Shown here one piece after another: positions 1-64,000 of a stretch of DNA of 64,000 nt. Source of the DNA: an uncultured Luminiphilus sp. (GTDB lineage: Bacteria; Pseudomonadota; Gammaproteobacteria; Pseudomonadales; Halieaceae); assembly GCA_943787485.1 (NCBI GenBank), contig CALSMP010000020.1, positions 1 to 64,000 of the forward strand, given 5' to 3'. The notes below the pieces were generated by a model, which saw nothing but the letters and a program-made list of their open reading frames with translations, searched no databases and was not told the origin of the DNA. Numbering within the stretch: position 1 is the first letter of the stretch; the number at the start of each line of letters is the position of its first letter. The position numbers were made by a program, and so were the translations under genes.

Positions 1-2
1 GG

Positions 3-170
3 TTTTTACATTCTGTGATCGCCGCGTTAGTGGGTTTTCTTGCGGGTATTTACTACGACGGCTCGCTCATCCCCACCGCCAACATCATGCTGGTATGTGG
101 CGTCATTGGCCTGCTCGGATTGCCACTGACCACCGAACCACCATCACCTTCTCGCTCTGCTTCCACTTAA
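3..170 (+). CDS. C-terminal fragment of a membrane transporter, probably Bcr/CflA-type MFS
   Basis: The window opens inside a gene whose last 55 codons are read in frame from base 3 to a TAA at 168-170. The fragment has two hydrophobic stretches separated by a YYDGSLIP loop and ends in a short polar tail. A small loop containing DG between the last two helices, followed by a short tail, is what I know from the C-terminus of Bcr/CflA drug-efflux permeases of the major facilitator superfamily. The fragment is too short to be certain. The gene starts outside the window. Confidence 0.5.
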   Translation, partial: FLHSVIAALVGFLAGIYYDGSLIPTANIMLVCGVIGLLGLPLTTEPPSPSRSAST

Positions 171-250
171 TGGGTATTTGCTCTGGGCAAAGGACAGGGA
201 ATAATGTGTGCCGACAACTCAACGACCACTCGGGACTCAAGGACTAGCCT

Positions 251-1601
251 GTGCATGAACTAAACAAAGACATGGAAGTGCTCACCCAAGCCATTATTCG
301 CTACCGCCGTAGAGCGCGTGCGAATGGATCCTCCCACCCTTGATGCGGCGCGACCGGAAGCTGAACTGCAAGCAATGGTCGGTCAGACGATCACACCTGA
401 AGGTCTCGGCGGGCTGGAAGCCCTCCGTTTATTCACCGACGTGCTTGCGCCTGCATGCATTTCGGTCGACCACCCTCGCCTGCTCGCCTTCGTGCCCGCG
501 GCCCCCACCGAAGCAGCCACACTTTTCGATCTTGTCGTCGGCGCCTCCAGCATTTTTGGCGGTACTTGGCTTGAGGGCGCTGGAGGCGTTTATGCAGAAA
601 ATCAGGCTCTGCGCTGGATAGCCGACCTCGCCGGATTCCCCGCCGAGGCGGGCGGCGTATTCGTGAGCGGCGGCACGGCCGGCAATTTGTCCGCGTTGAC
701 GGCAGCTCGCCACGAATGGCGACGTCTTCATGAGGGATAAGCGACAGGTCAGAGGGTTAGTCATTTCGTCCCGCGGAGCTCACGCCTCCATCGCCCAAGC
801 CACCCACGTCATGGATGCCGACCTCATCGAGACCGGGGGACACCGATTGACTGGCGAAGACGTAGCTGCCGTTGTCAGTGCACTATCACCTGGGGACCGG
901 TCACGTTTATTCGCGGTTGCCTGTACCGCCGGCACGACCAACCTCGGCATCATTGATGATTTGGCTGGCATCGCGGATGTATGCGAGCAACATGAGTTGT
1001 GGATGCATGTCGATGGGGCTTACGGTGCAGCCGCCTTGGCCGCCCCCTCGGTAAGAAACGATTTCAAGGGCATCGAGCGAGCCGACAGTTTTATCGTGGA
1101 TCCTCACAAGTGGCTGTTTGCGCCCCTTCGATTGCTGCGCACTGGTCTATCGGGACCCGGCGACAGCTCGCCGCGCCCATCAGCAAAAAGGCGATTATCT
1201 CGAAGTTCTCTATGACGGCGTGTGGAACCCCTCGGATTACGCGCATCACCTTTCTCGTCGCGCCCGCGGGCTGCCACTCTGGTTTAGTCTCGCGACCCAC
1301 GGAACCAAAGCCTACACCGAGGCGGTAGAAAAAACGATCGATGTGGCGAAGGAAGCCGCCAGCATGATCGAGAAACACCCCCAGACTCGAAATGGTGGTT
1401 AAACAATACCTATCGATTTGCGTGTTTCGCCGTCCGGGATGGAGCCCGGCGCAATACGCGGCTTGGAGTGAAAAGCTGATGGCCGACGGTCTAGCTTTTG
1501 TAACCACCACCAAACATGACGGCGAAACCGTGCTGCGCTTTTGTATTGTCAATCCACGGACGACCATCGAGGACATAAAACTGATCCTCGACACCCTGTA
1601 G
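251..1601 (+). pseudogene. Pyridoxal-dependent decarboxylase (group II), frameshifted
   Basis: This is a PLP-dependent amino-acid decarboxylase of the glutamate/aspartate/aromatic group. The start is a GTG at 251 with AAGGA seven bases upstream. Visible motifs are SGGTAGNLSALTAARH (phosphate and substrate region), HVDGAYGAAAL (the Asp that pairs with the PLP ring nitrogen) and DPHKWLFAP (the Schiff-base Lys). The whole family length, about 450 residues, is present but needs four single-base corrections: CC at 304-305, GGG at 734-736, CCCC at 1123-1126 and CCCCC at 1378-1382 each carry one base too many. No nonsense substitutions are seen, so either the break is recent or the read is wrong. 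Substrate cannot be told; aspartate, glutamate or diaminobutyrate are possible. The WYL regulator follows three bases later. Confidence 0.8.
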
Positions 1602-1604
1602 CGT

Positions 1605-2467
1605 ATGAGCGAAACACTACCCTTCCGCTGGGATTTGTTATCCCGCTACCGATTTATTGAGCTTATCGCGCTCTGGGAAGGACGCCTGACGACCCGGCAC
1701 TTGGTGGAAACCTTTGGAATTGGCAGGCAACAAGCCAGTAGAGACATCAATGTGTACAACCGCGAGGTGGGCGTGGGAAAATCTTGTTTATAACAAGTAT
1801 CTCAAGGGCTATGAGCCCGCCCCAAACTTTGTCCCCGCGGTCACCCGTGGACTCTCTGAGGAGTATTTGCAGCTACTAGCTCATCGCAGCGAGCTTCATC
1901 AAACCTTCAGCGACATTGCGCTACCGACGCATCAGGTCGATGTCCTGTCGCCCCCTGTGCGGCCCGTGTCCCCCGACACGCTTCGGCCGCTGATGCAGGC
2001 GGCTCGTGAACAGCAGCGCATCGAAGTCGATTACGTTTCGCTAAACAATCCTGATCGCGAGGGACGCATAATCGCCCCGCACACGCTTGTGTGGACTGGC
2101 TTGCGTTGGCACGTACGAGGCTGGTGCGAAAAAAATCGCGACTTCAGAGACTTTGTTTTAAGCCGTTTCCGCGGCACACCGGAGCTACTTGGTGACGCAC
2201 GTATTGATCCGGCAGAGGACCGCGATTGGCATCGATTTATCGACCTTCAGCTGATACCCGATCCCCGCCTGAGCCTGGACCAACGAGAAGTCGTAGCCGT
2301 TGACTATGGGATGTGCGATGGCCAATTGCGGGTGCGGGGTGCGGGCCCGCTTAGTAAGCTATCTCTTACAGCTGCTCAATGTTCACACCGGTGAACCTCT
2401 GGATGATCCCAGAGCACAGCAAGTTGTCATAGCCAATGCCGTTCATATAGCACCTTGGCTGCTCTAA
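1605..2467 (+). pseudogene. WYL-domain transcriptional regulator, frameshifted
   Basis: The N-terminal part (1605-1780) is a winged-helix region reading RWDLLSRYRFIELIALWEGR followed by a recognition-helix-like stretch, TFGIGRQQASRDINVY. The rest is a WYL domain, with a core that includes the IEVDYVSLNN and LVWTGLRWHVRGWCEKN segments and a C-terminal helix VSYLLQLLNV. Such regulators usually bind a ligand through the WYL domain and control a neighbouring gene. The frame is broken twice, at AAAA 1778-1781 and GGGG 2336-2339; removing one base at each joins all three parts and ends at TAA 2465-2467. It lies three bases after the decarboxylase gene, so it probably shares its transcript and may control it. 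Confidence 0.75.
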
Positions 2468-2611
2468 GCTTTTCTGTGACTGGGCTCACACTTCGAAACA
2501 TTGCCACTTTATCCTCCTTTCTAAACCCCTCTACGGTGTAGATGCCAGTTGGCTTTTTGACGCTAGCCGAACGCAACGCATAAGGGTTGACGTCGATAAT
2601 GGAGGTAAATC

Positions 2612-2899
2612 ATGCAAGCAGTAGCTTCAGTGGCGGGTAAAGAAGCGTTTAATGTCAGCGAGCGACGCGGGCGAGACCGCGCCAGGCCTGATGATTTGAA
2701 CAAATTGCTTAGCTTTGAACAAAACGTGACGCTGACCTCCAAGGAGCAGTTCGGCTGGACCGTTGCCTTTGTAAGACGACCGCTATTCCAACAGGTCGAA
2801 ATAATCATCGCCAATCCCGACAAAACAGAGTACTTGCAGCTGCAGGAAGACGGTTCCACGCTCCCCTTCTATAACATTCGTACCAACGATTTACGCTGA
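2612..2899 (+). CDS. Conserved-looking small protein of unknown function
   Basis: A 95-residue soluble protein that I do not recognise. It starts at an ATG preceded by GGAGGTAA at good spacing and is followed nine bases after its stop by a strong hairpin, so it looks like a free-standing transcription unit. The N-terminus is basic (ERRGRDRARPDD); the middle, from FGWTVAFVRRPLF to VEIIIANPDK, alternates like beta strands. No membrane segment, Cys or signal peptide is seen. Confidence 0.7.
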   Translation: MQAVASVAGKEAFNVSERRGRDRARPDDLNKLLSFEQNVTLTSKEQFGWTVAFVRRPLFQQVEIIIANPDKTEYLQLQEDGSTLPFYNIRTNDLR

Positions 2900-2907
2900 C
2901 CTTCAGC

Positions 2908-2929
2908 TGGCCACCCACCCCGGTGGCCA
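2908..2929 (+). terminator. Hairpin terminator after the 95-residue gene
   Basis: An 8-bp perfect stem TGGCCACC/GGTGGCCA with a 6-base loop begins nine bases past the stop codon at 2899. It is followed by a T-richer run, acttgttcttt. It is a plausible rho-independent terminator, although the T tract is interrupted. Confidence 0.6.
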
Positions 2930-2980
2930 ACTTGTTCTTTGGGCCCCGGCTCGGGGCGGCTAGGCTCCTTAGTTTATTCA

Positions 2981-3691
2981 ATGGCAACTAAGCCGATCAC
3001 GCTGGGAATAGACGGGTGCAAGCTGGGCTGGCTGGGGGTCTGGCACAGGTCCGGCGGTTTGCTCTGGCGACTGGAACACTCCATTGAAACTCTCCTATCC
3101 CACCATCACTGTGATCGCGCCTTCATCGATATTCCTATCGGCCTGAGCCCTGATGAGCGTAGAGAGTGTGATACTGCTGCACGTCAGCTGTTAGGCCGCG
3201 GATTTTCCAGCTCCGTGTTTCCCACCCCGGTGCGCAGCGTCCTCGCAGCCACCTCCTACGAAGACGCGAATATCCGACATCGCAAAGCCTGTGGTCGCGG
3301 CATTAGCAAGCAAAGCTTTTTCATTCTTCCCAAAATTCGGGAAGTCGATACGCTGCTACGGAACAATAAGCGGTGGCGAGGAAAGCTACGAGAAGCACAT
3401 CCTGAAGTGGCTTTCAACGGGTTGAACGCGGGTGCGTTGTTTCACAAGAAAAAAACTCCCGAAGGATTTGAAGAAAGGCTCAAGCTTCTCTCAACCCAAG
3501 ACAGCCGGGTACCCACACTAGTAGATAAAATCCTGCGACAAACCCTGCGCAAACACCTACTACCCGATGATATTTTGGACGCTATTTGCCTCGCTGTGAT
3601 GCCCAAAGGCGGTCATCTAAGAACACTACCCCAGCAACCAAGCAAGGATGCCGAAGGACTGCCTATGGAGATTTGTTACTTTGCGCGCTGA
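2981..3691 (+). CDS. DUF429 family protein (predicted RNase H-like fold)
   Basis: A 236-residue protein of the DUF429 family. The signature is an N-terminal GIDGCKLGWLGVW motif with a likely metal-binding Asp, then FIDIPIGLS and ERRECDTAARQLLG, and a late DDILDAICLAV motif. The family is predicted to adopt an RNase H-like nuclease fold, but no reaction is established. The start at 2981 gives the motif its usual place near the N-terminus. An in-frame upstream start at 2939 would add 14 residues without resemblance to the family and would run back close to the terminator. The 3' end overlaps the convergent DUF808 gene by 16 bases. Confidence 0.8.
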   Translation: MATKPITLGIDGCKLGWLGVWHRSGGLLWRLEHSIETLLSHHHCDRAFIDIPIGLSPDERRECDTAARQLLGRGFSSSVFPTPVRSVLAATSYEDANIRHRKACGRGISKQSFFILPKIREVDTLLRNNKRWRGKLREAHPEVAFNGLNAGALFHKKKTPEGFEERLKLLSTQDSRVPTLVDKILRQTLRKHLLPDDILDAICLAVMPKGGHLRTLPQQPSKDAEGLPMEICYFAR

Positions 3692-4602
3692 CCTGGCAAA
3701 AGGTGACTCAACGCGTCCCATACTTTGACCAAAATGACGCCTGCTATCAATCCCAATACACCACCGACTGCCATCGGTACCGTCCACTCAATAGGCCTGA
3801 GACCGAGGGACCAGCTCTCAACCAAAATCGCTAGCGCATGATTCGCATGCAGTAAAATACCACCGCCCACCAAAAACATGGCCAGGGTACCGACCACCGT
3901 CAGCGCCTTCATTAAACGTGGTGCAAACCAAAGCATTCCCCTACCAAGCGCACGCAGACTTCTGGAACCGCCGGTATTTCCTGAACGGCGCATCAACAAC
4001 AGTCCGGCGTCATCAATTTTGACAATGGCTGCCACTAGACCATACACACCAATTGTCATCAGCGTTGCAATACCTGAAAGTACCAACAACTGGATGAGGA
4101 GCTGCTCTGCCTCTACTACGCCCAAGGTAAGCACAATGATTTCCGCCGAGAGAATGAAGTCCGTGCGGATGGCCCCTGCAATTTTGTCTCGCTCAAAAGC
4201 AACCAAATCCTCCGGCGACCCGGCTAGGCGATCAGCTACCGCGCGCAGTTCGCCTTCGGTGTGCACCCCACCGACGCTATGCAGGATTTTTTCTGCGCCT
4301 TCAAAGCATAGGTAAAGCCCGCCACAGACAAGGAGCGGAGTGATGAGGCTCGGCACAAAAAAAGAAATAAGCATTGCGGCGGGGACGAGAATTAACTTAT
4401 TCCTGAAAGAGCCCTTCGCCACCGCCCAAACAACAGCTAGCTCGCGCTCGGGCCTTACCCCAAGCACTTTCTCCGCATTGACGGCGAGGTCGTCTCCAAG
4501 CACGCCGGCGGTTTTTTTGACGGCTACCTTGGTCATAACAGACACGTCATCAAGGACCGTCGCTATGTCGTCCAACAGCGTCAGCAGAGTTCCCAAAGCC
4601 AT
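3676..4602 (-). CDS. DUF808 inner-membrane protein (YedI-like)
   Basis: A 308-residue polytopic membrane protein that matches the DUF808/YedI family along its length: N-terminal LLDDIATVLDDVSVM, then KVLGVRPERELAVVWAVAKGS and a LCFEGAEKILHS motif, followed by several hydrophobic helices. The biochemical role of the family is unknown. The start lies five bases after the stop of ppk, so it is very likely cotranscribed with polyphosphate kinase. It ends in a 16-base convergent overlap with the DUF429 gene. Confidence 0.85.
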   Translation of the reverse strand: MALGTLLTLLDDIATVLDDVSVMTKVAVKKTAGVLGDDLAVNAEKVLGVRPERELAVVWAVAKGSFRNKLILVPAAMLISFFVPSLITPLLVCGGLYLCFEGAEKILHSVGGVHTEGELRAVADRLAGSPEDLVAFERDKIAGAIRTDFILSAEIIVLTLGVVEAEQLLIQLLVLSGIATLMTIGVYGLVAAIVKIDDAGLLLMRRSGNTGGSRSLRALGRGMLWFAPRLMKALTVVGTLAMFLVGGGILLHANHALAILVESWSLGLRPIEWTVPMAVGGVLGLIAGVILVKVWDALSHLLPGQRAK

Positions 4603-4607
4603 GAGAT

Positions 4608-6746
4608 CTACCCTTTCCTTCTGCGCTTGGAGGCTTGATTCATCGTTGATTTAGGATAGCGGGGGAGCTTTCCGGTAGCGAGATAGCGACGGATGGTTTC
4701 TTGAGATCGAATAGTCGGCGCGCGCTTTTCCTGCCTCCGAAAACGATTGCGCTGGTCGGCATCGAGAATCCGGGCCTTCACATTGTCGTACCACTGCTGG
4801 TCAAGAACGTCCTGGACAACTTTCTGCGCATCAGAGTCTAAAATGGGACAAAGGACTTCAACGCGAAAGTCGATATTGCGCGTCATCAAATCGGCCGAAC
4901 CAATGTAGTACTTCGGCTTGCCACGGTTATGAAATACATAGGCACGCGGATGCTCGAGATATCGGTCAACAATACTGATGGCCCTGATGTTCTCTGAAAG
5001 CCCCTTAATGCCGGGCTTTATCTGACACATCCCTCGGACAATCAGTCTGACCTCAACGCCTGCTTGACTCGCCTCATAAAGCTTCTGAGTCAGCTCCTGA
5101 TCAACCAGGTTATTGCACTTGAAAAAAAGGAGACCCCGATAACCATCTCTCGCATTTTTAATTTCACGATCGATCATGGCTACTAGCCCGGGCCGAGAAC
5201 TGTGTGGAGACACCAACAGCTTTTGATACTCCGGGCGACGGTAATTGTATTTCAGGAATTCAAAGACCTGTGCTACATCACGACCTATCTGCTGATCAAA
5301 CGTCAGCAGTGAAAAATCTGTGTAAAGTTGTGCCGTTCTCTCGTTGAAGTTGCCCGTGCCTACATGGCTGTAATACTTGAGTTCTTTTCCTTCCAGACGC
5401 TCAATCAGAAAGATCTTACTGTGCACTTTTAAGCCCGGAATGCCGAAGATCACCTCAATCCCAGCATCCGTCAGGCGCTGAGCCCAGGTAATATTCGCCT
5501 GCTCATCAAACCGAGCGGCGAGCTCCACCACGACTTGAACAGTTTTGCCATTGTTATTGGCATTAATGAGCGCATCCACCACCTGGGAGTTTTTCGCGAC
5601 GCGATACAAACAAATTCTTATCGCAAGCACGTCGGGATCTAACGCGGCAGTTTTTAACACATCCACGATGTATTCAAAGGGATGGTAGGGATAATAAAGG
5701 AAGACATCCCTCTCGCGAATGTTTGCAAACAAACTCGCGTCATCTTCCAGGCGGTCTATTCTGATTTGCCGCAGCGGCTTAAATTCAAGGTACTTAGGGC
5801 CCGCGTTAGGAAAATTGATGAAATCTTTGGAATTATGATAGCGCCCACCCGCGATCAGGCTGTCGTACTTACCAAAACCAAAGCGCTTACGCAGATAATC
5901 CAGCAGTCGCAACGGCATGCTTTCATCATAAACAAAACGTACCGCATCGGCGCGCCGCCGCTGCTTGAGGCTTGACGCCATTTTTTCAATCAAACTTTCG
6001 TTGATGCTGGCATCCAACTCCAGCTCAGCATCCCTCGAAAATTTGAAGCAATATGCGGCGCTCACGTTTATCTCAAAAACACCGCGGAATACCTGAGGCA
6101 AGCAGGCCCGAATAATATTGTCGAGTGCGATAAACACTCGGCTGTGCTTCTTGCCGCGCTTGGGTACCTCAATAAAACGACCCAGTGCGGCTGTCGGCAC
6201 CTCAAGGAGGGCGTACTGCAACCCCTGACTGGTTTCAAGATCCACCGCCAGATAAAGCGATTCATCCGCCAAAATGGGAATGGGCTGATCGTCACGCAGA
6301 AGAATGGGTTCCAGTTCTGGCAACACGATGTCATTAAAAAAACGTTGCACAAACTCCAGCTGATGGGGTTCTAGCTGACGTTCATTTATTAGAAAGATAC
6401 CTTTCTTATAAAGCTCTCGAAGGATCCCAGAATATGTCGCGTCAAATTCTTCTTGCAGGCTTATAACCTGAAACTGGATTGCCTCCAGCAGCTTTTTCGC
6501 CTGCTGCTTTTGCTGGCCCGTCGACAGCGAAATCCAGCGGCGCACCTCGGCGACACGCACGCGAAAAAACTCGTCCAGATTGTTTGAAAAAATCCCAAGA
6601 TAACGCACCCGCTGAATAAGCGGCACGCCCGGATCCTGCGCTTCCTGCAGCACCCGGGCGTTGAAGTTCAACCAACTAAGCTCACGCGGATACATAGCTG
6701 GCTCATCTAACTCTTTGATTAGCTGTGTGATGGGAGTTGTTTTCAT
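4608..6746 (-). CDS. ppk: Polyphosphate kinase 1
   Basis: This 712-residue protein reversibly polymerises the ATP gamma-phosphate into inorganic polyphosphate. The N-terminal ELSWLNFNARVLQEA region and the long middle domain are typical. The catalytic half has YPYHPFEYIVD, then IRICLYRVAKNSQVVDALI, the phosphorylated His in GLKVHSKIFLI and the second conserved His in YLEHPRAYVFHN. Length is normal for PPK1. No exopolyphosphatase gene lies beside it; DUF808 follows directly and a universal stress protein is upstream on the same strand 78 bases away. Confidence 0.96.
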   Translation of the reverse strand: MKTTPITQLIKELDEPAMYPRELSWLNFNARVLQEAQDPGVPLIQRVRYLGIFSNNLDEFFRVRVAEVRRWISLSTGQQKQQAKKLLEAIQFQVISLQEEFDATYSGILRELYKKGIFLINERQLEPHQLEFVQRFFNDIVLPELEPILLRDDQPIPILADESLYLAVDLETSQGLQYALLEVPTAALGRFIEVPKRGKKHSRVFIALDNIIRACLPQVFRGVFEINVSAAYCFKFSRDAELELDASINESLIEKMASSLKQRRRADAVRFVYDESMPLRLLDYLRKRFGFGKYDSLIAGGRYHNSKDFINFPNAGPKYLEFKPLRQIRIDRLEDDASLFANIRERDVFLYYPYHPFEYIVDVLKTAALDPDVLAIRICLYRVAKNSQVVDALINANNNGKTVQVVVELAARFDEQANITWAQRLTDAGIEVIFGIPGLKVHSKIFLIERLEGKELKYYSHVGTGNFNERTAQLYTDFSLLTFDQQIGRDVAQVFEFLKYNYRRPEYQKLLVSPHSSRPGLVAMIDREIKNARDGYRGLLFFKCNNLVDQELTQKLYEASQAGVEVRLIVRGMCQIKPGIKGLSENIRAISIVDRYLEHPRAYVFHNRGKPKYYIGSADLMTRNIDFRVEVLCPILDSDAQKVVQDVLDQQWYDNVKARILDADQRNRFRRQEKRAPTIRSQETIRRYLATGKLPRYPKSTMNQASKRRRKG

Positions 6747-6824
6747 CAGCTGCTATGCCACCTTTATGCCCTTTAGAGCGTCATAGCCCTAAGAAACAAT
6801 CGATTACAGTTCAATGCCCCGGCT

Positions 6825-7691
6825 TTAGGGTTTCAAGGTTAATGTATCCATGCGCAACAAACTAAGAACGTCCTCAGCGGTATTGCCTAGTAATTTTGCT
6901 TTAACTCCGCGCCTGCCAACAGTACCCATAACCACCAGCCGGGCACGCTTGGCATTGGCTTCCGAGACGATCGTCTTCGCCACAGGACCGCGCTTCAATT
7001 TAAAAACATGTAGGGGCAGACCAGAGTCTTTTGCTAATTTCTCAACAACCGGCTGCAGCTCCCACTGCCGATTTTTTGCGTAGGTTTTAGGGTCAACTAG
7101 GTCTAGGTCAGACAAAATTGTTGGCACATCAATGACACACAACACCGTCAACTCTGCCTCAAGCATTTCGGCGTAATGTCGGGCGGTGAGAAGCACTTCT
7201 ACATTCAGATTTTGTTTTTCACGGCTTGAGGCATCTAAATCTACCGTCGCCATAATGACAGCGTTCTTTTTGAATTTTTTATCGCTGACCAACAGCAAAG
7301 GGACAGGCGCCTCTCTTAGTAACTGCCAGTCCGTCGATAGGTGCCCAATGGACTCTGACTGATGTCGAGTTTTTACGATGGCCGCGTAATCGTCAGATGC
7401 ACGCTTGCATATCCACGGCGCCACATCCTCGGACCAAATGACGCTGATTTTAACGCCCTGAGCAGAGCCCGCATATTTTTCAACCCGCTTAGTCAGTGTG
7501 GTTCGGCGCTCTGCAATAATTTGCTTCTTGATGGCTGCCTTCGCTTTCGGATCGAGCTTTAATCGCTTCAGATCGGTAAAAACGAAAGCCACGATCTCTG
7601 GCTTTAAATCCATAGCTTCCGCGAGCTGAAGTCCGCGAGGCGTCGCGAGGCATTTGTCGTCGATATCAGCAATAATCAAAAGGTTACTCAT
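6825..7691 (-). CDS. Tandem universal stress protein (UspE-like)
   Basis: A 288-residue protein made of two Usp domains. The second ends in VVMGTVGRRGVKAKLLGNT, the glycine pattern that binds ATP phosphates in ATP-binding Usp proteins; the first domain lacks a clear copy of that motif. The start at 7691 (MSNLLIIADID) is chosen because AGGGAG lies six bases upstream; an ATG twelve codons earlier gives a tail unlike the family. UspE-type tandem proteins are cytoplasmic stress and motility factors. Its position before ppk suggests a shared starvation response, which is inference. Confidence 0.85.
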   Translation of the reverse strand: MSNLLIIADIDDKCLATPRGLQLAEAMDLKPEIVAFVFTDLKRLKLDPKAKAAIKKQIIAERRTTLTKRVEKYAGSAQGVKISVIWSEDVAPWICKRASDDYAAIVKTRHQSESIGHLSTDWQLLREAPVPLLLVSDKKFKKNAVIMATVDLDASSREKQNLNVEVLLTARHYAEMLEAELTVLCVIDVPTILSDLDLVDPKTYAKNRQWELQPVVEKLAKDSGLPLHVFKLKRGPVAKTIVSEANAKRARLVVMGTVGRRGVKAKLLGNTAEDVLSLLRMDTLTLKP

Positions 7692-7803
7692 CCTGACTCC
7701 CTGTCGTGTGCACCCCTGCTTGAGCATTCTACCTCATTCCCGACGAAGCGAGGATGTCCTGCTTCCACTACCGTCAGCGATTCCGACGGTGCTGGCCTGC
7801 CCT

Positions 7804-8649
7804 CTAATCGCTGGCGAGTAAAAACTTTTGTATCAAGTTTGCACAGGCCTGTGGTTGCTCGAGGGGGATCAAATGACCGCCCTCCAACGTATTAAGCTCG
7901 ACGTTAGGCATAGCTTGGCGCCAACGCGCTCTGGCCACGGGGCCTATGACATCACTGTTTTCCCCTACGATGCCGCAGGTTGGCTGGCGAATTTTTCGAA
8001 GCGAACGTATCACGCTGGGTGCGGATCGATAGACACAGGCTTCCCAGGCCCCCTGCCAGCGGAGAGAGACCGACCCTTCAGTGCCATCTTGAGCGTGGCC
8101 TGCTCTCACGTAATCCCAGAGGACATCATCACTGATCCCACCAAAAGGGCGCTTGGATCGATAAAAGTCGAAGGCCGATTGATACGACTCAAAGTTGTGC
8201 GGCCTATTTTGGGCCTTGGTCACCATAGGCAAATCTCGCCCGAAGCATCTCATCAGGACCTGATTGGCGAACCAAAATCCATAGGGGACCAGCACCGGAT
8301 CAATCAGTATCATTCTGCTACATAGCTCAGGCCGAGCCAGGCAAAGCAGCAAGCTGACTACCCCACCCATCGAGTGGCCAACCATGATCGCGGGCCCTCG
8401 CGCCGCACTCTCAATAGTCCCTATCAAATCGTGGGCGTAGTGTTGCCAAGACAAATAGGTGGGCGGCGGCTCAGCAGACCAAAACGGCCGATGTTCAACA
8501 GTGAAAACCGCAAAATCATCACACAGCGGCTCCAACAATGCGCGATATGCCTCTGGTGGGTAGCCGTTGGCGTGGGCGAAGACTAAGAACGGCCTGTCCC
8601 CATGGTCAGCAGAATCACGAACGGGTTTAAGCATTTGCATGGCGATCAC
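7804..8649 (-). CDS. Alpha/beta hydrolase
   Basis: A 281-residue alpha/beta-hydrolase fold enzyme. It shows the oxyanion region FAHANGYPPEAYRALL, the nucleophile elbow MVGHSMGGVVSLL (Ser in GHSMGG), an acid around CGIVGENSDVIG and the catalytic His in LEGGHLIPLEQP. No signal peptide is seen, so it should be cytoplasmic. The substrate is unknown. The start is uncertain: a GTG at 8649 or ATGs at 8640 and 8634 are all possible and none has a strong ribosome site. The gene diverges from the amidohydrolase at 8754. Confidence 0.85.
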   Translation of the reverse strand: MIAMQMLKPVRDSADHGDRPFLVFAHANGYPPEAYRALLEPLCDDFAVFTVEHRPFWSAEPPPTYLSWQHYAHDLIGTIESAARGPAIMVGHSMGGVVSLLLCLARPELCSRMILIDPVLVPYGFWFANQVLMRCFGRDLPMVTKAQNRPHNFESYQSAFDFYRSKRPFGGISDDVLWDYVRAGHAQDGTEGSVSLRWQGAWEACVYRSAPSVIRSLRKIRQPTCGIVGENSDVIGPVARARWRQAMPNVELNTLEGGHLIPLEQPQACANLIQKFLLASD

Positions 8650-8753
8650 TCATAGCTGACTGTACAACTTGGTATAACGCGCTATACCCTCAAGACTTTC
8701 TCGGCGAAAAGGGACTCTCGCCGCACACTGGCGCCCATGAACCGATTATAACG

Positions 8754-10277
8754 ATGAAACTCATAACCCACCTCCTGCCTACCCTACTCTACCTCGTTGT
8801 TACCAGCGCTGGCGCCCACGTGACACAAACTGAGAGCGCAGCCGACACCAAAATCTCATCGAATTACGATGTCGTCATTATGGGAGCGCGAGTCATCGAC
8901 CCTGAAAGCGGTCTAGACGCTGTCCGCCACGTAGGCATACGCAACGGCGGCATCGCGACGGTTACGCAGGATCAAATATCAGGGGCGCAACGCATTGACG
9001 CCGAGGGTCTGGTCTTATCGCCTGGCTTTATCGACCTGCACAGCCATTCCCCGACGCGTCTAGGGCAGCACCTGAGTCTGCTTGACGGCATTACAACCCA
9101 ACTTGACCTAGAGGCTGGTGCTTGGCCGGTTTCTGCTTATGGAGATCACTTCACTGGGGGAGCGCAGCTCAACTTTGGAGCATCCGTCTCCCACGCGTCA
9201 ATCCGCTGGAAGGTCATCAACGGCCTGAACCAGCCCTATATTTTTACCGGAAGAAATCTGGCACAGCTTCCCCTCGAAGCATGGACTACGCCCGCCAGAC
9301 CCGCACAACTCGAAGAGATTCGTCACAGCCTTGAACAGGGTCTTCGGCGGGGGGGCCTCGGCGTTGGCGTGCTGCTTGACTACATGACCAGCGCCATCAG
9401 TGACCAGGAGCTACGCATTATCTTTGAGACCGCAGCATCCTTTAAGCAACCAGTTACAATCCATGTTCGTCGCGGGATGCCAGGGGATTCTGCCGGACTC
9501 GACGAGGTGCTAACACTTGCGCTCGAGACCAAAGCGCCAACGCTGATTTGCCACATTACCCATTCAGCCATGGCCGGGCTGGGGGACTGGCTGGCAAAAA
9601 TTGACGCCGCGAACGAGGCGGGGGCGCAGATTACGACCGAGACCTTGTCCTGGCCCGCTGGCGGGACCGGCATTAACGCCGATGTGTTTCGTCTGCGGGA
9701 CTGGCGCGCAATTTTTGATATCGACTACAGCGACGTACAGTGGGTAGAAACCGGGGAGTGGCTGACGGAAGAGAGTTTCAAGCGCTATCAAAGAGAACAG
9801 CCCCACGGAATGGTGAACCATCACTACGTAAAAGAGACCTGGATTGAACAAGCATTGCAATGGCCAGACATGATTGTCTCCTCTGACGCGCTGCCGGCCA
9901 TGAGTCTGTCCCAAAAAACCAATCCGAACATTGCCGGTACCTACAGTCGCTTGCTGGGCCACTATGCCCGCGACCGCGGGGTGCTGAGCCTCATCGACGC
10001 TATTGGTCGGGCTACGATCAATCCGGCGCGATGGCTGGAAAAATCTTCCCCCGCATTTAAGCGCAAGGGCCGGGTTCAAATCGGAGCCGATGCCGATCTC
10101 GTCCTATTTGATCCGGATCGAATAGCGCCGGGGGCTGCCTACGGTTCCCCCTACCAACCTACCAAAGGCATCCGATGGGTCATTGTGAGCGGCGAAATTA
10201 TCGTCGAGAACGGAAGACGCATTGAAGGGCGCTATCCTGGCAAACGCATTTTCAGCTCATCCCTTGACCGCTCCTGA
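8754..10277 (+). CDS. Secreted D-aminoacylase-like amidohydrolase
   Basis: A 507-residue amidohydrolase-superfamily metalloenzyme with an N-terminal signal peptide (MKLITHLLPTLLYLVVTSAGA). The first metal site is in GFIDLHSHSPTR, later ligands are likely in VTIHVRRGMPGDSAG and LICHITHSAMAG, and a catalytic Asp is probable in SSDALPA. The C-terminus, GADADLVLFDPDRI, is the usual beta-sandwich return strand. This pattern fits N-acyl-D-amino-acid deacylases and related dihydroorotase-like enzymes. Export suggests it hydrolyses N-acyl compounds in the periplasm. It converges on pspC with a 49-base gap. Confidence 0.85.
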   Translation: MKLITHLLPTLLYLVVTSAGAHVTQTESAADTKISSNYDVVIMGARVIDPESGLDAVRHVGIRNGGIATVTQDQISGAQRIDAEGLVLSPGFIDLHSHSPTRLGQHLSLLDGITTQLDLEAGAWPVSAYGDHFTGGAQLNFGASVSHASIRWKVINGLNQPYIFTGRNLAQLPLEAWTTPARPAQLEEIRHSLEQGLRRGGLGVGVLLDYMTSAISDQELRIIFETAASFKQPVTIHVRRGMPGDSAGLDEVLTLALETKAPTLICHITHSAMAGLGDWLAKIDAANEAGAQITTETLSWPAGGTGINADVFRLRDWRAIFDIDYSDVQWVETGEWLTEESFKRYQREQPHGMVNHHYVKETWIEQALQWPDMIVSSDALPAMSLSQKTNPNIAGTYSRLLGHYARDRGVLSLIDAIGRATINPARWLEKSSPAFKRKGRVQIGADADLVLFDPDRIAPGAAYGSPYQPTKGIRWVIVSGEIIVENGRRIEGRYPGKRIFSSSLDRS

Positions 10278-10326
10278 AGTGCCCCCTTGGGCGGCCGAAG
10301 CGTCCGCTGAGGTTGGGTGAGACCTA

Positions 10327-10782
10327 TCAGAGCCGCGAGAACTCCCGATTCAAATCATAGCGCCGGGATGTCACGTAGCGCTCCATGGACTCCACCCGAC
10401 CGAGTGCCTCATTCAAGCGCTCTTGGGCTTTGCGCAACCGATCCGAGGGCGCGTCGGGGTAATGGAACACCGTGCGCTTGCGGTAAGTATGGCGATCTTC
10501 ATCGTATTCCATCGTCACTTCTATATCCGCACTCTCGTCCCATTGTGAGGGGCGTGGCGCCAGCAAAAACCATGCGACAACGTAGGCCCAAAACGCCAGC
10601 GAGCCGGTGAAGATCAGCATCGCTGTGGCGCCAAGTCTTACCATCCAGGTCGCGACACCCCAGTGATCGGCCAGACCCGCACAGACACCGCCAACCCATC
10701 CAGCCGATCGGTTGCGGTAAAGATCCATACCCCACCCACGCCTGCGGTTGGCCGCAAATCCTGGTCTTGAATTCCGTCTCAT
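10327..10782 (-). CDS. pspC: Phage-shock protein C (PspC domain)
   Basis: A 151-residue inner-membrane protein. The PspC domain appears as DLYRNRSAGWVGGVCAGLADHWG followed by a long hydrophobic segment around LIFTGSLAFWAYVVAWFLLAP, and ends in a charged helical tail, RLRKAQERLNEAL. In the Psp response PspB and PspC sense membrane damage and pull PspA off PspF. The start at 10782 is chosen because its ATG overlaps the pspB stop (ATGA) and has GAGGGGAGA upstream. It is the last gene of the psp operon. Confidence 0.93.
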   Translation of the reverse strand: MRRNSRPGFAANRRRGWGMDLYRNRSAGWVGGVCAGLADHWGVATWMVRLGATAMLIFTGSLAFWAYVVAWFLLAPRPSQWDESADIEVTMEYDEDRHTYRKRTVFHYPDAPSDRLRKAQERLNEALGRVESMERYVTSRRYDLNREFSRL

Positions 10783-11027
10783 GATTCTCCCCTCGTGTGT
10801 TCCTGCTGCTTCCAATTTGGATGATCTGCCTCGAGAATCGCTTCCAACGACACGATACGTTCGTTGAGCTTATCAACCGTCACCAACATGGTATCTATCG
10901 ATTCACGATCATCATCACTCAAACTTCGGCTGGAGCGACTGACGCTCCGGTAGTGCATGACAATCCAGATGGGTGCAACGATGACCATAAACAGCACCAT
11001 CGGCACAAAGAAAAACTCAAGTCCCAT
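10779..11027 (-). CDS. pspB: Phage-shock protein B
   Basis: An 82-residue protein with one N-terminal membrane helix (FFFVPMVLFMVIVAPIWIVM), the HYRS basic turn and a coiled-coil tail ending LEAILEADHPNW. The tail matches the end of E. coli PspB closely. It forms the membrane sensor with PspC. It follows pspA on the minus strand and its stop overlaps the pspC start, indicating translational coupling. Confidence 0.95.
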   Translation of the reverse strand: MGLEFFFVPMVLFMVIVAPIWIVMHYRSVSRSSRSLSDDDRESIDTMLVTVDKLNERIVSLEAILEADHPNWKQQEHTRGES

Positions 11028-11105
11028 AATGTGGCTCCCTGCCAGCTAACGTCCTAAGCGTCAGTGTAAAGCGACCCGAGGCTGCTTTCATCCCTGAGCA
11101 CGGTG

Positions 11106-11783
11106 TCATTTTACCGACCCCTTTTCCTTGGCCATTGACTCGCGGAGCCGATCAAGTTCTTCGGATAACCACTCGTCCTGTTGCAGCGCCTCAATCTCCG
11201 CGGCAAGGTTACCCTCTCGCCCTAAATCCATGGCCTCCAACTCCCCTTCCAGGTTGTCCATCCGACGCTCAAACTTGTCAAATTTATTGAAAGCCTGATC
11301 GAGCTCACTTCGATTGACCTGACGCTTGACCGCCATTCTCGACTCAACTGTCTTTGATCGCATCAACAGCGCCTTCTGCTTTGCCTTTGCGTCCGACAGT
11401 TTTTGCTGCAACTGACTGACTTCCTCATTGAGCTGATCGATATGATCATCCGTTGCGGCGAGCTCAGTGGCCACGACATCTAGCTCTTGCTCAATAACAC
11501 GCTTTTCTTGAAGCGCAGCCCTAGCCAAGTCTTCACGGCCTTTACTGATAGCAAGCTTCGCCTTGTCTTCCCAAGCCGATGCCTCCAGCGCAATTTGGCC
11601 GCGCTTGCGCTCTGCCGTCTTTCGGTCGGCGAGGATCCTGGCCGAGGAGCTACGCACCTCGACCAAGGTATCCTCCATCTCCTGAATAATCAGACGAATC
11701 ATTTTTTCCGGGTCCTCCGCACTGTCAAGCAGTGCGTTGATATTCGAATTAATGATGTCCGACATGCGTGAAAAGATACTCAT
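11106..11783 (-). CDS. pspA: Phage-shock protein A
   Basis: A 225-residue coiled-coil protein of the PspA/ESCRT-III family. It starts MSIFSRMSDIINSNINALLD with the amphipathic membrane-binding helix, continues with DPEKMIRLIIQEMEDTLVEV and runs as almost unbroken heptads to the end. It should inhibit PspF when free and coat damaged inner membrane when released. It begins two bases after the stop of the 65-residue membrane gene, whose last codons carry its ribosome site (AAGGGAGAA), so the two are translationally linked. Confidence 0.96.
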   Translation of the reverse strand: MSIFSRMSDIINSNINALLDSAEDPEKMIRLIIQEMEDTLVEVRSSSARILADRKTAERKRGQIALEASAWEDKAKLAISKGREDLARAALQEKRVIEQELDVVATELAATDDHIDQLNEEVSQLQQKLSDAKAKQKALLMRSKTVESRMAVKRQVNRSELDQAFNKFDKFERRMDNLEGELEAMDLGREGNLAAEIEALQQDEWLSEELDRLRESMAKEKGSVK

Positions 11784-11785
11784 GA

Positions 11786-11983
11786 TTATTCTCCCTTAAT
11801 GTCGGCGGCGCCCAGATGACCGCCGCCCTCCATCACACGTCCGAGCCAATACGACAGCTCTATTCCGGCAGCGAGGGCAGCAAAGGTCGCCGCGCCCGCC
11901 GCGACTCCCGCCATCAGTGCAATCTCGCTGCAAAGAAACAAAACCACTGTGTAAACCGCAAACCGCTCGTCGATCGCATCCAT
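11786..11983 (-). CDS. Small membrane protein leading the psp operon
   Basis: A 65-residue protein that I do not recognise from the classic Psp set. It has two short hydrophobic segments, one around YTVVLFLCSEIALMAGVAAG and one around AAGIELSYWLGRV, then a Gly-rich polar tail. Support for a real gene: AAAGGAG lies about ten bases before its ATG, it is the first reading frame after the sigma-54 promoter, and its end carries the pspA ribosome site. A PspD- or PspG-like accessory membrane role is only a guess from position. Confidence 0.72.
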   Translation of the reverse strand: MDAIDERFAVYTVVLFLCSEIALMAGVAAGAATFAALAAGIELSYWLGRVMEGGGHLGAADIKGE

Positions 11984-12069
11984 TCTTTGGTACTCCTTTC
12001 AATCCATTGATCAGTGGGCGTCATGCCCTTCGAGGAACTGGCCAACCCAGCGCCTTCACATTAGGTATT

Positions 12070-12084
12070 GCGATTCGCGTGCCA
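12070..12084 (-). promoter_or_regulatory. Sigma-54 promoter of the psp operon
   Basis: On the minus strand the sequence reads TGGCACG-CGAA-TCGC. The -24 element matches the consensus TGGCACG exactly, and the -12 element TCGC differs from TTGC at one base. The invariant GG and GC are correctly spaced. Transcription would begin near 12058, about 75 bases before the 65-residue gene. PspF, encoded divergently, is the expected activator. Confidence 0.8.
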
Positions 12085-12138
12085 AAACGAAAATGTTCAT
12101 TTAATTCATAGGGTTATTGTTCTAGAGCCCGGGGCAAG

Positions 12139-12205
12139 ACCATAAAGATGGTGTTTTTAACCATAGTAAAGTGGTTTTAATTACCCTTTATTGGTATTTT
12201 AAACC
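12139..12205. promoter_or_regulatory. Three phased dyads, probable PspF enhancer sites
   Basis: Three inverted repeats of an ACC...GGT type occur in a row: ACCAT-aaag-ATGGT (12139-12152), AACCA-N8-TGGTT (12059+100 to 12176, i.e. 12159-12176) and TACC-N7-GGTA (12082+100 to 12196, i.e. 12182-12196). Their centres are about 22 bases apart, two turns of DNA, and lie roughly 87, 109 and 131 bases upstream of the predicted psp start. That is where PspF enhancers sit in E. coli. A further AACC at 12202-12205 touches the pspF start, so the same sites could give negative autoregulation of pspF. Confidence 0.65.
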
Positions 12206-12207
12206 AT

Positions 12208-13221
12208 ATGAGAACAGCACCTCAAACCATGATTGGTCAGTCACCCGCGTTGACTGCCGCCCTTGATCACCTGTCATTGTTAGCAGGCATCGACCGGCCC
12301 GTTCTTATTATTGGTGAACGCGGAACAGGAAAAGAGCTGGCCGCGGAGCGACTGCACTTCCTTTCACCTCGCTGGTCCGAGGCCTTCGTCAAGATCAACT
12401 GCGGTGCTATCGCTGAAACACTGCTCGAAAGCGAGCTTTTCGGCCATGAAGCCGGTTCATTTACCGGGGCAACCAAACAACACATTGGCCGTTTTGAACG
12501 CGCCGATGGCGGCAGTCTTTTCCTGGATGAGCTCGGCACCATGTCCTTGCGGCTCCAGGAAAAATTGCTCCGACTTATTGAATATGGTGAATTTGAGCGA
12601 GTCGGTGGACAGAAGACACTGAAGGTTGATGTCAGAGTGATAGGGGCCACCAATGCGGACCTGCCGAGAATGGCTGACGCAGGTGAGTTCCGCTGGGACC
12701 TGCTGGACCGATTAAGTTTTGACGTGGTCACCCTACCGCCACTGCGAGAGCGCCGCGAAGACATCGCCGAGTTGGCCAATCATTTTGCGGTTCGTTTTGT
12801 CTCTGAACTCGGCTGGGATTTTTTCCCGGGATTTTCCACGAAGGCTCTCGAGCTGCTTGAAGCCCACCCATGGCACGGCAACATACGGGAACTCAAAAAT
12901 GCCGTCGAACGCTCACTATTTCGCTGGGGACAGCAGGACGCGGAGGTCGATGCGCTCACACTGGATGCGTTTAGCCCACAACAGACCGCGATCAACCCAG
13001 ACGAAAAGCATTCCCCCAACGACCAAAACCCTAATACCAATGACTGGCCGATTGATCTTCGATCAAACCTCGCTACGCTAGAGAGGGATCTTGCGATTCG
13101 AGCTCTGACCGAGGCACAGTACAGCCAGCGTAAGGCCGCCACCCTGCTGGGCCTTTCCTATGACCAGATGCGCAGCGTAGTCCGCAAACACAAACTGCAG
13201 GTCAGGCTCAAAAGCACCTAA
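12208..13221 (+). CDS. pspF: PspF, sigma-54 activator of the phage-shock operon
   Basis: A 337-residue bacterial enhancer-binding protein with no receiver or sensor domain, as in PspF. The AAA+ domain has Walker A GERGTGKE, the loop GSFTGA in place of the usual GAFTGA, Walker B GGSLFLDELG, and LPPLRERREDI. The C-terminal Fis-type helix-turn-helix is QRKAATLLGLSYDQMRSVVRK. It would be held inactive by PspA and drive the divergent psp operon. The ATG at 12208 lacks a clear ribosome site; an ATG at 12229 is an alternative. Confidence 0.94.
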   Translation: MRTAPQTMIGQSPALTAALDHLSLLAGIDRPVLIIGERGTGKELAAERLHFLSPRWSEAFVKINCGAIAETLLESELFGHEAGSFTGATKQHIGRFERADGGSLFLDELGTMSLRLQEKLLRLIEYGEFERVGGQKTLKVDVRVIGATNADLPRMADAGEFRWDLLDRLSFDVVTLPPLRERREDIAELANHFAVRFVSELGWDFFPGFSTKALELLEAHPWHGNIRELKNAVERSLFRWGQQDAEVDALTLDAFSPQQTAINPDEKHSPNDQNPNTNDWPIDLRSNLATLERDLAIRALTEAQYSQRKAATLLGLSYDQMRSVVRKHKLQVRLKST

Positions 13222-13396
13222 CCCGATAGGGTTGCAGTGCCCTGAGTCTCTAGGCGAAACGTATTTCCGTTGCTACCCTAGCAACTTCATCTTCATCGCC
13301 AAACCAAAGTGTTTTAAGGCCTGTCGATGGGCGTTCAACCAGTCAACATAAGCCGAGTCGCTCGAAGCTGGCCGGAGAAAAAAGAGGTCCTAGATC

Positions 13397-14861
13397 ATGT
13401 CCCTATCCCTATCGGACAACACGCTGTTTCGCACCGAGTGTTACATCAACGGTCAGTGGTGCAGTGCTGAATCGAGCGCCAGACTTGCGATCAAAAATCC
13501 GGCAACCGGCGATGTTATTGCCGAGGTAGCTAAGGTTGGGGCTGAAGAAACCCGTCGCGCTATCGAGGCGGCCGAAACCGCCATGACCGCTTGGCGAGCG
13601 GTGCCCGCCAAACAGCGCGCTTCGATATTGCGGAACTGGTTTAACTTGGTGATGGAAAATCAGGAAGACCTCGCGCGCATCATGACGGTTGAACAAGGCA
13701 AGACCCTCGCCGAGTCGCGGGGCGAAGTAGCCTATGGGGCTTCCTACATCGAATGGTTCGCCGAGCAAGCCAAGCGCATCGACGGGGGACGTGATCCCCG
13801 CGCCGGGCCCCGATAAGCGAATCATATGCATCAAACAGCCCGTCGGGGTGTGTGCTGCGATTACCCCCTGGAATTTTCCAAACGCCATGATCACCCGAAA
13901 AGCAGCCCCTGCCCTCGCCGCCGGCTGCACCATTGTCATCAAACCGGCGAGCGAGACCCCGCTCTCGGCCCTCGCCCTGGCAGAACTCGCCGAGCGCGCA
14001 GGCATCCCTGCCGGCGTGCTCAACGTCGTGGTCGGTAGCTCGAGTGAGATTGGTGGTGAGCTCACCAGCAACCCGGTGGTTCGCAAACTATCTTTTACCG
14101 GCTCTACCCCGGTCGGCAAATTGCTCGAGGCCCAGTGCGCCGCCACCATGAAGAAGACCTCCATGGAGCTTGGTGGCAATGCGCCCTTTATTGTCTTCGA
14201 CGACGCCAATATCGACGCGGCGGTACAAGGTGCGCTGATTTCAAAATACCGCAACAGTGGGCAAACCTGCGTTTGTTCGAACCGGCTGCTAGTGCAAGCG
14301 AGTATTGCTGAAGAATTCACCGCTCGTTTGGCGAAGGCGACTGCAGAACTCACGTTGGGAAATGGCCTAGAAGAAGGAGTCAATCTTGGGCCGTTGGTCA
14401 ACGAGCAGGCCGTTGCGGATGTTGATTCGCTGGTAAAGCAGACCGTTGCCGCGGGTGCGACTCTCATTATGGGTGGCGCGCCAAGTGCGTTGGGACCCTG
14501 TTTTTACACCCCCACCATATTGACCAACGTAACCCCCGAGATGGCGGTTTTCCGCAACGAAATTTTTGGCCCGGTCGCCCCCATCGTAACCTTCAATGAT
14601 GAAGCCGAGGCGATTGCACTGGCCAACGATACTGAATTTGGCCTGGCCAGCTATTTTTACACGCGAGACATCGGGCGCGTCTGGCGGGTTGCGGAAGCTC
14701 TGGAATACGGGATCGTCGGCATCAACGAAGGGATTATTTCCAACGAAATGGCACCCTTTGGCGGCGTCAAAGAGTCTGGCTCCGGACGAGAGGGCTCCAA
14801 GTACGGGATGGATGACTATCTGGAGATTAAATATATGCTCATGGGCGGTCTCGATCGGTGA
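13397..14861 (+). pseudogene. gabD: Succinate-semialdehyde dehydrogenase, one frameshift
   Basis: An NAD(P)-dependent aldehyde dehydrogenase of the GabD type, which oxidises succinate semialdehyde at the end of GABA breakdown. It starts at an ATG with AGAGG upstream. The first part reads to RIDGG and the second picks up at [11 protein letters not shown]; removing one G from GGGGG at 13784-13788 joins them into a protein of about 487 residues. Catalytic residues are present: [10 protein letters not shown] (Asn), [11 protein letters not shown] (Glu) and [10 protein letters not shown] (Cys). With no other damage, this is probably functional or misread. Neighbouring aminotransferases fit an omega-amino-acid pathway. 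Confidence 0.85.
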
Positions 14862-15093
14862 GGCTCGCCATACTCTGGATATCCTCTGAAAAACCGAAAG
14901 TACAGCACCACAGACAATGATGCTGTGCTGGATCAGTATGATGACTTATACGACATCGAAGACCCGATGACGGTGGCAGCACCTTATTCGGCACCGACAC
15001 CGGGTCCGACATTACCTGGCCTGCCACTGTGTCTGCTGGCGCTTAGGACGCCTCGGTTAGAGTGGAGACGTTTGGCCTAGCCCTGGCGGCGAC

Positions 15094-16437
15094 TCAGATA
15101 AGTTTCTGCGCCGTCGCCATGTCAAGCGTGTCTGTCAAAGCCCCTGACAACTTATCGATGATCTCGTCAACGTGGTCGTTTTGAATAATCAGCGGCGGGC
15201 AGAGCGCAATACGATTACCGCCTAGTGGGCGCACAATAAGCCCACGTTCCTCTGCTGCTTTCGCACAGAACTGGCCGACTTTCATGCCCTCAAAAGGCTG
15301 CTTACTGTCTTTATCCGCAACCAACTCCAACGCGCCCAGCAATCCGACCGCCGACACCTCACCAACCAGCGGATGATCCGCAAACTCCCCCAACCGCTTG
15401 CCCATGTAGCTTCCCACCTCTGCAGCATGATCGAATAGCCGATCACGGGCATAAATATCGAGGACCTTGCTGGCGACAGCACAACCCAGAGGGTGACCGC
15501 TATAAGTATAGCCATGGCCAAAGACACCCATATCGGATGCAGGGCCTGCGATCGCGTCCGCGATATCACCACTCACCAGTGCAGCAGATAAAGGCACATA
15601 AGCCGAGGTAAGCGCCTTCGCACAGGCCATCATCTTGGGCTTGAGATTGTATTTATCGGCGCCGAAGGCGGCCCCCAATCGGCCAAATCCACAGATCACC
15701 TCGTCATCCCACAGCATGATGCCGTATTTATCCAGTACCGCCTGAATAGCATCAAAATAGCCCTCTGGAGGGACAATCACCCCACCAGCACCGTTTACCG
15801 GCTCAGCAATCATCGCCGCTATGGTCTCCGGGCCCTCTTCGATGATCAGGGCCTCTAACTCGCGGGCGCGACGGGCGACAAAATCCGCTTCGGTTTCACC
15901 GTCTTCAGCGCAACGGTAATAGTGAGGGGCACCGGTTCGAAGCACGCCGAGCGCATCAAAGGGCAGCTGGAAATGAGTGTGATTAGGGGGCAGTCCTGTT
16001 AACGCCGCTGAAGCCACGGTGACCCCGTGGTATCCCTTCTCCCGTGCAATAATTTTGACGCGCTCGGGCTGGCCGGTCGCCACCGCGTAATAACGGATGA
16101 GCTTGACCAGGGTATCGTTAGCATCGGACCCGGAGGCTCCTAGAAAAACCCGCGCATCATCAACGGGGGCCATAGCCGCGAGTTTGTCGGCCAGCTCAAT
16201 AGCCGCCGGGTGGGTCTTTCCACCAAACATATGGCTAAAGCTGAGATCCCGCATTTGCCGCTCGGCAACCTCAATAATTTCCTCATTGCCATACCCGAGG
16301 GATGTGCACCACAGCCCGGCCATACCCTCAAGGTATTGCTTGCCGTTATGGTCATAGATATAAGGCCCCTCCCCGCGCGCAACAATCATGGTCTCGGTTG
16401 CCGAAGGGTTGGTAGTGGGATAAATCATCGCAGTCAT
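15094..16437 (-). CDS. Class III aminotransferase (omega-amino acid or amine type)
   Basis: A 447-residue fold-type I PLP enzyme of the omega-aminotransferase class. The cofactor region is GASGSDANDTLVKLIRYY, the Asp/Glu pair is in IMLWDDEVICGFGRLG (WDDEV replaces the more common FDEV), and the Schiff-base Lys is in ACAKALTSAYVPLSA. YTYSGHPLGCAVA is a typical class motif. Members use GABA, putrescine, beta-alanine or aromatic amines with pyruvate, and the sequence does not decide which. It lies downstream of the aldehyde dehydrogenase and kinase genes on the same strand, convergent with gabD. Confidence 0.88.
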   Translation of the reverse strand: MTAMIYPTTNPSATETMIVARGEGPYIYDHNGKQYLEGMAGLWCTSLGYGNEEIIEVAERQMRDLSFSHMFGGKTHPAAIELADKLAAMAPVDDARVFLGASGSDANDTLVKLIRYYAVATGQPERVKIIAREKGYHGVTVASAALTGLPPNHTHFQLPFDALGVLRTGAPHYYRCAEDGETEADFVARRARELEALIIEEGPETIAAMIAEPVNGAGGVIVPPEGYFDAIQAVLDKYGIMLWDDEVICGFGRLGAAFGADKYNLKPKMMACAKALTSAYVPLSAALVSGDIADAIAGPASDMGVFGHGYTYSGHPLGCAVASKVLDIYARDRLFDHAAEVGSYMGKRLGEFADHPLVGEVSAVGLLGALELVADKDSKQPFEGMKVGQFCAKAAEERGLIVRPLGGNRIALCPPLIIQNDHVDEIIDKLSGALTDTLDMATAQKLI

Positions 16438-16480
16438 GGCGGACCCCTTGGTTTAATAACGCCGGTAAATTAGCGCAGGC

Positions 16481-16493
16481 GGTAAAGTTTACC
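16481..16493. promoter_or_regulatory. Palindrome GGTAAAGTTTACC before the aminotransferase
   Basis: A 13-base palindrome with one central base lies 44 bases upstream of the aminotransferase start at 16437. A second half-site GGTAAA occurs at 16463-16468. This could be an operator, but no regulator gene lies beside it. Confidence 0.35.
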
Positions 16494-16521
16494 AATCCCC
16501 AGAAAGGGTAGCTGTTAGCCG

Positions 16522-16713
16522 CTACTGCGCCTTATTTTTTTCTTTACCACATCGCTTGCAGCGGTAGCGAGTTATCAATTCGCCGCGATGCACCGCAAAG
16601 GGATCAGTGTTTACGATCTGCCATTTGTGGTGGCCGTTTCGGCACAGGGTCAAGTCCGCCGCTTTTTTTGTTGATCCCGCTCGACGCCCTGGAAACTGTA
16701 TGACCTCTGTCAT
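16522..16713 (-). CDS. Small zinc-ribbon-like protein
   Basis: A 63-residue basic protein that I do not recognise. It has C24 followed by H28/H29, then C52-x2-C55 (RYRCKRCGKEK), enough for one zinc-ribbon or treble-clef-like site. The start is five bases after the stop of the glycerol kinase gene, implying cotranslation. Candidate roles are RNA or protein binding, without evidence. Confidence 0.6.
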   Translation of the reverse strand: MTEVIQFPGRRAGSTKKAADLTLCRNGHHKWQIVNTDPFAVHRGELITRYRCKRCGKEKNKAQ

Positions 16714-16718
16714 TCTAA

Positions 16719-18221
16719 CTACCCGGCAAGACGCGCACGGGCTACCGCTCGGTTCCAGGCCTGGAGTCGGCGCGCGCGGGCACCTGCAGACAGTTCAACC
16801 TTAAACTCACGATCTACCTGCCACACCTTGGAGAGTTCAGATTTGTTTTGCCACAAACCGACTCCGAGACCCGCCAAGAAGCAAGCACCGGCAACGGTCG
16901 TTTCGATAACCTTGGGTCGGATCAATTTTCGCCCGAGATAATTCGCCTGCAACTGCATAAGCAAGTTGTTTGCTACCGCCCCACCATCCACCCGAAGGGG
17001 CTTGAGGCGTTTGCCCAACTCAGATTCCATCACCCGCAAGATATCGGCATTCTGCAGCGCCATCGCATCGAGGGTCGCCCGAGCGATGTGGCCCCGACCG
17101 CTCCCGCGCGTGAGCCCGGAGATCAATCCCCGCGCCTCGGGATCCCAGTGCGGCGCTCCCAAACCGGCAAGTGCTGGCACAAACTCAACGCCGCCACTAT
17201 CGGCGACGGATTTTGCCAATGCCTCAACCTCCGAGGCCTTTTTGATGATACCGAGTTCGTCCCGCAACCACTGCACGGCGGCACCACAGACAAAGGCGCC
17301 TCCTTCAAAGGCATAAGTCACTGGCCCCGCCTCACCCAGCTGCCAACCAATCGTGGTCAGCAAACCGGCCCTGGAGCGAAGCAGCTTGTCACCCGTATTC
17401 ATCAGAATAAAGGAACCCGTTCCGAAGGTGCACTTGGCTTCACCCGGCTCGAAACAGGCCTGGCCAAAGAGCGCTGATTGCTGGTCACCGGCAATACCCG
17501 TAATAGGAATGCCGTCAGGCAATCCCTTCACGCCCTTGGTCACCCCAAGAATGCCGCTTGAGGGGAGCACAGTAGGCAAGATGCTCTTATCAACGCCAAA
17601 CACTTCTAGCAGGTCGTCGTCCCATCGGCGAGTTTTGATGTTTAGAAGCGAGGTTCGCGAGGCGTTGGAGACATCGGTCCCATGGACCAAGCCGCCGGTT
17701 AAACGCCACAGCAAAAACGAATCAACCGTGCCTCCGGCGACCTTTCCTTGGCGGACGCGACGACCCACCCCGGTGGTGTTGTTTAACAGCCAACGATACT
17801 TCGACGCTGAGAAATAAGGATCCAGCACCAGCCCCGTCTTGCGACGGATGCCTGGCTCATGACCAGCGGCTCTTAAGGATTCACAAAAGTCGGTGGTGCG
17901 GCGACACTGCCACACCACCGCGTTGTTCAAGGGCCGTCCCGAGTCACGATCCCACAGCATGGCGGTCTCGCGCTGATTGGTGATGCCTATCGCAACGATA
18001 TCTTTCGGTTTGGCAACACCACGTCTAAGCAAGCCCGACAGGGCCTTTTGCACCGATGCCCAAATCTGCTCCGGGTCGTGCTCAACCCAACCAGGCTTGG
18101 GGTAGATTTGGGGAAACTCGACGTTGACGCTGCCGAGTAATCGCCCCTTCCTGTCCATGGCTGCCACCGTAGACCCGGTAGTGCCCTGATCAATCGCAAG
18201 AATGATCTCCGCCATAGACAA
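16719..18221 (-). CDS. glpK: Glycerol kinase (FGGY family)
   Basis: A 500-residue FGGY kinase. It starts with the phosphate loop AIDQGTTGSTVAAMDRKGR, has GITNQRETAMLWDRDSGRP and VWQCRRT (substrate Arg region), TFGTGSFILMNTG, and the ATP-site DGGAVANNLLMQLQAN. These and the length fit glycerol kinase, making glycerol 3-phosphate in the cytoplasm. No glpF or glpD is nearby; the gene sits between an aldehyde dehydrogenase (24 bases upstream) and a small zinc-ribbon gene, so a role in a wider catabolic pathway is possible. Confidence 0.9.
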   Translation of the reverse strand: MSMAEIILAIDQGTTGSTVAAMDRKGRLLGSVNVEFPQIYPKPGWVEHDPEQIWASVQKALSGLLRRGVAKPKDIVAIGITNQRETAMLWDRDSGRPLNNAVVWQCRRTTDFCESLRAAGHEPGIRRKTGLVLDPYFSASKYRWLLNNTTGVGRRVRQGKVAGGTVDSFLLWRLTGGLVHGTDVSNASRTSLLNIKTRRWDDDLLEVFGVDKSILPTVLPSSGILGVTKGVKGLPDGIPITGIAGDQQSALFGQACFEPGEAKCTFGTGSFILMNTGDKLLRSRAGLLTTIGWQLGEAGPVTYAFEGGAFVCGAAVQWLRDELGIIKKASEVEALAKSVADSGGVEFVPALAGLGAPHWDPEARGLISGLTRGSGRGHIARATLDAMALQNADILRVMESELGKRLKPLRVDGGAVANNLLMQLQANYLGRKLIRPKVIETTVAGACFLAGLGVGLWQNKSELSKVWQVDREFKVELSAGARARRLQAWNRAVARARLAG

Positions 18222-18245
18222 CTTCCCCCTAGCTACGCCTTCAAA

Positions 18246-19676
18246 TTAGGCTGCGCTGTAGCCCTCGATGGCCTTGATCTCGAGATAGTCGGTGAAGCCA
18301 TGAGCGCCCCACTCCCGACCATTACCCGATTGCTTGAAGCCGCCAAAGGGAATGTCGGAGCCACCGGCGGCACCATTCAAATGGATATTACCGGCGCGGA
18401 TTTTGGTCGCGAGCTTGCGGGCACGATCGATATCCTCACCTTGAATATAACCGGCCAATCCATAAGGGGTATCGTTGGCAATCCGAACCGCTTCTTCCTC
18501 GGTATCGTAAGGAATCATGACCAACACAGGTCCAAAGATTTCTTCCCGCGCGACGACCATGTCATTGTTGGCTTCAGAGAACACCGTGGGACGCACGTAA
18601 TACCCCTTTTCAATGCCGTCGGGGAGGCCGGTGCCACCACACACCAATTTTGCCCCCTCATCGATACCCTTTTGAATAAGACCCTGAATTTTGTCCCACT
18701 GCACCTTGGAGACCACCGGACCCATGGTGGTTTTCTCATCAGCGGTATCGCCTATCACCACGGCTTCGCTGACTTTGGCAGCGATTGCTTCGGCGTCCGC
18801 CAGCATCCCACGGGGCACCAGCATACGAGATGGTGCATTACAGGACTGGCCCGTGTTGTTGTACATATGGAGCACGCCGCGGGTCACCGCCGCCTCCAGA
18901 TCTGCGTCGTCCATAATAATATTCGGTGACTTACCCCCCAACTCCTGGGTCACGCGCTTGACGGTCGGTGCCGCGTTTTGCGCCACCAAGGATCCTGCGC
19001 GGGTCGACCCGGTGAAAGACATCATGTCCACGTCCGGGTGAACCGAAAGCGCCGTGCCCACCGTCGGGCCATCGCCGTTGACCAGGTTAAAGACCCCCGC
19101 AGGCACACCGGCTTCGTGCATGATTTCAGCGTAAAGATAGGCCGATAGCGGCGCGATCTCGCTGGGCTTGAGCACCATCGTGCAACCCACTGCGATAGCG
19201 GGCGCCACCTTGCAACTCACCTGATTCAAGGGCCAGTTCCAAGGCGTAATCAGACCACACACACCGATGGGCTCTTTCACAACCTTATGGGGCCCAAGAT
19301 CTTCTTCAAACGCGTAGGTTTTCAGCACCTTCGCTGCCTCGATGATGTGACCAAGCCCCGCATAGGCCTGAGCGGTCGATGCCAGCTTGATGGGCGCCCC
19401 CATCTCTAATCGTATTGCCTCGGCCACCTCACCAATACGACGCTTGTATACCTCAGCCATGCGCTCAAGCAGTGCAACGCGCTCTTCCACCGAGGTTTGG
19501 CTAAAGGTTTCAAAGGCTGCTTTTGCTGCCGCCACTGCCTTGTCTACATCGGCCTCATTGCCAAGGGATATGGTGGCACAGACCTCTTCTGTGGCCGGAT
19601 CCAGCACCTCGAAGTCGTTGGGTGATGAGGGCTCTACCCATTCGCCATTGATATAAAACTGCTTGTACTCTCTCAT
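18246..19676 (-). CDS. NAD(P)-dependent aldehyde dehydrogenase
   Basis: A 476-residue aldehyde dehydrogenase. It shows CGLITPWNWPLNQ (catalytic Asn), SFTGSTRAGSLVA (cofactor glycines), TQELGGKSPNIIM (general-base Glu) and NTGQSCNAPSRML (nucleophile Cys). Substrate is not fixed by the sequence; short-chain or betaine-type aldehydes are usual for this group. It is the first gene of a minus-strand run with glpK, the zinc-ribbon protein and the aminotransferase. It is unlike the gabD at 13397 in length and motif wording. Confidence 0.92.
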   Translation of the reverse strand: MREYKQFYINGEWVEPSSPNDFEVLDPATEEVCATISLGNEADVDKAVAAAKAAFETFSQTSVEERVALLERMAEVYKRRIGEVAEAIRLEMGAPIKLASTAQAYAGLGHIIEAAKVLKTYAFEEDLGPHKVVKEPIGVCGLITPWNWPLNQVSCKVAPAIAVGCTMVLKPSEIAPLSAYLYAEIMHEAGVPAGVFNLVNGDGPTVGTALSVHPDVDMMSFTGSTRAGSLVAQNAAPTVKRVTQELGGKSPNIIMDDADLEAAVTRGVLHMYNNTGQSCNAPSRMLVPRGMLADAEAIAAKVSEAVVIGDTADEKTTMGPVVSKVQWDKIQGLIQKGIDEGAKLVCGGTGLPDGIEKGYYVRPTVFSEANNDMVVAREEIFGPVLVMIPYDTEEEAVRIANDTPYGLAGYIQGEDIDRARKLATKIRAGNIHLNGAAGGSDIPFGGFKQSGNGREWGAHGFTDYLEIKAIEGYSAA

Positions 19677-19836
19677 ACCCTACCTCGTGTGTGTCTTTGT
19701 CGTTTGTTGTTGTGGGTTGTTGGGCCCACCCTACTGCGCCCGATTGTACATCCGACTCGCTGACGCAACGATACCCCCCCATTGTGGGAATGAAAAGGAT
19801 TCCTCCGGCAGGCTGTTGTCGATTTTTTCAAGGGCG

Positions 19837-20688
19837 TTAATCGGAAGTGAGCAATCGAGCCGGGTGCATGCCGTCGACGTAGCCCATGAAGGGCGAATGA
19901 ATGGAGTAGCCCAAGAGTTCCCTGACTCGATCCGGCAGAGTTGAAACAACCGCAGGAGGCACCGCCAATAGCATGGTCTCAAGGGGTCGGGCCCAGCCAG
20001 CGCAGTATTGGGGAGTCACAATCAGGCGCGAGCTAGCCGACACATTCGCCCCGCCGCGATGCCAAAGGTCACCCCGCGCGATCATCAGTGACCCCGCGCT
20101 TAGTGTGACCTTGACGGCATCTGGGTGAAAACCAGGGTCATCACATGGGTCCGGCGTAGATTGATTTGCGAAATCCTGATCTTTGAGCACACCCGGAAAA
20201 TCGGTTTCGGCCCAGCAATGGCTTCGGGGCAGCACTTCAGTGGCCCCATTTTCCTCGGTTGTATCATCCAGAGCCCAAAAGACTGAGATGCCAAAGATGT
20301 CATGGGGCGGCGGCACCCGGATATGCGCATCGTCGGTATGCCAGGGCTGATGACTCTCTCCCGGCTGGAGGTCAATGGCCAAACATGCTGACAGCAAACA
20401 GCTTGTGCCCAACAGCGCCTCGGCCACGGCGAGAGGGGTGGGATGGGCAATGAGCTCCGCAAAACAGGGATCCTTTGCGAGGAGTCCATACACGCGGTGC
20501 GTCTGTCGCCCTTCGAAGGTGTTCCTGCCCTTAGGCCCCGCACTGATCCAGGGAGCGAGCGCGCTGCGATAACGCGCCACTTCCCGGTCCGACAAAACCC
20601 CGGGCAGCACCACGAAGCCTTCGTTAGTGATTTCATCACACCAAGCAGAGAGCTGCTCCGGGGCGATGGAGTCCGCTGATCCGATCAT
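19837..20688 (-). CDS. Phytanoyl-CoA dioxygenase (PhyH) family protein
   Basis: A 283-residue Fe(II)/2-oxoglutarate-dependent oxygenase. The facial triad is visible as the His and Asp of WHTDDAHI and the distal His of RGDLWHRGGANVS; the 2-oxoglutarate Arg is in SSRLIVTPQY. EEGFVVLPGV-like wording at the N-terminus (NEGFVVLPGVLSDREV) is typical. The substrate is unknown, since the family hydroxylates acyl-CoAs, ectoine, phosphonates and others. It precedes the aldehyde dehydrogenase by 160 bases on the same strand, so a hydroxylate-then-oxidise pathway is possible. Confidence 0.88.
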   Translation of the reverse strand: MIGSADSIAPEQLSAWCDEITNEGFVVLPGVLSDREVARYRSALAPWISAGPKGRNTFEGRQTHRVYGLLAKDPCFAELIAHPTPLAVAEALLGTSCLLSACLAIDLQPGESHQPWHTDDAHIRVPPPHDIFGISVFWALDDTTEENGATEVLPRSHCWAETDFPGVLKDQDFANQSTPDPCDDPGFHPDAVKVTLSAGSLMIARGDLWHRGGANVSASSRLIVTPQYCAGWARPLETMLLAVPPAVVSTLPDRVRELLGYSIHSPFMGYVDGMHPARLLTSD

Positions 20689-20817
20689 GCTTCTACCTCT
20701 TCGGTCCCTACCTCAATCACGAGACCGACACATTCTGCACACATTCCGATCCCCCTACCATCCTTTGAGAGCAGGCCAAAATTCGGCATACTCACCTCCC
20801 CAACGACACAACACTAT

Positions 20818-20830
20818 TGGAAATTTTCCA
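20818..20830. promoter_or_regulatory. Palindrome TGGAAATTTTCCA at the acyl-CoA dehydrogenase start
   Basis: A 13-base inverted repeat (TGGAAA, T, TTTCCA) occupies the place where a ribosome site would lie and includes the A of the ATG at 20830. No purine-rich ribosome site is visible. It could be an operator or a small mRNA fold that limits translation. Confidence 0.35.
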
Positions 20831-21981
20831 TGAATCAAGCAGTCGATTTGAACGAGATGCAGCTATTTCGCGACATGGCGAGGAGAGCATTCGAAAAGGA
20901 AATCACCCCTCACTATGAGGCTTGGGAAGAAGCGCATAGTGTGCCCAGGAGCCTTTGGAATACCCTGGGCAATGCGGGATTACTCTGCCCTGACGTCGAC
21001 GAAGAATACGGCGGCGCCGGGACCTCACCTCACGTCACCTTGGCGATGATCGAAGAGCTGTCCTACATGGGTTTTGGTGGATTCGCATCGGGCTATGGCA
21101 TTCACTCGAATATTGTCGCGCCCTATATCAGCAGGCATGGTACTTCAGAGCAGAAAGCTCACTGGCTGCCTAAGATGACAACCGGCGAATGCGTGGGAGC
21201 GCTCGCCATGACCGAACCGGGCGCAGGGTCTGACGTTCAGGGCATCAAAACTCAGGCGGTGAAAGATGGCGACGACTGGATTCTCAATGGATCGAAAATA
21301 TTTATCACTAACGGGATTCATGCGGACCTGGTTATCGTGGCCGCGATCACTGACCCCGGAAAGGGCGCCAAGGGAACATCTTTATTCCTCGTTGACGCCC
21401 ACGCACCGGGCTTCGAAAAATCGAAAAAGATAGAAAAAATTGGCCAGCACACCTCTGATACGGCGCTGCTTTTTTTCACTGATGTCAGATTGCCGGCCGA
21501 GGCGCTGTTGGGAGAAGTCAATAAAGGGTTCGCCATTCTGATGGACGAACTTCCAAGAGAAAGACTCGGGATCGCCGCCCAGGCTGTCGCCGCGTCGGAA
21601 GGTGCCTTGGATATTACGATCAAATATGTGCAGGAGCGCGAAGCCTTCGGCCAGAAAGTCGGTCAATTTCAAAATACCCGGTTTAAGCTGGCTGATGTGA
21701 AAACCGACATTGCGATTAACCGAGCCTTTTATGAACAATGCGCAAACAAGTATGCGCAGAGCGCGCTGGGCCCGGATGAAGCCGCCATGCTGAAACTCGC
21801 CAGCTGCGAGATGCAGTGTCGCGTCGCCGATCAGTGCCTGCAATGCTTTGGCGGTTACGGCTACACCACCGAATACCCGATATCCCGTTTTTACGTCGAT
21901 GCGCGTATTCAGACGATCTATGGAGGCAGTTCCGAGATCATGCGTGAGCTGGTTGCCAGGTCCATCCTGGGCAGGGGGTAA
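20830..21981 (+). CDS. Acyl-CoA dehydrogenase
   Basis: A 383-residue FAD-dependent acyl-CoA dehydrogenase. It has the family signatures GALAMTEPGAGSDVQGIKT and QCFGGYGYTTEYPISRFYVD, plus the flavin/substrate motif ERLGIAAQAVAASEGAL. The catalytic Glu is probably the one in IYGGSSEIMREL or the medium-chain equivalent near it. It oxidises an acyl-CoA to the 2-enoyl-CoA and passes electrons to ETF. The DUF885 peptidase gene begins five bases after its stop. Confidence 0.95.
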   Translation: MNQAVDLNEMQLFRDMARRAFEKEITPHYEAWEEAHSVPRSLWNTLGNAGLLCPDVDEEYGGAGTSPHVTLAMIEELSYMGFGGFASGYGIHSNIVAPYISRHGTSEQKAHWLPKMTTGECVGALAMTEPGAGSDVQGIKTQAVKDGDDWILNGSKIFITNGIHADLVIVAAITDPGKGAKGTSLFLVDAHAPGFEKSKKIEKIGQHTSDTALLFFTDVRLPAEALLGEVNKGFAILMDELPRERLGIAAQAVAASEGALDITIKYVQEREAFGQKVGQFQNTRFKLADVKTDIAINRAFYEQCANKYAQSALGPDEAAMLKLASCEMQCRVADQCLQCFGGYGYTTEYPISRFYVDARIQTIYGGSSEIMRELVARSILGRG

Positions 21982-21985
21982 ACCC

Positions 21986-23749
21986 ATGAAACATCCCACG
22001 ACGGTATGGTTACAGACAATCGGGGTTTGGCTGGGGCTCTTCATTGCGGCATCAACGGTTGCCAATGACGCCGCGGTTAACGCCGTCATTGAAGAACACT
22101 GGGCATGGACCCTTGAAAACTATCCAGAGTGGCGTCTGGAGTATGGCGATCGATCGGGTAATCGCGACTGGACCGACCTGAGCTTGGAGGCTATAGCCAG
22201 TCGCCACGAAGCACTGGGTGAATTTTCGCAGCGTTTGCAGTCGATTGAGCCGGCGGGATTGAGCGATCAAACGGCGCTGAATCGGCTGATGTTATTGCGC
22301 GAACTTGACGATGAGCGACAGCGTTTTGAACAGGGCCTGCATCTAATCGCCATCGATATGCGGTCGGGCCCGCAGCACCGGTTTGGCATGGCAGAGCGCC
22401 TTTCCTTTACCACCGAAGCTGACTATCGGGATTGGTTGGCGCGACTGGAAAAAATGCCAGTGCAATTAGCGCAATATACGGCTCTTCTGAAGCAGGGTAT
22501 CGCGCAAAACCGCGTCCAAGCGCAGGTCATCATGTCCCGGGTACCAGCACAATTGGCACGGGTTATTAACGACAATCCTCGCCTGAGCCCTTTCTATGGG
22601 ATCTTCGAGCAATTACCAGAGGCGATCCCCGCGGACGTTCAGGCGGATATTCAAGCCGAGGCGCAACGGGTCATTACCGAAGTGCTCAACCCCGCCTACC
22701 AGAAGTTTCAGACCTTTATTAACGAGACCTATTTGCCGGCCAGTCGTCCTGAACCGGGCATCGGCTCTCTAGAGGGCGGCAAAGGCGCCTATCAATTTTT
22801 AGCCTCGAGCTTTACCACAACCGACCTCACACCCGAAGAGATCCATCAAATAGGGCTCGATGAGGTCGCTCGAATTAGAACAGAAATGGAAGCGGTAATT
22901 GAAGATGTCGGGTTCGACGGCGATATCCAAGCCTTTAATGAATTCCTTCGATCGGATCCACAATTTTATTACAGCACGCCCCAAGAGCTCCTCGAGGGTT
23001 ACCAAGCGGTCTCAAAACGTCTCGATCCTGAGTTGGTAAAACTCTTTGGGACGCTGCCACGCATGCCATATGGCGTACGACCCATTCCAGCGGACATCGC
23101 ACCGGACACGACAACGGCCTATTACATGCAGCCTGCTGCCGATGGCACCCGTCCCGGATGGTACTACGTGAACCTGCACAAACCTGAGGTGCGGCCCAAG
23201 TTCGAGATGGAGGTGCTGAGCGTCCATGAGAGTGTGCCTGGGCATCACCTGCAAATCGCGATCGCGCAGGAGCTAGGGGAGCTCCCTGAATTTAGGCGCG
23301 CTAGTGGTGTCACGGCCTTTGTCGAAGGCTGGGGCCTTTATTCAGAGCGTTTGGGTTACGACATGGGGCTTTATCAGGACCCCTATTCCCGCTACGGCCA
23401 GTTGGTTTATGACATGTGGCGAGCTGTCCGATTGGTGGTGGATACCGGTATGCACTACTTTGGCTGGAGTCGTGATAGAGCGATAGCGTATTTCATGGCA
23501 AACGCCGCCAAAACCGAAACCGACATCATCAATGAGATCGATCGCTACATTGGCTGGCCCGGCCAGGCATTAGCCTACAAAATCGGCCAGCTCAAGATGT
23601 TGGAATTGCGCGCACGCGCCGAAGAAGATCTGGGTGAAGCGTTTGATATTCGTGCTTTCCATGACCATCTCTTAGGGGCCGGCGCCATTCCACTCGATGT
23701 CTTGGAAACACGCATGTTGCTATGGATTGAGACACAGGAACCCAAGTGA
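21986..23749 (+). CDS. DUF885 family putative metallopeptidase, exported
   Basis: A 587-residue protein of the DUF885 family. The N-terminus MKHPTTVWLQTIGVWLGLFI runs into ASTVA, a signal peptide with a likely cleavage site. The putative zinc motif is VHESVPGHHLQIA (HExxxxHH), followed by AFVEGWGLYSERLG with a third ligand Glu. ANAAKTETDIINEIDRYIGW and PGQALAYKIGQLKM are family signatures. It probably cleaves peptides in the periplasm. The start at 21986 follows the acyl-CoA dehydrogenase stop by four bases; longer in-frame starts would overlap that gene. Confidence 0.87.
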   Translation: MKHPTTVWLQTIGVWLGLFIAASTVANDAAVNAVIEEHWAWTLENYPEWRLEYGDRSGNRDWTDLSLEAIASRHEALGEFSQRLQSIEPAGLSDQTALNRLMLLRELDDERQRFEQGLHLIAIDMRSGPQHRFGMAERLSFTTEADYRDWLARLEKMPVQLAQYTALLKQGIAQNRVQAQVIMSRVPAQLARVINDNPRLSPFYGIFEQLPEAIPADVQADIQAEAQRVITEVLNPAYQKFQTFINETYLPASRPEPGIGSLEGGKGAYQFLASSFTTTDLTPEEIHQIGLDEVARIRTEMEAVIEDVGFDGDIQAFNEFLRSDPQFYYSTPQELLEGYQAVSKRLDPELVKLFGTLPRMPYGVRPIPADIAPDTTTAYYMQPAADGTRPGWYYVNLHKPEVRPKFEMEVLSVHESVPGHHLQIAIAQELGELPEFRRASGVTAFVEGWGLYSERLGYDMGLYQDPYSRYGQLVYDMWRAVRLVVDTGMHYFGWSRDRAIAYFMANAAKTETDIINEIDRYIGWPGQALAYKIGQLKMLELRARAEEDLGEAFDIRAFHDHLLGAGAIPLDVLETRMLLWIETQEPK

Positions 23750-23773
23750 CCCGTTAATTTGCGTAGACGCCAA

Positions 23774-24835
23774 TCAGTCGATCGCTAGTCGTCCAACAGT
23801 GCTCATGGCTAGACTCCCTAACCATAAGGTGCCGTTGCATGGCGTCGCGCTGGTAATATAGTGGTAACCCAGTTCAGGGTCATATAGGTTCTGGACTACG
23901 TTGCCCGCCAAGTCGACACCCACGACAAAGCTGCTCGGCGTGACCACGGCTGTCATCAGTACGCCTGGCAGCACCGCCAGCATGTTGCGGAGGAAGGGGC
24001 GCTCCGCCAGCTGGTCCGCGCTTGCGCGCAATGACGGCATGGCAATCCAAAAAGTGCCTTCACCGTCAAAATTGATGTTGTCGGGGGTGCCTGGCAACCC
24101 CTCAACAAAAATATCCTGCTGACCTGCCTTGGGTCCCTTCAGCCACAGCCGCTGTACCCGCCCCAACCCTGTTTCATTGATGAGGACAAAGTCATCATCG
24201 GGTCCTAGCGCGACCCCGTTGCCAAAAAACAAGCCTCCAAGATGCTCAGTCGTCTCCCCCGAAGTGGGGTCCCAGGAAAGCAGACGCCCCGTCATTGATC
24301 CTTCATAAAAGTCCAGCAGGTTGTCATGCATACCGAAGCGGCGCGAGGCATCGGAAAACCAAATGGTTCCATCCGCAGCGATATCCAGATCATCGACAAA
24401 ACGCATTGGTTCGCCAGCATGGGCGTCTGCCAATACCTCGATCGCCCCCTCGGGCGAAATCCGCAGCAAACCCCTCATCGCATCGGCCACTACCAAACGA
24501 CCCTGTGAGTCAACCTTCATCCCCAAAGGACGGCCCCCGGTATTGGCGACAACCGCTGGAGCAGCCTCGCCTTGCCACCGAACAATGTCGCCGTTTTCCA
24601 AGCCCGTATATCGGGTGTCCTCAACGTCGCAGGCCACATCCTCGGGACCCAAACCGGGCATGACCACTTGCTCCACCGCCTGCAACCGAGCGTTAGGGGC
24701 AAAGACCCCCGTCAACCCGGGATTTTCCGGTGCCACCCAAACCGCTGGGGTAATCGGGGAAAAAATCGCAGCATAGGTAACCCAGATTGCTAACAGCGCT
24801 AGTAAGGAAACAACAAGCCAACGCAGCAAAAACAT
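23774..24835 (-). CDS. SMP-30/strictosidine-synthase-like protein, membrane-anchored
   Basis: A 353-residue beta-propeller protein. The N-terminal hydrophobic helix MFLLRWLVVSLLALLAIWV is an anchor or uncleaved signal. The propeller part has GPEDVACDVEDTRYTGLENG, FVDDLDIAADGTIWFSDASR and GNGVALGPDDDFVLINETGLGRV, typical of the strictosidine synthase/gluconolactonase superfamily. A lactonase role is possible but the substrate is unknown. The start at 24835 is chosen because GGGAGGGAG lies just upstream; a GTG at 24847 sits inside that ribosome site. Confidence 0.82.
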   Translation of the reverse strand: MFLLRWLVVSLLALLAIWVTYAAIFSPITPAVWVAPENPGLTGVFAPNARLQAVEQVVMPGLGPEDVACDVEDTRYTGLENGDIVRWQGEAAPAVVANTGGRPLGMKVDSQGRLVVADAMRGLLRISPEGAIEVLADAHAGEPMRFVDDLDIAADGTIWFSDASRRFGMHDNLLDFYEGSMTGRLLSWDPTSGETTEHLGGLFFGNGVALGPDDDFVLINETGLGRVQRLWLKGPKAGQQDIFVEGLPGTPDNINFDGEGTFWIAMPSLRASADQLAERPFLRNMLAVLPGVLMTAVVTPSSFVVGVDLAGNVVQNLYDPELGYHYITSATPCNGTLWLGSLAMSTVGRLAID

Positions 24836-24897
24836 ACTCCCTCCCACTTTTATTTTTTATTGTCGCCGGTACCACACGACCTCAACAACCAGAGGGT

Positions 24898-25506
24898 CTA
24901 CATCCCGTTTGGGTAGGTTTCGTGGTCAATTAAACCCCTAGTCCTCAATGACCGCATGGCATCGGCATAACCCGCTAGTAACCTCAAACAATATGCCGAT
25001 CGATCGACAAAATAAGGGTGGGCCTCGGGATCATTCAGACTGTCGTCATCATTGAGCACCGAACCCACATTTCGAACGATCAGGTTTTCAGGGATATAGC
25101 ACAGCCGATTATTTTTGTAGCTACTGGCGCGCAGTTCAGCCACCACATAGGCGCCACCGTCAACGGCAGAGACCGAGCAGATCAGCGCAGGTTTGTGCTC
25201 TAACCCAGAGGTTGAAGAACAAAGCATAAAGAAGTTTTTGAGCCCCGATGTTGCCATCCCATGCCACTCGGGACTGACGATCACAAAGGCATCACTAACT
25301 TTTAACTTCTCGTTAAGGTCAGTCATAACCTGCCACTGTCCCTCGCCCGAGAACACACCCTCATCCCAAAGTGGCAATGGCGTCTTACCCAAATCCAGTG
25401 TCCAGGGTTCATGGCCCATCTCGGTCAGCACCGCAGACAGATACGCTCCGACCTTGGCGCTCTCTGACTCACGCCGATGACTGCCAACAATTATTCCAAA
25501 CTTCAT
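24898..25506 (-). CDS. NADPH-dependent FMN reductase family protein
   Basis: A 202-residue flavodoxin-fold protein. The phosphate loop is IIVGSHRRESESAKVGAYL, and SPEWHGMATSGLKNFF replaces the usual PEYNGSxPGxLKNxxD. Such enzymes bind FMN and reduce flavin, quinone or azo compounds with NAD(P)H. It lies between the SMP-30-like gene and the aminotransferase on the minus strand, with gaps of 62 and 90 bases, so it may share their transcript. Confidence 0.85.
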   Translation of the reverse strand: MKFGIIVGSHRRESESAKVGAYLSAVLTEMGHEPWTLDLGKTPLPLWDEGVFSGEGQWQVMTDLNEKLKVSDAFVIVSPEWHGMATSGLKNFFMLCSSTSGLEHKPALICSVSAVDGGAYVVAELRASSYKNNRLCYIPENLIVRNVGSVLNDDDSLNDPEAHPYFVDRSAYCLRLLAGYADAMRSLRTRGLIDHETYPNGM

Positions 25507-25596
25507 ACCCGCTTTCCTATGGTCATGTTATTCGGCAAGTCTCGCTACCGCATGCAGACACCGCACGCACAGAGATCCGATCATTTCGGGAGGAGT

Positions 25597-26910
25597 TTAC
25601 GCTTTTTCAACGAGAGAGTCGGCCAGTGCCTGTACCAAGGAAGTCATTTGTTCTCTCTCCATGACAAAGTGAGGTGCCAACTGAATCGTGTCTCCCCCGT
25701 AGCGCACGAGGAACCCTTTCTCCCACATCCGCATGGCTATTTCAAATGGGCGCCTCAACGGCTCGTTGGGATAAGCGGCCAGCGTTATAGCACCGGCGAA
25801 TCCATAGTTTCGAACATCGGTTACATGGGGCTTGTCGGCAAGCGCGTCGTGTAACAGCGCCTCAAAGAAAGGTGACTCGCGGGCCACGCGCTGAGGTAGC
25901 GACTCCGCAACCAGAATATCGAGCGCGGCAAGTCCCGCCGCACAGGCGACCGGGTGTCCCGAATAGGTATATCCATGCGGAAACTCAAGCGCGTAATCGG
26001 GTCCACCGTTGTCCATGAAAGCCGTGTAAATCTCGCTCGAGGCAATAACGGCTCCCATCGGGATTGCGCCATTGGTCAATTGCTTCGCGACGTTCAGAAT
26101 ATCTGGTACTACAGCAAAGGCATCAGCACCCGTCAGAGCCCCACAACGGCCAAAACCGGTAATCACCTCATCGAAAATCAACAGGATGTCATGGGCATCG
26201 CATATCTCTCGAAGACGCTGCAGATAGCCCTTGGGCGGGGGGAGTACGCCGGCGGACCCCGCCATCGGCTCAACAATAACAGCGGCTATGGTCGAGGCAT
26301 CGTGTAGCGCAATGATGTCGAGCAGTTCCTCGGCAAGGTGCACACCGGTAGCCGGCATACCTCGGGCAAACACATTTTCAGGCAGCAGGGTATGGCTCAA
26401 ATGATCCGCCTCAATCCCCTGACCGAAAGGTTTGCGGTTAGCAGGAATGCCGCCAACCGAAATGCCACCAAAGTTGACTCCGTGATAGCCCTTCACGCGA
26501 CCAATGAACCGGGTTTTGTTTGGCTGACCTTTTAGGCGCCAATAGGCTCGCGCCATTTTGAGGGAAGTGTCCGCTGACTCCGACCCTGAATTAGTAAAAA
26601 AAACGTGATTGAGATCTTCAGGCATGAGCGAGGCGACACGTGCTGCCAACTCAAAGGCTTTCGGGTGACCGAACTGAAAGGGCGGCGCAAAATCAAGCGC
26701 TTGGATCTGTGCCGATACGGCAGCGGAAATCTCGGATCGGCCATGGCCCAGCCCACTGGTCCAAAGCCCTGAGTGTCCATCCAGAATTTGGCGTCCCCGA
26801 TCATCGGTGTACCATACGCCCCGCCCTGCCACGATCATTCTTGGATCTTTTTTGAACTGGCGATTCCCCGTGTAGGGCATCCAGTGGGCGTCAAGTGTTG
26901 GGCTATTCAT
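25597..26910 (-). CDS. Omega-amino acid (beta-alanine) : pyruvate aminotransferase
   Basis: A 437-residue class III aminotransferase. Wording is close to the beta-alanine:pyruvate group: HWMPYTGNRQFKKDPRMIV at the start, FFTNSGSESADTSLKMARAYWR, VKGYHGVNFGGISVGG, and LLIFDEVITGFGRCGAL. The PLP Lys is in LNVAKQLTNGAIPMGAV and the class motif is HGYTYSGHPVACAAGL. Such enzymes turn beta-alanine and related omega-amines into semialdehydes. It is cotranscribed, by position, with cytochrome b561 and the M20 hydrolase upstream. Confidence 0.9.
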   Translation of the reverse strand: MNSPTLDAHWMPYTGNRQFKKDPRMIVAGRGVWYTDDRGRQILDGHSGLWTSGLGHGRSEISAAVSAQIQALDFAPPFQFGHPKAFELAARVASLMPEDLNHVFFTNSGSESADTSLKMARAYWRLKGQPNKTRFIGRVKGYHGVNFGGISVGGIPANRKPFGQGIEADHLSHTLLPENVFARGMPATGVHLAEELLDIIALHDASTIAAVIVEPMAGSAGVLPPPKGYLQRLREICDAHDILLIFDEVITGFGRCGALTGADAFAVVPDILNVAKQLTNGAIPMGAVIASSEIYTAFMDNGGPDYALEFPHGYTYSGHPVACAAGLAALDILVAESLPQRVARESPFFEALLHDALADKPHVTDVRNYGFAGAITLAAYPNEPLRRPFEIAMRMWEKGFLVRYGGDTIQLAPHFVMEREQMTSLVQALADSLVEKA

Positions 26911-26933
26911 GGTGTGGTCTCATTGGCTCGATG

Positions 26934-27590
26934 CTAATAGTAGGCCGGAGCTTGGGGTGCCAGTGCAATTACCCCGGAGAGTAAGGTCGACATAGCAACC
27001 AGTACTGCGAGAGCTTTCCAGACCGGTGCTGGCGCCACCTCACCCTGGTAATTGGAGCTCTGCCCCCGCCACATGCCCTGAATCATCGGCTCCTTGCGAA
27101 CCCACTGGTGAAAAGCCACGGCCAGTAAATGCAGTACCACCATCCCCTGAAGCGCAACCCAGTTCAGGTGATGCAATTCCGACAAGGTCGATGACCACTG
27201 CCCACCCCAATAGGCCAATGGACCCTCAAAAGAAATATCATCACTGGTAAATAGGCCCGTGGCACCCTGGTTTAACACCAAGCAAACCAGCAATAGAGAA
27301 GCCCACCCACCCAAAGGATTGTGACCACTCTTTACCTCCCATCGCCCCCGCAAGTAATCAACAACAACCTTTGGGCCCTTCAAAAAAGTGGAAAATCGGG
27401 TGTGATAGCTGCCAATAAATCCCCACAGGAGGCGGGTTGCCGCTGTCACGATGAGCGAATAGCCGCACCAGCTGTGCCACAAGGTGTAGCCCTGCTCACC
27501 GGACCACCACATAAAGCCCAGCGCCACCGGAAAATACCAGTGCATAAAGCGTACGGGGCGATCCCACACAGGCCACGGCGGGGAGGACAT
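26934..27590 (-). CDS. Cytochrome b561 / diheme membrane cytochrome
   Basis: A 218-residue protein with four to five hydrophobic helices. Haem-ligand histidines are likely in RFMHWYFPVALGFMWW, LWHSWCGYSL and VVLHLLAVAFHQWVRKEP, matching the bacterial cytochrome b561 (PF01292) pattern. It would shuttle electrons across the inner membrane, often for a periplasmic or soluble c-type partner, none of which is adjacent. Its start overlaps the stop of the M20 hydrolase gene (TAATG), so the two are coupled. Confidence 0.88.
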   Translation of the reverse strand: MSSPPWPVWDRPVRFMHWYFPVALGFMWWSGEQGYTLWHSWCGYSLIVTAATRLLWGFIGSYHTRFSTFLKGPKVVVDYLRGRWEVKSGHNPLGGWASLLLVCLVLNQGATGLFTSDDISFEGPLAYWGGQWSSTLSELHHLNWVALQGMVVLHLLAVAFHQWVRKEPMIQGMWRGQSSNYQGEVAPAPVWKALAVLVAMSTLLSGVIALAPQAPAYY

Positions 27591-28909
27591 TAGGGGCTCA
27601 GCAGCTCCATAAGCGCCGCCACCGATGCCTCCACCCCTAGCTCAACCGATGCCTCGGGTGCTATTTTAAACAGCGGTGAATGGTGGGATGCCACGGCCGG
27701 TCCCCCTTGAGCTGCACGCTCAAAATCCGCCTTGGGCGTACCACCGACCGCAAAGTAAACCGAGGGAATATAAGGATCAACCGTGAAGTATGGAAAATCC
27801 TCAGCCCCCATACCCAAACGCGGCTCGTCATAAAAAACGCCCGCCCCCAAGCTTTCAGTCCATGAGCTCCGCAACTGCGTGAGCAGCGCCGGATCGTTCA
27901 GGGTGGGTGGTACGCCCTCGTCTTCATAGACAATGACCTCAGGCAGCAAGTCCTCGGGCAATCCCGCCGCCCTACCGGTGTTTTCGGCAATTCTCCGGAT
28001 GCCATCAAGCAGTAGCTGCCGATCTTCCGCTGACTCACTGCGCACCGTTAACTGCAGCTTGGCGCCATCGGAAATAATGTTGTGTTTGGTACCCGAATGA
28101 AAAGAACCCACGGTAATCACACCGGGACGTCGGGGGGGTAAAGTTCGGCTGACCACGGTTTGCAGCGCTACCACAATCTGGGAGCCCAGCAAGACTGGAT
28201 CGATACCGGCGTGAGGGCTAGCGCCATGAGCTCCCACGCCCTTGATCAGTATGTCCACCGTGTCTGCGCCGCTGTAAGGCGCTTGTTCAGCGACAAGCCT
28301 CCCCGTGGGCACCGTCGACGTGACGTGGAATGCCAAGGCATAGTCGGGCTGGCCATAGCGCGCCCAGACATTAGCACTCTTCATCGCCGCCGCACCCGCC
28401 ACTCGCTCCTCCGCGGGCTGCCCAATTAGCATCAAGGTCCCGCCCCATTGACCCCTGTTTTCAACCATTAAGCGTGCGGTACCGACCAGGCTTGTAATGT
28501 GAACATCGTGCCCGCAAGCATGCATCACAAACACCTCATTACCGTCCCAATCTGTTTGCTTCGCTGTTGAGGCATAGGGGAGCCCGGACTTTTCTTCAAC
28601 GGGCAACCCGTCCATATCCGCCCTCAGCATCACGGTAGGACCGTCGCCATTTGCCAGGAGCGCTACAATTCCTGTGCCACCAACCCCTGTGTGCACATCA
28701 TAGCCTAGGGCCTCCAGCTCAGCCGCGAGCCGCGAAGAGGTCTCATGCTCCATGAATGACAGTTCAGGGTGCTGGTGAAACCAGAGAAACAAGTCCGCCA
28801 ACTGGTCGTCATATATTTGATCAACCCGCTGTGATAGGTCCGTTTGCGACGCGGCGATCGCGGTCATACCCAAGTAGATCGAAATGGCATAAATTATTCT
28901 TTTCATCAA
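27590..28909 (-). CDS. Exported M20 family amidohydrolase (hippurate hydrolase-like)
   Basis: A 439-residue M20D peptidase/amidohydrolase. It begins with a signal peptide (MKRIIYAISIYLGMTAIAAS). Metal-site motifs are MLRADMDGLPVEEK, MHACGHDVHITSLVG and GQPAEERVAGA; the dimerisation lid has GVGAHGASPHAGIDP. Family members release an acyl or carbamoyl group from an amino acid, as in hippurate or indoleacetyl-amino-acid hydrolysis. Export suggests the substrate is met in the periplasm, where the D-aminoacylase-like enzyme at 8754 would also act. Confidence 0.9.
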   Translation of the reverse strand: MMKRIIYAISIYLGMTAIAASQTDLSQRVDQIYDDQLADLFLWFHQHPELSFMEHETSSRLAAELEALGYDVHTGVGGTGIVALLANGDGPTVMLRADMDGLPVEEKSGLPYASTAKQTDWDGNEVFVMHACGHDVHITSLVGTARLMVENRGQWGGTLMLIGQPAEERVAGAAAMKSANVWARYGQPDYALAFHVTSTVPTGRLVAEQAPYSGADTVDILIKGVGAHGASPHAGIDPVLLGSQIVVALQTVVSRTLPPRRPGVITVGSFHSGTKHNIISDGAKLQLTVRSESAEDRQLLLDGIRRIAENTGRAAGLPEDLLPEVIVYEDEGVPPTLNDPALLTQLRSSWTESLGAGVFYDEPRLGMGAEDFPYFTVDPYIPSVYFAVGGTPKADFERAAQGGPAVASHHSPLFKIAPEASVELGVEASVAALMELLSP

Positions 28910-29010
28910 ATGAACCTCGGCGAATCAGGCGGAAGATGATACCAATTTAGTGTAGAGTGTGCCGCTTCTGATTATAGGTCTGTCGCATTGATGGGAATTA
29001 TCCTGTGCCC

Positions 29011-29656
29011 CATGAGATTGATCACTTTAGACCTGATCAGACCCTTTTTTTTACTTACCCTGGGGTCCATTGGTTGAGTAATATTTGCCCCCACAAGTTA
29101 CGGCGAGACGCGGGAACACACGCTATTGAACAGCGATCAAATAATGCAAAAGTTTGGCAGCTATGGCGTAGAGGTGCTCGCGCAAAGTAGCAGCGTGCGC
29201 CTGGCAAATCTTTACAGCCAGCACGACCAGCTTGCCATCTGTCGAACGCTCGCCGTGACCCGTTTTCACGAGCCCACACCGTCCTCCCTAGCAGAAGCCG
29301 ACGGCCATATCAGGCAGGGAAAGAGTATTGGCTTGACTCTTAAGGCCGCCGGTTGGTCGGTAGATAAACATGTGGCGACCGAGTGTCTCACGCCGGCAGG
29401 AAAATACTTCGAGGCATTGACCGCTGGCACAGTCCCCGAAGGAGCGGAAATTACCGTGAGAGTGTACACGCTGCGCACAACGCAGGGGGAACAAAGCCTC
29501 GACTACGCGGCTATTGCCGAGGCATACCACCCGGAGCACATAACGAGCGAGAGCTCCCAACACTGCACCAACGAAACGTGGCAGCACTTGAGTCAGCTTG
29601 AAGCAGAAGCCCTGAGTGCCTTATTGAAATCTTTGGATCAAAACGTCTCGAGCTGA
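29011..29656 (+). CDS. Putative exported protein with an in-frame TGA in its signal region
   Basis: The body, 176 residues from a TTG at 29126, reads NSDQIMQKFGSYGVEVLAQ, then RLANLYSQHDQLAICRTLAV, GKSIGLTLKAAGWSVDK and VRVYTLRTTQG. It gives the impression of a conserved protein family, but I cannot name it. The same frame is open back to an ATG at 29011 except for a TGA at 29074-29076. That upstream piece, MRLITLDLIRPFFLLTLGSI, looks like a signal peptide. Either the secreted form is broken by a nonsense change or translation starts later (TTG 29126) and the upstream likeness is chance. Two Cys (in AICRT and ATECLT) fit a periplasmic protein. Confidence 0.6.
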
Positions 29657-29728
29657 ATCCTGAGCCATGACGCTTTTGAAGCGCAAGATGCCGTCAAAGC
29701 GCGGGATACACTCAAAGGGCGAGCGTCG

Positions 29729-30133
29729 TCAAAGAGATAGGCGCGCCACGAGAGACAAATCAAAACCTACCGATTGGGCTTGTTCTGCGGCCGCCTTGAT
29801 CTCATCCACATTCCTCGAAGCCACCCAGAGATTAGTACAGCGAGTACCCGTCCGGCAGTAAGCGAGCACTTTGCCCGGACCATCGAACGCCAATCCAAGA
29901 CCCTCTAGATCCTCACCAGGAAAGGTCACCGGATTGACCGGGTAGCGGACAAAAGACATCCCGTGTTGCTGAGCCAATGCCTCAATCTCATCCATACTCG
30001 CTTGACCGGGCGATTCGCCATCCGGGCGGTTACAAATCAGGCTGGTAAAGCCCTGCTCCGCGAGCTCTGCAATGTCGCTGGGGGCAGGCTGTCCAGAAAC
30101 AAAGAGCGTGTCAGTCAATTGTATTAGCTGCAA
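29729..30133 (-). CDS. DUF442 / TIGR01244 phosphatase-like sulfur transferase domain
   Basis: A 134-residue single-domain protein with the cysteine-phosphatase fold seen in the Blh N-terminal domain (DUF442). The active-site loop is LAYCRTGTRCTNLW (CxxGxRC), and the family start FVSGQPAPSDIAELAEQGF and LICNRPDGESPGQ are present. Homologues are linked to sulfide oxidation and sulfur transfer; here no sulfur gene is near except the distant TauE-type permease. It lies 12 bases downstream of the lipoprotein gene on the same strand. Confidence 0.87.
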   Translation of the reverse strand: MQLIQLTDTLFVSGQPAPSDIAELAEQGFTSLICNRPDGESPGQASMDEIEALAQQHGMSFVRYPVNPVTFPGEDLEGLGLAFDGPGKVLAYCRTGTRCTNLWVASRNVDEIKAAAEQAQSVGFDLSLVARLSL

Positions 30134-30145
30134 AGCCTTCAGTCC

Positions 30146-30841
30146 TCAATCACTGTTTCCATGGTCGCGCTCTGAGTATACCCGGTCGAGCCCGTCTCGG
30201 AACTGCTTTCCCCAAGCATTGAGTATGCTCCGAGCCTCAGCCGTATTAGTGACACTGTTACTCCACTGCAGGCGCATGGATCTCAAGTTGCGTCTCCGAT
30301 CCACGATTCGATAGAGCGTCTCACCGGTTGATGCGTCGGCTATTTCTAAAAACAGCGTCATCTCACCCGACTCGGTGGTATACGTGCGACTCATACTTGG
30401 GCTTTGCACGTCAGGTGCGACAACGTCGAGGTCAATAATATGGGGCTTGAGCACCAAGGTTGTCGCGCCCGCCTCCTCTAGCGGTACCAGCTCGTAGGAC
30501 GGCGCCGTTAGGAGCACTGAATTAAACTCTTCAGTACACATTTCGGCAAGTTTGGTGCGGATAGATTCCATGTCCTTCTCTTTCACCCGCTGGCTGGGTG
30601 AACGCCTCGCCGCATTCTGATCCCGCAGCCAGTTTTTTCTGAAGGCGACATCGCAGGGCACAACCGAAAAACTCTGGTATTCAACGGGATCTACGCCCGG
30701 CTTAACGTAAACATATCCTGCTGCTGCATCTGGGTTGCGGACCAGCCCGTCATGAGTAACGTCCGGTATCTCCGTCGTGGCACAGGCACCAAGAGCAACT
30801 ATTATCCATCCCGCCAACATGTAGCGAGTGCTTATTTTCAT
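30146..30841 (-). CDS. DUF3313-like lipoprotein
   Basis: A 231-residue lipoprotein. The start at 30841 has GAGGAAG upstream and gives a signal of MKISTRYMLAGWIIVALGAC, with the lipobox LGAC and the lipid Cys at residue 20. The rest is a soluble domain with LVLKPHIIDLDVVAPDVQS and GEMTLFLEIADASTGETLYRIVDRR, the pattern of DUF3313 proteins. The Cys+2 residue is Thr, which allows outer-membrane sorting. Function is unknown. Confidence 0.82.
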   Translation of the reverse strand: MKISTRYMLAGWIIVALGACATTEIPDVTHDGLVRNPDAAAGYVYVKPGVDPVEYQSFSVVPCDVAFRKNWLRDQNAARRSPSQRVKEKDMESIRTKLAEMCTEEFNSVLLTAPSYELVPLEEAGATTLVLKPHIIDLDVVAPDVQSPSMSRTYTTESGEMTLFLEIADASTGETLYRIVDRRRNLRSMRLQWSNSVTNTAEARSILNAWGKQFRDGLDRVYSERDHGNSD

Positions 30842-30986
30842 TTTGGCTTCCTCGATCAACGCGTCTATCACTCTCAAGACTCACTTTGTTCACATCGCAA
30901 CGCTTATGATACCGCGACGGTTAGCACACCGCGACCGTTAGAAAGCTGAGCCCCCTTTGCGCTGACTTCCTAGTAGCCAAAGCACA

Positions 30987-32081
30987 CTACTTTAGCAAAG
31001 CAAACTCGGACGAGAGTACTTCGTTTATTTCACTTCGCGGCATATCTGTTTCAGGAATCTGCTCACCGATTATTTTTGAACCAATCTCCCGATAAGTTGT
31101 GGCGACCGCGAGCATAAGCTCCTCGGGCAAGGCGGTGCTCTCAGCCATGTGCCGCCGCGCCGCCATTTTGTCCTTATTGAGCAAAATATCCGGGTCGGCG
31201 GCCATCGTCAGAAGGGCCTGACGGAAGCCTTCTTTACTATTTTCGCGAATCTGACCCCGTTTGTACGCCTCCGCATCCCAGATACGGGAGGAATCCGGCG
31301 TTCCCACCTCATCCATATAGATAAGTTCAGCGGCGCCCGTCGCGTTAAGTGCGTAACCAAACTCGAACTTCGTGTCGACAAATAGCTGTCCAATCGTTTG
31401 TAACCGCGTCGCAATGAGGTCAAAGCCATCCCGCAGAAGCTTCTCGTATCCTGTGATGTCCGCTAGGGACTGGAAGCCAAAAGCCTGCCAGTGCCGGGCT
31501 ATGTCGGCGCGGCTGATGTTGACATCATCCGCCGGCGGAATACCCTCCAGATTTTTCATGATTCCTTTTGTAGAGGGCGTGATCAACAGCTCCCCGAGGC
31601 GCTGATCACGCTGCAGTCCGTCTGCGAGTGAAACGCCACAAAATTGACGCTCACCGCCCTGATAAGCCCGCCACATAGACCCAGTAATATATTGTCTCGC
31701 TATCGCCTCAATACGGACCGGAGCTGCACGCTGAACTACCCAAACCAAAGGATGGGGCGTCTCTAGGACATGACTACGCGCCAATCCCGCTTGCCGAAAC
31801 TGATCAAACCAATACCTCGAGACAGCGTTTAGCACCGCGCCCTTGTCAGGGACGCCGCCCAAATCATTTTCGCCGTGCCAAATGCAGTCGAAGGCTGATA
31901 GCCGATCGGACACGATCATTACCGCTAGATCGGCGGTTGGATGAACATCGTACCCTCGCTCCTCGATGAGTCGCTGACTATCCTCCCTCGTGAGCCAATA
32001 CACGGCCCTAACCTTCCCGCAATGAACCGGTTCCTCAGTGCGGATGGCAAAGTCATCATTTCTATCGAGTACACGACTCAC
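30987..32081 (-). CDS. purC: SAICAR synthetase (long form)
   Basis: A 364-residue phosphoribosylaminoimidazole-succinocarboxamide synthase, which joins CAIR and aspartate in purine synthesis. Motifs: [55 protein letters not shown] and [12 protein letters not shown]. The length is that of the long bacterial/eukaryote-like form, not the 240-residue E. coli form. It lies 12 bases downstream of trpS and should be cotranscribed. Confidence 0.95.
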
Positions 32082-32093
32082 GAGACATTCCCC

Positions 32094-33104
32094 CTAGCGC
32101 GAGTAAGGCCTTAAGCCCACAGCATCCCTGACTTCTGCCAGTAACTCGGTGGCTTGGGATCGAACCCGTTTTGCACCCGCCTGCAGGACATCTTCAAGCT
32201 GCTGCGGATTTGTCATCATTTGCTGGTATCGCTCTCTGGATTCCCCGAGCGACTGGTCAATCAGTTCAAAAAGCTTTTTCTTAGCGTCACCCCAGCCAAT
32301 ACCCTGCAGAAAAGCTTCCCGCATTTCAGCTCGAGCATCGTCGCAAGCAAATGCTGACCACAGCTGGAATACCGTTGAGTCATCCGGGTCTTTCGGTTCG
32401 CCGGGCTCAAGCAAGTTCGTCTTTATCTTATTGATGGCTTTCTGCAATTTTTTAGGTGTCTCAAAGAGAGGAATAGTATTACCGTAGGTTTTGCTCATTT
32501 TGCGGCCATCCAGGCCCTGTAGCACCGCCACGTTATCGTCAACAACCGCTTGGGGCAGAGTGAAAACGGGCTTAAAATTATGGTTAAACCGCTGTGCAAT
32601 ATCGCGAGCCATTTCAACATGCTGAATCTGATCCCGACCGACGGGCACATCATGCGCGTTAAAGACAAGAATGTCCGCGGCCATCAACACGGGATAAGAG
32701 AACAGGCCCATGGTGACCGCATAATCAGGGTCCTCTCCCGCCTCCTCATTTTGCTGCACCGCTGCTTTGTAAGCGTGTGCGCGATTCATTAGCCCCTTGG
32801 CTGCATTACAGGTCAGAATCCAGCACAGCTCTGTGATCTCAGGGATATCTGACTGGCGGTAAAAATGGGCTTTGTTGGGATCGAGTCCGGACGCAAGCCA
32901 GGTCGCCGCAATTTGTCGACTCGACTCAGCTACGGTCTCGGGATTTTGGCACTTAATCAACGCGTGATAGTCCGCAAGGAACAAATATGCATCCACGTCA
33001 GGTGACTTCGAGGCCGCTACTGCGGGGCGAATGGCACCAACGTAGTTACCCAAGTGAGGGGTCCCCGTCGTTGTAATGCCCGTAAGGACTCGTCTTTTAC
33101 TCAT
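32094..33104 (-). CDS. trpS: Tryptophanyl-tRNA synthetase
   Basis: A 336-residue class I synthetase charging tRNA-Trp. The HIGH-type motif is [14 protein letters not shown] and the KMSKS motif is [12 protein letters not shown]. The start at 33104 has GGAG upstream and gives the normal length; reading frame continues open further upstream but that region overlaps the peptidase gene. [13 protein letters not shown]-like wording ([15 protein letters not shown]) is typical. Confidence 0.95.
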
Positions 33105-33130
33105 TGCTCTACTCCAAGCGCCTCGGCGGG

Positions 33131-34420
33131 TTATCCGACCCGACCGTAAAAGCCGCCGATAAGCCCGACCAGGTAGGCTATGTCCTTTACGCCAGCCAGT
33201 TCGCGGATCGAGTGCATCGCCAAGGTGGGGACACCAATATCGATTGTTTTGATCCCCGTCTCTGTGGCGGTGATAGGACCGATTGTGCTGCCGCACCCCA
33301 AATCACTTCGCATCACAAAACTCTGCAGAGGCACACCCGCTCTCTCCGCAACGAGCCGAATCAAGGCGGCCCCCTCACCAGATGTGGCGTACCGTTGATT
33401 TCGGTTGATCTTGATCACGGGCCCTTCATTCAAGCGCGGACCATGTCCTTGATCATGTCTGTCAGCGAAGTTGGGATGGACCGCGTGGGCGTTATCCACC
33501 GACAACAACCAGGACGCATCACGCAGGGCTCGACTGGCGGCGCCATTGGTTGTGAGGCCCTCCAGAACATCTCGCAACATCGGGCCTTGAGCTCCGACTG
33601 CCGAGGCGCTTCCCACCTCTTCGTGGTCGTTGCACACAAGAACCGACCAGTGCTCACGAGGCGCCTCGATAATCGCCGTCATCCCGGCGAAGCAACTCAG
33701 CAGGTTATCCAGTCGGGCAGACGCGATAAAATCCTCATACAACCCTACCCGTCCTGGCTCTTGACTATCATAGAGCGACATTTCGTAATCGAGCACCCGC
33801 TCCAAGTCGAGCTCGGGATACTGGCGGCTAATTTCAGCTTCTAGCAAAGCATGCAAATCCGTTCGCGAAGCTTCAGGCGTAGAATGGCACAACACCGGCA
33901 GAATATCGGTTTGGGCATTGACGCTGCGTTTGCTGTTGGCCTCACGATCTAAATGAATTGCCAAACTAGGGATGATCGCTACAGGGCGCTTAAAGTCGAG
34001 CAAACAGGAGGAAAGTGCCCCTTCACGGGTTAAGAAATTCACCCGACCGGCCAGGGATAGATCGCGATCAAACCAAGGATTAAGGAGCGCACCACCGTAA
34101 ACGTCCACCGCGAGCTGGGTCAATCCATCGCGCTCAATCAGGCCATTGGGTTTAACTGATAGGTTTGGGCTGTCGGTATGCGCTCCTACCAATCGAATGC
34201 CTTCGGCTACGGCCCCACTACCCGCTCGCACAGCAATTATCGAACTATCATTGCGGACCGTGAAATAGCCGTGACCAGCAGCCAATGGCACCTCATCAAT
34301 CGACGCCAGCTCTGTGAATCCGGCTTGCTCCAGCCGTTTACGAATGGCAGCTACGGCATGAAACGGTGACGTCGATTCGCTTAAGAATTCAAGCAAATCA
34401 GTAATTAAAGACGAAGACAT
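33131..34420 (-). CDS. apeB: M18 family aspartyl aminopeptidase
   Basis: A 429-residue zinc aminopeptidase of the M18 family. It shows [16 protein letters not shown], the first metal site, [20 protein letters not shown] with the catalytic Glu pair, [17 protein letters not shown], and late [20 protein letters not shown]. It cleaves N-terminal acidic residues in the cytoplasm. It is upstream of trpS with a 26-base gap. Confidence 0.93.
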
Positions 34421-34434
34421 AACTATCTAGCTCA

Positions 34435-35238
34435 TTAAATAAAAAGAATACCAAACAGCACGATGCCAAGTGCCAACCGATACCAAACAAACGGCATCAG
34501 CCCAACCCGATCTATCAGCCGAAAAAAGAAGGCTATCGTAAAGTACGCACTCACCGCCGCCGCCGTTAATGCAAAAACCAATATTGACCAGTCGGCTGGG
34601 AGGCCTTCGATACTCGACAGGGCCTCCACAAGCATAAAAGAAATTGCGCCAAGTATCACAGGGATGGACAATAGAAATGAAAACCGCGTCGCGACCCTCG
34701 GCCCGTATCCCAACCACAAGCCAGCCGTAATCGTAATCCCCGAGCGAGAAACTCCTGGAATAAGCGCGAAGATTTGAGCGAATCCAATAAACAAAGCCGC
34801 ACGCCAACTTATAGGTGCGCTGATGGTTGAAATACGTTCACTCCTAATGACACTCACCCCCAAGAGCATGCCAAAAACTAGGGTGGTGGTTGCGATCACA
34901 GCGAGCCCTCTAAATTCTTGAGAAATGAGACCGGCGGCGAGGTACCCGGCCAGAATAACAGGCATCGTCGCCAACACGATCATCCAAAGTTCGCCCTGCC
35001 AGTTGGGCACGCCCTTTGAGGAAAATGCCGTCGGCAACAGACTTATAAGATCCCGGCGAAAATAGAATAAAACCGCCAGCAAAGTTCCGAAATGTACCAC
35101 CACATCGAAAAATAGACCTTGATCATTCCACCCCAATAGCTGCGAAGGCAGCACCAAATGCGCCGAACTCGACACCGGGAGAAATTCGCTGAAGCCCTGA
35201 ATGAGAGCTAGCGCAGCTGCTTCTATCCAATTAACCAT
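34435..35238 (-). CDS. uppP: Undecaprenyl-diphosphate phosphatase
   Basis: A 267-residue membrane enzyme that recycles the lipid carrier of cell-wall synthesis. The active-site motifs are ALIQGFSEFLPVSSSAHLVL and LIPGVSRSGITITAGLWLG. The start at 35238 overlaps the last bases of tsaB (8 bases) and gives the normal length. It has about eight hydrophobic helices. Confidence 0.95.
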   Translation of the reverse strand: MVNWIEAAALALIQGFSEFLPVSSSAHLVLPSQLLGWNDQGLFFDVVVHFGTLLAVLFYFRRDLISLLPTAFSSKGVPNWQGELWMIVLATMPVILAGYLAAGLISQEFRGLAVIATTTLVFGMLLGVSVIRSERISTISAPISWRAALFIGFAQIFALIPGVSRSGITITAGLWLGYGPRVATRFSFLLSIPVILGAISFMLVEALSSIEGLPADWSILVFALTAAAVSAYFTIAFFFRLIDRVGLMPFVWYRLALGIVLFGILFI

Positions 35239-35956
35239 GCGAGCCCTGTTCCCCAAGCTTTTTCCAGCCCACATCTTTTTGAACATAGTGGGGTTGTAGC
35301 TCCCAAGGCTTGTGCCAGACCAGAGATTCATGATGCGCCAGCGCGTGCCTAGACAAGGTCGCAGCCGATGGTCGTGCTAACGATTCGAGACACCAGGTGA
35401 GGGCAGGTAATGCCGTCAGCTCGTCCTCAATAAGCTCAACGCCAGAACCAACCACATGTATTGGCATATCTAGCTCCCGCTCCGTTAAACCCAACTCCTT
35501 GTGCTGTAAAAGATCCTGAGGTTTGCAGATAAAAGCCTCCGATACGGGAGTGAGGCTTAATGATCGCTGGATAAATAAGCGGCCATAGACTTGGCCAATT
35601 TGCGCATCCGAAACGCAGAGCACGGCTCTGTCAGACGGGGTCAGCGGCTCCAGATAAGTCCTCGCCAACAGCTCCAAAGAACATACACCCGCCACATCGA
35701 AATTCAACGCCCACGCCAAGCCCTGCGCAACACTCACAGCCACTCGCAAACCGGTGAAGGAACCAGGGCCAATCCCAGCCACCAAACCATCGATATCGTT
35801 CTTGGAAAACCCATCCAACACCTCTTCCACCATGGCTAAAACATGCTTGTTATGCGCTCGGGGGAGCTCACGATGAACACTGTTGACATTGCCGCCTCGC
35901 ACAAAGGCAACGGAGCACAAATCAGTAGATGTATCCAGAGCTAGAATGGCCTGCAT
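35231..35956 (-). CDS. tsaB: tRNA t6A-modification protein TsaB
   Basis: A 241-residue protein of the ASKHA fold that partners TsaD in forming t6A37 of ANN-decoding tRNAs. The signature is ILALDTSTDLCSVAFVRGG and VAGIGPGSFTGLRVAVSVAQGLAW. The start at 35956 gives the domain its usual N-terminus; the frame is open for 23 more codons upstream. It overlaps uppP downstream and diverges from the mobA-like gene. Confidence 0.94.
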   Translation of the reverse strand: MQAILALDTSTDLCSVAFVRGGNVNSVHRELPRAHNKHVLAMVEEVLDGFSKNDIDGLVAGIGPGSFTGLRVAVSVAQGLAWALNFDVAGVCSLELLARTYLEPLTPSDRAVLCVSDAQIGQVYGRLFIQRSLSLTPVSEAFICKPQDLLQHKELGLTERELDMPIHVVGSGVELIEDELTALPALTWCLESLARPSAATLSRHALAHHESLVWHKPWELQPHYVQKDVGWKKLGEQGSHG

Positions 35957-36016
35957 CGCTGGGCTGAAACTCAAAGGTGAGATAGTCTCACTATAGTCCC
36001 ACAGCAGGGTATAGGT

Positions 36017-36559
36017 TTGCATCACTCACAAGTCACATTGGGTATTTTGGCGGGCGGCGACGGATCCAGAGCTGGAGGTCGAGACAAAGGGCTCCTCAGC
36101 GATAAGGGAGAGCCACTTGCTCAACGCCTTAACGAAGCGGTTCGTGGCGATGTCGCTGAAATCATTATTTGCTGCCGTCGCAACGCTGCTTTCTACAATG
36201 CCTTCGCCGATAGATTGGTCTGCGATCTCCGACAGGGTATGGGTCCTGTAGCGGGCATTCGAGCCATTTTGGCTGCTGCAGAGACTGACTTCGTCGCTTT
36301 CCTGCCCGCCGACACAATGATCCGACCACCCACTAATTGGTTGCGTCTGTTAGCCAATGGGGCAGAAAAAACCCCTAATGGCGTTTTTGCTACCGACAAA
36401 GGCCGACACACCGCTTGCTGCCTGGTCCGTAGCCAGGCGATCCGGTCCCTTGATGAGGTGCTAACCGCTGAAAATGGCTCTCTCGCACATTTTTATCGTG
36501 GCGCCGGATTGGGTTCTGTATCCATCGAAGGCATCGGGCGCGACTGGGATAGCGTCTAA
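36017..36559 (+). CDS. mobA: MobA-like molybdenum-cofactor nucleotidyltransferase
   Basis: A 180-residue NTP-transferase fold protein. The nucleotide loop is LGILAGGDGSRAGGRDKGLL, followed by LVCDLRQGMGPVAGIRAIL and FLPADTMIRPP, matching MobA guanylyltransferases. It would attach GMP to molybdopterin. The start is a TTG at 36017. No other molybdenum genes are near and the usual acceptor motif DxP appears as ADTM, so a related nucleotidyltransferase role is possible. Confidence 0.75.
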   Translation: MHHSQVTLGILAGGDGSRAGGRDKGLLSDKGEPLAQRLNEAVRGDVAEIIICCRRNAAFYNAFADRLVCDLRQGMGPVAGIRAILAAAETDFVAFLPADTMIRPPTNWLRLLANGAEKTPNGVFATDKGRHTACCLVRSQAIRSLDEVLTAENGSLAHFYRGAGLGSVSIEGIGRDWDSV

Positions 36560-36633
36560 CCGCCGCCTGAGAATCCGCAGGATGGCGCCTCCTGCCGTCC
36601 TTACGCTGAACGGCGGTTGAAGCCAAAAACGAA

Positions 36634-36655
36634 AAAGCCGGCTTGCGCCGGCTTT
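36634..36655 (-). terminator. Terminator of the H1-like gene
   Basis: A perfect 9-bp stem AAAGCCGGC/GCCGGCTTT with a 4-base loop lies 22 bases past the stop of the H1-like gene. On the minus strand it is followed by TTTTTCGTTTTT. This is a clear rho-independent terminator for that gene, and it also lies after the mobA-like gene, facing the other way. Confidence 0.85.
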
Positions 36656-36677
36656 AACAAAAAAACAGCTTAAGACG

Positions 36678-37136
36678 CTACTTCTTCTTACGCTTAGCCG
36701 CTGCTTTCTTCTTAGCAGGCGCCTTCTTCTTGGCTGCTGCTTTCTTCTTAGCAGGAGCCTTCTTCTTGGCTGCTGCTTTCTTCTTAGCAGGAGCCTTCTT
36801 CTTGGCTGCTGCTTTCTTCTTAGCAGGAGCCTTCTTCTTGGCTGCTGCCTTCTTCTTAGCAGGAGCCTTCTTCTTGGCTGCTGCCTTCTTCTTAGCAGGA
36901 GCCTTCTTCTTGGCTGCTGCCTTCTTCTTAGCAGGAGCCTTCTTCTTGGCTGCTGCCTTCTTCTTAGCAGGCGCCTTCTTCTTGGCTGCTGCCTTCTTCT
37001 TAGCAGGTGCCTTCTTAGCAGCTGCTTTTTTCTTAGCAGGCGCTTTCTTCTTAGCTACTGCCTTCTTCTTTGCAGGTGCCTTTTTCTTAGCAGCTGCCTT
37101 TTTCTTTGCTGGTGCTTTTTTTGCTTTTGTGGCCAT
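36678..37136 (-). CDS. Histone H1-like Lys/Ala/Pro repeat protein
   Basis: A 152-residue protein made almost only of Lys, Ala and Pro. After MATKAKKAPAKKK there are eleven units of the form AAAKKKAPAKKK (one AVA variant, one unit one Lys shorter) and a tail AAAKRKKK. This is the composition of bacterial H1-like and AlgP-type proteins, which bind DNA without sequence preference and compact the nucleoid. It has its own ribosome site (GGAG) and terminator. The tail of P. aeruginosa AlgP has a similar KPAA repeat, but the N-terminal AlgP domain is missing here. Confidence 0.88.
   Translation of the reverse strand: MATKAKKAPAKKKAAAKKKAPAKKKAVAKKKAPAKKKAAAKKAPAKKKAAAKKKAPAKKKAAAKKKAPAKKKAAAKKKAPAKKKAAAKKKAPAKKKAAAKKKAPAKKKAAAKKKAPAKKKAAAKKKAPAKKKAAAKKKAPAKKKAAAKRKKK
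36705..36992 (-). repeat. Eight tandem 36-bp repeats inside the H1-like gene
   Basis: The last eight 12-residue units are encoded by near-identical 36-base repeats that differ mainly at a silent GCT/GCC alanine codon. The first three units (36993-37097) have diverged more. Such in-frame tandem repeats can expand or contract by slippage without breaking the frame. Confidence 0.9.
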
Positions 37137-37260
37137 AAGAGTCTCCGGTTTGTTGTCTGCGCATTACAACTAAACTGTATAACCGCGGAATGCAGTTACA
37201 CGAAACTTAACCTAACAGCGTTTTTTAAAAGTGACAAGTTTTTTAAAACCAAAAAAAGAC

Positions 37261-37914
<654 letters not shown>

Positions 37915-38041
37915 CTAACCCGCAACGAGGGCGGTTTCAGGTTTTTATTGCTTACGCTACACAGCTGTTCTGCTGGATTCAAGTTTTCGTTATCAGCAGG
38001 TCTTACCCGCTAGGTCCGATACGATAAACCACCAGTGCAGT

Positions 38042-38884
38042 TTAGTCAGCCGATTGGCGCTTTGCGTATTGCCAGCGCAACTCAAGCTGTTCCAGTGTTT
38101 CATCCTGCAACTTCTTACCCTCTGCTCTAGCGGCGTACTCCATATGTCTGAATCGCCTCTCAAATTTTTTGTTAGCCGCGCGCAACGTGGATTCTGTATC
38201 CAAGCCGAGATGACGAATCAAATTGACCACGCTGAAAAGCAGGTCACCCGCCTCCTCTTCTATGTCGGCAGGCTGCTCACTGATCATCGCTTCGTGAAGT
38301 TCAATCAACTCGTCTTTAAGATTACTCAGAACCTCCTCCTGTGAGGTCCAATCAAAGCCAATACGAGCAGCTCGCTTTTGCAATTTTTGCGCCCGCGACA
38401 ACGCTGGCAATGCATAGGGAACATCGTCCAATAAGCCGGGTACATTTTTTTGTTCACGCTCTTCCTGCTTTAGCCGCTCCCAGGTGTCCTTAATAACGTC
38501 TACGGACAGGTCTTCGTGCTCTGGGCGAGATTCCAAATCTTCACCCACAAAAACATGAGGGTGGCGACGCACCAACTTCCTGACCAGTCCATCGATCACT
38601 GTATCCAGATCGAAGGCCCCCAGCTCGCTACCCAACTGGCTGTAGAACACAACCTGGAACAATACATCGCCCAGCTCCTCGGCAATCTGCTTCAGGTCAG
38701 CCTGCTCTATAGCCTCTGCAAGCTCGTAACACTCTTCCAACGTATACGTAATGATAGTTTCAAAGGATTGCTTTTGATCCCAGGGGCACCCCCCCTCCGG
38801 ATCTCGCAACCTCTCCATTACCCGCTTTAAATCTTCCAGCGTATAGCGAGTTGCCGCCTGTCCTGAAGCCTGATTCCTCGTCAT
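38042..38884 (-). CDS. mazG: Nucleoside triphosphate pyrophosphohydrolase MazG
   Basis: A 280-residue tandem MazG protein. The first domain has GGCPWDQKQSFETI and TLEECYELAEAI, with the metal-binding EExxE pattern; the second has DIEEEAGDLLFSVVNL. It hydrolyses noncanonical and canonical NTPs, and in E. coli is tied to relA and the starvation response. Its start overlaps the relA stop (ATGA), so the two are coupled. Confidence 0.94.
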   Translation of the reverse strand: MTRNQASGQAATRYTLEDLKRVMERLRDPEGGCPWDQKQSFETIITYTLEECYELAEAIEQADLKQIAEELGDVLFQVVFYSQLGSELGAFDLDTVIDGLVRKLVRRHPHVFVGEDLESRPEHEDLSVDVIKDTWERLKQEEREQKNVPGLLDDVPYALPALSRAQKLQKRAARIGFDWTSQEEVLSNLKDELIELHEAMISEQPADIEEEAGDLLFSVVNLIRHLGLDTESTLRAANKKFERRFRHMEYAARAEGKKLQDETLEQLELRWQYAKRQSAD

Positions 38885-41118
38885 GAATCAACCAACCTCT
38901 TTACCGCTATAACATTATCGAGTCTTGATAGCTTTTCCAGAACGCTTAGCAGCGCATCTATTGACTCTACCTCTGCTGTCACTTTCATTTCTGCTGTGTT
39001 GTCCATAGGATTACTCAGGGTGTTAACGGCAGTGACATTGACGCGCTCTCGCGCCATGACTGCGCTGACGTCTGCGAGTAGACCCTGTCGATCATAAGCG
39101 GTGAGGCCAATGTTGACAGGAAAGCGATCCGCCTCCGCAGCCCCCCAGCTCACCGCAATGATTCTCTGAGGACCGTCACCGCTCAAGGCCAACAAGCGCG
39201 CGCAGTCCGCTCGATGTACGGTAATACCCCGAGATTTGGTGATATACCCTTCAATAGGATCGCCAGGAACCGGCATGCAACAACGGGCAAATTGAGTCAG
39301 TAAATTGCCAACCCCATCAACCCGAACCGCATCTCGAGGCGAGGCTTTGGAAGGCCGCACTACCCAAAATGGCTTTTCTTCCCGATCACCACTGGTAACC
39401 GTTTGGGCCACGCGAAGAATTTGCTTTGCGCCAAGCTCTCCTGAGCCGACGGCAATGAACAAGTCCTCTACGGTATTCTGGTCAAGTTTTTTTGCAATCT
39501 CTTTGTAGTCGAGAGAGGTAAGCGATAGCCGCGCGCACTCTCGCTCGACTAACGCTCGGCCCGCGGCAATGTTGTCTTCTCGGTTTAGGGATTTAAACCA
39601 CTGCTGAACCCGCGCCCTCGCTCGGGAAGTTTTCAAATAACCGGCCCCCTGCAACAGCCAGTCTCTTCTAGGCGCAGGCTCGCTGCCGGTGAGAATTTCC
39701 ACTCGTTGGCCCGTTGCCAGGGGCGTTGTTAGCGGGACCAACACACCATTCACCCGCGCCCCTCTACATCGATGGCCCACTTCTGTATGCACGTGATAGG
39801 CGAAATCCAAAGGTGTCGCGCCATGAATCAAACTCACCACATCACCTTTAGGCGTGAATACGTACACCCGATCCTGGGCGGAATCGAAACTGAACTGCTC
39901 CGCCACCGCCGCATCATCACCAACTGTTTCATGCCATTCCAACACCTGACGGAGCCAGGTAAGCTTGGCTTCATAGGTATCCTTAGAGGTCGCCTGAAGA
40001 TCGCTGCCCTTGTAGCGCCAGTGGGCACAAACGCCGAGCTCGGCCTCCTCATGCATACGTCGGGTACGAATCTGCACCTCGAGAATCTTGCCCTCGGGGC
40101 CAATGACGGCGGTGTGCAAAGACCGATAGCCGTTCTCCTTTGGATTGGCGATGTAGTCGTCAAATTCATTTGGGATATTTCGCCACATGCCGTGTACCAC
40201 GCCCAAAATTTGGTAGCAGTCGGAAATATCGTCAACTAGGATCCGCAGTGCGCGAATGTCATGCACCTGGGAAAAGCCAATTCCTTTGCGCTGCATCTTT
40301 CGCCATATGCTGTAGATATGCTTGGCGCGTCCAGCAAGCTCAAAGTCGATTTCAACGTCGGTTAATACCCGGGTAAGATCCCGCTTTACACGGTCGATAA
40401 ATTGATCCCGATCCGCTCTCCGACCATCCAACAGCTTCGCTATTCGACGGTAGGCGTCCTCGTGGGTATACCGAAATGACAGATCTTCCAGCTCCCATTT
40501 GAGATGACCAATGCCTAGCCTGTGCGCAAGAGGCGCATAAACGCTAAAAACCTCCCCTGCTATGCGCTGTCTTTGCTGACTCCCCGCTGACTTCAGACCG
40601 CGCATCGCGACGGTACGCTCAGCCAACTTAATCAACGCAATGCGGACATCATCGACCATCGCGATCAGCATTCGCCTTACATTCACATTGGGGGCGGCGG
40701 CTTGTCCTAGGACAGGCACATCACGGAGATCGGTGAGCTCACTTACGGCAGCCATTCTCAGAACCCCATCGACCAATGTCGCCACGCTACCGCCAGCAAG
40801 CGCTGTAATATTGGCAATTTCTATACGCTGCTCACGTACTGCACGATAAATCATTCCGGCAATAAGGGCGTCGGTCCCCAGGCCGAGCTCGGCGAGTATT
40901 TGAGCGACCTCAAGGCCCACGGAGGGCGGGTCAGATACCCCTACCCAGTCGGTAGTAGCAACACCTTCGCTCGCTTGCAGTCCTCGCAAGAGCTCCGCCG
41001 CCTGCATCAACCTATCGATATCCCGGGACTCCGCTCCCTGTGGCAGCGCACAAAACCAATCCCGCAGGTCACCGTCGCTCATCCGGCTGGCGTGAGGCAA
41101 TGCACGAATTCTAACCAC
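38881..41118 (-). CDS. relA: GTP pyrophosphokinase RelA (monofunctional)
   Basis: A 745-residue long RSH protein that makes (p)ppGpp on starved ribosomes. The N-terminal hydrolase-like domain lacks the HD/ED metal residues (ALIAGMIYRAVREQRIEIAN), so it should not degrade ppGpp. The synthetase has RAKHIYSIWRKMQRK, DEFDDYIANPKENGYRSLHT and EVQIRTRRMHEEAELGVCAHW. A TGS domain (RVYVFTPKGDVVSL), a zinc-finger-like region (FARCCMPVPGDPIEGY) and a C-terminal ACT domain follow. It lies eight bases downstream of cysM. Confidence 0.96.
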   Translation of the reverse strand: MVRIRALPHASRMSDGDLRDWFCALPQGAESRDIDRLMQAAELLRGLQASEGVATTDWVGVSDPPSVGLEVAQILAELGLGTDALIAGMIYRAVREQRIEIANITALAGGSVATLVDGVLRMAAVSELTDLRDVPVLGQAAAPNVNVRRMLIAMVDDVRIALIKLAERTVAMRGLKSAGSQQRQRIAGEVFSVYAPLAHRLGIGHLKWELEDLSFRYTHEDAYRRIAKLLDGRRADRDQFIDRVKRDLTRVLTDVEIDFELAGRAKHIYSIWRKMQRKGIGFSQVHDIRALRILVDDISDCYQILGVVHGMWRNIPNEFDDYIANPKENGYRSLHTAVIGPEGKILEVQIRTRRMHEEAELGVCAHWRYKGSDLQATSKDTYEAKLTWLRQVLEWHETVGDDAAVAEQFSFDSAQDRVYVFTPKGDVVSLIHGATPLDFAYHVHTEVGHRCRGARVNGVLVPLTTPLATGQRVEILTGSEPAPRRDWLLQGAGYLKTSRARARVQQWFKSLNREDNIAAGRALVERECARLSLTSLDYKEIAKKLDQNTVEDLFIAVGSGELGAKQILRVAQTVTSGDREEKPFWVVRPSKASPRDAVRVDGVGNLLTQFARCCMPVPGDPIEGYITKSRGITVHRADCARLLALSGDGPQRIIAVSWGAAEADRFPVNIGLTAYDRQGLLADVSAVMARERVNVTAVNTLSNPMDNTAEMKVTAEVESIDALLSVLEKLSRLDNVIAVKRLVDS

Positions 41119-41126
41119 CTGGAAGG

Positions 41127-42035
41127 CTACTCCTCGTAAATACCGGAGGATAGATAACGGTCTCCCCGGTCACAGACAATGGCAACAATGGTCGCATTGG
41201 TCACTTCCTTGGACAGGGATAAGGCTGCGCTCACTGAGCCCCCCGAGGAAACTCCAGCAAAAATCCCTTCCTCCCGCGCGAGTCGCCGCATCATCTTTTC
41301 GGAGGCGGCTTGACTGATGTCTATGATGCGGTCGACGCGAGCTGACTCAAAAATTGAAGGTAAATAGTCGGTGGGCCAGCGGCGAATCCCCGGGATTTGT
41401 GATCCATCCTGTGGTTGCAGTCCTATTATCTGGATCGCAGGATTTTGCTCCTTCAAAAAAGCTGAAACCCCCATAATAGTGCCCGTTGTCCCCATGGAGC
41501 TTACAAAATGAGTCACCTCGCCACCCGTTTGACGCCATATTTCGGGGCCGGTGCTCTGATAGTGCGCCAAAGGGTTATCAGTATTACCAAACTGGTTTAA
41601 CACCCTGCCCTCTCCTCGTTGCTCCATAGCGAGGGCAAGATCTCGAGCACCCTCCATACCCTCAGCAGAACTAACCTCAACAAGCTCGGCACCGTAGGCC
41701 GCCATAGCCCACTTGCGCTCCGCGGTCATGTGCGAGGGCATGATCAGAACCATGCGATACCCTTTTATCGCCGCTGCCATCGCTAGCGCAATTCCTGTGT
41801 TGCCGCTCGTCGCCTCGATCAACGTGTCGCCTGGCTTAATATCACCCCGCGCTTCCGCCTGAGCGATCATGCCCATGGCGGGGCGATCCTTGACTGAGCC
41901 CGCCGGGTTGTTGCCCTCGAGCTTCACGAGGATTGTGTTACTGGTTTGGCCCGGCAGTCGCTGCAATCTCACCAGGGGTGTTTCTCCAATGACATGTTCA
42001 ATGGTGTTGTAGTCAGGCAAGGCTCTTGATCTCAT
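41127..42035 (-). CDS. cysM: Cysteine synthase B
   Basis: A 302-residue PLP enzyme forming cysteine (or S-sulfocysteine) from O-acetylserine. The Schiff-base Lys is in NPAGSVKDRPAMGMI, the substrate loop is EATSGNTGIALAMAA, and the phosphate glycines are MGTTGTIMGVSAFL. Order cysM-relA-mazG is known from Pseudomonas and Vibrio relatives, where an rRNA methyltransferase gene usually sits between cysM and relA; here it is absent. Confidence 0.92.
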   Translation of the reverse strand: MRSRALPDYNTIEHVIGETPLVRLQRLPGQTSNTILVKLEGNNPAGSVKDRPAMGMIAQAEARGDIKPGDTLIEATSGNTGIALAMAAAIKGYRMVLIMPSHMTAERKWAMAAYGAELVEVSSAEGMEGARDLALAMEQRGEGRVLNQFGNTDNPLAHYQSTGPEIWRQTGGEVTHFVSSMGTTGTIMGVSAFLKEQNPAIQIIGLQPQDGSQIPGIRRWPTDYLPSIFESARVDRIIDISQAASEKMMRRLAREEGIFAGVSSGGSVSAALSLSKEVTNATIVAIVCDRGDRYLSSGIYEE

Positions 42036-42071
42036 TTTGGCGTTATTAAAGGCCAGAATTATAGCCGTAAC

Positions 42072-42860
42072 TCAGGCTTCACTCATCGCTGGAGGGCCAT
42101 CGGGTTGGTCCGGTGAGTTTATCTGCCCACTCAGAAACTGCCGCATCAGCTCTCTACTTTGCAGGGAACGACCCGCCAGTTGATGCGAGATAGCCTGCCT
42201 TCCGATCTGGCGCAATAACCGCGCGTGCTCAACCGTCAACACGGCGCCCTCTTTCCACGCCTGAAAGGCAAGCAGGGTGGTACCAGAGAATGTGTCAACG
42301 GCTTCATTGTGCTTTTCGCCCCTGTCATCAAAGTGCTTAACAAGGAATCCTTGTAAAGGATCAAATCGATACCCCTGCGCAGCGTCAATCGCCTCGCCGT
42401 AAGCGTCCTCAGAAAAGGCAATGCCATAACCCAATGTTTCCAGAAGCAAGAATTCAAACCGGCGAAGAGCATCGAGTGCTTCATAGTGCTGAAATTGTGC
42501 GACCAGATCACCGTAAGCTGAAAACAACTCCGGAGTCGGCTCAAACCTCGGCAACAACTTGCTTAAAAGCTCGTTGATATACAGGCCACTGAAAACGCGT
42601 CGCCCCTCAAGATGGAGTCGAGCACCCGCTGGCTCCACCCGCCGCAGTGTTTTTAGCTCACCCTTTCCGGACATCTCAATCAACAATGGCGAGAACGGCT
42701 GCAGCAGCCCTACCGTTGAGCCCCCGCGTTGCTTACGGCGTGTACCGCGCGCCACAGCACCAATTCGACCCGAGCTTAGGGTCAGGAAGTCGACCAAAAA
42801 CCCACCGTCGCGATAGGGTCTTCGATGCAATAACCAGGCGGGGTCTAGTGCACTGGCCAC
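42072..42860 (-). CDS. recO: DNA repair protein RecO
   Basis: A 262-residue RecO: N-terminal OB fold (WLLHRRPYRDGGFLVDFLT, RIGAVARGTRRKQRG) then an alpha-helical domain. It helps load RecA on SSB-coated DNA. The start is a GTG at 42860, just three bases past the era stop, with GAGGA upstream. The zinc-finger Cys residues of some RecO proteins are missing, as in other gammaproteobacteria. Confidence 0.92.
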   Translation of the reverse strand: MASALDPAWLLHRRPYRDGGFLVDFLTLSSGRIGAVARGTRRKQRGGSTVGLLQPFSPLLIEMSGKGELKTLRRVEPAGARLHLEGRRVFSGLYINELLSKLLPRFEPTPELFSAYGDLVAQFQHYEALDALRRFEFLLLETLGYGIAFSEDAYGEAIDAAQGYRFDPLQGFLVKHFDDRGEKHNEAVDTFSGTTLLAFQAWKEGAVLTVEHARLLRQIGRQAISHQLAGRSLQSRELMRQFLSGQINSPDQPDGPPAMSEA

Positions 42861-42863
42861 CGA

Positions 42864-43763
42864 CTAATAGTCCTCGAAGCCAAGGCTGCGTAGCGCCCGG
42901 TCATCGTCTGACCACCCCGTCTTGATTTTGACCCAGAGCTTAAGCATGACTTTGCTGTCGAAAGCCACCTCCATATCTTTTCGGGCCTCGGTTCCAATAG
43001 AGCGCAAGCGACTGCCCTTGTCACCGATGAGAATGCGCTTCTGGCCTGTGCGCTCGACATAGATCAACGCGTCAATATGAAGGATTGCGGCCTCTTGACG
43101 AAACGACTCGATCTCTACTGCCGTGGTATAGGGCAACTCATCGCCGAGCTGTCGAACAATTTTCTCTCTAATCAGCTCAGCCGCCAGAAAGCGCTGTGAT
43201 CTATCAGTAATCTGATCCTCTGGAAAAAAGTGAGCCCCACGAGGCATCCTCTCCCGAATGTAGTTCATGAGGACGTCAATATTTGCTCGACGCAGTGCGG
43301 ATACAGGTACGATGGAGTCAAAGCCATAGCGCTCTTCCATGGAAGCGCTATAGGGAAGCAAAACCTCCTGCTCTGGCAAAAGATCAACCTTGTTAATAAC
43401 AAGTGCGACGGGTGCGGCTGCATGCTGAACTTGTTCGAGTACGCGGTCGTCTTCGTCGGTCCATCGATTTCTGTCAACGACAAAAAGAATAAGATCGACA
43501 TCCGCCAACGCGCTACTCGCCGCGCGGTTCATATAGCGATTGATCGCCCGCGGTTGCTCTCTGTGAATCCCCGGTGTATCCACAAAAACAACTTGATCAA
43601 GGCCATCAGTAAAAATCCCCATCACCTGGTGGCGGGTCGTTTGGGGCTTGCGCGACGTAATACTGATTTTTTGGCCGAGCAGGTAATTTAAGAGCGTGGA
43701 TTTCCCAACGTTCGGTCGACCTACGATGGCGACGTAGCCGCAACGAGTAACGTCCTCACCCAT
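42864..43763 (-). CDS. era: GTPase Era
   Basis: A 299-residue GTPase for 30S ribosome assembly. The G1 motif is [16 protein letters not shown]3 DTPGIHRE, G4 INKVDLL, and the KH domain has [18 protein letters not shown]. The start at 43763 overlaps the end of rnc by eight bases. The frame is open further upstream but only within rnc. Confidence 0.96.
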
Positions 43764-44445
43764 TGAGCACGTTCTCCAACGCGGCGTCCGCAGCGGCTTG
43801 CTCTGCCTCACGCCGGCTCTTGCCCTCGCCGATGAACGGCGCGTCCACGGGCTGAATGTCACATTCCACAAGAAAGTGTTGGTCATGATCAGGGCCTTCA
43901 GTGCCCCGCAAGGTATAAACCGGGAGCGGCAGTCCCCTTCCCTGAAGCCATTCCTGCAGTCGCGTTTTTGGGTCTCCGTCAGTCTCTGCAGGAGCCGCTT
44001 CCAAAGCCTTTTCAAACCAGGCGAAAACAACGTCTCGGGCCGCACGTAAGTCACTGTCAATGAGAATGGCCCCCGCAATCGCCTCCACAGTATCACCGAG
44101 AATACTCTCGCGCTGCCGCCCACCACTCTTGCGCTCACCCGCGCCAAGGATAAGATGCTCGCCCAGGGACCAGCTCGCTGCTATTTGCGCTAAAAAACTG
44201 CCGCGGACGTATTGGGTCCTCCGTCGACTCAGCTCGCCCTCGGAAGCATCGGGAAACTGATTGAACAACGCGACCGCAACCACGTGGTTGACTACCGAAT
44301 CACCAATAAATTCCAGTCGCTCGTTATTGCTTTTTGCAGCACTTCGATGCGTCAACGCCTGACGGAGCAAGTCGGTGTTTTTAAAGCTATACCCAATGCG
44401 CTGCTGTAATATCGAGAGACTAAGATGTGATCGGGGGCCCGTCAC
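43756..44445 (-). CDS. rnc: Ribonuclease III
   Basis: A 229-residue double-strand RNA endonuclease. The catalytic signature is [17 protein letters not shown], the second acidic cluster is [17 protein letters not shown], and the C-terminal dsRNA-binding domain covers [13 protein letters not shown] to [14 protein letters not shown]. It overlaps the DUF4845 gene upstream (ATGA) and era downstream. Confidence 0.96.
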
Positions 44446-44828
44446 CGGCCGTCAACTTCGACTCGGAGATCTTCAAACTTCATGACACCATCGATTATCC
44501 ATACCAGCGGGAATCTCACCTCGTAGTTGGCATCAATCACGACCTTGCCCTTTTCACGAATGATTTCTACGTCGTCGGCTGTAATGACGTAGATTTGAGA
44601 TGTATTCAACAGCTTTCGGATGTGGGTGCGAATATCCCCCAGCCCCTGCTTACTTGGATCATATGCAGCGCCAGCACGGGCGATAACGTCCTTCACCGTT
44701 AAATATTCGACATAAAGAGGAGCCACTCGCAGCACAGCGACCAAGAAAGCTCCAAAGATTAGAACATTGAGAGCGATACCCCAAAATGAGAATCCGCGCT
44801 GACGCAAATGTAATGACGATCTTTCCAT
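44442..44828 (-). CDS. DUF4845 membrane protein
   Basis: A 128-residue protein with one membrane helix (GFSFWGIALNVLIFGAFLVA) followed by a small periplasmic domain ending in VVIDANYEVRFPLVWIIDGVM. It matches DUF4845, which is found between lepB and rnc in many gammaproteobacteria. Function is unknown. It is coupled to rnc by a four-base overlap. Confidence 0.85.
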   Translation of the reverse strand: MERSSLHLRQRGFSFWGIALNVLIFGAFLVAVLRVAPLYVEYLTVKDVIARAGAAYDPSKQGLGDIRTHIRKLLNTSQIYVITADDVEIIREKGKVVIDANYEVRFPLVWIIDGVMKFEDLRVEVDGR

Positions 44829-44842
44829 GACAGTCTCCCGCT

Positions 44843-45670
44843 TCAGTCTATCCAGCCAACCCTATCAAAGGATGGAATGGAGAGGAAAGTCTCCCAGTGC
44901 ATCCAGATAGCAATCGCCTTGCCCACGATGTCTTTCTCTGGAACCTGGCCCCAAACACGGCTGTCACTGGAGTTGTCGCGATTATCACCCATCATAAAAT
45001 AATGCCCAGGCTTAACTACTACCGTGAAGTCGCGGGAAGGTCGCCGGCTATCAATTTGCATTAAATGTGCCGTCTCACCAAGGGATTCTGAGCCGACCCG
45101 GAAACGAGCATCGGCGTTAAGCCAGTCGCGAGGAACTGGCTTGCCATTCACCAGGAGCTGCTTGCTTCGATAGCTAATCTTATCGCCAGGCACTCCAATG
45201 ACGCGTTTGATGTAGTAGGTCTTGTTCTGGTGTGGTGGAAAAAACACCATGACATCACCGCGCTCAGGCTTGCCAATCGACACGGCTTCCGAACGCAGCA
45301 CGGGGAGACGTAATCCATAGGCATACTTGTTGACTAAAATATAGTCGCCAACTTCCAGAGTGGGCACCATTGATGAAGACGGTATTTGAAAGGGCTCGAA
45401 AAGAAATGATCGCAGAATAAAGACCGCCGCCAAAACAGGGAAAAAAGAGCGCGCATATTCGACAATAGCGGGCTCTTCAGCCGTTTGGCTGACACTTTCA
45501 GCGAAACGCTTAGCATCGGCGGACCCGCTGACATCCCAACGCGGAAACTGTGCTTGCAGCGCGGCTATCCGTGCCCGCCTGGGTCGAGCTGCCACCAACA
45601 CATCCAGCAACCAAATAAAGCCGCTGCCAAATACCAAGATGACCAAGATCAAGGGAAAATCGATATTCAA
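44843..45670 (-). CDS. lepB: Signal peptidase I
   Basis: A 275-residue inner-membrane protease removing signal peptides. Two N-terminal helices precede the catalytic Ser in PFQIPSSSMVPTLEVGDYIL and the Lys in GDVMVFFPPHQNKTYYIKRVIG; box E is MMGDNRDNSSDSR. It lies 39 bases downstream of lepA and 14 bases upstream of DUF4845. Confidence 0.96.
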   Translation of the reverse strand: MNIDFPLILVILVFGSGFIWLLDVLVAARPRRARIAALQAQFPRWDVSGSADAKRFAESVSQTAEEPAIVEYARSFFPVLAAVFILRSFLFEPFQIPSSSMVPTLEVGDYILVNKYAYGLRLPVLRSEAVSIGKPERGDVMVFFPPHQNKTYYIKRVIGVPGDKISYRSKQLLVNGKPVPRDWLNADARFRVGSESLGETAHLMQIDSRRPSRDFTVVVKPGHYFMMGDNRDNSSDSRVWGQVPEKDIVGKAIAIWMHWETFLSIPSFDRVGWID

Positions 45671-45709
45671 AGCCTACTCCGTCGTTATCTCAGCGAGCGA
45701 GGGCCCACC

Positions 45710-47509
45710 TCACCCATCAACCTGAAGCACGGCCAAAAAGGCGGACTGTGGTATTTCCACGTTTCCGACTTGCTTCATCCGCTTTTTGCCGGCCTTCTGC
45801 TTTTCCAGCAGCTTTTTCTTTCGAGTTACGTCACCACCATAACATTTAGCAGTCACATTTTTCCTCAGTGCCTTGACGGTTTGGCGGGCGACAATTTTGC
45901 CACCAACCGCAGCTTGGATAGCCACGTCAAACATTTGCCGAGGAATCAACTCCTTCATTTTTTCTGTCAGCACACGACCGCGGCTCTGAATATGGTCTCG
46001 GTGCACAATAACTGCCAACGCATCGACCCTTTCGCCGTTGATCAGCACATCCAGTCTTGACAGCGGAGCCGCTTCAAATCGATCAAACCCATAGTCCAGC
46101 GAGGCGTAACCCCGACTCACTGATTTGACGCGATCGAAGAAGTCCAAAACCACCTCGGCCATGGGAATATCGTAGATCACCTGCACTTGATTGCCGAGAA
46201 ACTGGAGATCCACCTGCATGCCACGCTTTTCTACACAGAGGGTGATCACGTTGCCTAGATAGTCCTGCGGCGTGAGCACTGTGCAGCGTGCGATGGGCTC
46301 TCGCATTTCCTGTATATCACCCACATCGGGCAACTTTGAGGGGTTATCGACGTTGATCACAGAGCCATCTTTGGTTTCGATTTCGTAGATTACCGTCGGC
46401 GCGGTAGTGATAAGGTCCAGATCGTATTCACGCTCAAGCCGCTCCTGAATAATTTCCATATGGAGCATGCCTAAAAATCCGCAGCGGAATCCAAACCCCA
46501 GCGCATCGGAAGATTCAGGCTCATAAAAAAGAGAAGCGTCGTTGAGAGTCAGCTTGCCCAACGCGTCCCGAAAGTCCTCATAATCATCAGAGGACACGGT
46601 AAAGATACCGGCATAAACCTGTGGCTTGGCCTTCTTAAAACCGGGCAGGACAGGCGTATCGGGGAACCCCGACGCGATAAGCGTATCGCCCACCGGGGCA
46701 CCCTTAATGTCCTTAATACCCGCGACGATAAAGCCCACCTCACCCGCCTCTAGAACAGGTGTTTCTGTTCGGCGTGGTGTAAACACACCAATCATGTCGG
46801 CCTGGTACTGCTTGCCCGTTGACTTAACAATGAATTTATCGCGTTTTTTCAGTGTGCCCTGGGTAACTCGGACCAGCGACACGACACCAAGGTAATTATC
46901 GAACCAGGAGTCAATGATTAGCGCCTGAAGGGGTGCCTCACGGTCGCCCACCGGCGGAGAAATATTTTCAATCAGATATTCGAGAGCATCCTCAATCCCA
47001 AGACCCGTTTTTGCACTCACCGGACAGGCATTGTTAGCGTCGATACCAATGATTTCCTCTATTTCGATTTTGACTTTATCAGGGTCTGCTTGCGGCAGAT
47101 CCATTTTATTGAGAATTGGGAGTACTTCGAGTCCTTGCTCGATCGCGGTATAGCAATTGGCTACCGATTGGGCTTCCACACCTTGCGCAGCATCGACCAC
47201 TAACAGTGCACCCTCGCAGGCCGATAGCGAACGCGATACTTCGTAGGAAAAATCCACGTGACCGGGGGTGTCAATAAAATTAAGTTGGTAGGTCTCTCCG
47301 TCTCTTGCGACGTATTTCAGCGTTACGCTTTGCGCCTTGATGGTAATTCCACGCTCCCGCTCAAGATCCATGGAGTCGAGAACCTGCTCAGCCATTTCGC
47401 GATCGGCCAACCCACCGCAATGCTGAATGAAACGGTCAGCAAGCGTGGATTTACCGTGATCGATATGGGCAATGATCGAAAAATTTCGTATGTGGCTGAG
47501 TGCCGTCAC
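45710..47509 (-). CDS. lepA: Elongation factor 4 (LepA)
   Basis: A 599-residue translational GTPase. The G motifs are [29 protein letters not shown] and [12 protein letters not shown]; the C-terminus has the LepA-specific [20 protein letters not shown]. The start is a GTG at 47509. A perfect 8-bp hairpin lies 20 bases upstream. Confidence 0.97.
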
Positions 47510-47528
47510 AAGTCGTGTCCATAAACCG

Positions 47529-47548
47529 GCCGAGCCGCCTGGCTCGGC
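47529..47548. other. Hairpin between mucD and lepA
   Basis: GCCGAGCC and GGCTCGGC form a perfect 8-bp stem with a 4-base loop. On the minus strand it has no T tract, so it is not a standard terminator. It sits 20 bases before the lepA start and may affect translation, mRNA processing or partial termination. Confidence 0.5.
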
Positions 47549-47619
47549 AAAGCGGGCGAGTTTAGCCTACCCAGCGGCTGAGTGCACTGAACCTCCGCAC
47601 GAGGCTTGTCGCTCTAGCC

Positions 47620-49020
47620 CTATTGCTCCGGTTGCGGGACTCTTATCGCCAGGAACATGGGTGCTCCTCGTCTGATCAGTCTCACAGCTACCGACTGTCC
47701 GGGCTGCAACTGACCTACCGCGGACTCAAAGTCCTCGAGCGATTGAATGGCTTTGCTGCCAAGCCGAGTAATGACATCGCCACCGGCAATGCCGCCATCT
47801 TCTGCCGGGGAATTAGGCCTCACCTCGAGCACAACAACACCACCCGGCAGGCCCATTTCCGCCATCATCGCATCCTCAGCGGTTTCAAGTACAAGGCCGA
47901 GCAGAGCTCCCTGCCGCTCACCGTCTGTCGCTGCGACGGTGGGACGCTGGTCGGCATCAAGCCCTCCGACCGTCACATCGAGACGGCGATCTTTGCCGTC
48001 TCGCCTGATGAGCACCTGGACCGTCGTCTCCGGCGCGATCAACCCTACAACATGGGGAAGATCTGCCGAGTTATTGATGGGCTGTCCCGCGAACTCTAAA
48101 ATGATGTCACCGCTTTCCAGACCGGACTTTTCCGCCGGAGAGCCAACACCTACTTGGGCGATCAACGCCCCTCTCGGTCTATCCAGCCCAAAGGACTCAG
48201 CCAAATCTTTGTCTACGTCTTGAATACTGACACCGAGCCAACCACGAACCACTTCCCCCGATTCTCTCAGCTGCTCAATAACGTTACGCACAACCGCCGC
48301 TGGTATCGCAAAAGACAATCCGATAGATCCGCCCGATCGGGTAAAAATCTGCGAATTAACGCCGATCACCTGTCCTTCCAGATTGAACAGTGGGCCGCCC
48401 GAGTTACCGGGATTGATAGCCACATCTGTCTGCAAAAAAGGTACGTAGTTTTCACCTGCCTCGGTGGGCAGGCTTCTCCCTTTTGCACTGACAATTCCCG
48501 CCGTGACCGAAAAATCCAAACCAAAGGGAGAGCCAATCGCCAGCACCCATTCACCCACGGCAACGTCATCGTCATCCGCAACAGGCACCGCCATTAAATC
48601 TTCAGCGTCTATCTTTAATAACGCCAGGTCCGATCGCGCGTCACTCCCTACAACCTCCGCATCAAACTCCCGCCGATCAAGCAGGCGTACGATAACCGAC
48701 GTGGCACCCTCAACAACATGATGATTGGTCACGATAAAGCCGTCTTCCGACACGATGAAACCCGAACCCATATTTCGGCGGGGTCGCTGCTGTGGCCCCT
48801 GCTCGCCACGAAATTCGAAAAAACGGCGCAGATACTCAGGAACCTGTTCCATCTGTTCAGCGCCCTGGCGCCCTCTCCCTTCGGATTCAACCAATATTTT
48901 GACGACTGCGGGCGCTGACCCGTCAACTATCTGCCTGAAATCAGGCAGCGCTGCGCTCGCCGAAACCGAGGCTGACATCGAAAGAAGCAAAAACAAAAGC
49001 ACACTGAACCGAACGAACAT
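47620..49020 (-). CDS. mucD: Periplasmic serine protease MucD (DegP/HtrA family)
   Basis: A 466-residue HtrA protease with a signal peptide (MFVRFSVLLFLLLSMSASVS). The catalytic triad is visible: His in IVTNHHVVEGA, Asp in DARSDLALLKID and Ser in NPGNSGGPLFN. Two PDZ domains follow, about residues 270-360 and 370-460. It removes misfolded envelope proteins and dampens sigma-E signalling. The start at 49020 gives the signal peptide; the frame is open further upstream. Confidence 0.95.
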   Translation of the reverse strand: MFVRFSVLLFLLLSMSASVSASAALPDFRQIVDGSAPAVVKILVESEGRGRQGAEQMEQVPEYLRRFFEFRGEQGPQQRPRRNMGSGFIVSEDGFIVTNHHVVEGATSVIVRLLDRREFDAEVVGSDARSDLALLKIDAEDLMAVPVADDDDVAVGEWVLAIGSPFGLDFSVTAGIVSAKGRSLPTEAGENYVPFLQTDVAINPGNSGGPLFNLEGQVIGVNSQIFTRSGGSIGLSFAIPAAVVRNVIEQLRESGEVVRGWLGVSIQDVDKDLAESFGLDRPRGALIAQVGVGSPAEKSGLESGDIILEFAGQPINNSADLPHVVGLIAPETTVQVLIRRDGKDRRLDVTVGGLDADQRPTVAATDGERQGALLGLVLETAEDAMMAEMGLPGGVVVLEVRPNSPAEDGGIAGGDVITRLGSKAIQSLEDFESAVGQLQPGQSVAVRLIRRGAPMFLAIRVPQPEQ

Positions 49021-49082
49021 ACGTAAAACTCCTACAGAGTAATGAGCTGTCACCCCAAACGGGGGCCCAGCGAGAAAACACA

Positions 49083-49544
49083 TTAAGACCGAATGATGAC
49101 CGATGTTGACGGGCGACGCGCCGCCAGCAGCGGCTCAAAAACATGACTCCGGGATAAATAATTCTGGGTTAAGCGAACAACCAAAAATCCACCACCCAAA
49201 CCGAGCAAAAACCCCACAACTGCCATGGGTTCACTCACCCCTTCGAGCGACAGGGACAGCAGGATGCCCGCTAACAGCGGCATCCCATACACCCAGGCCG
49301 AGCCTCTCAAAATAGCCGACTCGGGGAGATCAATGTCGACCTCATCATCGACCCTGCAGTCCCGCGCCGCAACCTGCCCCGACTCCAGAGCTCGGACCAA
49401 GCCGCGGACACCGCTTGCTCTTGACACAATGCCTTGGCCGCATCCGGCGCGCGCGGCGCATTTGCCACACAATGAACTGGGAATTGTCTCTACCCAAACC
49501 GCATCCGCCTCGACGGCAACCACGCGACCCGTTTCACGAAGCAT
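49083..49544 (-). CDS. rseC: RseC/MucC family SoxR-reducing protein
   Basis: A 153-residue membrane protein of the RseC/MucC family. The cysteine motif SLCGKCAARAGCGQG comes before two hydrophobic helices (YGMPLLAGILLSLSLEGV and MAVVGFLLGLGGGFLVV). Homologues influence sigma-E and SoxR reduction. An ATG at 49544, four bases after the rseB stop, is preferred over a TTG at 49583 that overlaps rseB. Confidence 0.85.
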   Translation of the reverse strand: MLRETGRVVAVEADAVWVETIPSSLCGKCAARAGCGQGIVSRASGVRGLVRALESGQVAARDCRVDDEVDIDLPESAILRGSAWVYGMPLLAGILLSLSLEGVSEPMAVVGFLLGLGGGFLVVRLTQNYLSRSHVFEPLLAARRPSTSVIIRS

Positions 49545-49548
49545 TGCG

Positions 49549-50415
49549 CTATTGCCCGCCGAAAGGTCTGACCGATTCGGCAACCAACCGGGCTGTTGTT
49601 AACGGCACCTCACCCACCACGGTGATCAACTGCCGGTCAAAACTACCCCGGGTGTAGGCGAGCGTCGCGCCCGTGACAACAAACCCTTCCCCGGGGCTCA
49701 GCTTGTCGGGGCGAGGCTCAACATAGATCGACAATGTCGCCAAACCGTCACTCAATACCCAATGCTCGACGGGATCATGTCCGCTTGAAATGACCGAGAA
49801 TCCAGGCGGTAGCGAGGCCAACCTGTGCGGCCCTTGCGTAACCTTCAACACCGGTATCCCCTCTTGCGGCTCAAGCGTCTGCTCCAGGGCAGCAAATTCC
49901 GCAAACTCAAACCGCTCAAGTAATTGACCCTCTGACGTCAGGGTCACAATCCGCAACGGCACATGAGTCGCTTGATCAACATCCATCACGTAACCCAATC
50001 GCAGAGTGTCTTTTGGTCTGATGGTCAGTCGATAAGTCTGTCTACCTGCTACCGGTTGTCCTGGGTCAGATGCAAAGCCGTAGTAGGAGGCCAACTCACA
50101 CAGGCCCACCCGAGGTAACCGGCTAATCGCTCTTGTTTCAGGGGCAGCGTCAGCCGATCGGTTGAGATGGCGAAAAGTGATGAGGCCGCTGGAGCCAGTC
50201 CCCTCGACCGCGACAAACTCTCTATTGCCCGCATACTCGACCAACAAGGTGCCGCGGTATGCGGACGTCTCTGCGGATGACAGCATTCCAGTTACGCGGC
50301 TGACTACGTCGCCTGAGAGGCCGCAAGCATCCTGACTCTCTGCGCCTGCCGGAGAGGCCAGACACATAAGCCCGATCAATGCTCCATGAATGACGACGAA
50401 TAGATTACGAGCCAT
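49549..50415 (-). CDS. rseB: Sigma-E regulatory protein RseB/MucB
   Basis: A 288-residue periplasmic protein with a signal peptide (MARNLFVVIHGALIGLMCLA). It shows YRGTLLVEYAG, a lipid/peptide-binding N domain start, VALCELASYYGF-like wording (VGLCELASYYGFASDPGQPV), and LPPGFSVISSGH in the C domain. It binds the anti-sigma RseA and protects it from proteolysis. The start lies ten bases after rseA. Confidence 0.93.
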   Translation of the reverse strand: MARNLFVVIHGALIGLMCLASPAGAESQDACGLSGDVVSRVTGMLSSAETSAYRGTLLVEYAGNREFVAVEGTGSSGLITFRHLNRSADAAPETRAISRLPRVGLCELASYYGFASDPGQPVAGRQTYRLTIRPKDTLRLGYVMDVDQATHVPLRIVTLTSEGQLLERFEFAEFAALEQTLEPQEGIPVLKVTQGPHRLASLPPGFSVISSGHDPVEHWVLSDGLATLSIYVEPRPDKLSPGEGFVVTGATLAYTRGSFDRQLITVVGEVPLTTARLVAESVRPFGGQ

Positions 50416-50425
50416 GGAATCAGTG

Positions 50426-51028
50426 TCAGTCCTGCTCAACCTCGCTGGGAAGTCGGGCATGAGCGACTGCAGCCACGGGCTGTACCCCGGCTGACCATCC
50501 CGCGTGCCGCTTGCCAAATCGCCGGAGCTGTTGCTGGGCGAGGCGCTCATAGACTTCACTCACGGAAGGATTGAGTGCTGTCCGAGCCGGTTCTCTGATC
50601 GTGGAGGGCATGACGCCTGCGCCGTAACTCGCCTGCACGGGCGCGGCACCTTTCATGGGTACGACCACACCGGGCACCGTCGCCACAGGCAACCCCGATT
50701 CTGGCGTACCGAGCAGCTGTCCGCCGAAAACCACGGCAAACGTTACCGAAGCAGCAACCGCCATGGACCCTAGAGGTCCTACGCGCCGCCTGGTGGGGGC
50801 CCCCTCAATCGCACTGAGCACGGCCTCACTGATATCGATGACCTGGGGTGCCTGCCCGGTTCTCATCACCGAACTCACCGCCTGAAGCCGCTGCCAATAG
50901 TCCCGCGCAGCGGCATCGGCTTTGACCGCTCTGAAAACGCGCGCGACATCAATTGAAGTGCCCTCCCCGTCCATAACGGCTGACATTGATTCTTTTACCG
51001 AGTCGTCTAGCGACATCTTCATCTCCAT
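50426..51028 (-). CDS. rseA: Anti-sigma-E factor RseA/MucA
   Basis: A 200-residue single-pass membrane protein. The cytoplasmic anti-sigma part has SVKESMSAVMDGEGTSID and a DYWQRLQAVSSVMR helix; the membrane helix is GSMAVAASVTFAVVFGGQLL, and the periplasmic tail carries the RseB-binding region. It holds RpoE at the membrane until stress proteolysis. Three in-frame ATGs (51028, 51022, 51016) could start it. Confidence 0.9.
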   Translation of the reverse strand: MEMKMSLDDSVKESMSAVMDGEGTSIDVARVFRAVKADAAARDYWQRLQAVSSVMRTGQAPQVIDISEAVLSAIEGAPTRRRVGPLGSMAVAASVTFAVVFGGQLLGTPESGLPVATVPGVVVPMKGAAPVQASYGAGVMPSTIREPARTALNPSVSEVYERLAQQQLRRFGKRHAGWSAGVQPVAAVAHARLPSEVEQD

Positions 51029-51097
51029 CCGCAGCCCCTACGCTACTATTAATGATACATGCTCAGAACCCAACAGGGACTCATCTCCCAGATCAGG

Positions 51098-51676
51098 TTA
51101 GTTTCCCTGCATCTGGCTTTTAACGCGATTATCAACCGCCTCTCTGGCCCGAAAAATACGTGATCGCACGGTACCCACCGGACAATCCATAACCTCCGAG
51201 ATTTCCTCGTAACTCATGCCGTCAAACTCTCGAAGCGTGAGGGCAAGCCTCAATTCCTTCGGAAGCTCATCCAGAACCGCCGCCACCACCTTAGCCAGCT
51301 CTTGGCCTAGATAGTGATTCTCAGGGGTCTCTGTTTCTCTGAGAGCCTCCCCTTCATCAAAGTATTCGGCATCAGTGACATCCGCGTCAGAAGAAGGCCG
51401 CCTACCTCGAGACACTAGATGATTTTTAGCCGTGTTGCTCGCTATTCTATATAACCACGTGTAAAACGCGCTATCGCCCCTGAAGTTTGGTATAGCACGG
51501 TAGGCTTTGATGAAGGCTTCTTGGGTGACATCCTCGACCTCCGATACATCGTTAACAAACCGACCAACCAATGAAGCAACCCGCCCCTGATACTTCAACA
51601 CCAGCAAATCAAACGCACGCGAATCGCCTCGCTGTGCTCTTACTACCAACTCTTGATCGGTTTCCCGAGCTGTCAC
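51098..51676 (-). CDS. rpoE: Extracytoplasmic sigma factor RpoE/AlgU
   Basis: A 192-residue ECF sigma factor. Region 2 has DVTQEAFIKAYRAIPNFRG and SAFYTWLYRIASNTAKNH; region 4 has LALTLREFDGMSYEEISEVM followed by CPVGTVRSRIFRAREAVD. It directs envelope-stress transcription. The start is a GTG at 51676. It heads the rseA-rseB-rseC-mucD run and has its own RpoE-type promoter. Confidence 0.96.
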   Translation of the reverse strand: MTARETDQELVVRAQRGDSRAFDLLVLKYQGRVASLVGRFVNDVSEVEDVTQEAFIKAYRAIPNFRGDSAFYTWLYRIASNTAKNHLVSRGRRPSSDADVTDAEYFDEGEALRETETPENHYLGQELAKVVAAVLDELPKELRLALTLREFDGMSYEEISEVMDCPVGTVRSRIFRAREAVDNRVKSQMQGN

Positions 51677-51740
51677 GTAACCGCCTTAACTACCGTGGTC
51701 GAGCAAGGGGGTTCCCAATCTCCGCACCTCTCTCGCTTGC

Positions 51741-51767
51741 TGAGACTACTGTAACCGGTCAGAGTTC
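51741..51767 (-). promoter_or_regulatory. RpoE-dependent promoter of the rpoE operon
   Basis: On the minus strand the sequence reads GAACTC, then 16 bases, then TCTCA, close to the known GAACTT-N16-TCTGA sigma-E consensus. The promoter would start about 57 bases before the rpoE GTG, giving positive autoregulation as in E. coli and Pseudomonas. Confidence 0.75.
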
Positions 51768-51839
51768 CCGTTATGCCCCACAAACCGTAAATTATTTGCA
51801 TTTCTTCCATCCCCTCGAGGTCCCTACGGCATCCATCAC

Positions 51840-53477
51840 ATGACAACCTCTCACCACTATGACGTGCTCGTCGTGGGCAGCGGCGCCGCCGGCCTCAGTC
51901 TTGCCCTTCAGCTCCCTGCATCATACCAGTGTGCAGTGCTTTCTAAGTCGCAAATTGCATCCGGGTCGACGTTTTGGGCTCAGGGGGGCATGGCTGCCGT
52001 GCTGCATGACCGCGACTCCCTGGACGCGCATGTGGAAGACACCCTGAACGCTGGAGCGGGCCTTTGCCATGAAGATGCAGTCCGATTCACCGTGTCTAAA
52101 GCGCGGGGCATTGTCGACTGGCTGGTCGAGCAAGGGGTACGCTTCGACTACCGGGTGGACATGCCCGATGACGAGTTTCGAGAGTTTCATTTAACCATGG
52201 AGGGAGGCCACACCCACCGTAGAATTCTTCATGCCGCCGACCAAACCGGACGCGCGATCTCGGAAGTGTTGATGCAGCGATCAACGGATGCCAGCAACAT
52301 CACTCTCCTCCCCGACTTTTGTGTCGTCGACTTGATTCACGATGGTCACAAGTGCAATGGCGCCTATGTTCTGGAAACCAAAACCAATCAGGTCCACACC
52401 TTCACGGCCAGGGCGGTTGTACTCGCCACAGGAGGCGCGAGCAAGGCCTACATGTACACATCCAATCCCGATGGCGCCAGCGGCGATGGTATCGCGACCG
52501 CATGGCGAGCAGGTTGCCGTGTTGCCAACATGGAATTCAACCAATTTCATCCGACCTGTCTCTATCACCCTGAGGCCAAATCTTTTCTCATCACGGAAGC
52601 TCTGCGTGGTGAGGGGGCGAAATTGCTACTGCCCAATGGCGAGCCATTTATGGAGCGCTTTGATGCTCGGGGCGAACTGGCCTCAAGAGATATCGTTGCC
52701 CGAGCAATCGACCATGAGATGAAACGTCTCGGGCTCGACTGTGTTTACCTAGATATCTCACACCGGCCCGCGGACTTCGTAAAGCACCACTTCCCTACCG
52801 TGTATCAGCGCTGTCTCGGCTTTGGCATCGACATCACAACGGAGCGGATTCCGGTTGTACCGGCGGCGCACTACACCTGCGGCGGCGTTGTCGTCGATCA
52901 ATTTGGTGCGAGCGACCTACCAGGGCTTTACGTTGTGGGCGAGACCGCCTGCACAGGCCTGCACGGCGCTAACCGCATGGCGAGCAATTCCCTTCTCGAA
53001 TGTTTCGTGTATGCGCATTCCGCGGCTGAACACATCGCAGAAATGAATCACAGCCGCCCTCAGGATCAGCCGGCTTCATGGGATGACAGCCGCGTGCGGG
53101 ATTCCGACGAGAACGTCATCATCACCCACCAGTGGCAGGCACTCAGAAGACTCATGTGGGACTACGTTGGGATTGTGCGTAGTGATCGTCGCCTTGAATT
53201 CGCAAAAAACGCGATTACTTTGATGCGAGAAGAAATTGACGGCTACTATGGCAGATTCCAGATTACGCGCCCGTTACTGGAGCTTCGAAATCTGGCGCAA
53301 GTGGCTGCTTTAACAGTCGAGTGCGCACTCACGCGGCGAGAGAGCCGGGGTCTTCACTTCAATCAGGACCACCCCCAGCGAAATGATCTTGCGGTTAATT
53401 CAATTCTCAGCCCGGAAAAATGGCCCTCAAACATGTTGGACACGGGCTTCAAGCAGCATCTACCGCCCTACTCCTGA
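51840..53477 (+). CDS. nadB: L-aspartate oxidase
   Basis: A 545-residue flavoprotein that oxidises aspartate to iminoaspartate for NAD synthesis. The FAD loop is VLVVGSGAAGLSLALQL; WAQGGMAAVLHDRDS, MEGGHTHRRILHAADQTG and GETACTGLHGANRMASNSLLE are signature motifs. nadA and nadC are not nearby. It diverges from rpoE, as in E. coli, where nadB lies beside rpoE. Confidence 0.96.
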   Translation: MTTSHHYDVLVVGSGAAGLSLALQLPASYQCAVLSKSQIASGSTFWAQGGMAAVLHDRDSLDAHVEDTLNAGAGLCHEDAVRFTVSKARGIVDWLVEQGVRFDYRVDMPDDEFREFHLTMEGGHTHRRILHAADQTGRAISEVLMQRSTDASNITLLPDFCVVDLIHDGHKCNGAYVLETKTNQVHTFTARAVVLATGGASKAYMYTSNPDGASGDGIATAWRAGCRVANMEFNQFHPTCLYHPEAKSFLITEALRGEGAKLLLPNGEPFMERFDARGELASRDIVARAIDHEMKRLGLDCVYLDISHRPADFVKHHFPTVYQRCLGFGIDITTERIPVVPAAHYTCGGVVVDQFGASDLPGLYVVGETACTGLHGANRMASNSLLECFVYAHSAAEHIAEMNHSRPQDQPASWDDSRVRDSDENVIITHQWQALRRLMWDYVGIVRSDRRLEFAKNAITLMREEIDGYYGRFQITRPLLELRNLAQVAALTVECALTRRESRGLHFNQDHPQRNDLAVNSILSPEKWPSNMLDTGFKQHLPPYS

Positions 53478-53520
53478 GGACCTGCTTTGACTCAAGCGGC
53501 TGGAGCGGCGGTAGGACGGA

Positions 53521-53784
53521 TTACCGATTTAATTTAGCGGCATTGTGGTCTCTGATTTTTGCCACTATGACGGCCAGCCGCGGCTCGCTCGGGATTGCGC
53601 GGTTCATTACCCAGTTCAGAATGTCTTGATCATCACGTGCCATCAGTTCCCGATAATCGTCTCGCGAAGACGGGTCGAGCCTGGGAAATTCGGCTTCAAC
53701 AAAGGGGCCCAATAACAAATCGAGCTCCAGCAGACCCCTGCGACTGGCCCACCGCATCCGATTGTGTTCTTCTCTGCTTGTCAT
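53521..53784 (-). CDS. sdhE: FAD assembly factor SdhE
   Basis: An 87-residue protein of the SdhE/YgfY family, which helps attach FAD to succinate dehydrogenase. The conserved RGxxE motif is in RWASRRGLLELDLLLGPF, and YRELMARDDQDILNWV follows. The start at 53784 gives the normal length; the frame is open far upstream but without likeness to the family. It diverges from ygfZ, as in E. coli. Confidence 0.92.
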   Translation of the reverse strand: MTSREEHNRMRWASRRGLLELDLLLGPFVEAEFPRLDPSSRDDYRELMARDDQDILNWVMNRAIPSEPRLAVIVAKIRDHNAAKLNR

Positions 53785-53903
53785 AGACTCACTCGCCAGC
53801 GTGAAGGTTACCGAGCGCAAGCGACGGGCTTCTGCTCGAGGGCGCGCAACGGTAACATAAGGTTGGGGCGGGATGGCGCCGCGCCGTCCCCCAAAGGCAC
53901 ACG

Positions 53904-54857
53904 ATGGAGCACAGCCCGATGCGGGAAACCGAGACAACACCCGGACATTATTTACTGCCCGAGGAGGCCATACTGCTGTTTGAGGGCAATGACGCACTGA
54001 CTTTTCTACAGGGGCAAACCACGGCCAACTTTAAGAACCTCACTTATCCTGCCACAGTCCTTGGGGCATTTTGTGACGTCAAGGGTCGCGTACTGGCTGA
54101 TTTCATGGCGGTTGTGATTGATGAGCAACACGTGCTGCTTCGCGTTTCAGCTGATCTGTGCGGTCCCATGATTGACCACCTGAAGAAATATCTGCAATTC
54201 AGTCGCACCAACCTGGAGGCTTGCAACTATCCGATAGTGGGTGTGATTGGAAAAGCGGCCGCAGCTGACTACGGAGCAAGACAGCTGACAGAGCTCAGTC
54301 AACCGCTAAAAGTCCCCGCAGGTTGGCTTATAGCTCGGGATGCCGATACTGCCGAAGTCATCGTTATTGAGCGCTCCGAGCTCGACAAGATTTCGCTCGA
54401 GTCGGGCCCAGATAACCGCAACCCGGAAGCCTGGCGGGCCCACACCGTCAGCCGTGGCGAAGCCCGGGTTCGCGAGCTGACCACCGGAAGGTATTTACCA
54501 CAAGATCTAAACTACGATCTGGCAGGCTGGATAGCCTTTGACAAAGGGTGCTATACCGGTCAAGAAATCATTGCCAGACTGCATTGGCGCGGTCAGCCGA
54601 AACGCAGACTGTACCGTGCAAAAACCACTACCGCACCGCAGCTAGGCGCCTCGCTGAAGCGCAAAGCTGACGGTGCTTCCCGCGGCAGCGTCGTTGGCCT
54701 CGGCAGAACCGGTGATCCGACGACTATCTTGCTTGAAGCAACGACTGAGGCGCTGACCGAGACACTCTGGGTCGAAGGGATCAATGTGCCCCTCGAAAAC
54801 ACCGTCGGATTTGCAACAGACGATGGGGCCGCTGCTAATCTGGAAGCGCCCAGTTGA
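53904..54857 (+). CDS. ygfZ: Folate-binding Fe/S maintenance protein YgfZ
   Basis: A 317-residue protein of the YgfZ/GcvT-like family. The signature with its conserved Cys is [19 protein letters not shown]. It uses tetrahydrofolate and keeps certain iron-sulfur proteins active. An ATG at 53919 has GGAG at better spacing and may be the true start. The 3' end overlaps convergent ung by 23 bases. Confidence 0.93.
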
Positions 54858-55539
54858 TTGGCGGCCGCCCCTGTGAGGTGAGAAAACGATTTGCTTGGCC
54901 GAAATGGCCGCAGCCCAAAAATCCGCGATGTGCTGACAACGGAGAGGGATGAGACGCTTCCAGGACGCAGTGTTTTTTCCGATCGATCGCAGCCCCCTTT
55001 TGCTTTGCGTAAGCCCCCCAAAGCATAAAAACTGATGGGGGTGAAAAGCGATCGATTACCTCAACCACACGGTCGGTAAACTGCTCCCACCCCCTCCCCT
55101 GATGAGAGCCTGGCAAGCTTGCTTCAACCGTCAACACCGTATTGAGGAGTAATACGCCCGCTTGTGCCCAATGCTCAAGACAGCCATGGGCCGGTTTGGG
55201 GATACCCAAGTCTCGCTCGATTTCCTTAAAAATGTTTCGCAACGAGGGCGGAATGGCGACCGACCTAGGTACAGAAAAACTCAACCCGTGTGCCTGCCCC
55301 GCCCCATGATAAGGATCCTGACCGAGAATAACGACGCAAACAGCCTCAGGGGGAGTGCTCTCCAGCGCTGAAAAAATGTGCGGGCCCTTCGGATAAATCG
55401 TCTTACCCGCAGCCTTTTCCTCTCGCAGAAAGGCAGCGAGGGTGGTCATGTAGGGCTGACTGAACTCTTGACCCAGATGCTTTAACCATTCAGGTCGAAG
55501 CCTAACAGACCGCTCCGCATTAACCTTGTCATCCACCAT
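54835..55539 (-). CDS. ung: Uracil-DNA glycosylase
   Basis: A 234-residue family 1 enzyme removing uracil from DNA. The water-activating motif is [20 protein letters not shown], the uracil pocket Asn is in [13 protein letters not shown], and the minor-groove loop is [13 protein letters not shown]. It overlaps the end of ygfZ on the other strand. Confidence 0.97.
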
Positions 55540-55709
55540 TAGTCACTCGCCATAAAAAGTTGCAATCATAACGGGCCACCGATGCTAGGCAGCCCCACAG
55601 TAATGGTGCCAGTCACACCGGATGCGGCTCAACAGCAAAGCCAAATTATCAAGCGCATCGCTGGTTTTTAAGACGATACCGATGGACAATAGCCCTGGGG
55701 AGACGATAG

Positions 55710-58700
55710 ATGAAAGAGCCAACAGACAGCGGATCATCGAGAACCGGCGATAACCAGACGGTAACGTTGCTAGCGAAGCAAACTCGGAGCTTGCTCGACG
55801 CCAAGCTTACGGCATTTTTCTCCGACCTGGCGGAGCAGCTGTTCACACTATCCTCAGTCACGACTCTTCCAAAATCCCTGAGGCCAAAGGCCTTTGAAGC
55901 TTATGCGCAAATGAAAGCGCAGCAGCGCGCGCTGGTAGAAGCGTATTTAAGAGATATCGACGATGGGTTTGTTAATCTCATAAATCCCGACAAGCCAACC
56001 CGGCACTCAGCCATCCGTCATAACGCCACCACCGATGAGCTCGACCTCATTGACTTGGACGAATTCAATGACGATCTGGCCATTAATCGGATGGCACAGA
56101 CTGCTTTGGGACGCCATTGGCGAGCTTTGGAGGCGATTACCCTTCGAGTCGCAAAGGCAGTCTCCGCAGATCCAAAACATATTGAGCTCCCCATTGGTCC
56201 GCAGAAGCTAGCGAAACTATATCGCAACAACACAAAAATCTTTGAGTTCGCCCCAGCGATTCTGCGAGAAATCGATCAATTCTTTTTAAAGGAACTCCTC
56301 CTTACCATGGGGGATATCTACAAGAAAAGTAACGAGCTTCTGACCGACAGGGGCTTAATGCCCGACATTGAAAAAAAGATTGATCTACAAGGCTCGCAAC
56401 TCGCTGACGATGTCGAGAAGGCAAAGCTAGAGACGCCTCAACAACCGCAACCCAAGGGCGGTTCATCACGCTTGAATTCTGATTTGATAGAGGATCAGCA
56501 GCAGGCACATGCTGCACCATCGAAGGAACAAACCGAGGATCACCTGGGAGCGGCGACGGGCCCCTACCTGAGCGACATGCTCTCGCCCGAACCAAGAACC
56601 TATGACGCAACCGAGACGACTCATGACCAACATGGCATACCTCATCGAAGCCAGGGATTGATGACTGAGCATGGAAATTACCTGCCCGGACGAAGTCATG
56701 CCGAGGGCAAGCGAGGGATTCCTGCGAGCAACCCACTCTCGACCCTCGACGGCGAGGTGCCCGGAGCGGAGCCCGATGAGAACCTCCCCCAAAAAGCGCG
56801 AGAGATTGCCAAGCACATTCTCGATTTACGCAAACAGGGAGTAACTGCCGACAGAATAGTTAATAGCGCTGTGAGACAACTCGATCTTGACCAGCTCACA
56901 CCTGAGTTTGCTCCACTTACACGAAGTGTTCAGTTGGTTGATAACCTCTACAGCACCATGGATAGTCATCTTGCGCTCTCTGAGGCCCACAAGAACAGCA
57001 TGAACACCGTTCGCCTTCCGCTAGCTCAGCTATCAATCAGTGAACCCAAGTTTTACCGAAATCCAGAGCATCCGGCCCGCCTGTTCATGGAGCGACTGAG
57101 CGAGGTTATGGCTCTTGCCCCAGAAAATAACCACCAAATTGCAAAAACAATTGATCAAATCACAACCAACCTCAACGAGTCTTTCGGAGAGGATACGATG
57201 GCATTCAGCCATGCTCTCGACCAGACCACCAACCTGGCGCTCCAGCTCCTCCGAAAACAGCAAACGGCCATTGATCGACTTATCGCGGCTGAGGAAGGAA
57301 GAGAAAAACGTTTCGAAGCTCAGCGCGCGGTGACTAAAGAACTGGAAGAGCTGTTTTCAGGCAGATTACTTACAACCCACTTTATAGAACTCGTTGGCTC
57401 AATCGCCGTAGATGGGCTGACTATTCTAGTCCTACAAAACGACGCGGACGCCTACCAACGAAGCTTGGAGCAACTCCTCGGCTGCGTTAAAACTCTTGAG
57501 TTGGGTGACGAATCGCTGCCGACTCTCGAATCGGCCAGCGCCAACCTGTCAACGTTGCGCCACGAGCTCCGCTTACCCGAGATCCTGCCCCCTGAACAGG
57601 AAACACTGTTTGAGCGCGTTGCTTCTGCAATGACAGGACAAATACCGAAGGATCCTTTCGACATCTATGCCGCGCCGCTCACAGGCATGGAAGAGCCCAC
57701 CTTCAGCAGACGACTGAAAGATCTGCCTCGCCTACAGCGCTGGGTACAACGCGCTCAAGATTTGGCGGTCGGCACTTGGGTAACCGATAAAGTCAAATCT
57801 AATGATAAGAAACATGTGCAACTCATATGGAAAAACGAAACCAGAACCCGATTTGTTTTTGTTACCGAGAAAGCCCAGAAATACAGAGAATTTAATGTCG
57901 TAACCTTGGCGCGATGGCTGGCGTGCAGACTTAATCCAGTACAACCTGCGGATCAGCTTTCCATTGTCGACCGAAGTCTGTTCAATGCATTAGAACAAAA
58001 GCAGCTAGAGATCTTCCAGACAGAGTTAGTGAAAGACACTGCACTTGACCTGGATGACTTTATGGACATGACTCACATGCACATTCGCAAGGCGCGGCGG
58101 AAAGGGGGTACACCCCAATGCGGAGTTGCCGTTGCCTCTACAGCAGACAATCACTCAGCGGTGCTATCGCTTTTTTCCTCGCTGCTCGCTAACACCAACT
58201 CGATATACGCCAAACTCGACGAGCATCATCTAGGTCTTATTGTACCGCTCGACGAATCCGCACTCCGGGCTAAACTGGCCCCTGCTAAAGAGGCAGGTCA
58301 AATCGCAGGCTTATCCGTAAAGGCTATAGACGGCGCCGATCGTGACGCCGCTATTTTTTGGCAAAAACTACGTTCGGAAACCGAAAGTGGTAGTCCACTG
58401 GCACCCGCTTCTGGCAGTACTGCGAGGACTTCAGCGCCAGAGATTCAGCGCTCAGTTGTCGAAACCCTCAAACGCCTGCAAGCGGATATGCCGCCAACGC
58501 TTACGTTTAGAACGATCGAAATTACAATCCCAAACGACAAGGCGGATACGAGAAAGAAGTATCAGGTGCTTTTAGATGGCACTCCTAGCATCGAACCTGA
58601 CATGGGGTCCTTGGGCAGCCACCACTCCACTGCACTCGCTATTGCGCTCGACTGCCTGAAGGTCAACGCCGTATGTGACATGGTTGAAAATCTCGTGAGT

Positions 58701-59207
58701 GCGAACCTGATGGTGCCTTGTTTTCATATAAACCTTTCGATTTCGGCAGCTAACCATCATCAATTTCTGGATTTCCTATTATCTGCTATTTCAAACAGCG
58801 GCATTGGTACCGATCGGCTTTGTTTTGAACTCCGCGACTCACTAAGGTTGCGAGAGTCAGCGGCTAGCCAAGATTTTAGTCGCGCCCTGCGGTCCATTGG
58901 TTGCCTGATCAGCATTGCCGAGGTGCACCCCAGTCGCGGAAGCACGGCCCAGCTGCAGGCGCTTCACCCCCACGTATTAGTGCTAAGCCAAGACATTGTG
59001 GGTGACTCTTCGAAGAGCACCGCAGAGGGCGATCTACAGCGCGCCATCACCGAATTACACCATATGATCGACGAAGATGTCGCACTGCGGGCAGAGATTG
59101 CCGCCGCCGAAGCAGTCAATCTCGGCATCGATATTGTCGAAACCATCGCGCAGTCAACCATAACCCCCGCGGAACTCAAGGCGCTTCAACCTGAGTTGCT
59201 CCGATGA
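55710..59207 (+). CDS. DUF1631 protein with degenerate GGDEF- and EAL-like C-terminus
   Basis: A 1165-residue cytoplasmic protein. Residues about 20-750 match DUF1631, with KAFEAYAQMKAQQRALVEAY, RHWRALEAITLRVA, and a C-terminal GTWVTDKVKS to FVFVTEKAQKYREFNV segment. Residues about 785-900 (FMDMTHMHIRKARRKGG, YAKLDEHHLGLIVPLDESAL) have the layout of a GGDEF domain without its active site. Residues about 910-1160 (LCFELRDSLRLRESA, LRSIGCLISIAEV, LHPHVLVLSQDIV) resemble an EAL domain that has lost the EAL and DDF residues. The start has GGGGAG upstream. Inference: a c-di-GMP-related scaffold or receptor, not an enzyme. Confidence 0.8.
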   Translation: MKEPTDSGSSRTGDNQTVTLLAKQTRSLLDAKLTAFFSDLAEQLFTLSSVTTLPKSLRPKAFEAYAQMKAQQRALVEAYLRDIDDGFVNLINPDKPTRHSAIRHNATTDELDLIDLDEFNDDLAINRMAQTALGRHWRALEAITLRVAKAVSADPKHIELPIGPQKLAKLYRNNTKIFEFAPAILREIDQFFLKELLLTMGDIYKKSNELLTDRGLMPDIEKKIDLQGSQLADDVEKAKLETPQQPQPKGGSSRLNSDLIEDQQQAHAAPSKEQTEDHLGAATGPYLSDMLSPEPRTYDATETTHDQHGIPHRSQGLMTEHGNYLPGRSHAEGKRGIPASNPLSTLDGEVPGAEPDENLPQKAREIAKHILDLRKQGVTADRIVNSAVRQLDLDQLTPEFAPLTRSVQLVDNLYSTMDSHLALSEAHKNSMNTVRLPLAQLSISEPKFYRNPEHPARLFMERLSEVMALAPENNHQIAKTIDQITTNLNESFGEDTMAFSHALDQTTNLALQLLRKQQTAIDRLIAAEEGREKRFEAQRAVTKELEELFSGRLLTTHFIELVGSIAVDGLTILVLQNDADAYQRSLEQLLGCVKTLELGDESLPTLESASANLSTLRHELRLPEILPPEQETLFERVASAMTGQIPKDPFDIYAAPLTGMEEPTFSRRLKDLPRLQRWVQRAQDLAVGTWVTDKVKSNDKKHVQLIWKNETRTRFVFVTEKAQKYREFNVVTLARWLACRLNPVQPADQLSIVDRSLFNALEQKQLEIFQTELVKDTALDLDDFMDMTHMHIRKARRKGGTPQCGVAVASTADNHSAVLSLFSSLLANTNSIYAKLDEHHLGLIVPLDESALRAKLAPAKEAGQIAGLSVKAIDGADRDAAIFWQKLRSETESGSPLAPASGSTARTSAPEIQRSVVETLKRLQADMPPTLTFRTIEITIPNDKADTRKKYQVLLDGTPSIEPDMGSLGSHHSTALAIALDCLKVNAVCDMVENLVSANLMVPCFHINLSISAANHHQFLDFLLSAISNSGIGTDRLCFELRDSLRLRESAASQDFSRALRSIGCLISIAEVHPSRGSTAQLQALHPHVLVLSQDIVGDSSKSTAEGDLQRAITELHHMIDEDVALRAEIAAAEAVNLGIDIVETIAQSTITPAELKALQPELLR

Positions 59208-59311
59208 CGCAGCATCCACAAGAGGGTGTCGAAGCGAGAGCTCATTGAGCAAAGGCACAACAGCAAGGTTGCGCGAAGTGTGACTCGTGATCATAGTCTA
59301 GAGGGCGAAGA

Positions 59312-60217
59312 CTAACCGCGCGGGTAGTTCGCTCGGCGAATACGTCGATAGGCTCGAATATTGTCCTGAACAATAAAAGCCAAACCGCACCACACCAGCA
59401 CAAAAGAAGACAAGGTCATAAAACTTATACTCTCACCCAGTAGAGTTTGCGCCACGATAAGTTGCAACGTCGGCCCCAAGTATGACAGCAAACCAACGGT
59501 AGAAAGTGGTAGCAGCCTTGCAGCAGTAATGTGGGTTAACAATGGAATTGCCGTAAAAGCCCCTGCGAACAGCAAAAAGAGATCCGTCTTCAAACCAAAC
59601 TGGCCAAATCCAGCTCCCTGGTAAAACAGAATCCAAAATAGGCCTACAGGCATGAGAAAAAGTGACTCCAAGAACAGGCCCTGCACGGCGTCAACACTCA
59701 CTTGCTTCCTGATCACGCTGTATAACGCGAAGGACAACGCGAGTGATAGTGACACGATAGGTAGCCCTCCCTCCGCCACGACCTGAACACCGATTCCCAG
59801 CACTGCCAACGCGATAGCAACCCGCTGCGGCACCGACGGCACTTCGCGAAAGACCACCACCCCAGCCACGACTGTCAAAATGGGCAGTAAGAAATATCCC
59901 AAACTGGCTTCAGTCGCGCGTCCGGTCGTTACGGCATAGAGAAAAACACCCCAATTAATGGAAATCAAAAACGCGGCAACTGCCATCACACGCATGACCG
60001 CCCAGTTTGTTAAGAACCCCAGCGTAGAACCCAGTCTTCCAACCATCAGAATGACAAGCAGTGCCGCAGGTAGCGTCCAGGTGGCGCGATGCGCCAGCAC
60101 ATCAATCGGCGCGACGGGTTTGGTTTCCATCCAGTACAGCGCCGCCGCACCCCAGACCGAGTTTGCAATCAGGCTTAGGAAAATACCGAGCCGGCGACCA
60201 TTTGTGCCGACGCTCAA
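59312..60217 (-). CDS. rarD: RarD-type EamA transporter
   Basis: A 301-residue permease with ten hydrophobic helices and duplicate EamA halves. LSLIANSVWGAAALYWM, LAHRATWTLPAA, SINWGVFLYAV and GYFLLPILTVVAG are typical of RarD proteins. The start is a TTG at 60217 whose bases overlap the TGA of the TauE-type gene (TTGA); AGGAGGG lies five bases upstream. A start at 60277 would overlap the neighbour by 64 bases. Confidence 0.88.
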   Translation of the reverse strand: MSVGTNGRRLGIFLSLIANSVWGAAALYWMETKPVAPIDVLAHRATWTLPAALLVILMVGRLGSTLGFLTNWAVMRVMAVAAFLISINWGVFLYAVTTGRATEASLGYFLLPILTVVAGVVVFREVPSVPQRVAIALAVLGIGVQVVAEGGLPIVSLSLALSFALYSVIRKQVSVDAVQGLFLESLFLMPVGLFWILFYQGAGFGQFGLKTDLFLLFAGAFTAIPLLTHITAARLLPLSTVGLLSYLGPTLQLIVAQTLLGESISFMTLSSFVLVWCGLAFIVQDNIRAYRRIRRANYPRG

Positions 60218-60954
60218 AGCACGCCCTCCTGAGTAGCAATCCAGACCATACGCACTGCCAGCAGCGTGATCATCCAACGAAAAATAGCGAAAAAATTAGC
60301 CGCGGGAACCCGCTTTCTCAATAGAGTGCCCAGCCAGGATCCCGCGACAGATCCTGCAGACATAGCTACGATCACCTCCCACCACGATGCAAAAGCGACT
60401 CCGAGAAGACTGAAGGCAATCACACGCACTCCGTGATTTATCATCATGTACAGACCCGTATTAACAACCAGCCAGTCCCGCTGTTGACTGTGCTGACTAA
60501 GCACTGAAGCACCCAACGGCCCTGTGCCACCGGCAAGCATACCCAACCCTGTCTGATAAAAACCCAGCACCACAAACGCCGACTTGCCAGTTAGCTGCGG
60601 ACTCGCTATCGGCACCCATGTCACAACCAAAATTAATAGGCCTGCAAACAGGGGCAGTAAATCCAGACTCACCCAATCAGCCCACTGAGCACCCAACAGT
60701 GCGCCGACAACACTTCCACAAGTAAAAGGGAGAATGATATGCCATGCGATATGACGGAGGTCGAAGGCCACCCGACTTGCGTTGCTGAAAAACTGCACGT
60801 AGGCATGAACCGGAATAACTGCCGATATGGGCACTAAACCCGGCATGACAAGCAACAGAATCACGCCGCCGCCCAGTCCAAAAGTGCCACTGATCGCTGA
60901 TGTAGACAGTGCCACCAACGACAGCACGACGATATTGAGGAGTTCACTGCTCAT
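60214..60954 (-). CDS. TauE/SafE family permease
   Basis: A 246-residue membrane protein of the TauE/SafE (DUF81) family. The signature STSAISGTFGLGGGVILLLVM, the repeated GTGPLGASVL motif and about eight helices are present. Members export sulfite, sulfoacetate or other organic anions. The start at 60954 fits the family; 14 more codons are open upstream. It is coupled to rarD by a four-base overlap. Confidence 0.85.
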   Translation of the reverse strand: MSSELLNIVVLSLVALSTSAISGTFGLGGGVILLLVMPGLVPISAVIPVHAYVQFFSNASRVAFDLRHIAWHIILPFTCGSVVGALLGAQWADWVSLDLLPLFAGLLILVVTWVPIASPQLTGKSAFVVLGFYQTGLGMLAGGTGPLGASVLSQHSQQRDWLVVNTGLYMMINHGVRVIAFSLLGVAFASWWEVIVAMSAGSVAGSWLGTLLRKRVPAANFFAIFRWMITLLAVRMVWIATQEGVL

Positions 60955-61002
60955 AACAGCACAATTTAGCTTGCCACCGTAGACACCGAAGGGCACCGAT
61001 TG

Positions 61003-64000
61003 TCATGCCAGTGGCTGCCATATCGAATGGACGGGGAAGTACAACCCACCGCGGACCTCGACAACGCTTTCGTCCAGCTGCGCAAGCAACTCGACATAGT
61101 GCATGACTTGGTCTCGATAGTGCGTTAATTCTCGCTTTAGAAATTGCTCCATGCTTTCACCCGCCATCGGTTGACTGGTCTTATAGTCCACCACCCATCG
61201 GATGCCGGTATCGTCATCAACAAAAGTACGATCAACCACGCGCGACTCCATTCCCTCTTCTGCCATCGTATCTAGAACCAATTCGCTGTCAGCATGGGAT
61301 CTCCTTTTCAGGATCCAGCGACCCCGCTCATCCGTGAGAGTCCGACGAATTAATGCGTTTACTTTCTCTTGAGCATCCAAAAGAGTGGCGCCTCTCCAAG
61401 CCTGAGGAGCGAAGCGATAGCTCAATAGCAGCTAGCAGCGGCTCATCAAGGTCATCAGGCAGCGTTGACCTGTGGGACAGCAACTCCAGCGCGCGATGAC
61501 TACCAGTACCCACCGCTCGGTCGACTCGATTGCCCTCCCGATACAAGACACCTTTGTCGATTTGCCTGCCGCCAAAGGTTGCGCTCTCCGAATCACCCGC
61601 TGGGGTTCGACCCTGACCAACCATCGCAGGCTCTGACATCTTCACAAGCGGGAGCGCATCCAGCGGCAGGCGACAAAACCCCTCCTCCACCGACTCCTGC
61701 TCCGGCGCCAGCGGCTGTTTCACATCATCGGGGTGAAAGATAACCTCTTCACTCACCGCTTCACGTAAAACACCAAGCCCGGTGCCGCTGGACGGCCAGT
61801 GCGGCCAATCCTGCGTCGGATTATGGCCAGCACTAATACACACGCTGTTTCTGGCGCGGGTGACACCCACGTAAACAAGACGACGCAATTCAGCCGCGTC
61901 TTTTTTTCTCTGCAACCAATTGAGGTAGTTATAGAGACTGGGCTCTTCTGGACTGCGACGATCATTAGCCGCAATCAAAAGCCCGTCCACGGAACCAGAG
62001 GATAGCCAATGCCATCTCAGCAGATCCCGGCCTTGACCTCCGATAGTTTTATGCATCATCGGCATGAAAACGTGATCGAACTGCAGGCCTTTTGCCTTGT
62101 GTAAGGTCATTATTTCGACCGATGAGTGCTCGGCTACCTGCTCGGCATAGAGCGTGTTGAGATGCTGGTTAATCCGGGATAGATCGAGCCCAGCCCCAAC
62201 ATTTTCTGCTTCAGCAAGAAGATCCAAAAAACGTCGAGCTTCATTGCGCCCAGCATCATCTAGCGCTAAATCTGCGCCTAGACGCTGCCAACTCTGCTCA
62301 ACCCACACCGCTAAGCCCATACGATCGCGATGTGCCATGGACCAGCTTAGGGCATTCAATACATGTTGTGCCCGCTGATACTCCTCTTCGCCATGAGGCA
62401 CCGGGGTCCTTTGCTCGCGCTCTTTCAACCACTGGCGCAGCGACGCTCGAAGTGAGAAAGGCCGCGGGCCAGAGGACTGCACCAATGCCTCGATTGTGTC
62501 TAGGGACAGACCACACCAAGGGCCGCGGAGTAACGATACCGCTGCCACCTCGTCCGCGGGGTTTGCCAACCACCGACACAGGCTAAGCAGGTCCCGGATA
62601 GCAGGCCGATATTTTAAGAGGTCAAAATCTCGCGCGATGTAGTCAATGCCAGCATGCTCCAGCGCCTCTATGATTGGTAAAGCATGCGATCTCGCACGCA
62701 CCAGAATGGCAATGGTCGACTCGGGTTCCTGTGTCCTAAGCGACATAAGCCGCTCGACGACAAACGCGGCCTCATTCAGGCCACCTTCATCTTCAATGAC
62801 ATGAACGCCGACAGCTGGCGACTCACCGGCGGCGCGGGTCGCCTCAGCACAAACATGTCGCACTTGACCCCGAGAGGGATCATCCGTTGTTGGGAGGATC
62901 TTGGCAAAGACGCGATTCACCCAGTCAACGACACCCTGGGTCGATCTAAAATTACTGCGAAGCTCCAGAGGCTCTAATTCAAGGCCGTTCAGCCCCTGAT
63001 TGCGCGCCTGGAGAAAAATACCGACGTTGGCATAGCGAAATCCATAAATTGACTGCATCCCATCGCCGACTAAAAACAGGGTCCGCGGTGCGAGTCCTGA
63101 GCGATTATGCTCAGCCCACCCCCGGGTAAGACGAGTTAACAGCCGATATTGCTGATCGGAGGTGTCTTGAAATTCGTCGACCAATATATGCTGTAACTGA
63201 TAATCAAACCGTAGGGCGAGATCAGTGGGGTCATCTTCTCTCCCTAGGGCCTGCTCGGCCGCTAGCGCGATATGACTATAGTCGACACAGCCCTCTTGCT
63301 GAAAAACAAGAAGTAACTGCGCCTGAAGAACAGGTAACAAGTGGCTCAGATGGAGTACCAACCCCCAACTCGGGTCTCCCTCGCTAGTATGCGGAAGCCT
63401 CAGGCACTCTTCGAACAATTCCAGCCAGGAGGCTGACTCGCTAGATAAGACCGCCACAAGCTCGGCAAGTTGCCGCTTTTCTGATGTGTCTTCAGGGGGA
63501 AAGCCTTGATTCTTGTTCCAAACTTTCCGCCACTCTCCTTTCTTGGTTATCAACAGCGATAAGGCTTGCTGCCACGCTGGCACATCGTCAACTTGATAAC
63601 TGTAATCGTCACGATAAATGAGGCTTTTACGCGGGAGCCCAAGGCGATCGCAGGAGTGATTCAACAAATCGAACAAGGTTTTTGCATGCTCACCCAGATC
63701 AGCAGCCAAGGTTGCCAGTACCGACTCACAGAGCGCGGTGACCGTCTCAACAAGCTGCCTCTCGGCATCCTCGGGGGCATGGTGCATCCCCAGGCGCCCC
63801 GCCCAATCAGCTCGCCGATTTAACAGCGCGACAAGCAGCTCCTTAAGCCTTCCCCAGTCATTATCAAAATGGAGGAGCAGTGCTCTCAGTGCTGCGCCGG
63901 TTGCATCCTGGGAATCTGTTTGTTCAAGCAACTGGTCAACAGCTTGACTGAAGAGTGGACCCGACTGCGGCGTAACATCGACTGAACCGCCTAGCGCACT
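61003..64000 (-). pseudogene. RecB/AddA-type helicase-nuclease, 3' part, one frameshift
   Basis: A UvrD-family helicase with a C-terminal PD-(D/E)XK nuclease; the start lies beyond the window edge, as the frame is open to base 64000. Helicase motifs: ILVDEFQDTSDQQYRLL, FLVGDGMQSIYGFRYA, LELRSNFRSTQGVV, MTLHKAKGLQFDHV and VYVGVTRARNSV. The nuclease has GIRWVVDYKTSQ. Near 61379-61382 an extra base in a run of four A (T on the coding strand) splits helicase and nuclease; removing it restores ERRHSLDAQEKVNALI. It is probably part of an AddAB/RecBC-like exonuclease. Confidence 0.82.

Follow-up and report, generated by a model that had tools for sequence, protein, structure and literature searches.

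A predicted two-helix membrane protein encoded first in the psp operon of a Luminiphilus genome, credible as a hitherto unrecognised partner of PspA in membrane repair

The recruitment of PspA to the stressed membrane and its release from it have long been studied, mainly through the enterobacterial proteins PspB and PspC. The available text of PMC9239133 describes PspG (PF09583/TIGR02975) as a small protein with two hydrophobic stretches whose expression in E. coli is controlled by PspF, and that of PMC11237479 describes PspD as a small accessory component encoded in certain gammaproteobacterial psp operons and Toastrack as a novel PSP partner domain. The variations of the pspFABC operon listed in the available part of PMC11237479 include no mention of a first gene such as the one described here, and no description of it was found in the open-licence literature, whether on first genes or small proteins encoded ahead of pspA or on psp in Halieaceae or relatives of Reinekea. 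In the sections of PMC9239133 available, psp neighbours were identified by HMMscan with domain models; as the protein reported here matches no Pfam or NCBIfam family, it would be passed over by surveys of this kind, which rely on known domains.

We analysed a window of 64,000 nucleotides (64 kb) from an uncultured Luminiphilus sp. (contig CALSMP010000020.1), which holds a psp operon with a divergent pspF, a sigma-54-like site and pspA, pspB and pspC in order. The gene for the divergent activator, pspF (12208..13221, plus strand), scored 461.1 bits against TIGR02974 (cut-off 443.55). On the minus strand, pspA (11106..11783) matched TIGR02977 at 268.7 bits (cut-off 242.95), pspB (10779..11027) matched PF06667 (E = 1.2e-25) and scored above the TIGR02976 cut-off, and pspC (10327..10782), whose ATG at 10782 was picked by eye and overlaps the pspB stop codon, scored above the cut-off of PF04024 (E = 4.2e-15) and just below that of TIGR02978 (99.7 bits; cut-off 104). 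Between pspF and pspA lies a further gene on the minus strand (11786..11983), predicted to encode a two-helix membrane protein of 65 amino acids, for which we use the label pspX (protein, PspX), coined for the present analysis only. Its ATG is at 11983 and its stop codon ends at 11786; the ribosome site, GAAAGGAG, lies 9 nt 5′ of the ATG, and no alternative in-frame ATG, GTG or TTG start was found near it. The -24/-12 promoter-like site TTGGCACGCGAATCGCA (12069..12085, minus strand), a match to the sigma-54 consensus, stands between pspF and pspX and is the sole match with one mismatch in the window; a loose scan of the whole window with three mismatches gave 56 sites against a shuffle mean of 65.6, that is, no excess. 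This promoter-like site suggests that pspX is regulated by PspF. The pspX stop codon is 2 nt ahead of the pspA ATG, and AAGGGAG, the pspA ribosome site, lies within the last pspX codons. The description of the locus in an earlier note, made from the letters of the window, is thereby confirmed: with GAAAGGAG and the conservation in relatives described below, the reading frame is real and has a ribosome site of its own, it opens the operon, lying between the sigma-54-like site (12085-12069, minus strand) and pspA, and its end contains the pspA ribosome site. Separately, an aldehyde-dehydrogenase-like gene at 13397-14861 appears as two overlapping reading frames in different frames (13397-13816 and 13734-14861), which suggests that it is broken or carries a sequencing error.

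The length of the pspX reading frame alone is not significant, as 271 of 1000 sequences made by dinucleotide shuffling of the 424-bp intergenic region contained a frame of at least 65 codons on the pspX strand; despite this, a chance reading frame is ruled out by conservation. When the single protein was searched against 390 genomes of the order, 13 matched, comprising its own genome, 8 with the match beside pspA and 4 with a match not at psp genes (L010-L013). The 140 Halieaceae genomes sampled contain 109 pspF loci above the TIGR02974 cut-off, two of them at contig ends, and pspA was readable in 107. An iterated profile found PspX in 62 of these 107 loci, always between pspF and pspA, with R7, Y11 and E42 identical in every copy and G26 in 57. 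The window PspX has the features that define the family, namely the predicted hairpin, these three residues and the slot between pspF and pspA. The pooled pN/pS of 0.26 (pN 0.125, pS 0.48; 21 independent pairs) shows that pspX is under purifying selection, and together with the conservation in place this establishes that it is a real gene. For alignment A2, 54 of the 62 copies were used, and eight (L040, L044, L049, L055, L067, L080, L090 and L091) were dropped for odd ends, ambiguous letters or redundancy. A whole-genome profile search of the same 140 genomes matched 67, in 66 of which a copy is at pspA (the 62 above and G420, G459, G462 and G464); G464 has an extra copy at a contig end, with no pspA within its 3.5 kb. 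All 66 psp-type copies with readable flanks are therefore at pspA. The earlier note had proposed a profile search for homologues beside pspA and had held that their lack in all relatives would speak against its proposal; they are in fact widespread. Its further question of whether homologues are always beside pspA has a divided answer, since the psp-type copies are, whereas a diverged paralogue, present in 11 of 140 genomes of the family, is not. As a separate observation, Luminiphilus syltensis NOR5-1B has a second pspX-pspA-pspB-pspC copy (L318:3892-5761), 98.8% identical over 1870 bp, beside which no pspF was found in 8.2 kb.

The diverged paralogue of the 11 Halieaceae genomes, which we call X2 and which is the only form present in one of them (G412), is encoded downstream of der, and the gene next after it is that for a DUF2807/Toastrack DUF4097 protein in 11 of 11 cases (L307-L317). 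The order of the cluster is der, globin, X2, DUF2807/Toastrack, GntR regulator, ABC ATPase and ABC-2 permease, with the globin gene before X2 in 10 of the 11. Two of the adjacent proteins were tested; Toastrack DUF4097 matched them at 39.1 and 42.9 bits (Pfam cut-off 22.9), and the DUF2807 match was stronger in both. Comparison of the PspX and X2 profiles gave a probability of 97.3%, against at most 1.0% for shuffles, and X2 retains the glutamate in 11 of 11 copies and the arginine nearly always, though not the tyrosine. The DUF2807 neighbours have signal-peptide-like N-termini, as judged by eye, which would place them across the membrane from the conserved residues and speaks against the adaptor reading set out below. 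In the genome from which the window comes (89.68% complete), neither X2 nor a DUF2807 gene was found, and among 125 genomes searched outside Halieaceae the sole real match was G106, which itself proved to be a member of Halieaceae. Four weak matches (E = 6.7e-5 to 0.009) had no psp or X2-cluster genes nearby and were rejected, and the weak matches in G435 (L324) and G431 were excluded from the X2 count. X2, newly found here, is a related protein in a second membrane-related operon. Since PMC11237479 counts Toastrack among the PSP partner domains, the psp and X2 contexts both point to membrane-stress complexes. It is conceivable, if on balance doubtful, that PspX and X2 constitute a membrane-hairpin adaptor family common to the PspF-PspABC and Toastrack/DUF2807-GntR-ABC envelope-stress modules; if true, one kind of hairpin would couple membrane state to different peripheral stress proteins. 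X2 beside the Toastrack protein thus offers a second, independent place to seek the same partner logic.

The earlier note had also expected pspX to be translated in step with pspA. The 2-nt gap in the window agrees with this expectation, but the gap is 3 nt or less in only 7 of the 62 Halieaceae loci, 10-90 nt in 46 and more than 200 nt in 9, and tight translational coupling is therefore not a conserved property. The close junction in the window, with the pspA ribosome site inside pspX, is also what would be seen if pspX were mainly a translational leader that couples pspA, the protein itself being of little weight. We consider this very improbable: selection acts at the amino-acid level, three residues are identical in all copies, the gap exceeds 200 nt in nine of the 62 loci, and X2 lies far from pspA in 11 genomes, so that this reading is largely refuted. 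Of the nine Luminiphilus loci whose gap exceeds 200 nt, seven (L034, L035, L044, L048, L049, L089 and L110) have a further small lipoprotein-like reading frame with the signature ..GCGMVTVVSE..SDYALC.EKREAGG.. between pspX and pspA; it was not found in the other two (L040 and L055), and the two examples tested had no convincing Pfam match.

The distance between pspF and pspA is 383-957 bp (median 429.5) in the 62 Halieaceae loci with pspX and 183-272 bp (median 209) in the 45 without it, and by this clean split of lengths pspX is a discrete insert that has been repeatedly gained or lost. Across the 107 loci, the best sigma-54-like site is at a median of 130 bp from the pspF start where pspX is present and 134 bp where it is absent, and at a median of 73.5 bp (pspX) or 56 bp (pspA) from the start of the next gene. 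The evidence for a promoter varies among the loci, since in 7 of the 62 the best-scoring site falls downstream of the point where pspX begins. Mapped onto a quickly built PspA tree (165 rows), the presence of pspX requires 16 changes, of which well-supported branches force at least 7; this count cannot separate gain from loss, but the homology of the copies and their shared slot make repeated loss the simpler explanation. Taken with the 45 operons without pspX, these changes indicate that the gene is dispensable. That many relatives have psp operons that work without it, and that X2 is accompanied by GntR and ABC genes, would suit a PspX that belongs to another membrane function, for example lipid or ABC-exporter homeostasis, and is simply co-induced with psp. 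This appears rather improbable to us, as every psp-type copy with readable flanks is at pspA and the genomes of the 45 loci without pspX have no relocated copy, except for G412 with its X2.

No Pfam or NCBIfam family matched the window PspX. When the 54 aligned members were searched, only scattered weak matches to single members were obtained, all with E values of 1e-4 or weaker; these included Cmx/CmrA efflux (1.4e-4) and DUF4407 (0.0019), involved at most 5 of the 54 members and were rejected as noise between hydrophobic stretches. A PDB profile search gave three matches with E values of 0.42-0.82, again noise. PspB was rejected as an identity (no PF06667 or TIGR02976 match; hhalign probability 0.2%), as was PspC (no PF04024 or TIGR02978 match; 0.5%). 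PspD was rejected likewise, with no model match, hhalign probabilities of 0.1-1.6% against one PspD sequence, and a position of pspX preceding pspA, and so was PspG, with at most 0.8% against six Vibrio sequences. The view of the earlier note that this protein lies outside the known PspB, PspC, PspD and PspG families thus stands, both by family models and by profile-profile comparison.

PspG deserves separate consideration, because PspX shares its size class and its hairpin-like sequence and lies behind a PspF-type promoter site, and could be a PspG-like effector, a hairpin produced under stress whose direct targets would be membrane energetics or respiratory complexes, and which would stand in for PspG in families that lack it. 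PF09583 matched none of the 140 Halieaceae genomes, with an E. coli control matched, and PspG was present in 6 of 7 genomes reached via Vibrio or Proteus loci. The same absence extends to Halieaceae without PspX, however, and so does not amount to a one-for-one replacement. The negligible profile similarity between the two proteins and the composition of the X2 cluster, which is of the Toastrack-GntR-ABC kind and not respiratory, also weigh against this reading, and we regard it as unlikely.

Among 60 pspA loci sampled from the order outside Halieaceae, 10 have a diverged PspX in the pspF-pspA slot, and all 10 belong to a single GTDB-type family (f6), which includes Reinekea. In this family, 12 of 22 genomes searched have PspX, in 12 of 12 between pspF and pspA, although 10 of the 12 had supplied the query alignment and the new finds are G878 and G879 only. 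The Halieaceae and Reinekea-family profiles aligned end to end with a probability of 95%, whereas none of 20 column shuffles exceeded 0.9% and the reversed alignment reached 0.2%. With the 10 Reinekea-family copies added, E42 is invariant, and R/K7 and Y11 are nearly so. Beyond the order, 369 genomes of the class gave, besides the genome of the window, 8 chance-like matches, none near psp genes; classic pspA was above cut-off in only 12 of 274 class genomes, and the psp slots of other lineages are therefore thinly sampled. The slot itself has varied contents. Other small hydrophobic reading frames with no PspX match were seen in f47 and L182. Small lipoproteins with SHOCT-like ends lie upstream of pspA in gammaproteobacterial loci (L195, L252, L253, L255, L256, L257 and L260), the one tested scoring 20.4 bits for SHOCT, below the cut-off of 27. 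In L130, L134, L141 and L205-L208, the slot upstream of pspA encodes small proteins that begin with a signal-peptide-like stretch and continue as a helical body; for the two that were tested, no Pfam family was found.

The two hydrophobic segments noted earlier in PspX were recovered by hydropathy and as helices 3-25 and 27-53 in an AlphaFold2 model from 22 sequences (mean pLDDT 82.3, pTM 0.58; mean pLDDT 95 over residues 11-40). In the model, the chain forms a confidently predicted helical hairpin that turns at the conserved G26. A membrane location is predicted on this basis, and a two-helix hairpin is itself a common shape that matches too many things. All 54 aligned copies have lysine or arginine in the N-terminal tail and 50 have one of them in the C-terminal tail, against 7 with either residue in the loop, and this bias towards the tails over the loop leads us to expect both ends in the cytoplasm. 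Given a turn at residue 26, Y11 and E42 should face each other, and R7 should sit one turn closer to the cytoplasm than this pair.

The first-gene position of pspX in the psp operon and the cousin of its product in a second membrane-related operon make it credible that PspX is a hitherto unrecognised partner of PspA in membrane repair. Our preferred interpretation, which we advance tentatively and place slightly short of an even chance, is that PspX, induced through PspF, serves the Psp complex as a membrane adaptor; we infer its membership of the complex, its choice of partner and its action on PspA. PspF and sigma-54 would switch the operon on, and PspX would be made first. The hairpin would then be embedded in the inner membrane next to PspA or PspB/PspC, with both ends cytoplasmic, where R7, Y11 and E42 could form a site on the cytoplasmic face. 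Such a site may help PspA to dock at the stressed membrane or to remain stable there, or may tune the release of PspA by PspB and PspC. A role of PspX apart from PspA would look the same in the present data. An adaptor of this kind would be a concrete, testable extra Psp component in abundant marine bacteria.

Compared with known systems, PspX shares the pspF-pspA slot with the SHOCT-like lipoproteins and small secreted proteins of other gammaproteobacteria, but those are lipoproteins or signal-peptide proteins without sequence kinship to it. PspD differs in gene position, pspD being downstream of pspC (L286) and pspX ahead of pspA. PspB and PspC are, like PspX, small inner-membrane proteins encoded in the same operon, yet both are already encoded in the window alongside pspX. 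In build PspX resembles PspG, which is also a protein of about 65-70 amino acids of inner-membrane type with two hydrophobic stretches. The two have no profile similarity, however, and their genes are placed differently: in E. coli, pspG lies away from the psp operon, whereas pspX heads its operon. PspX is also set apart by its R7/Y11/E42 signature.
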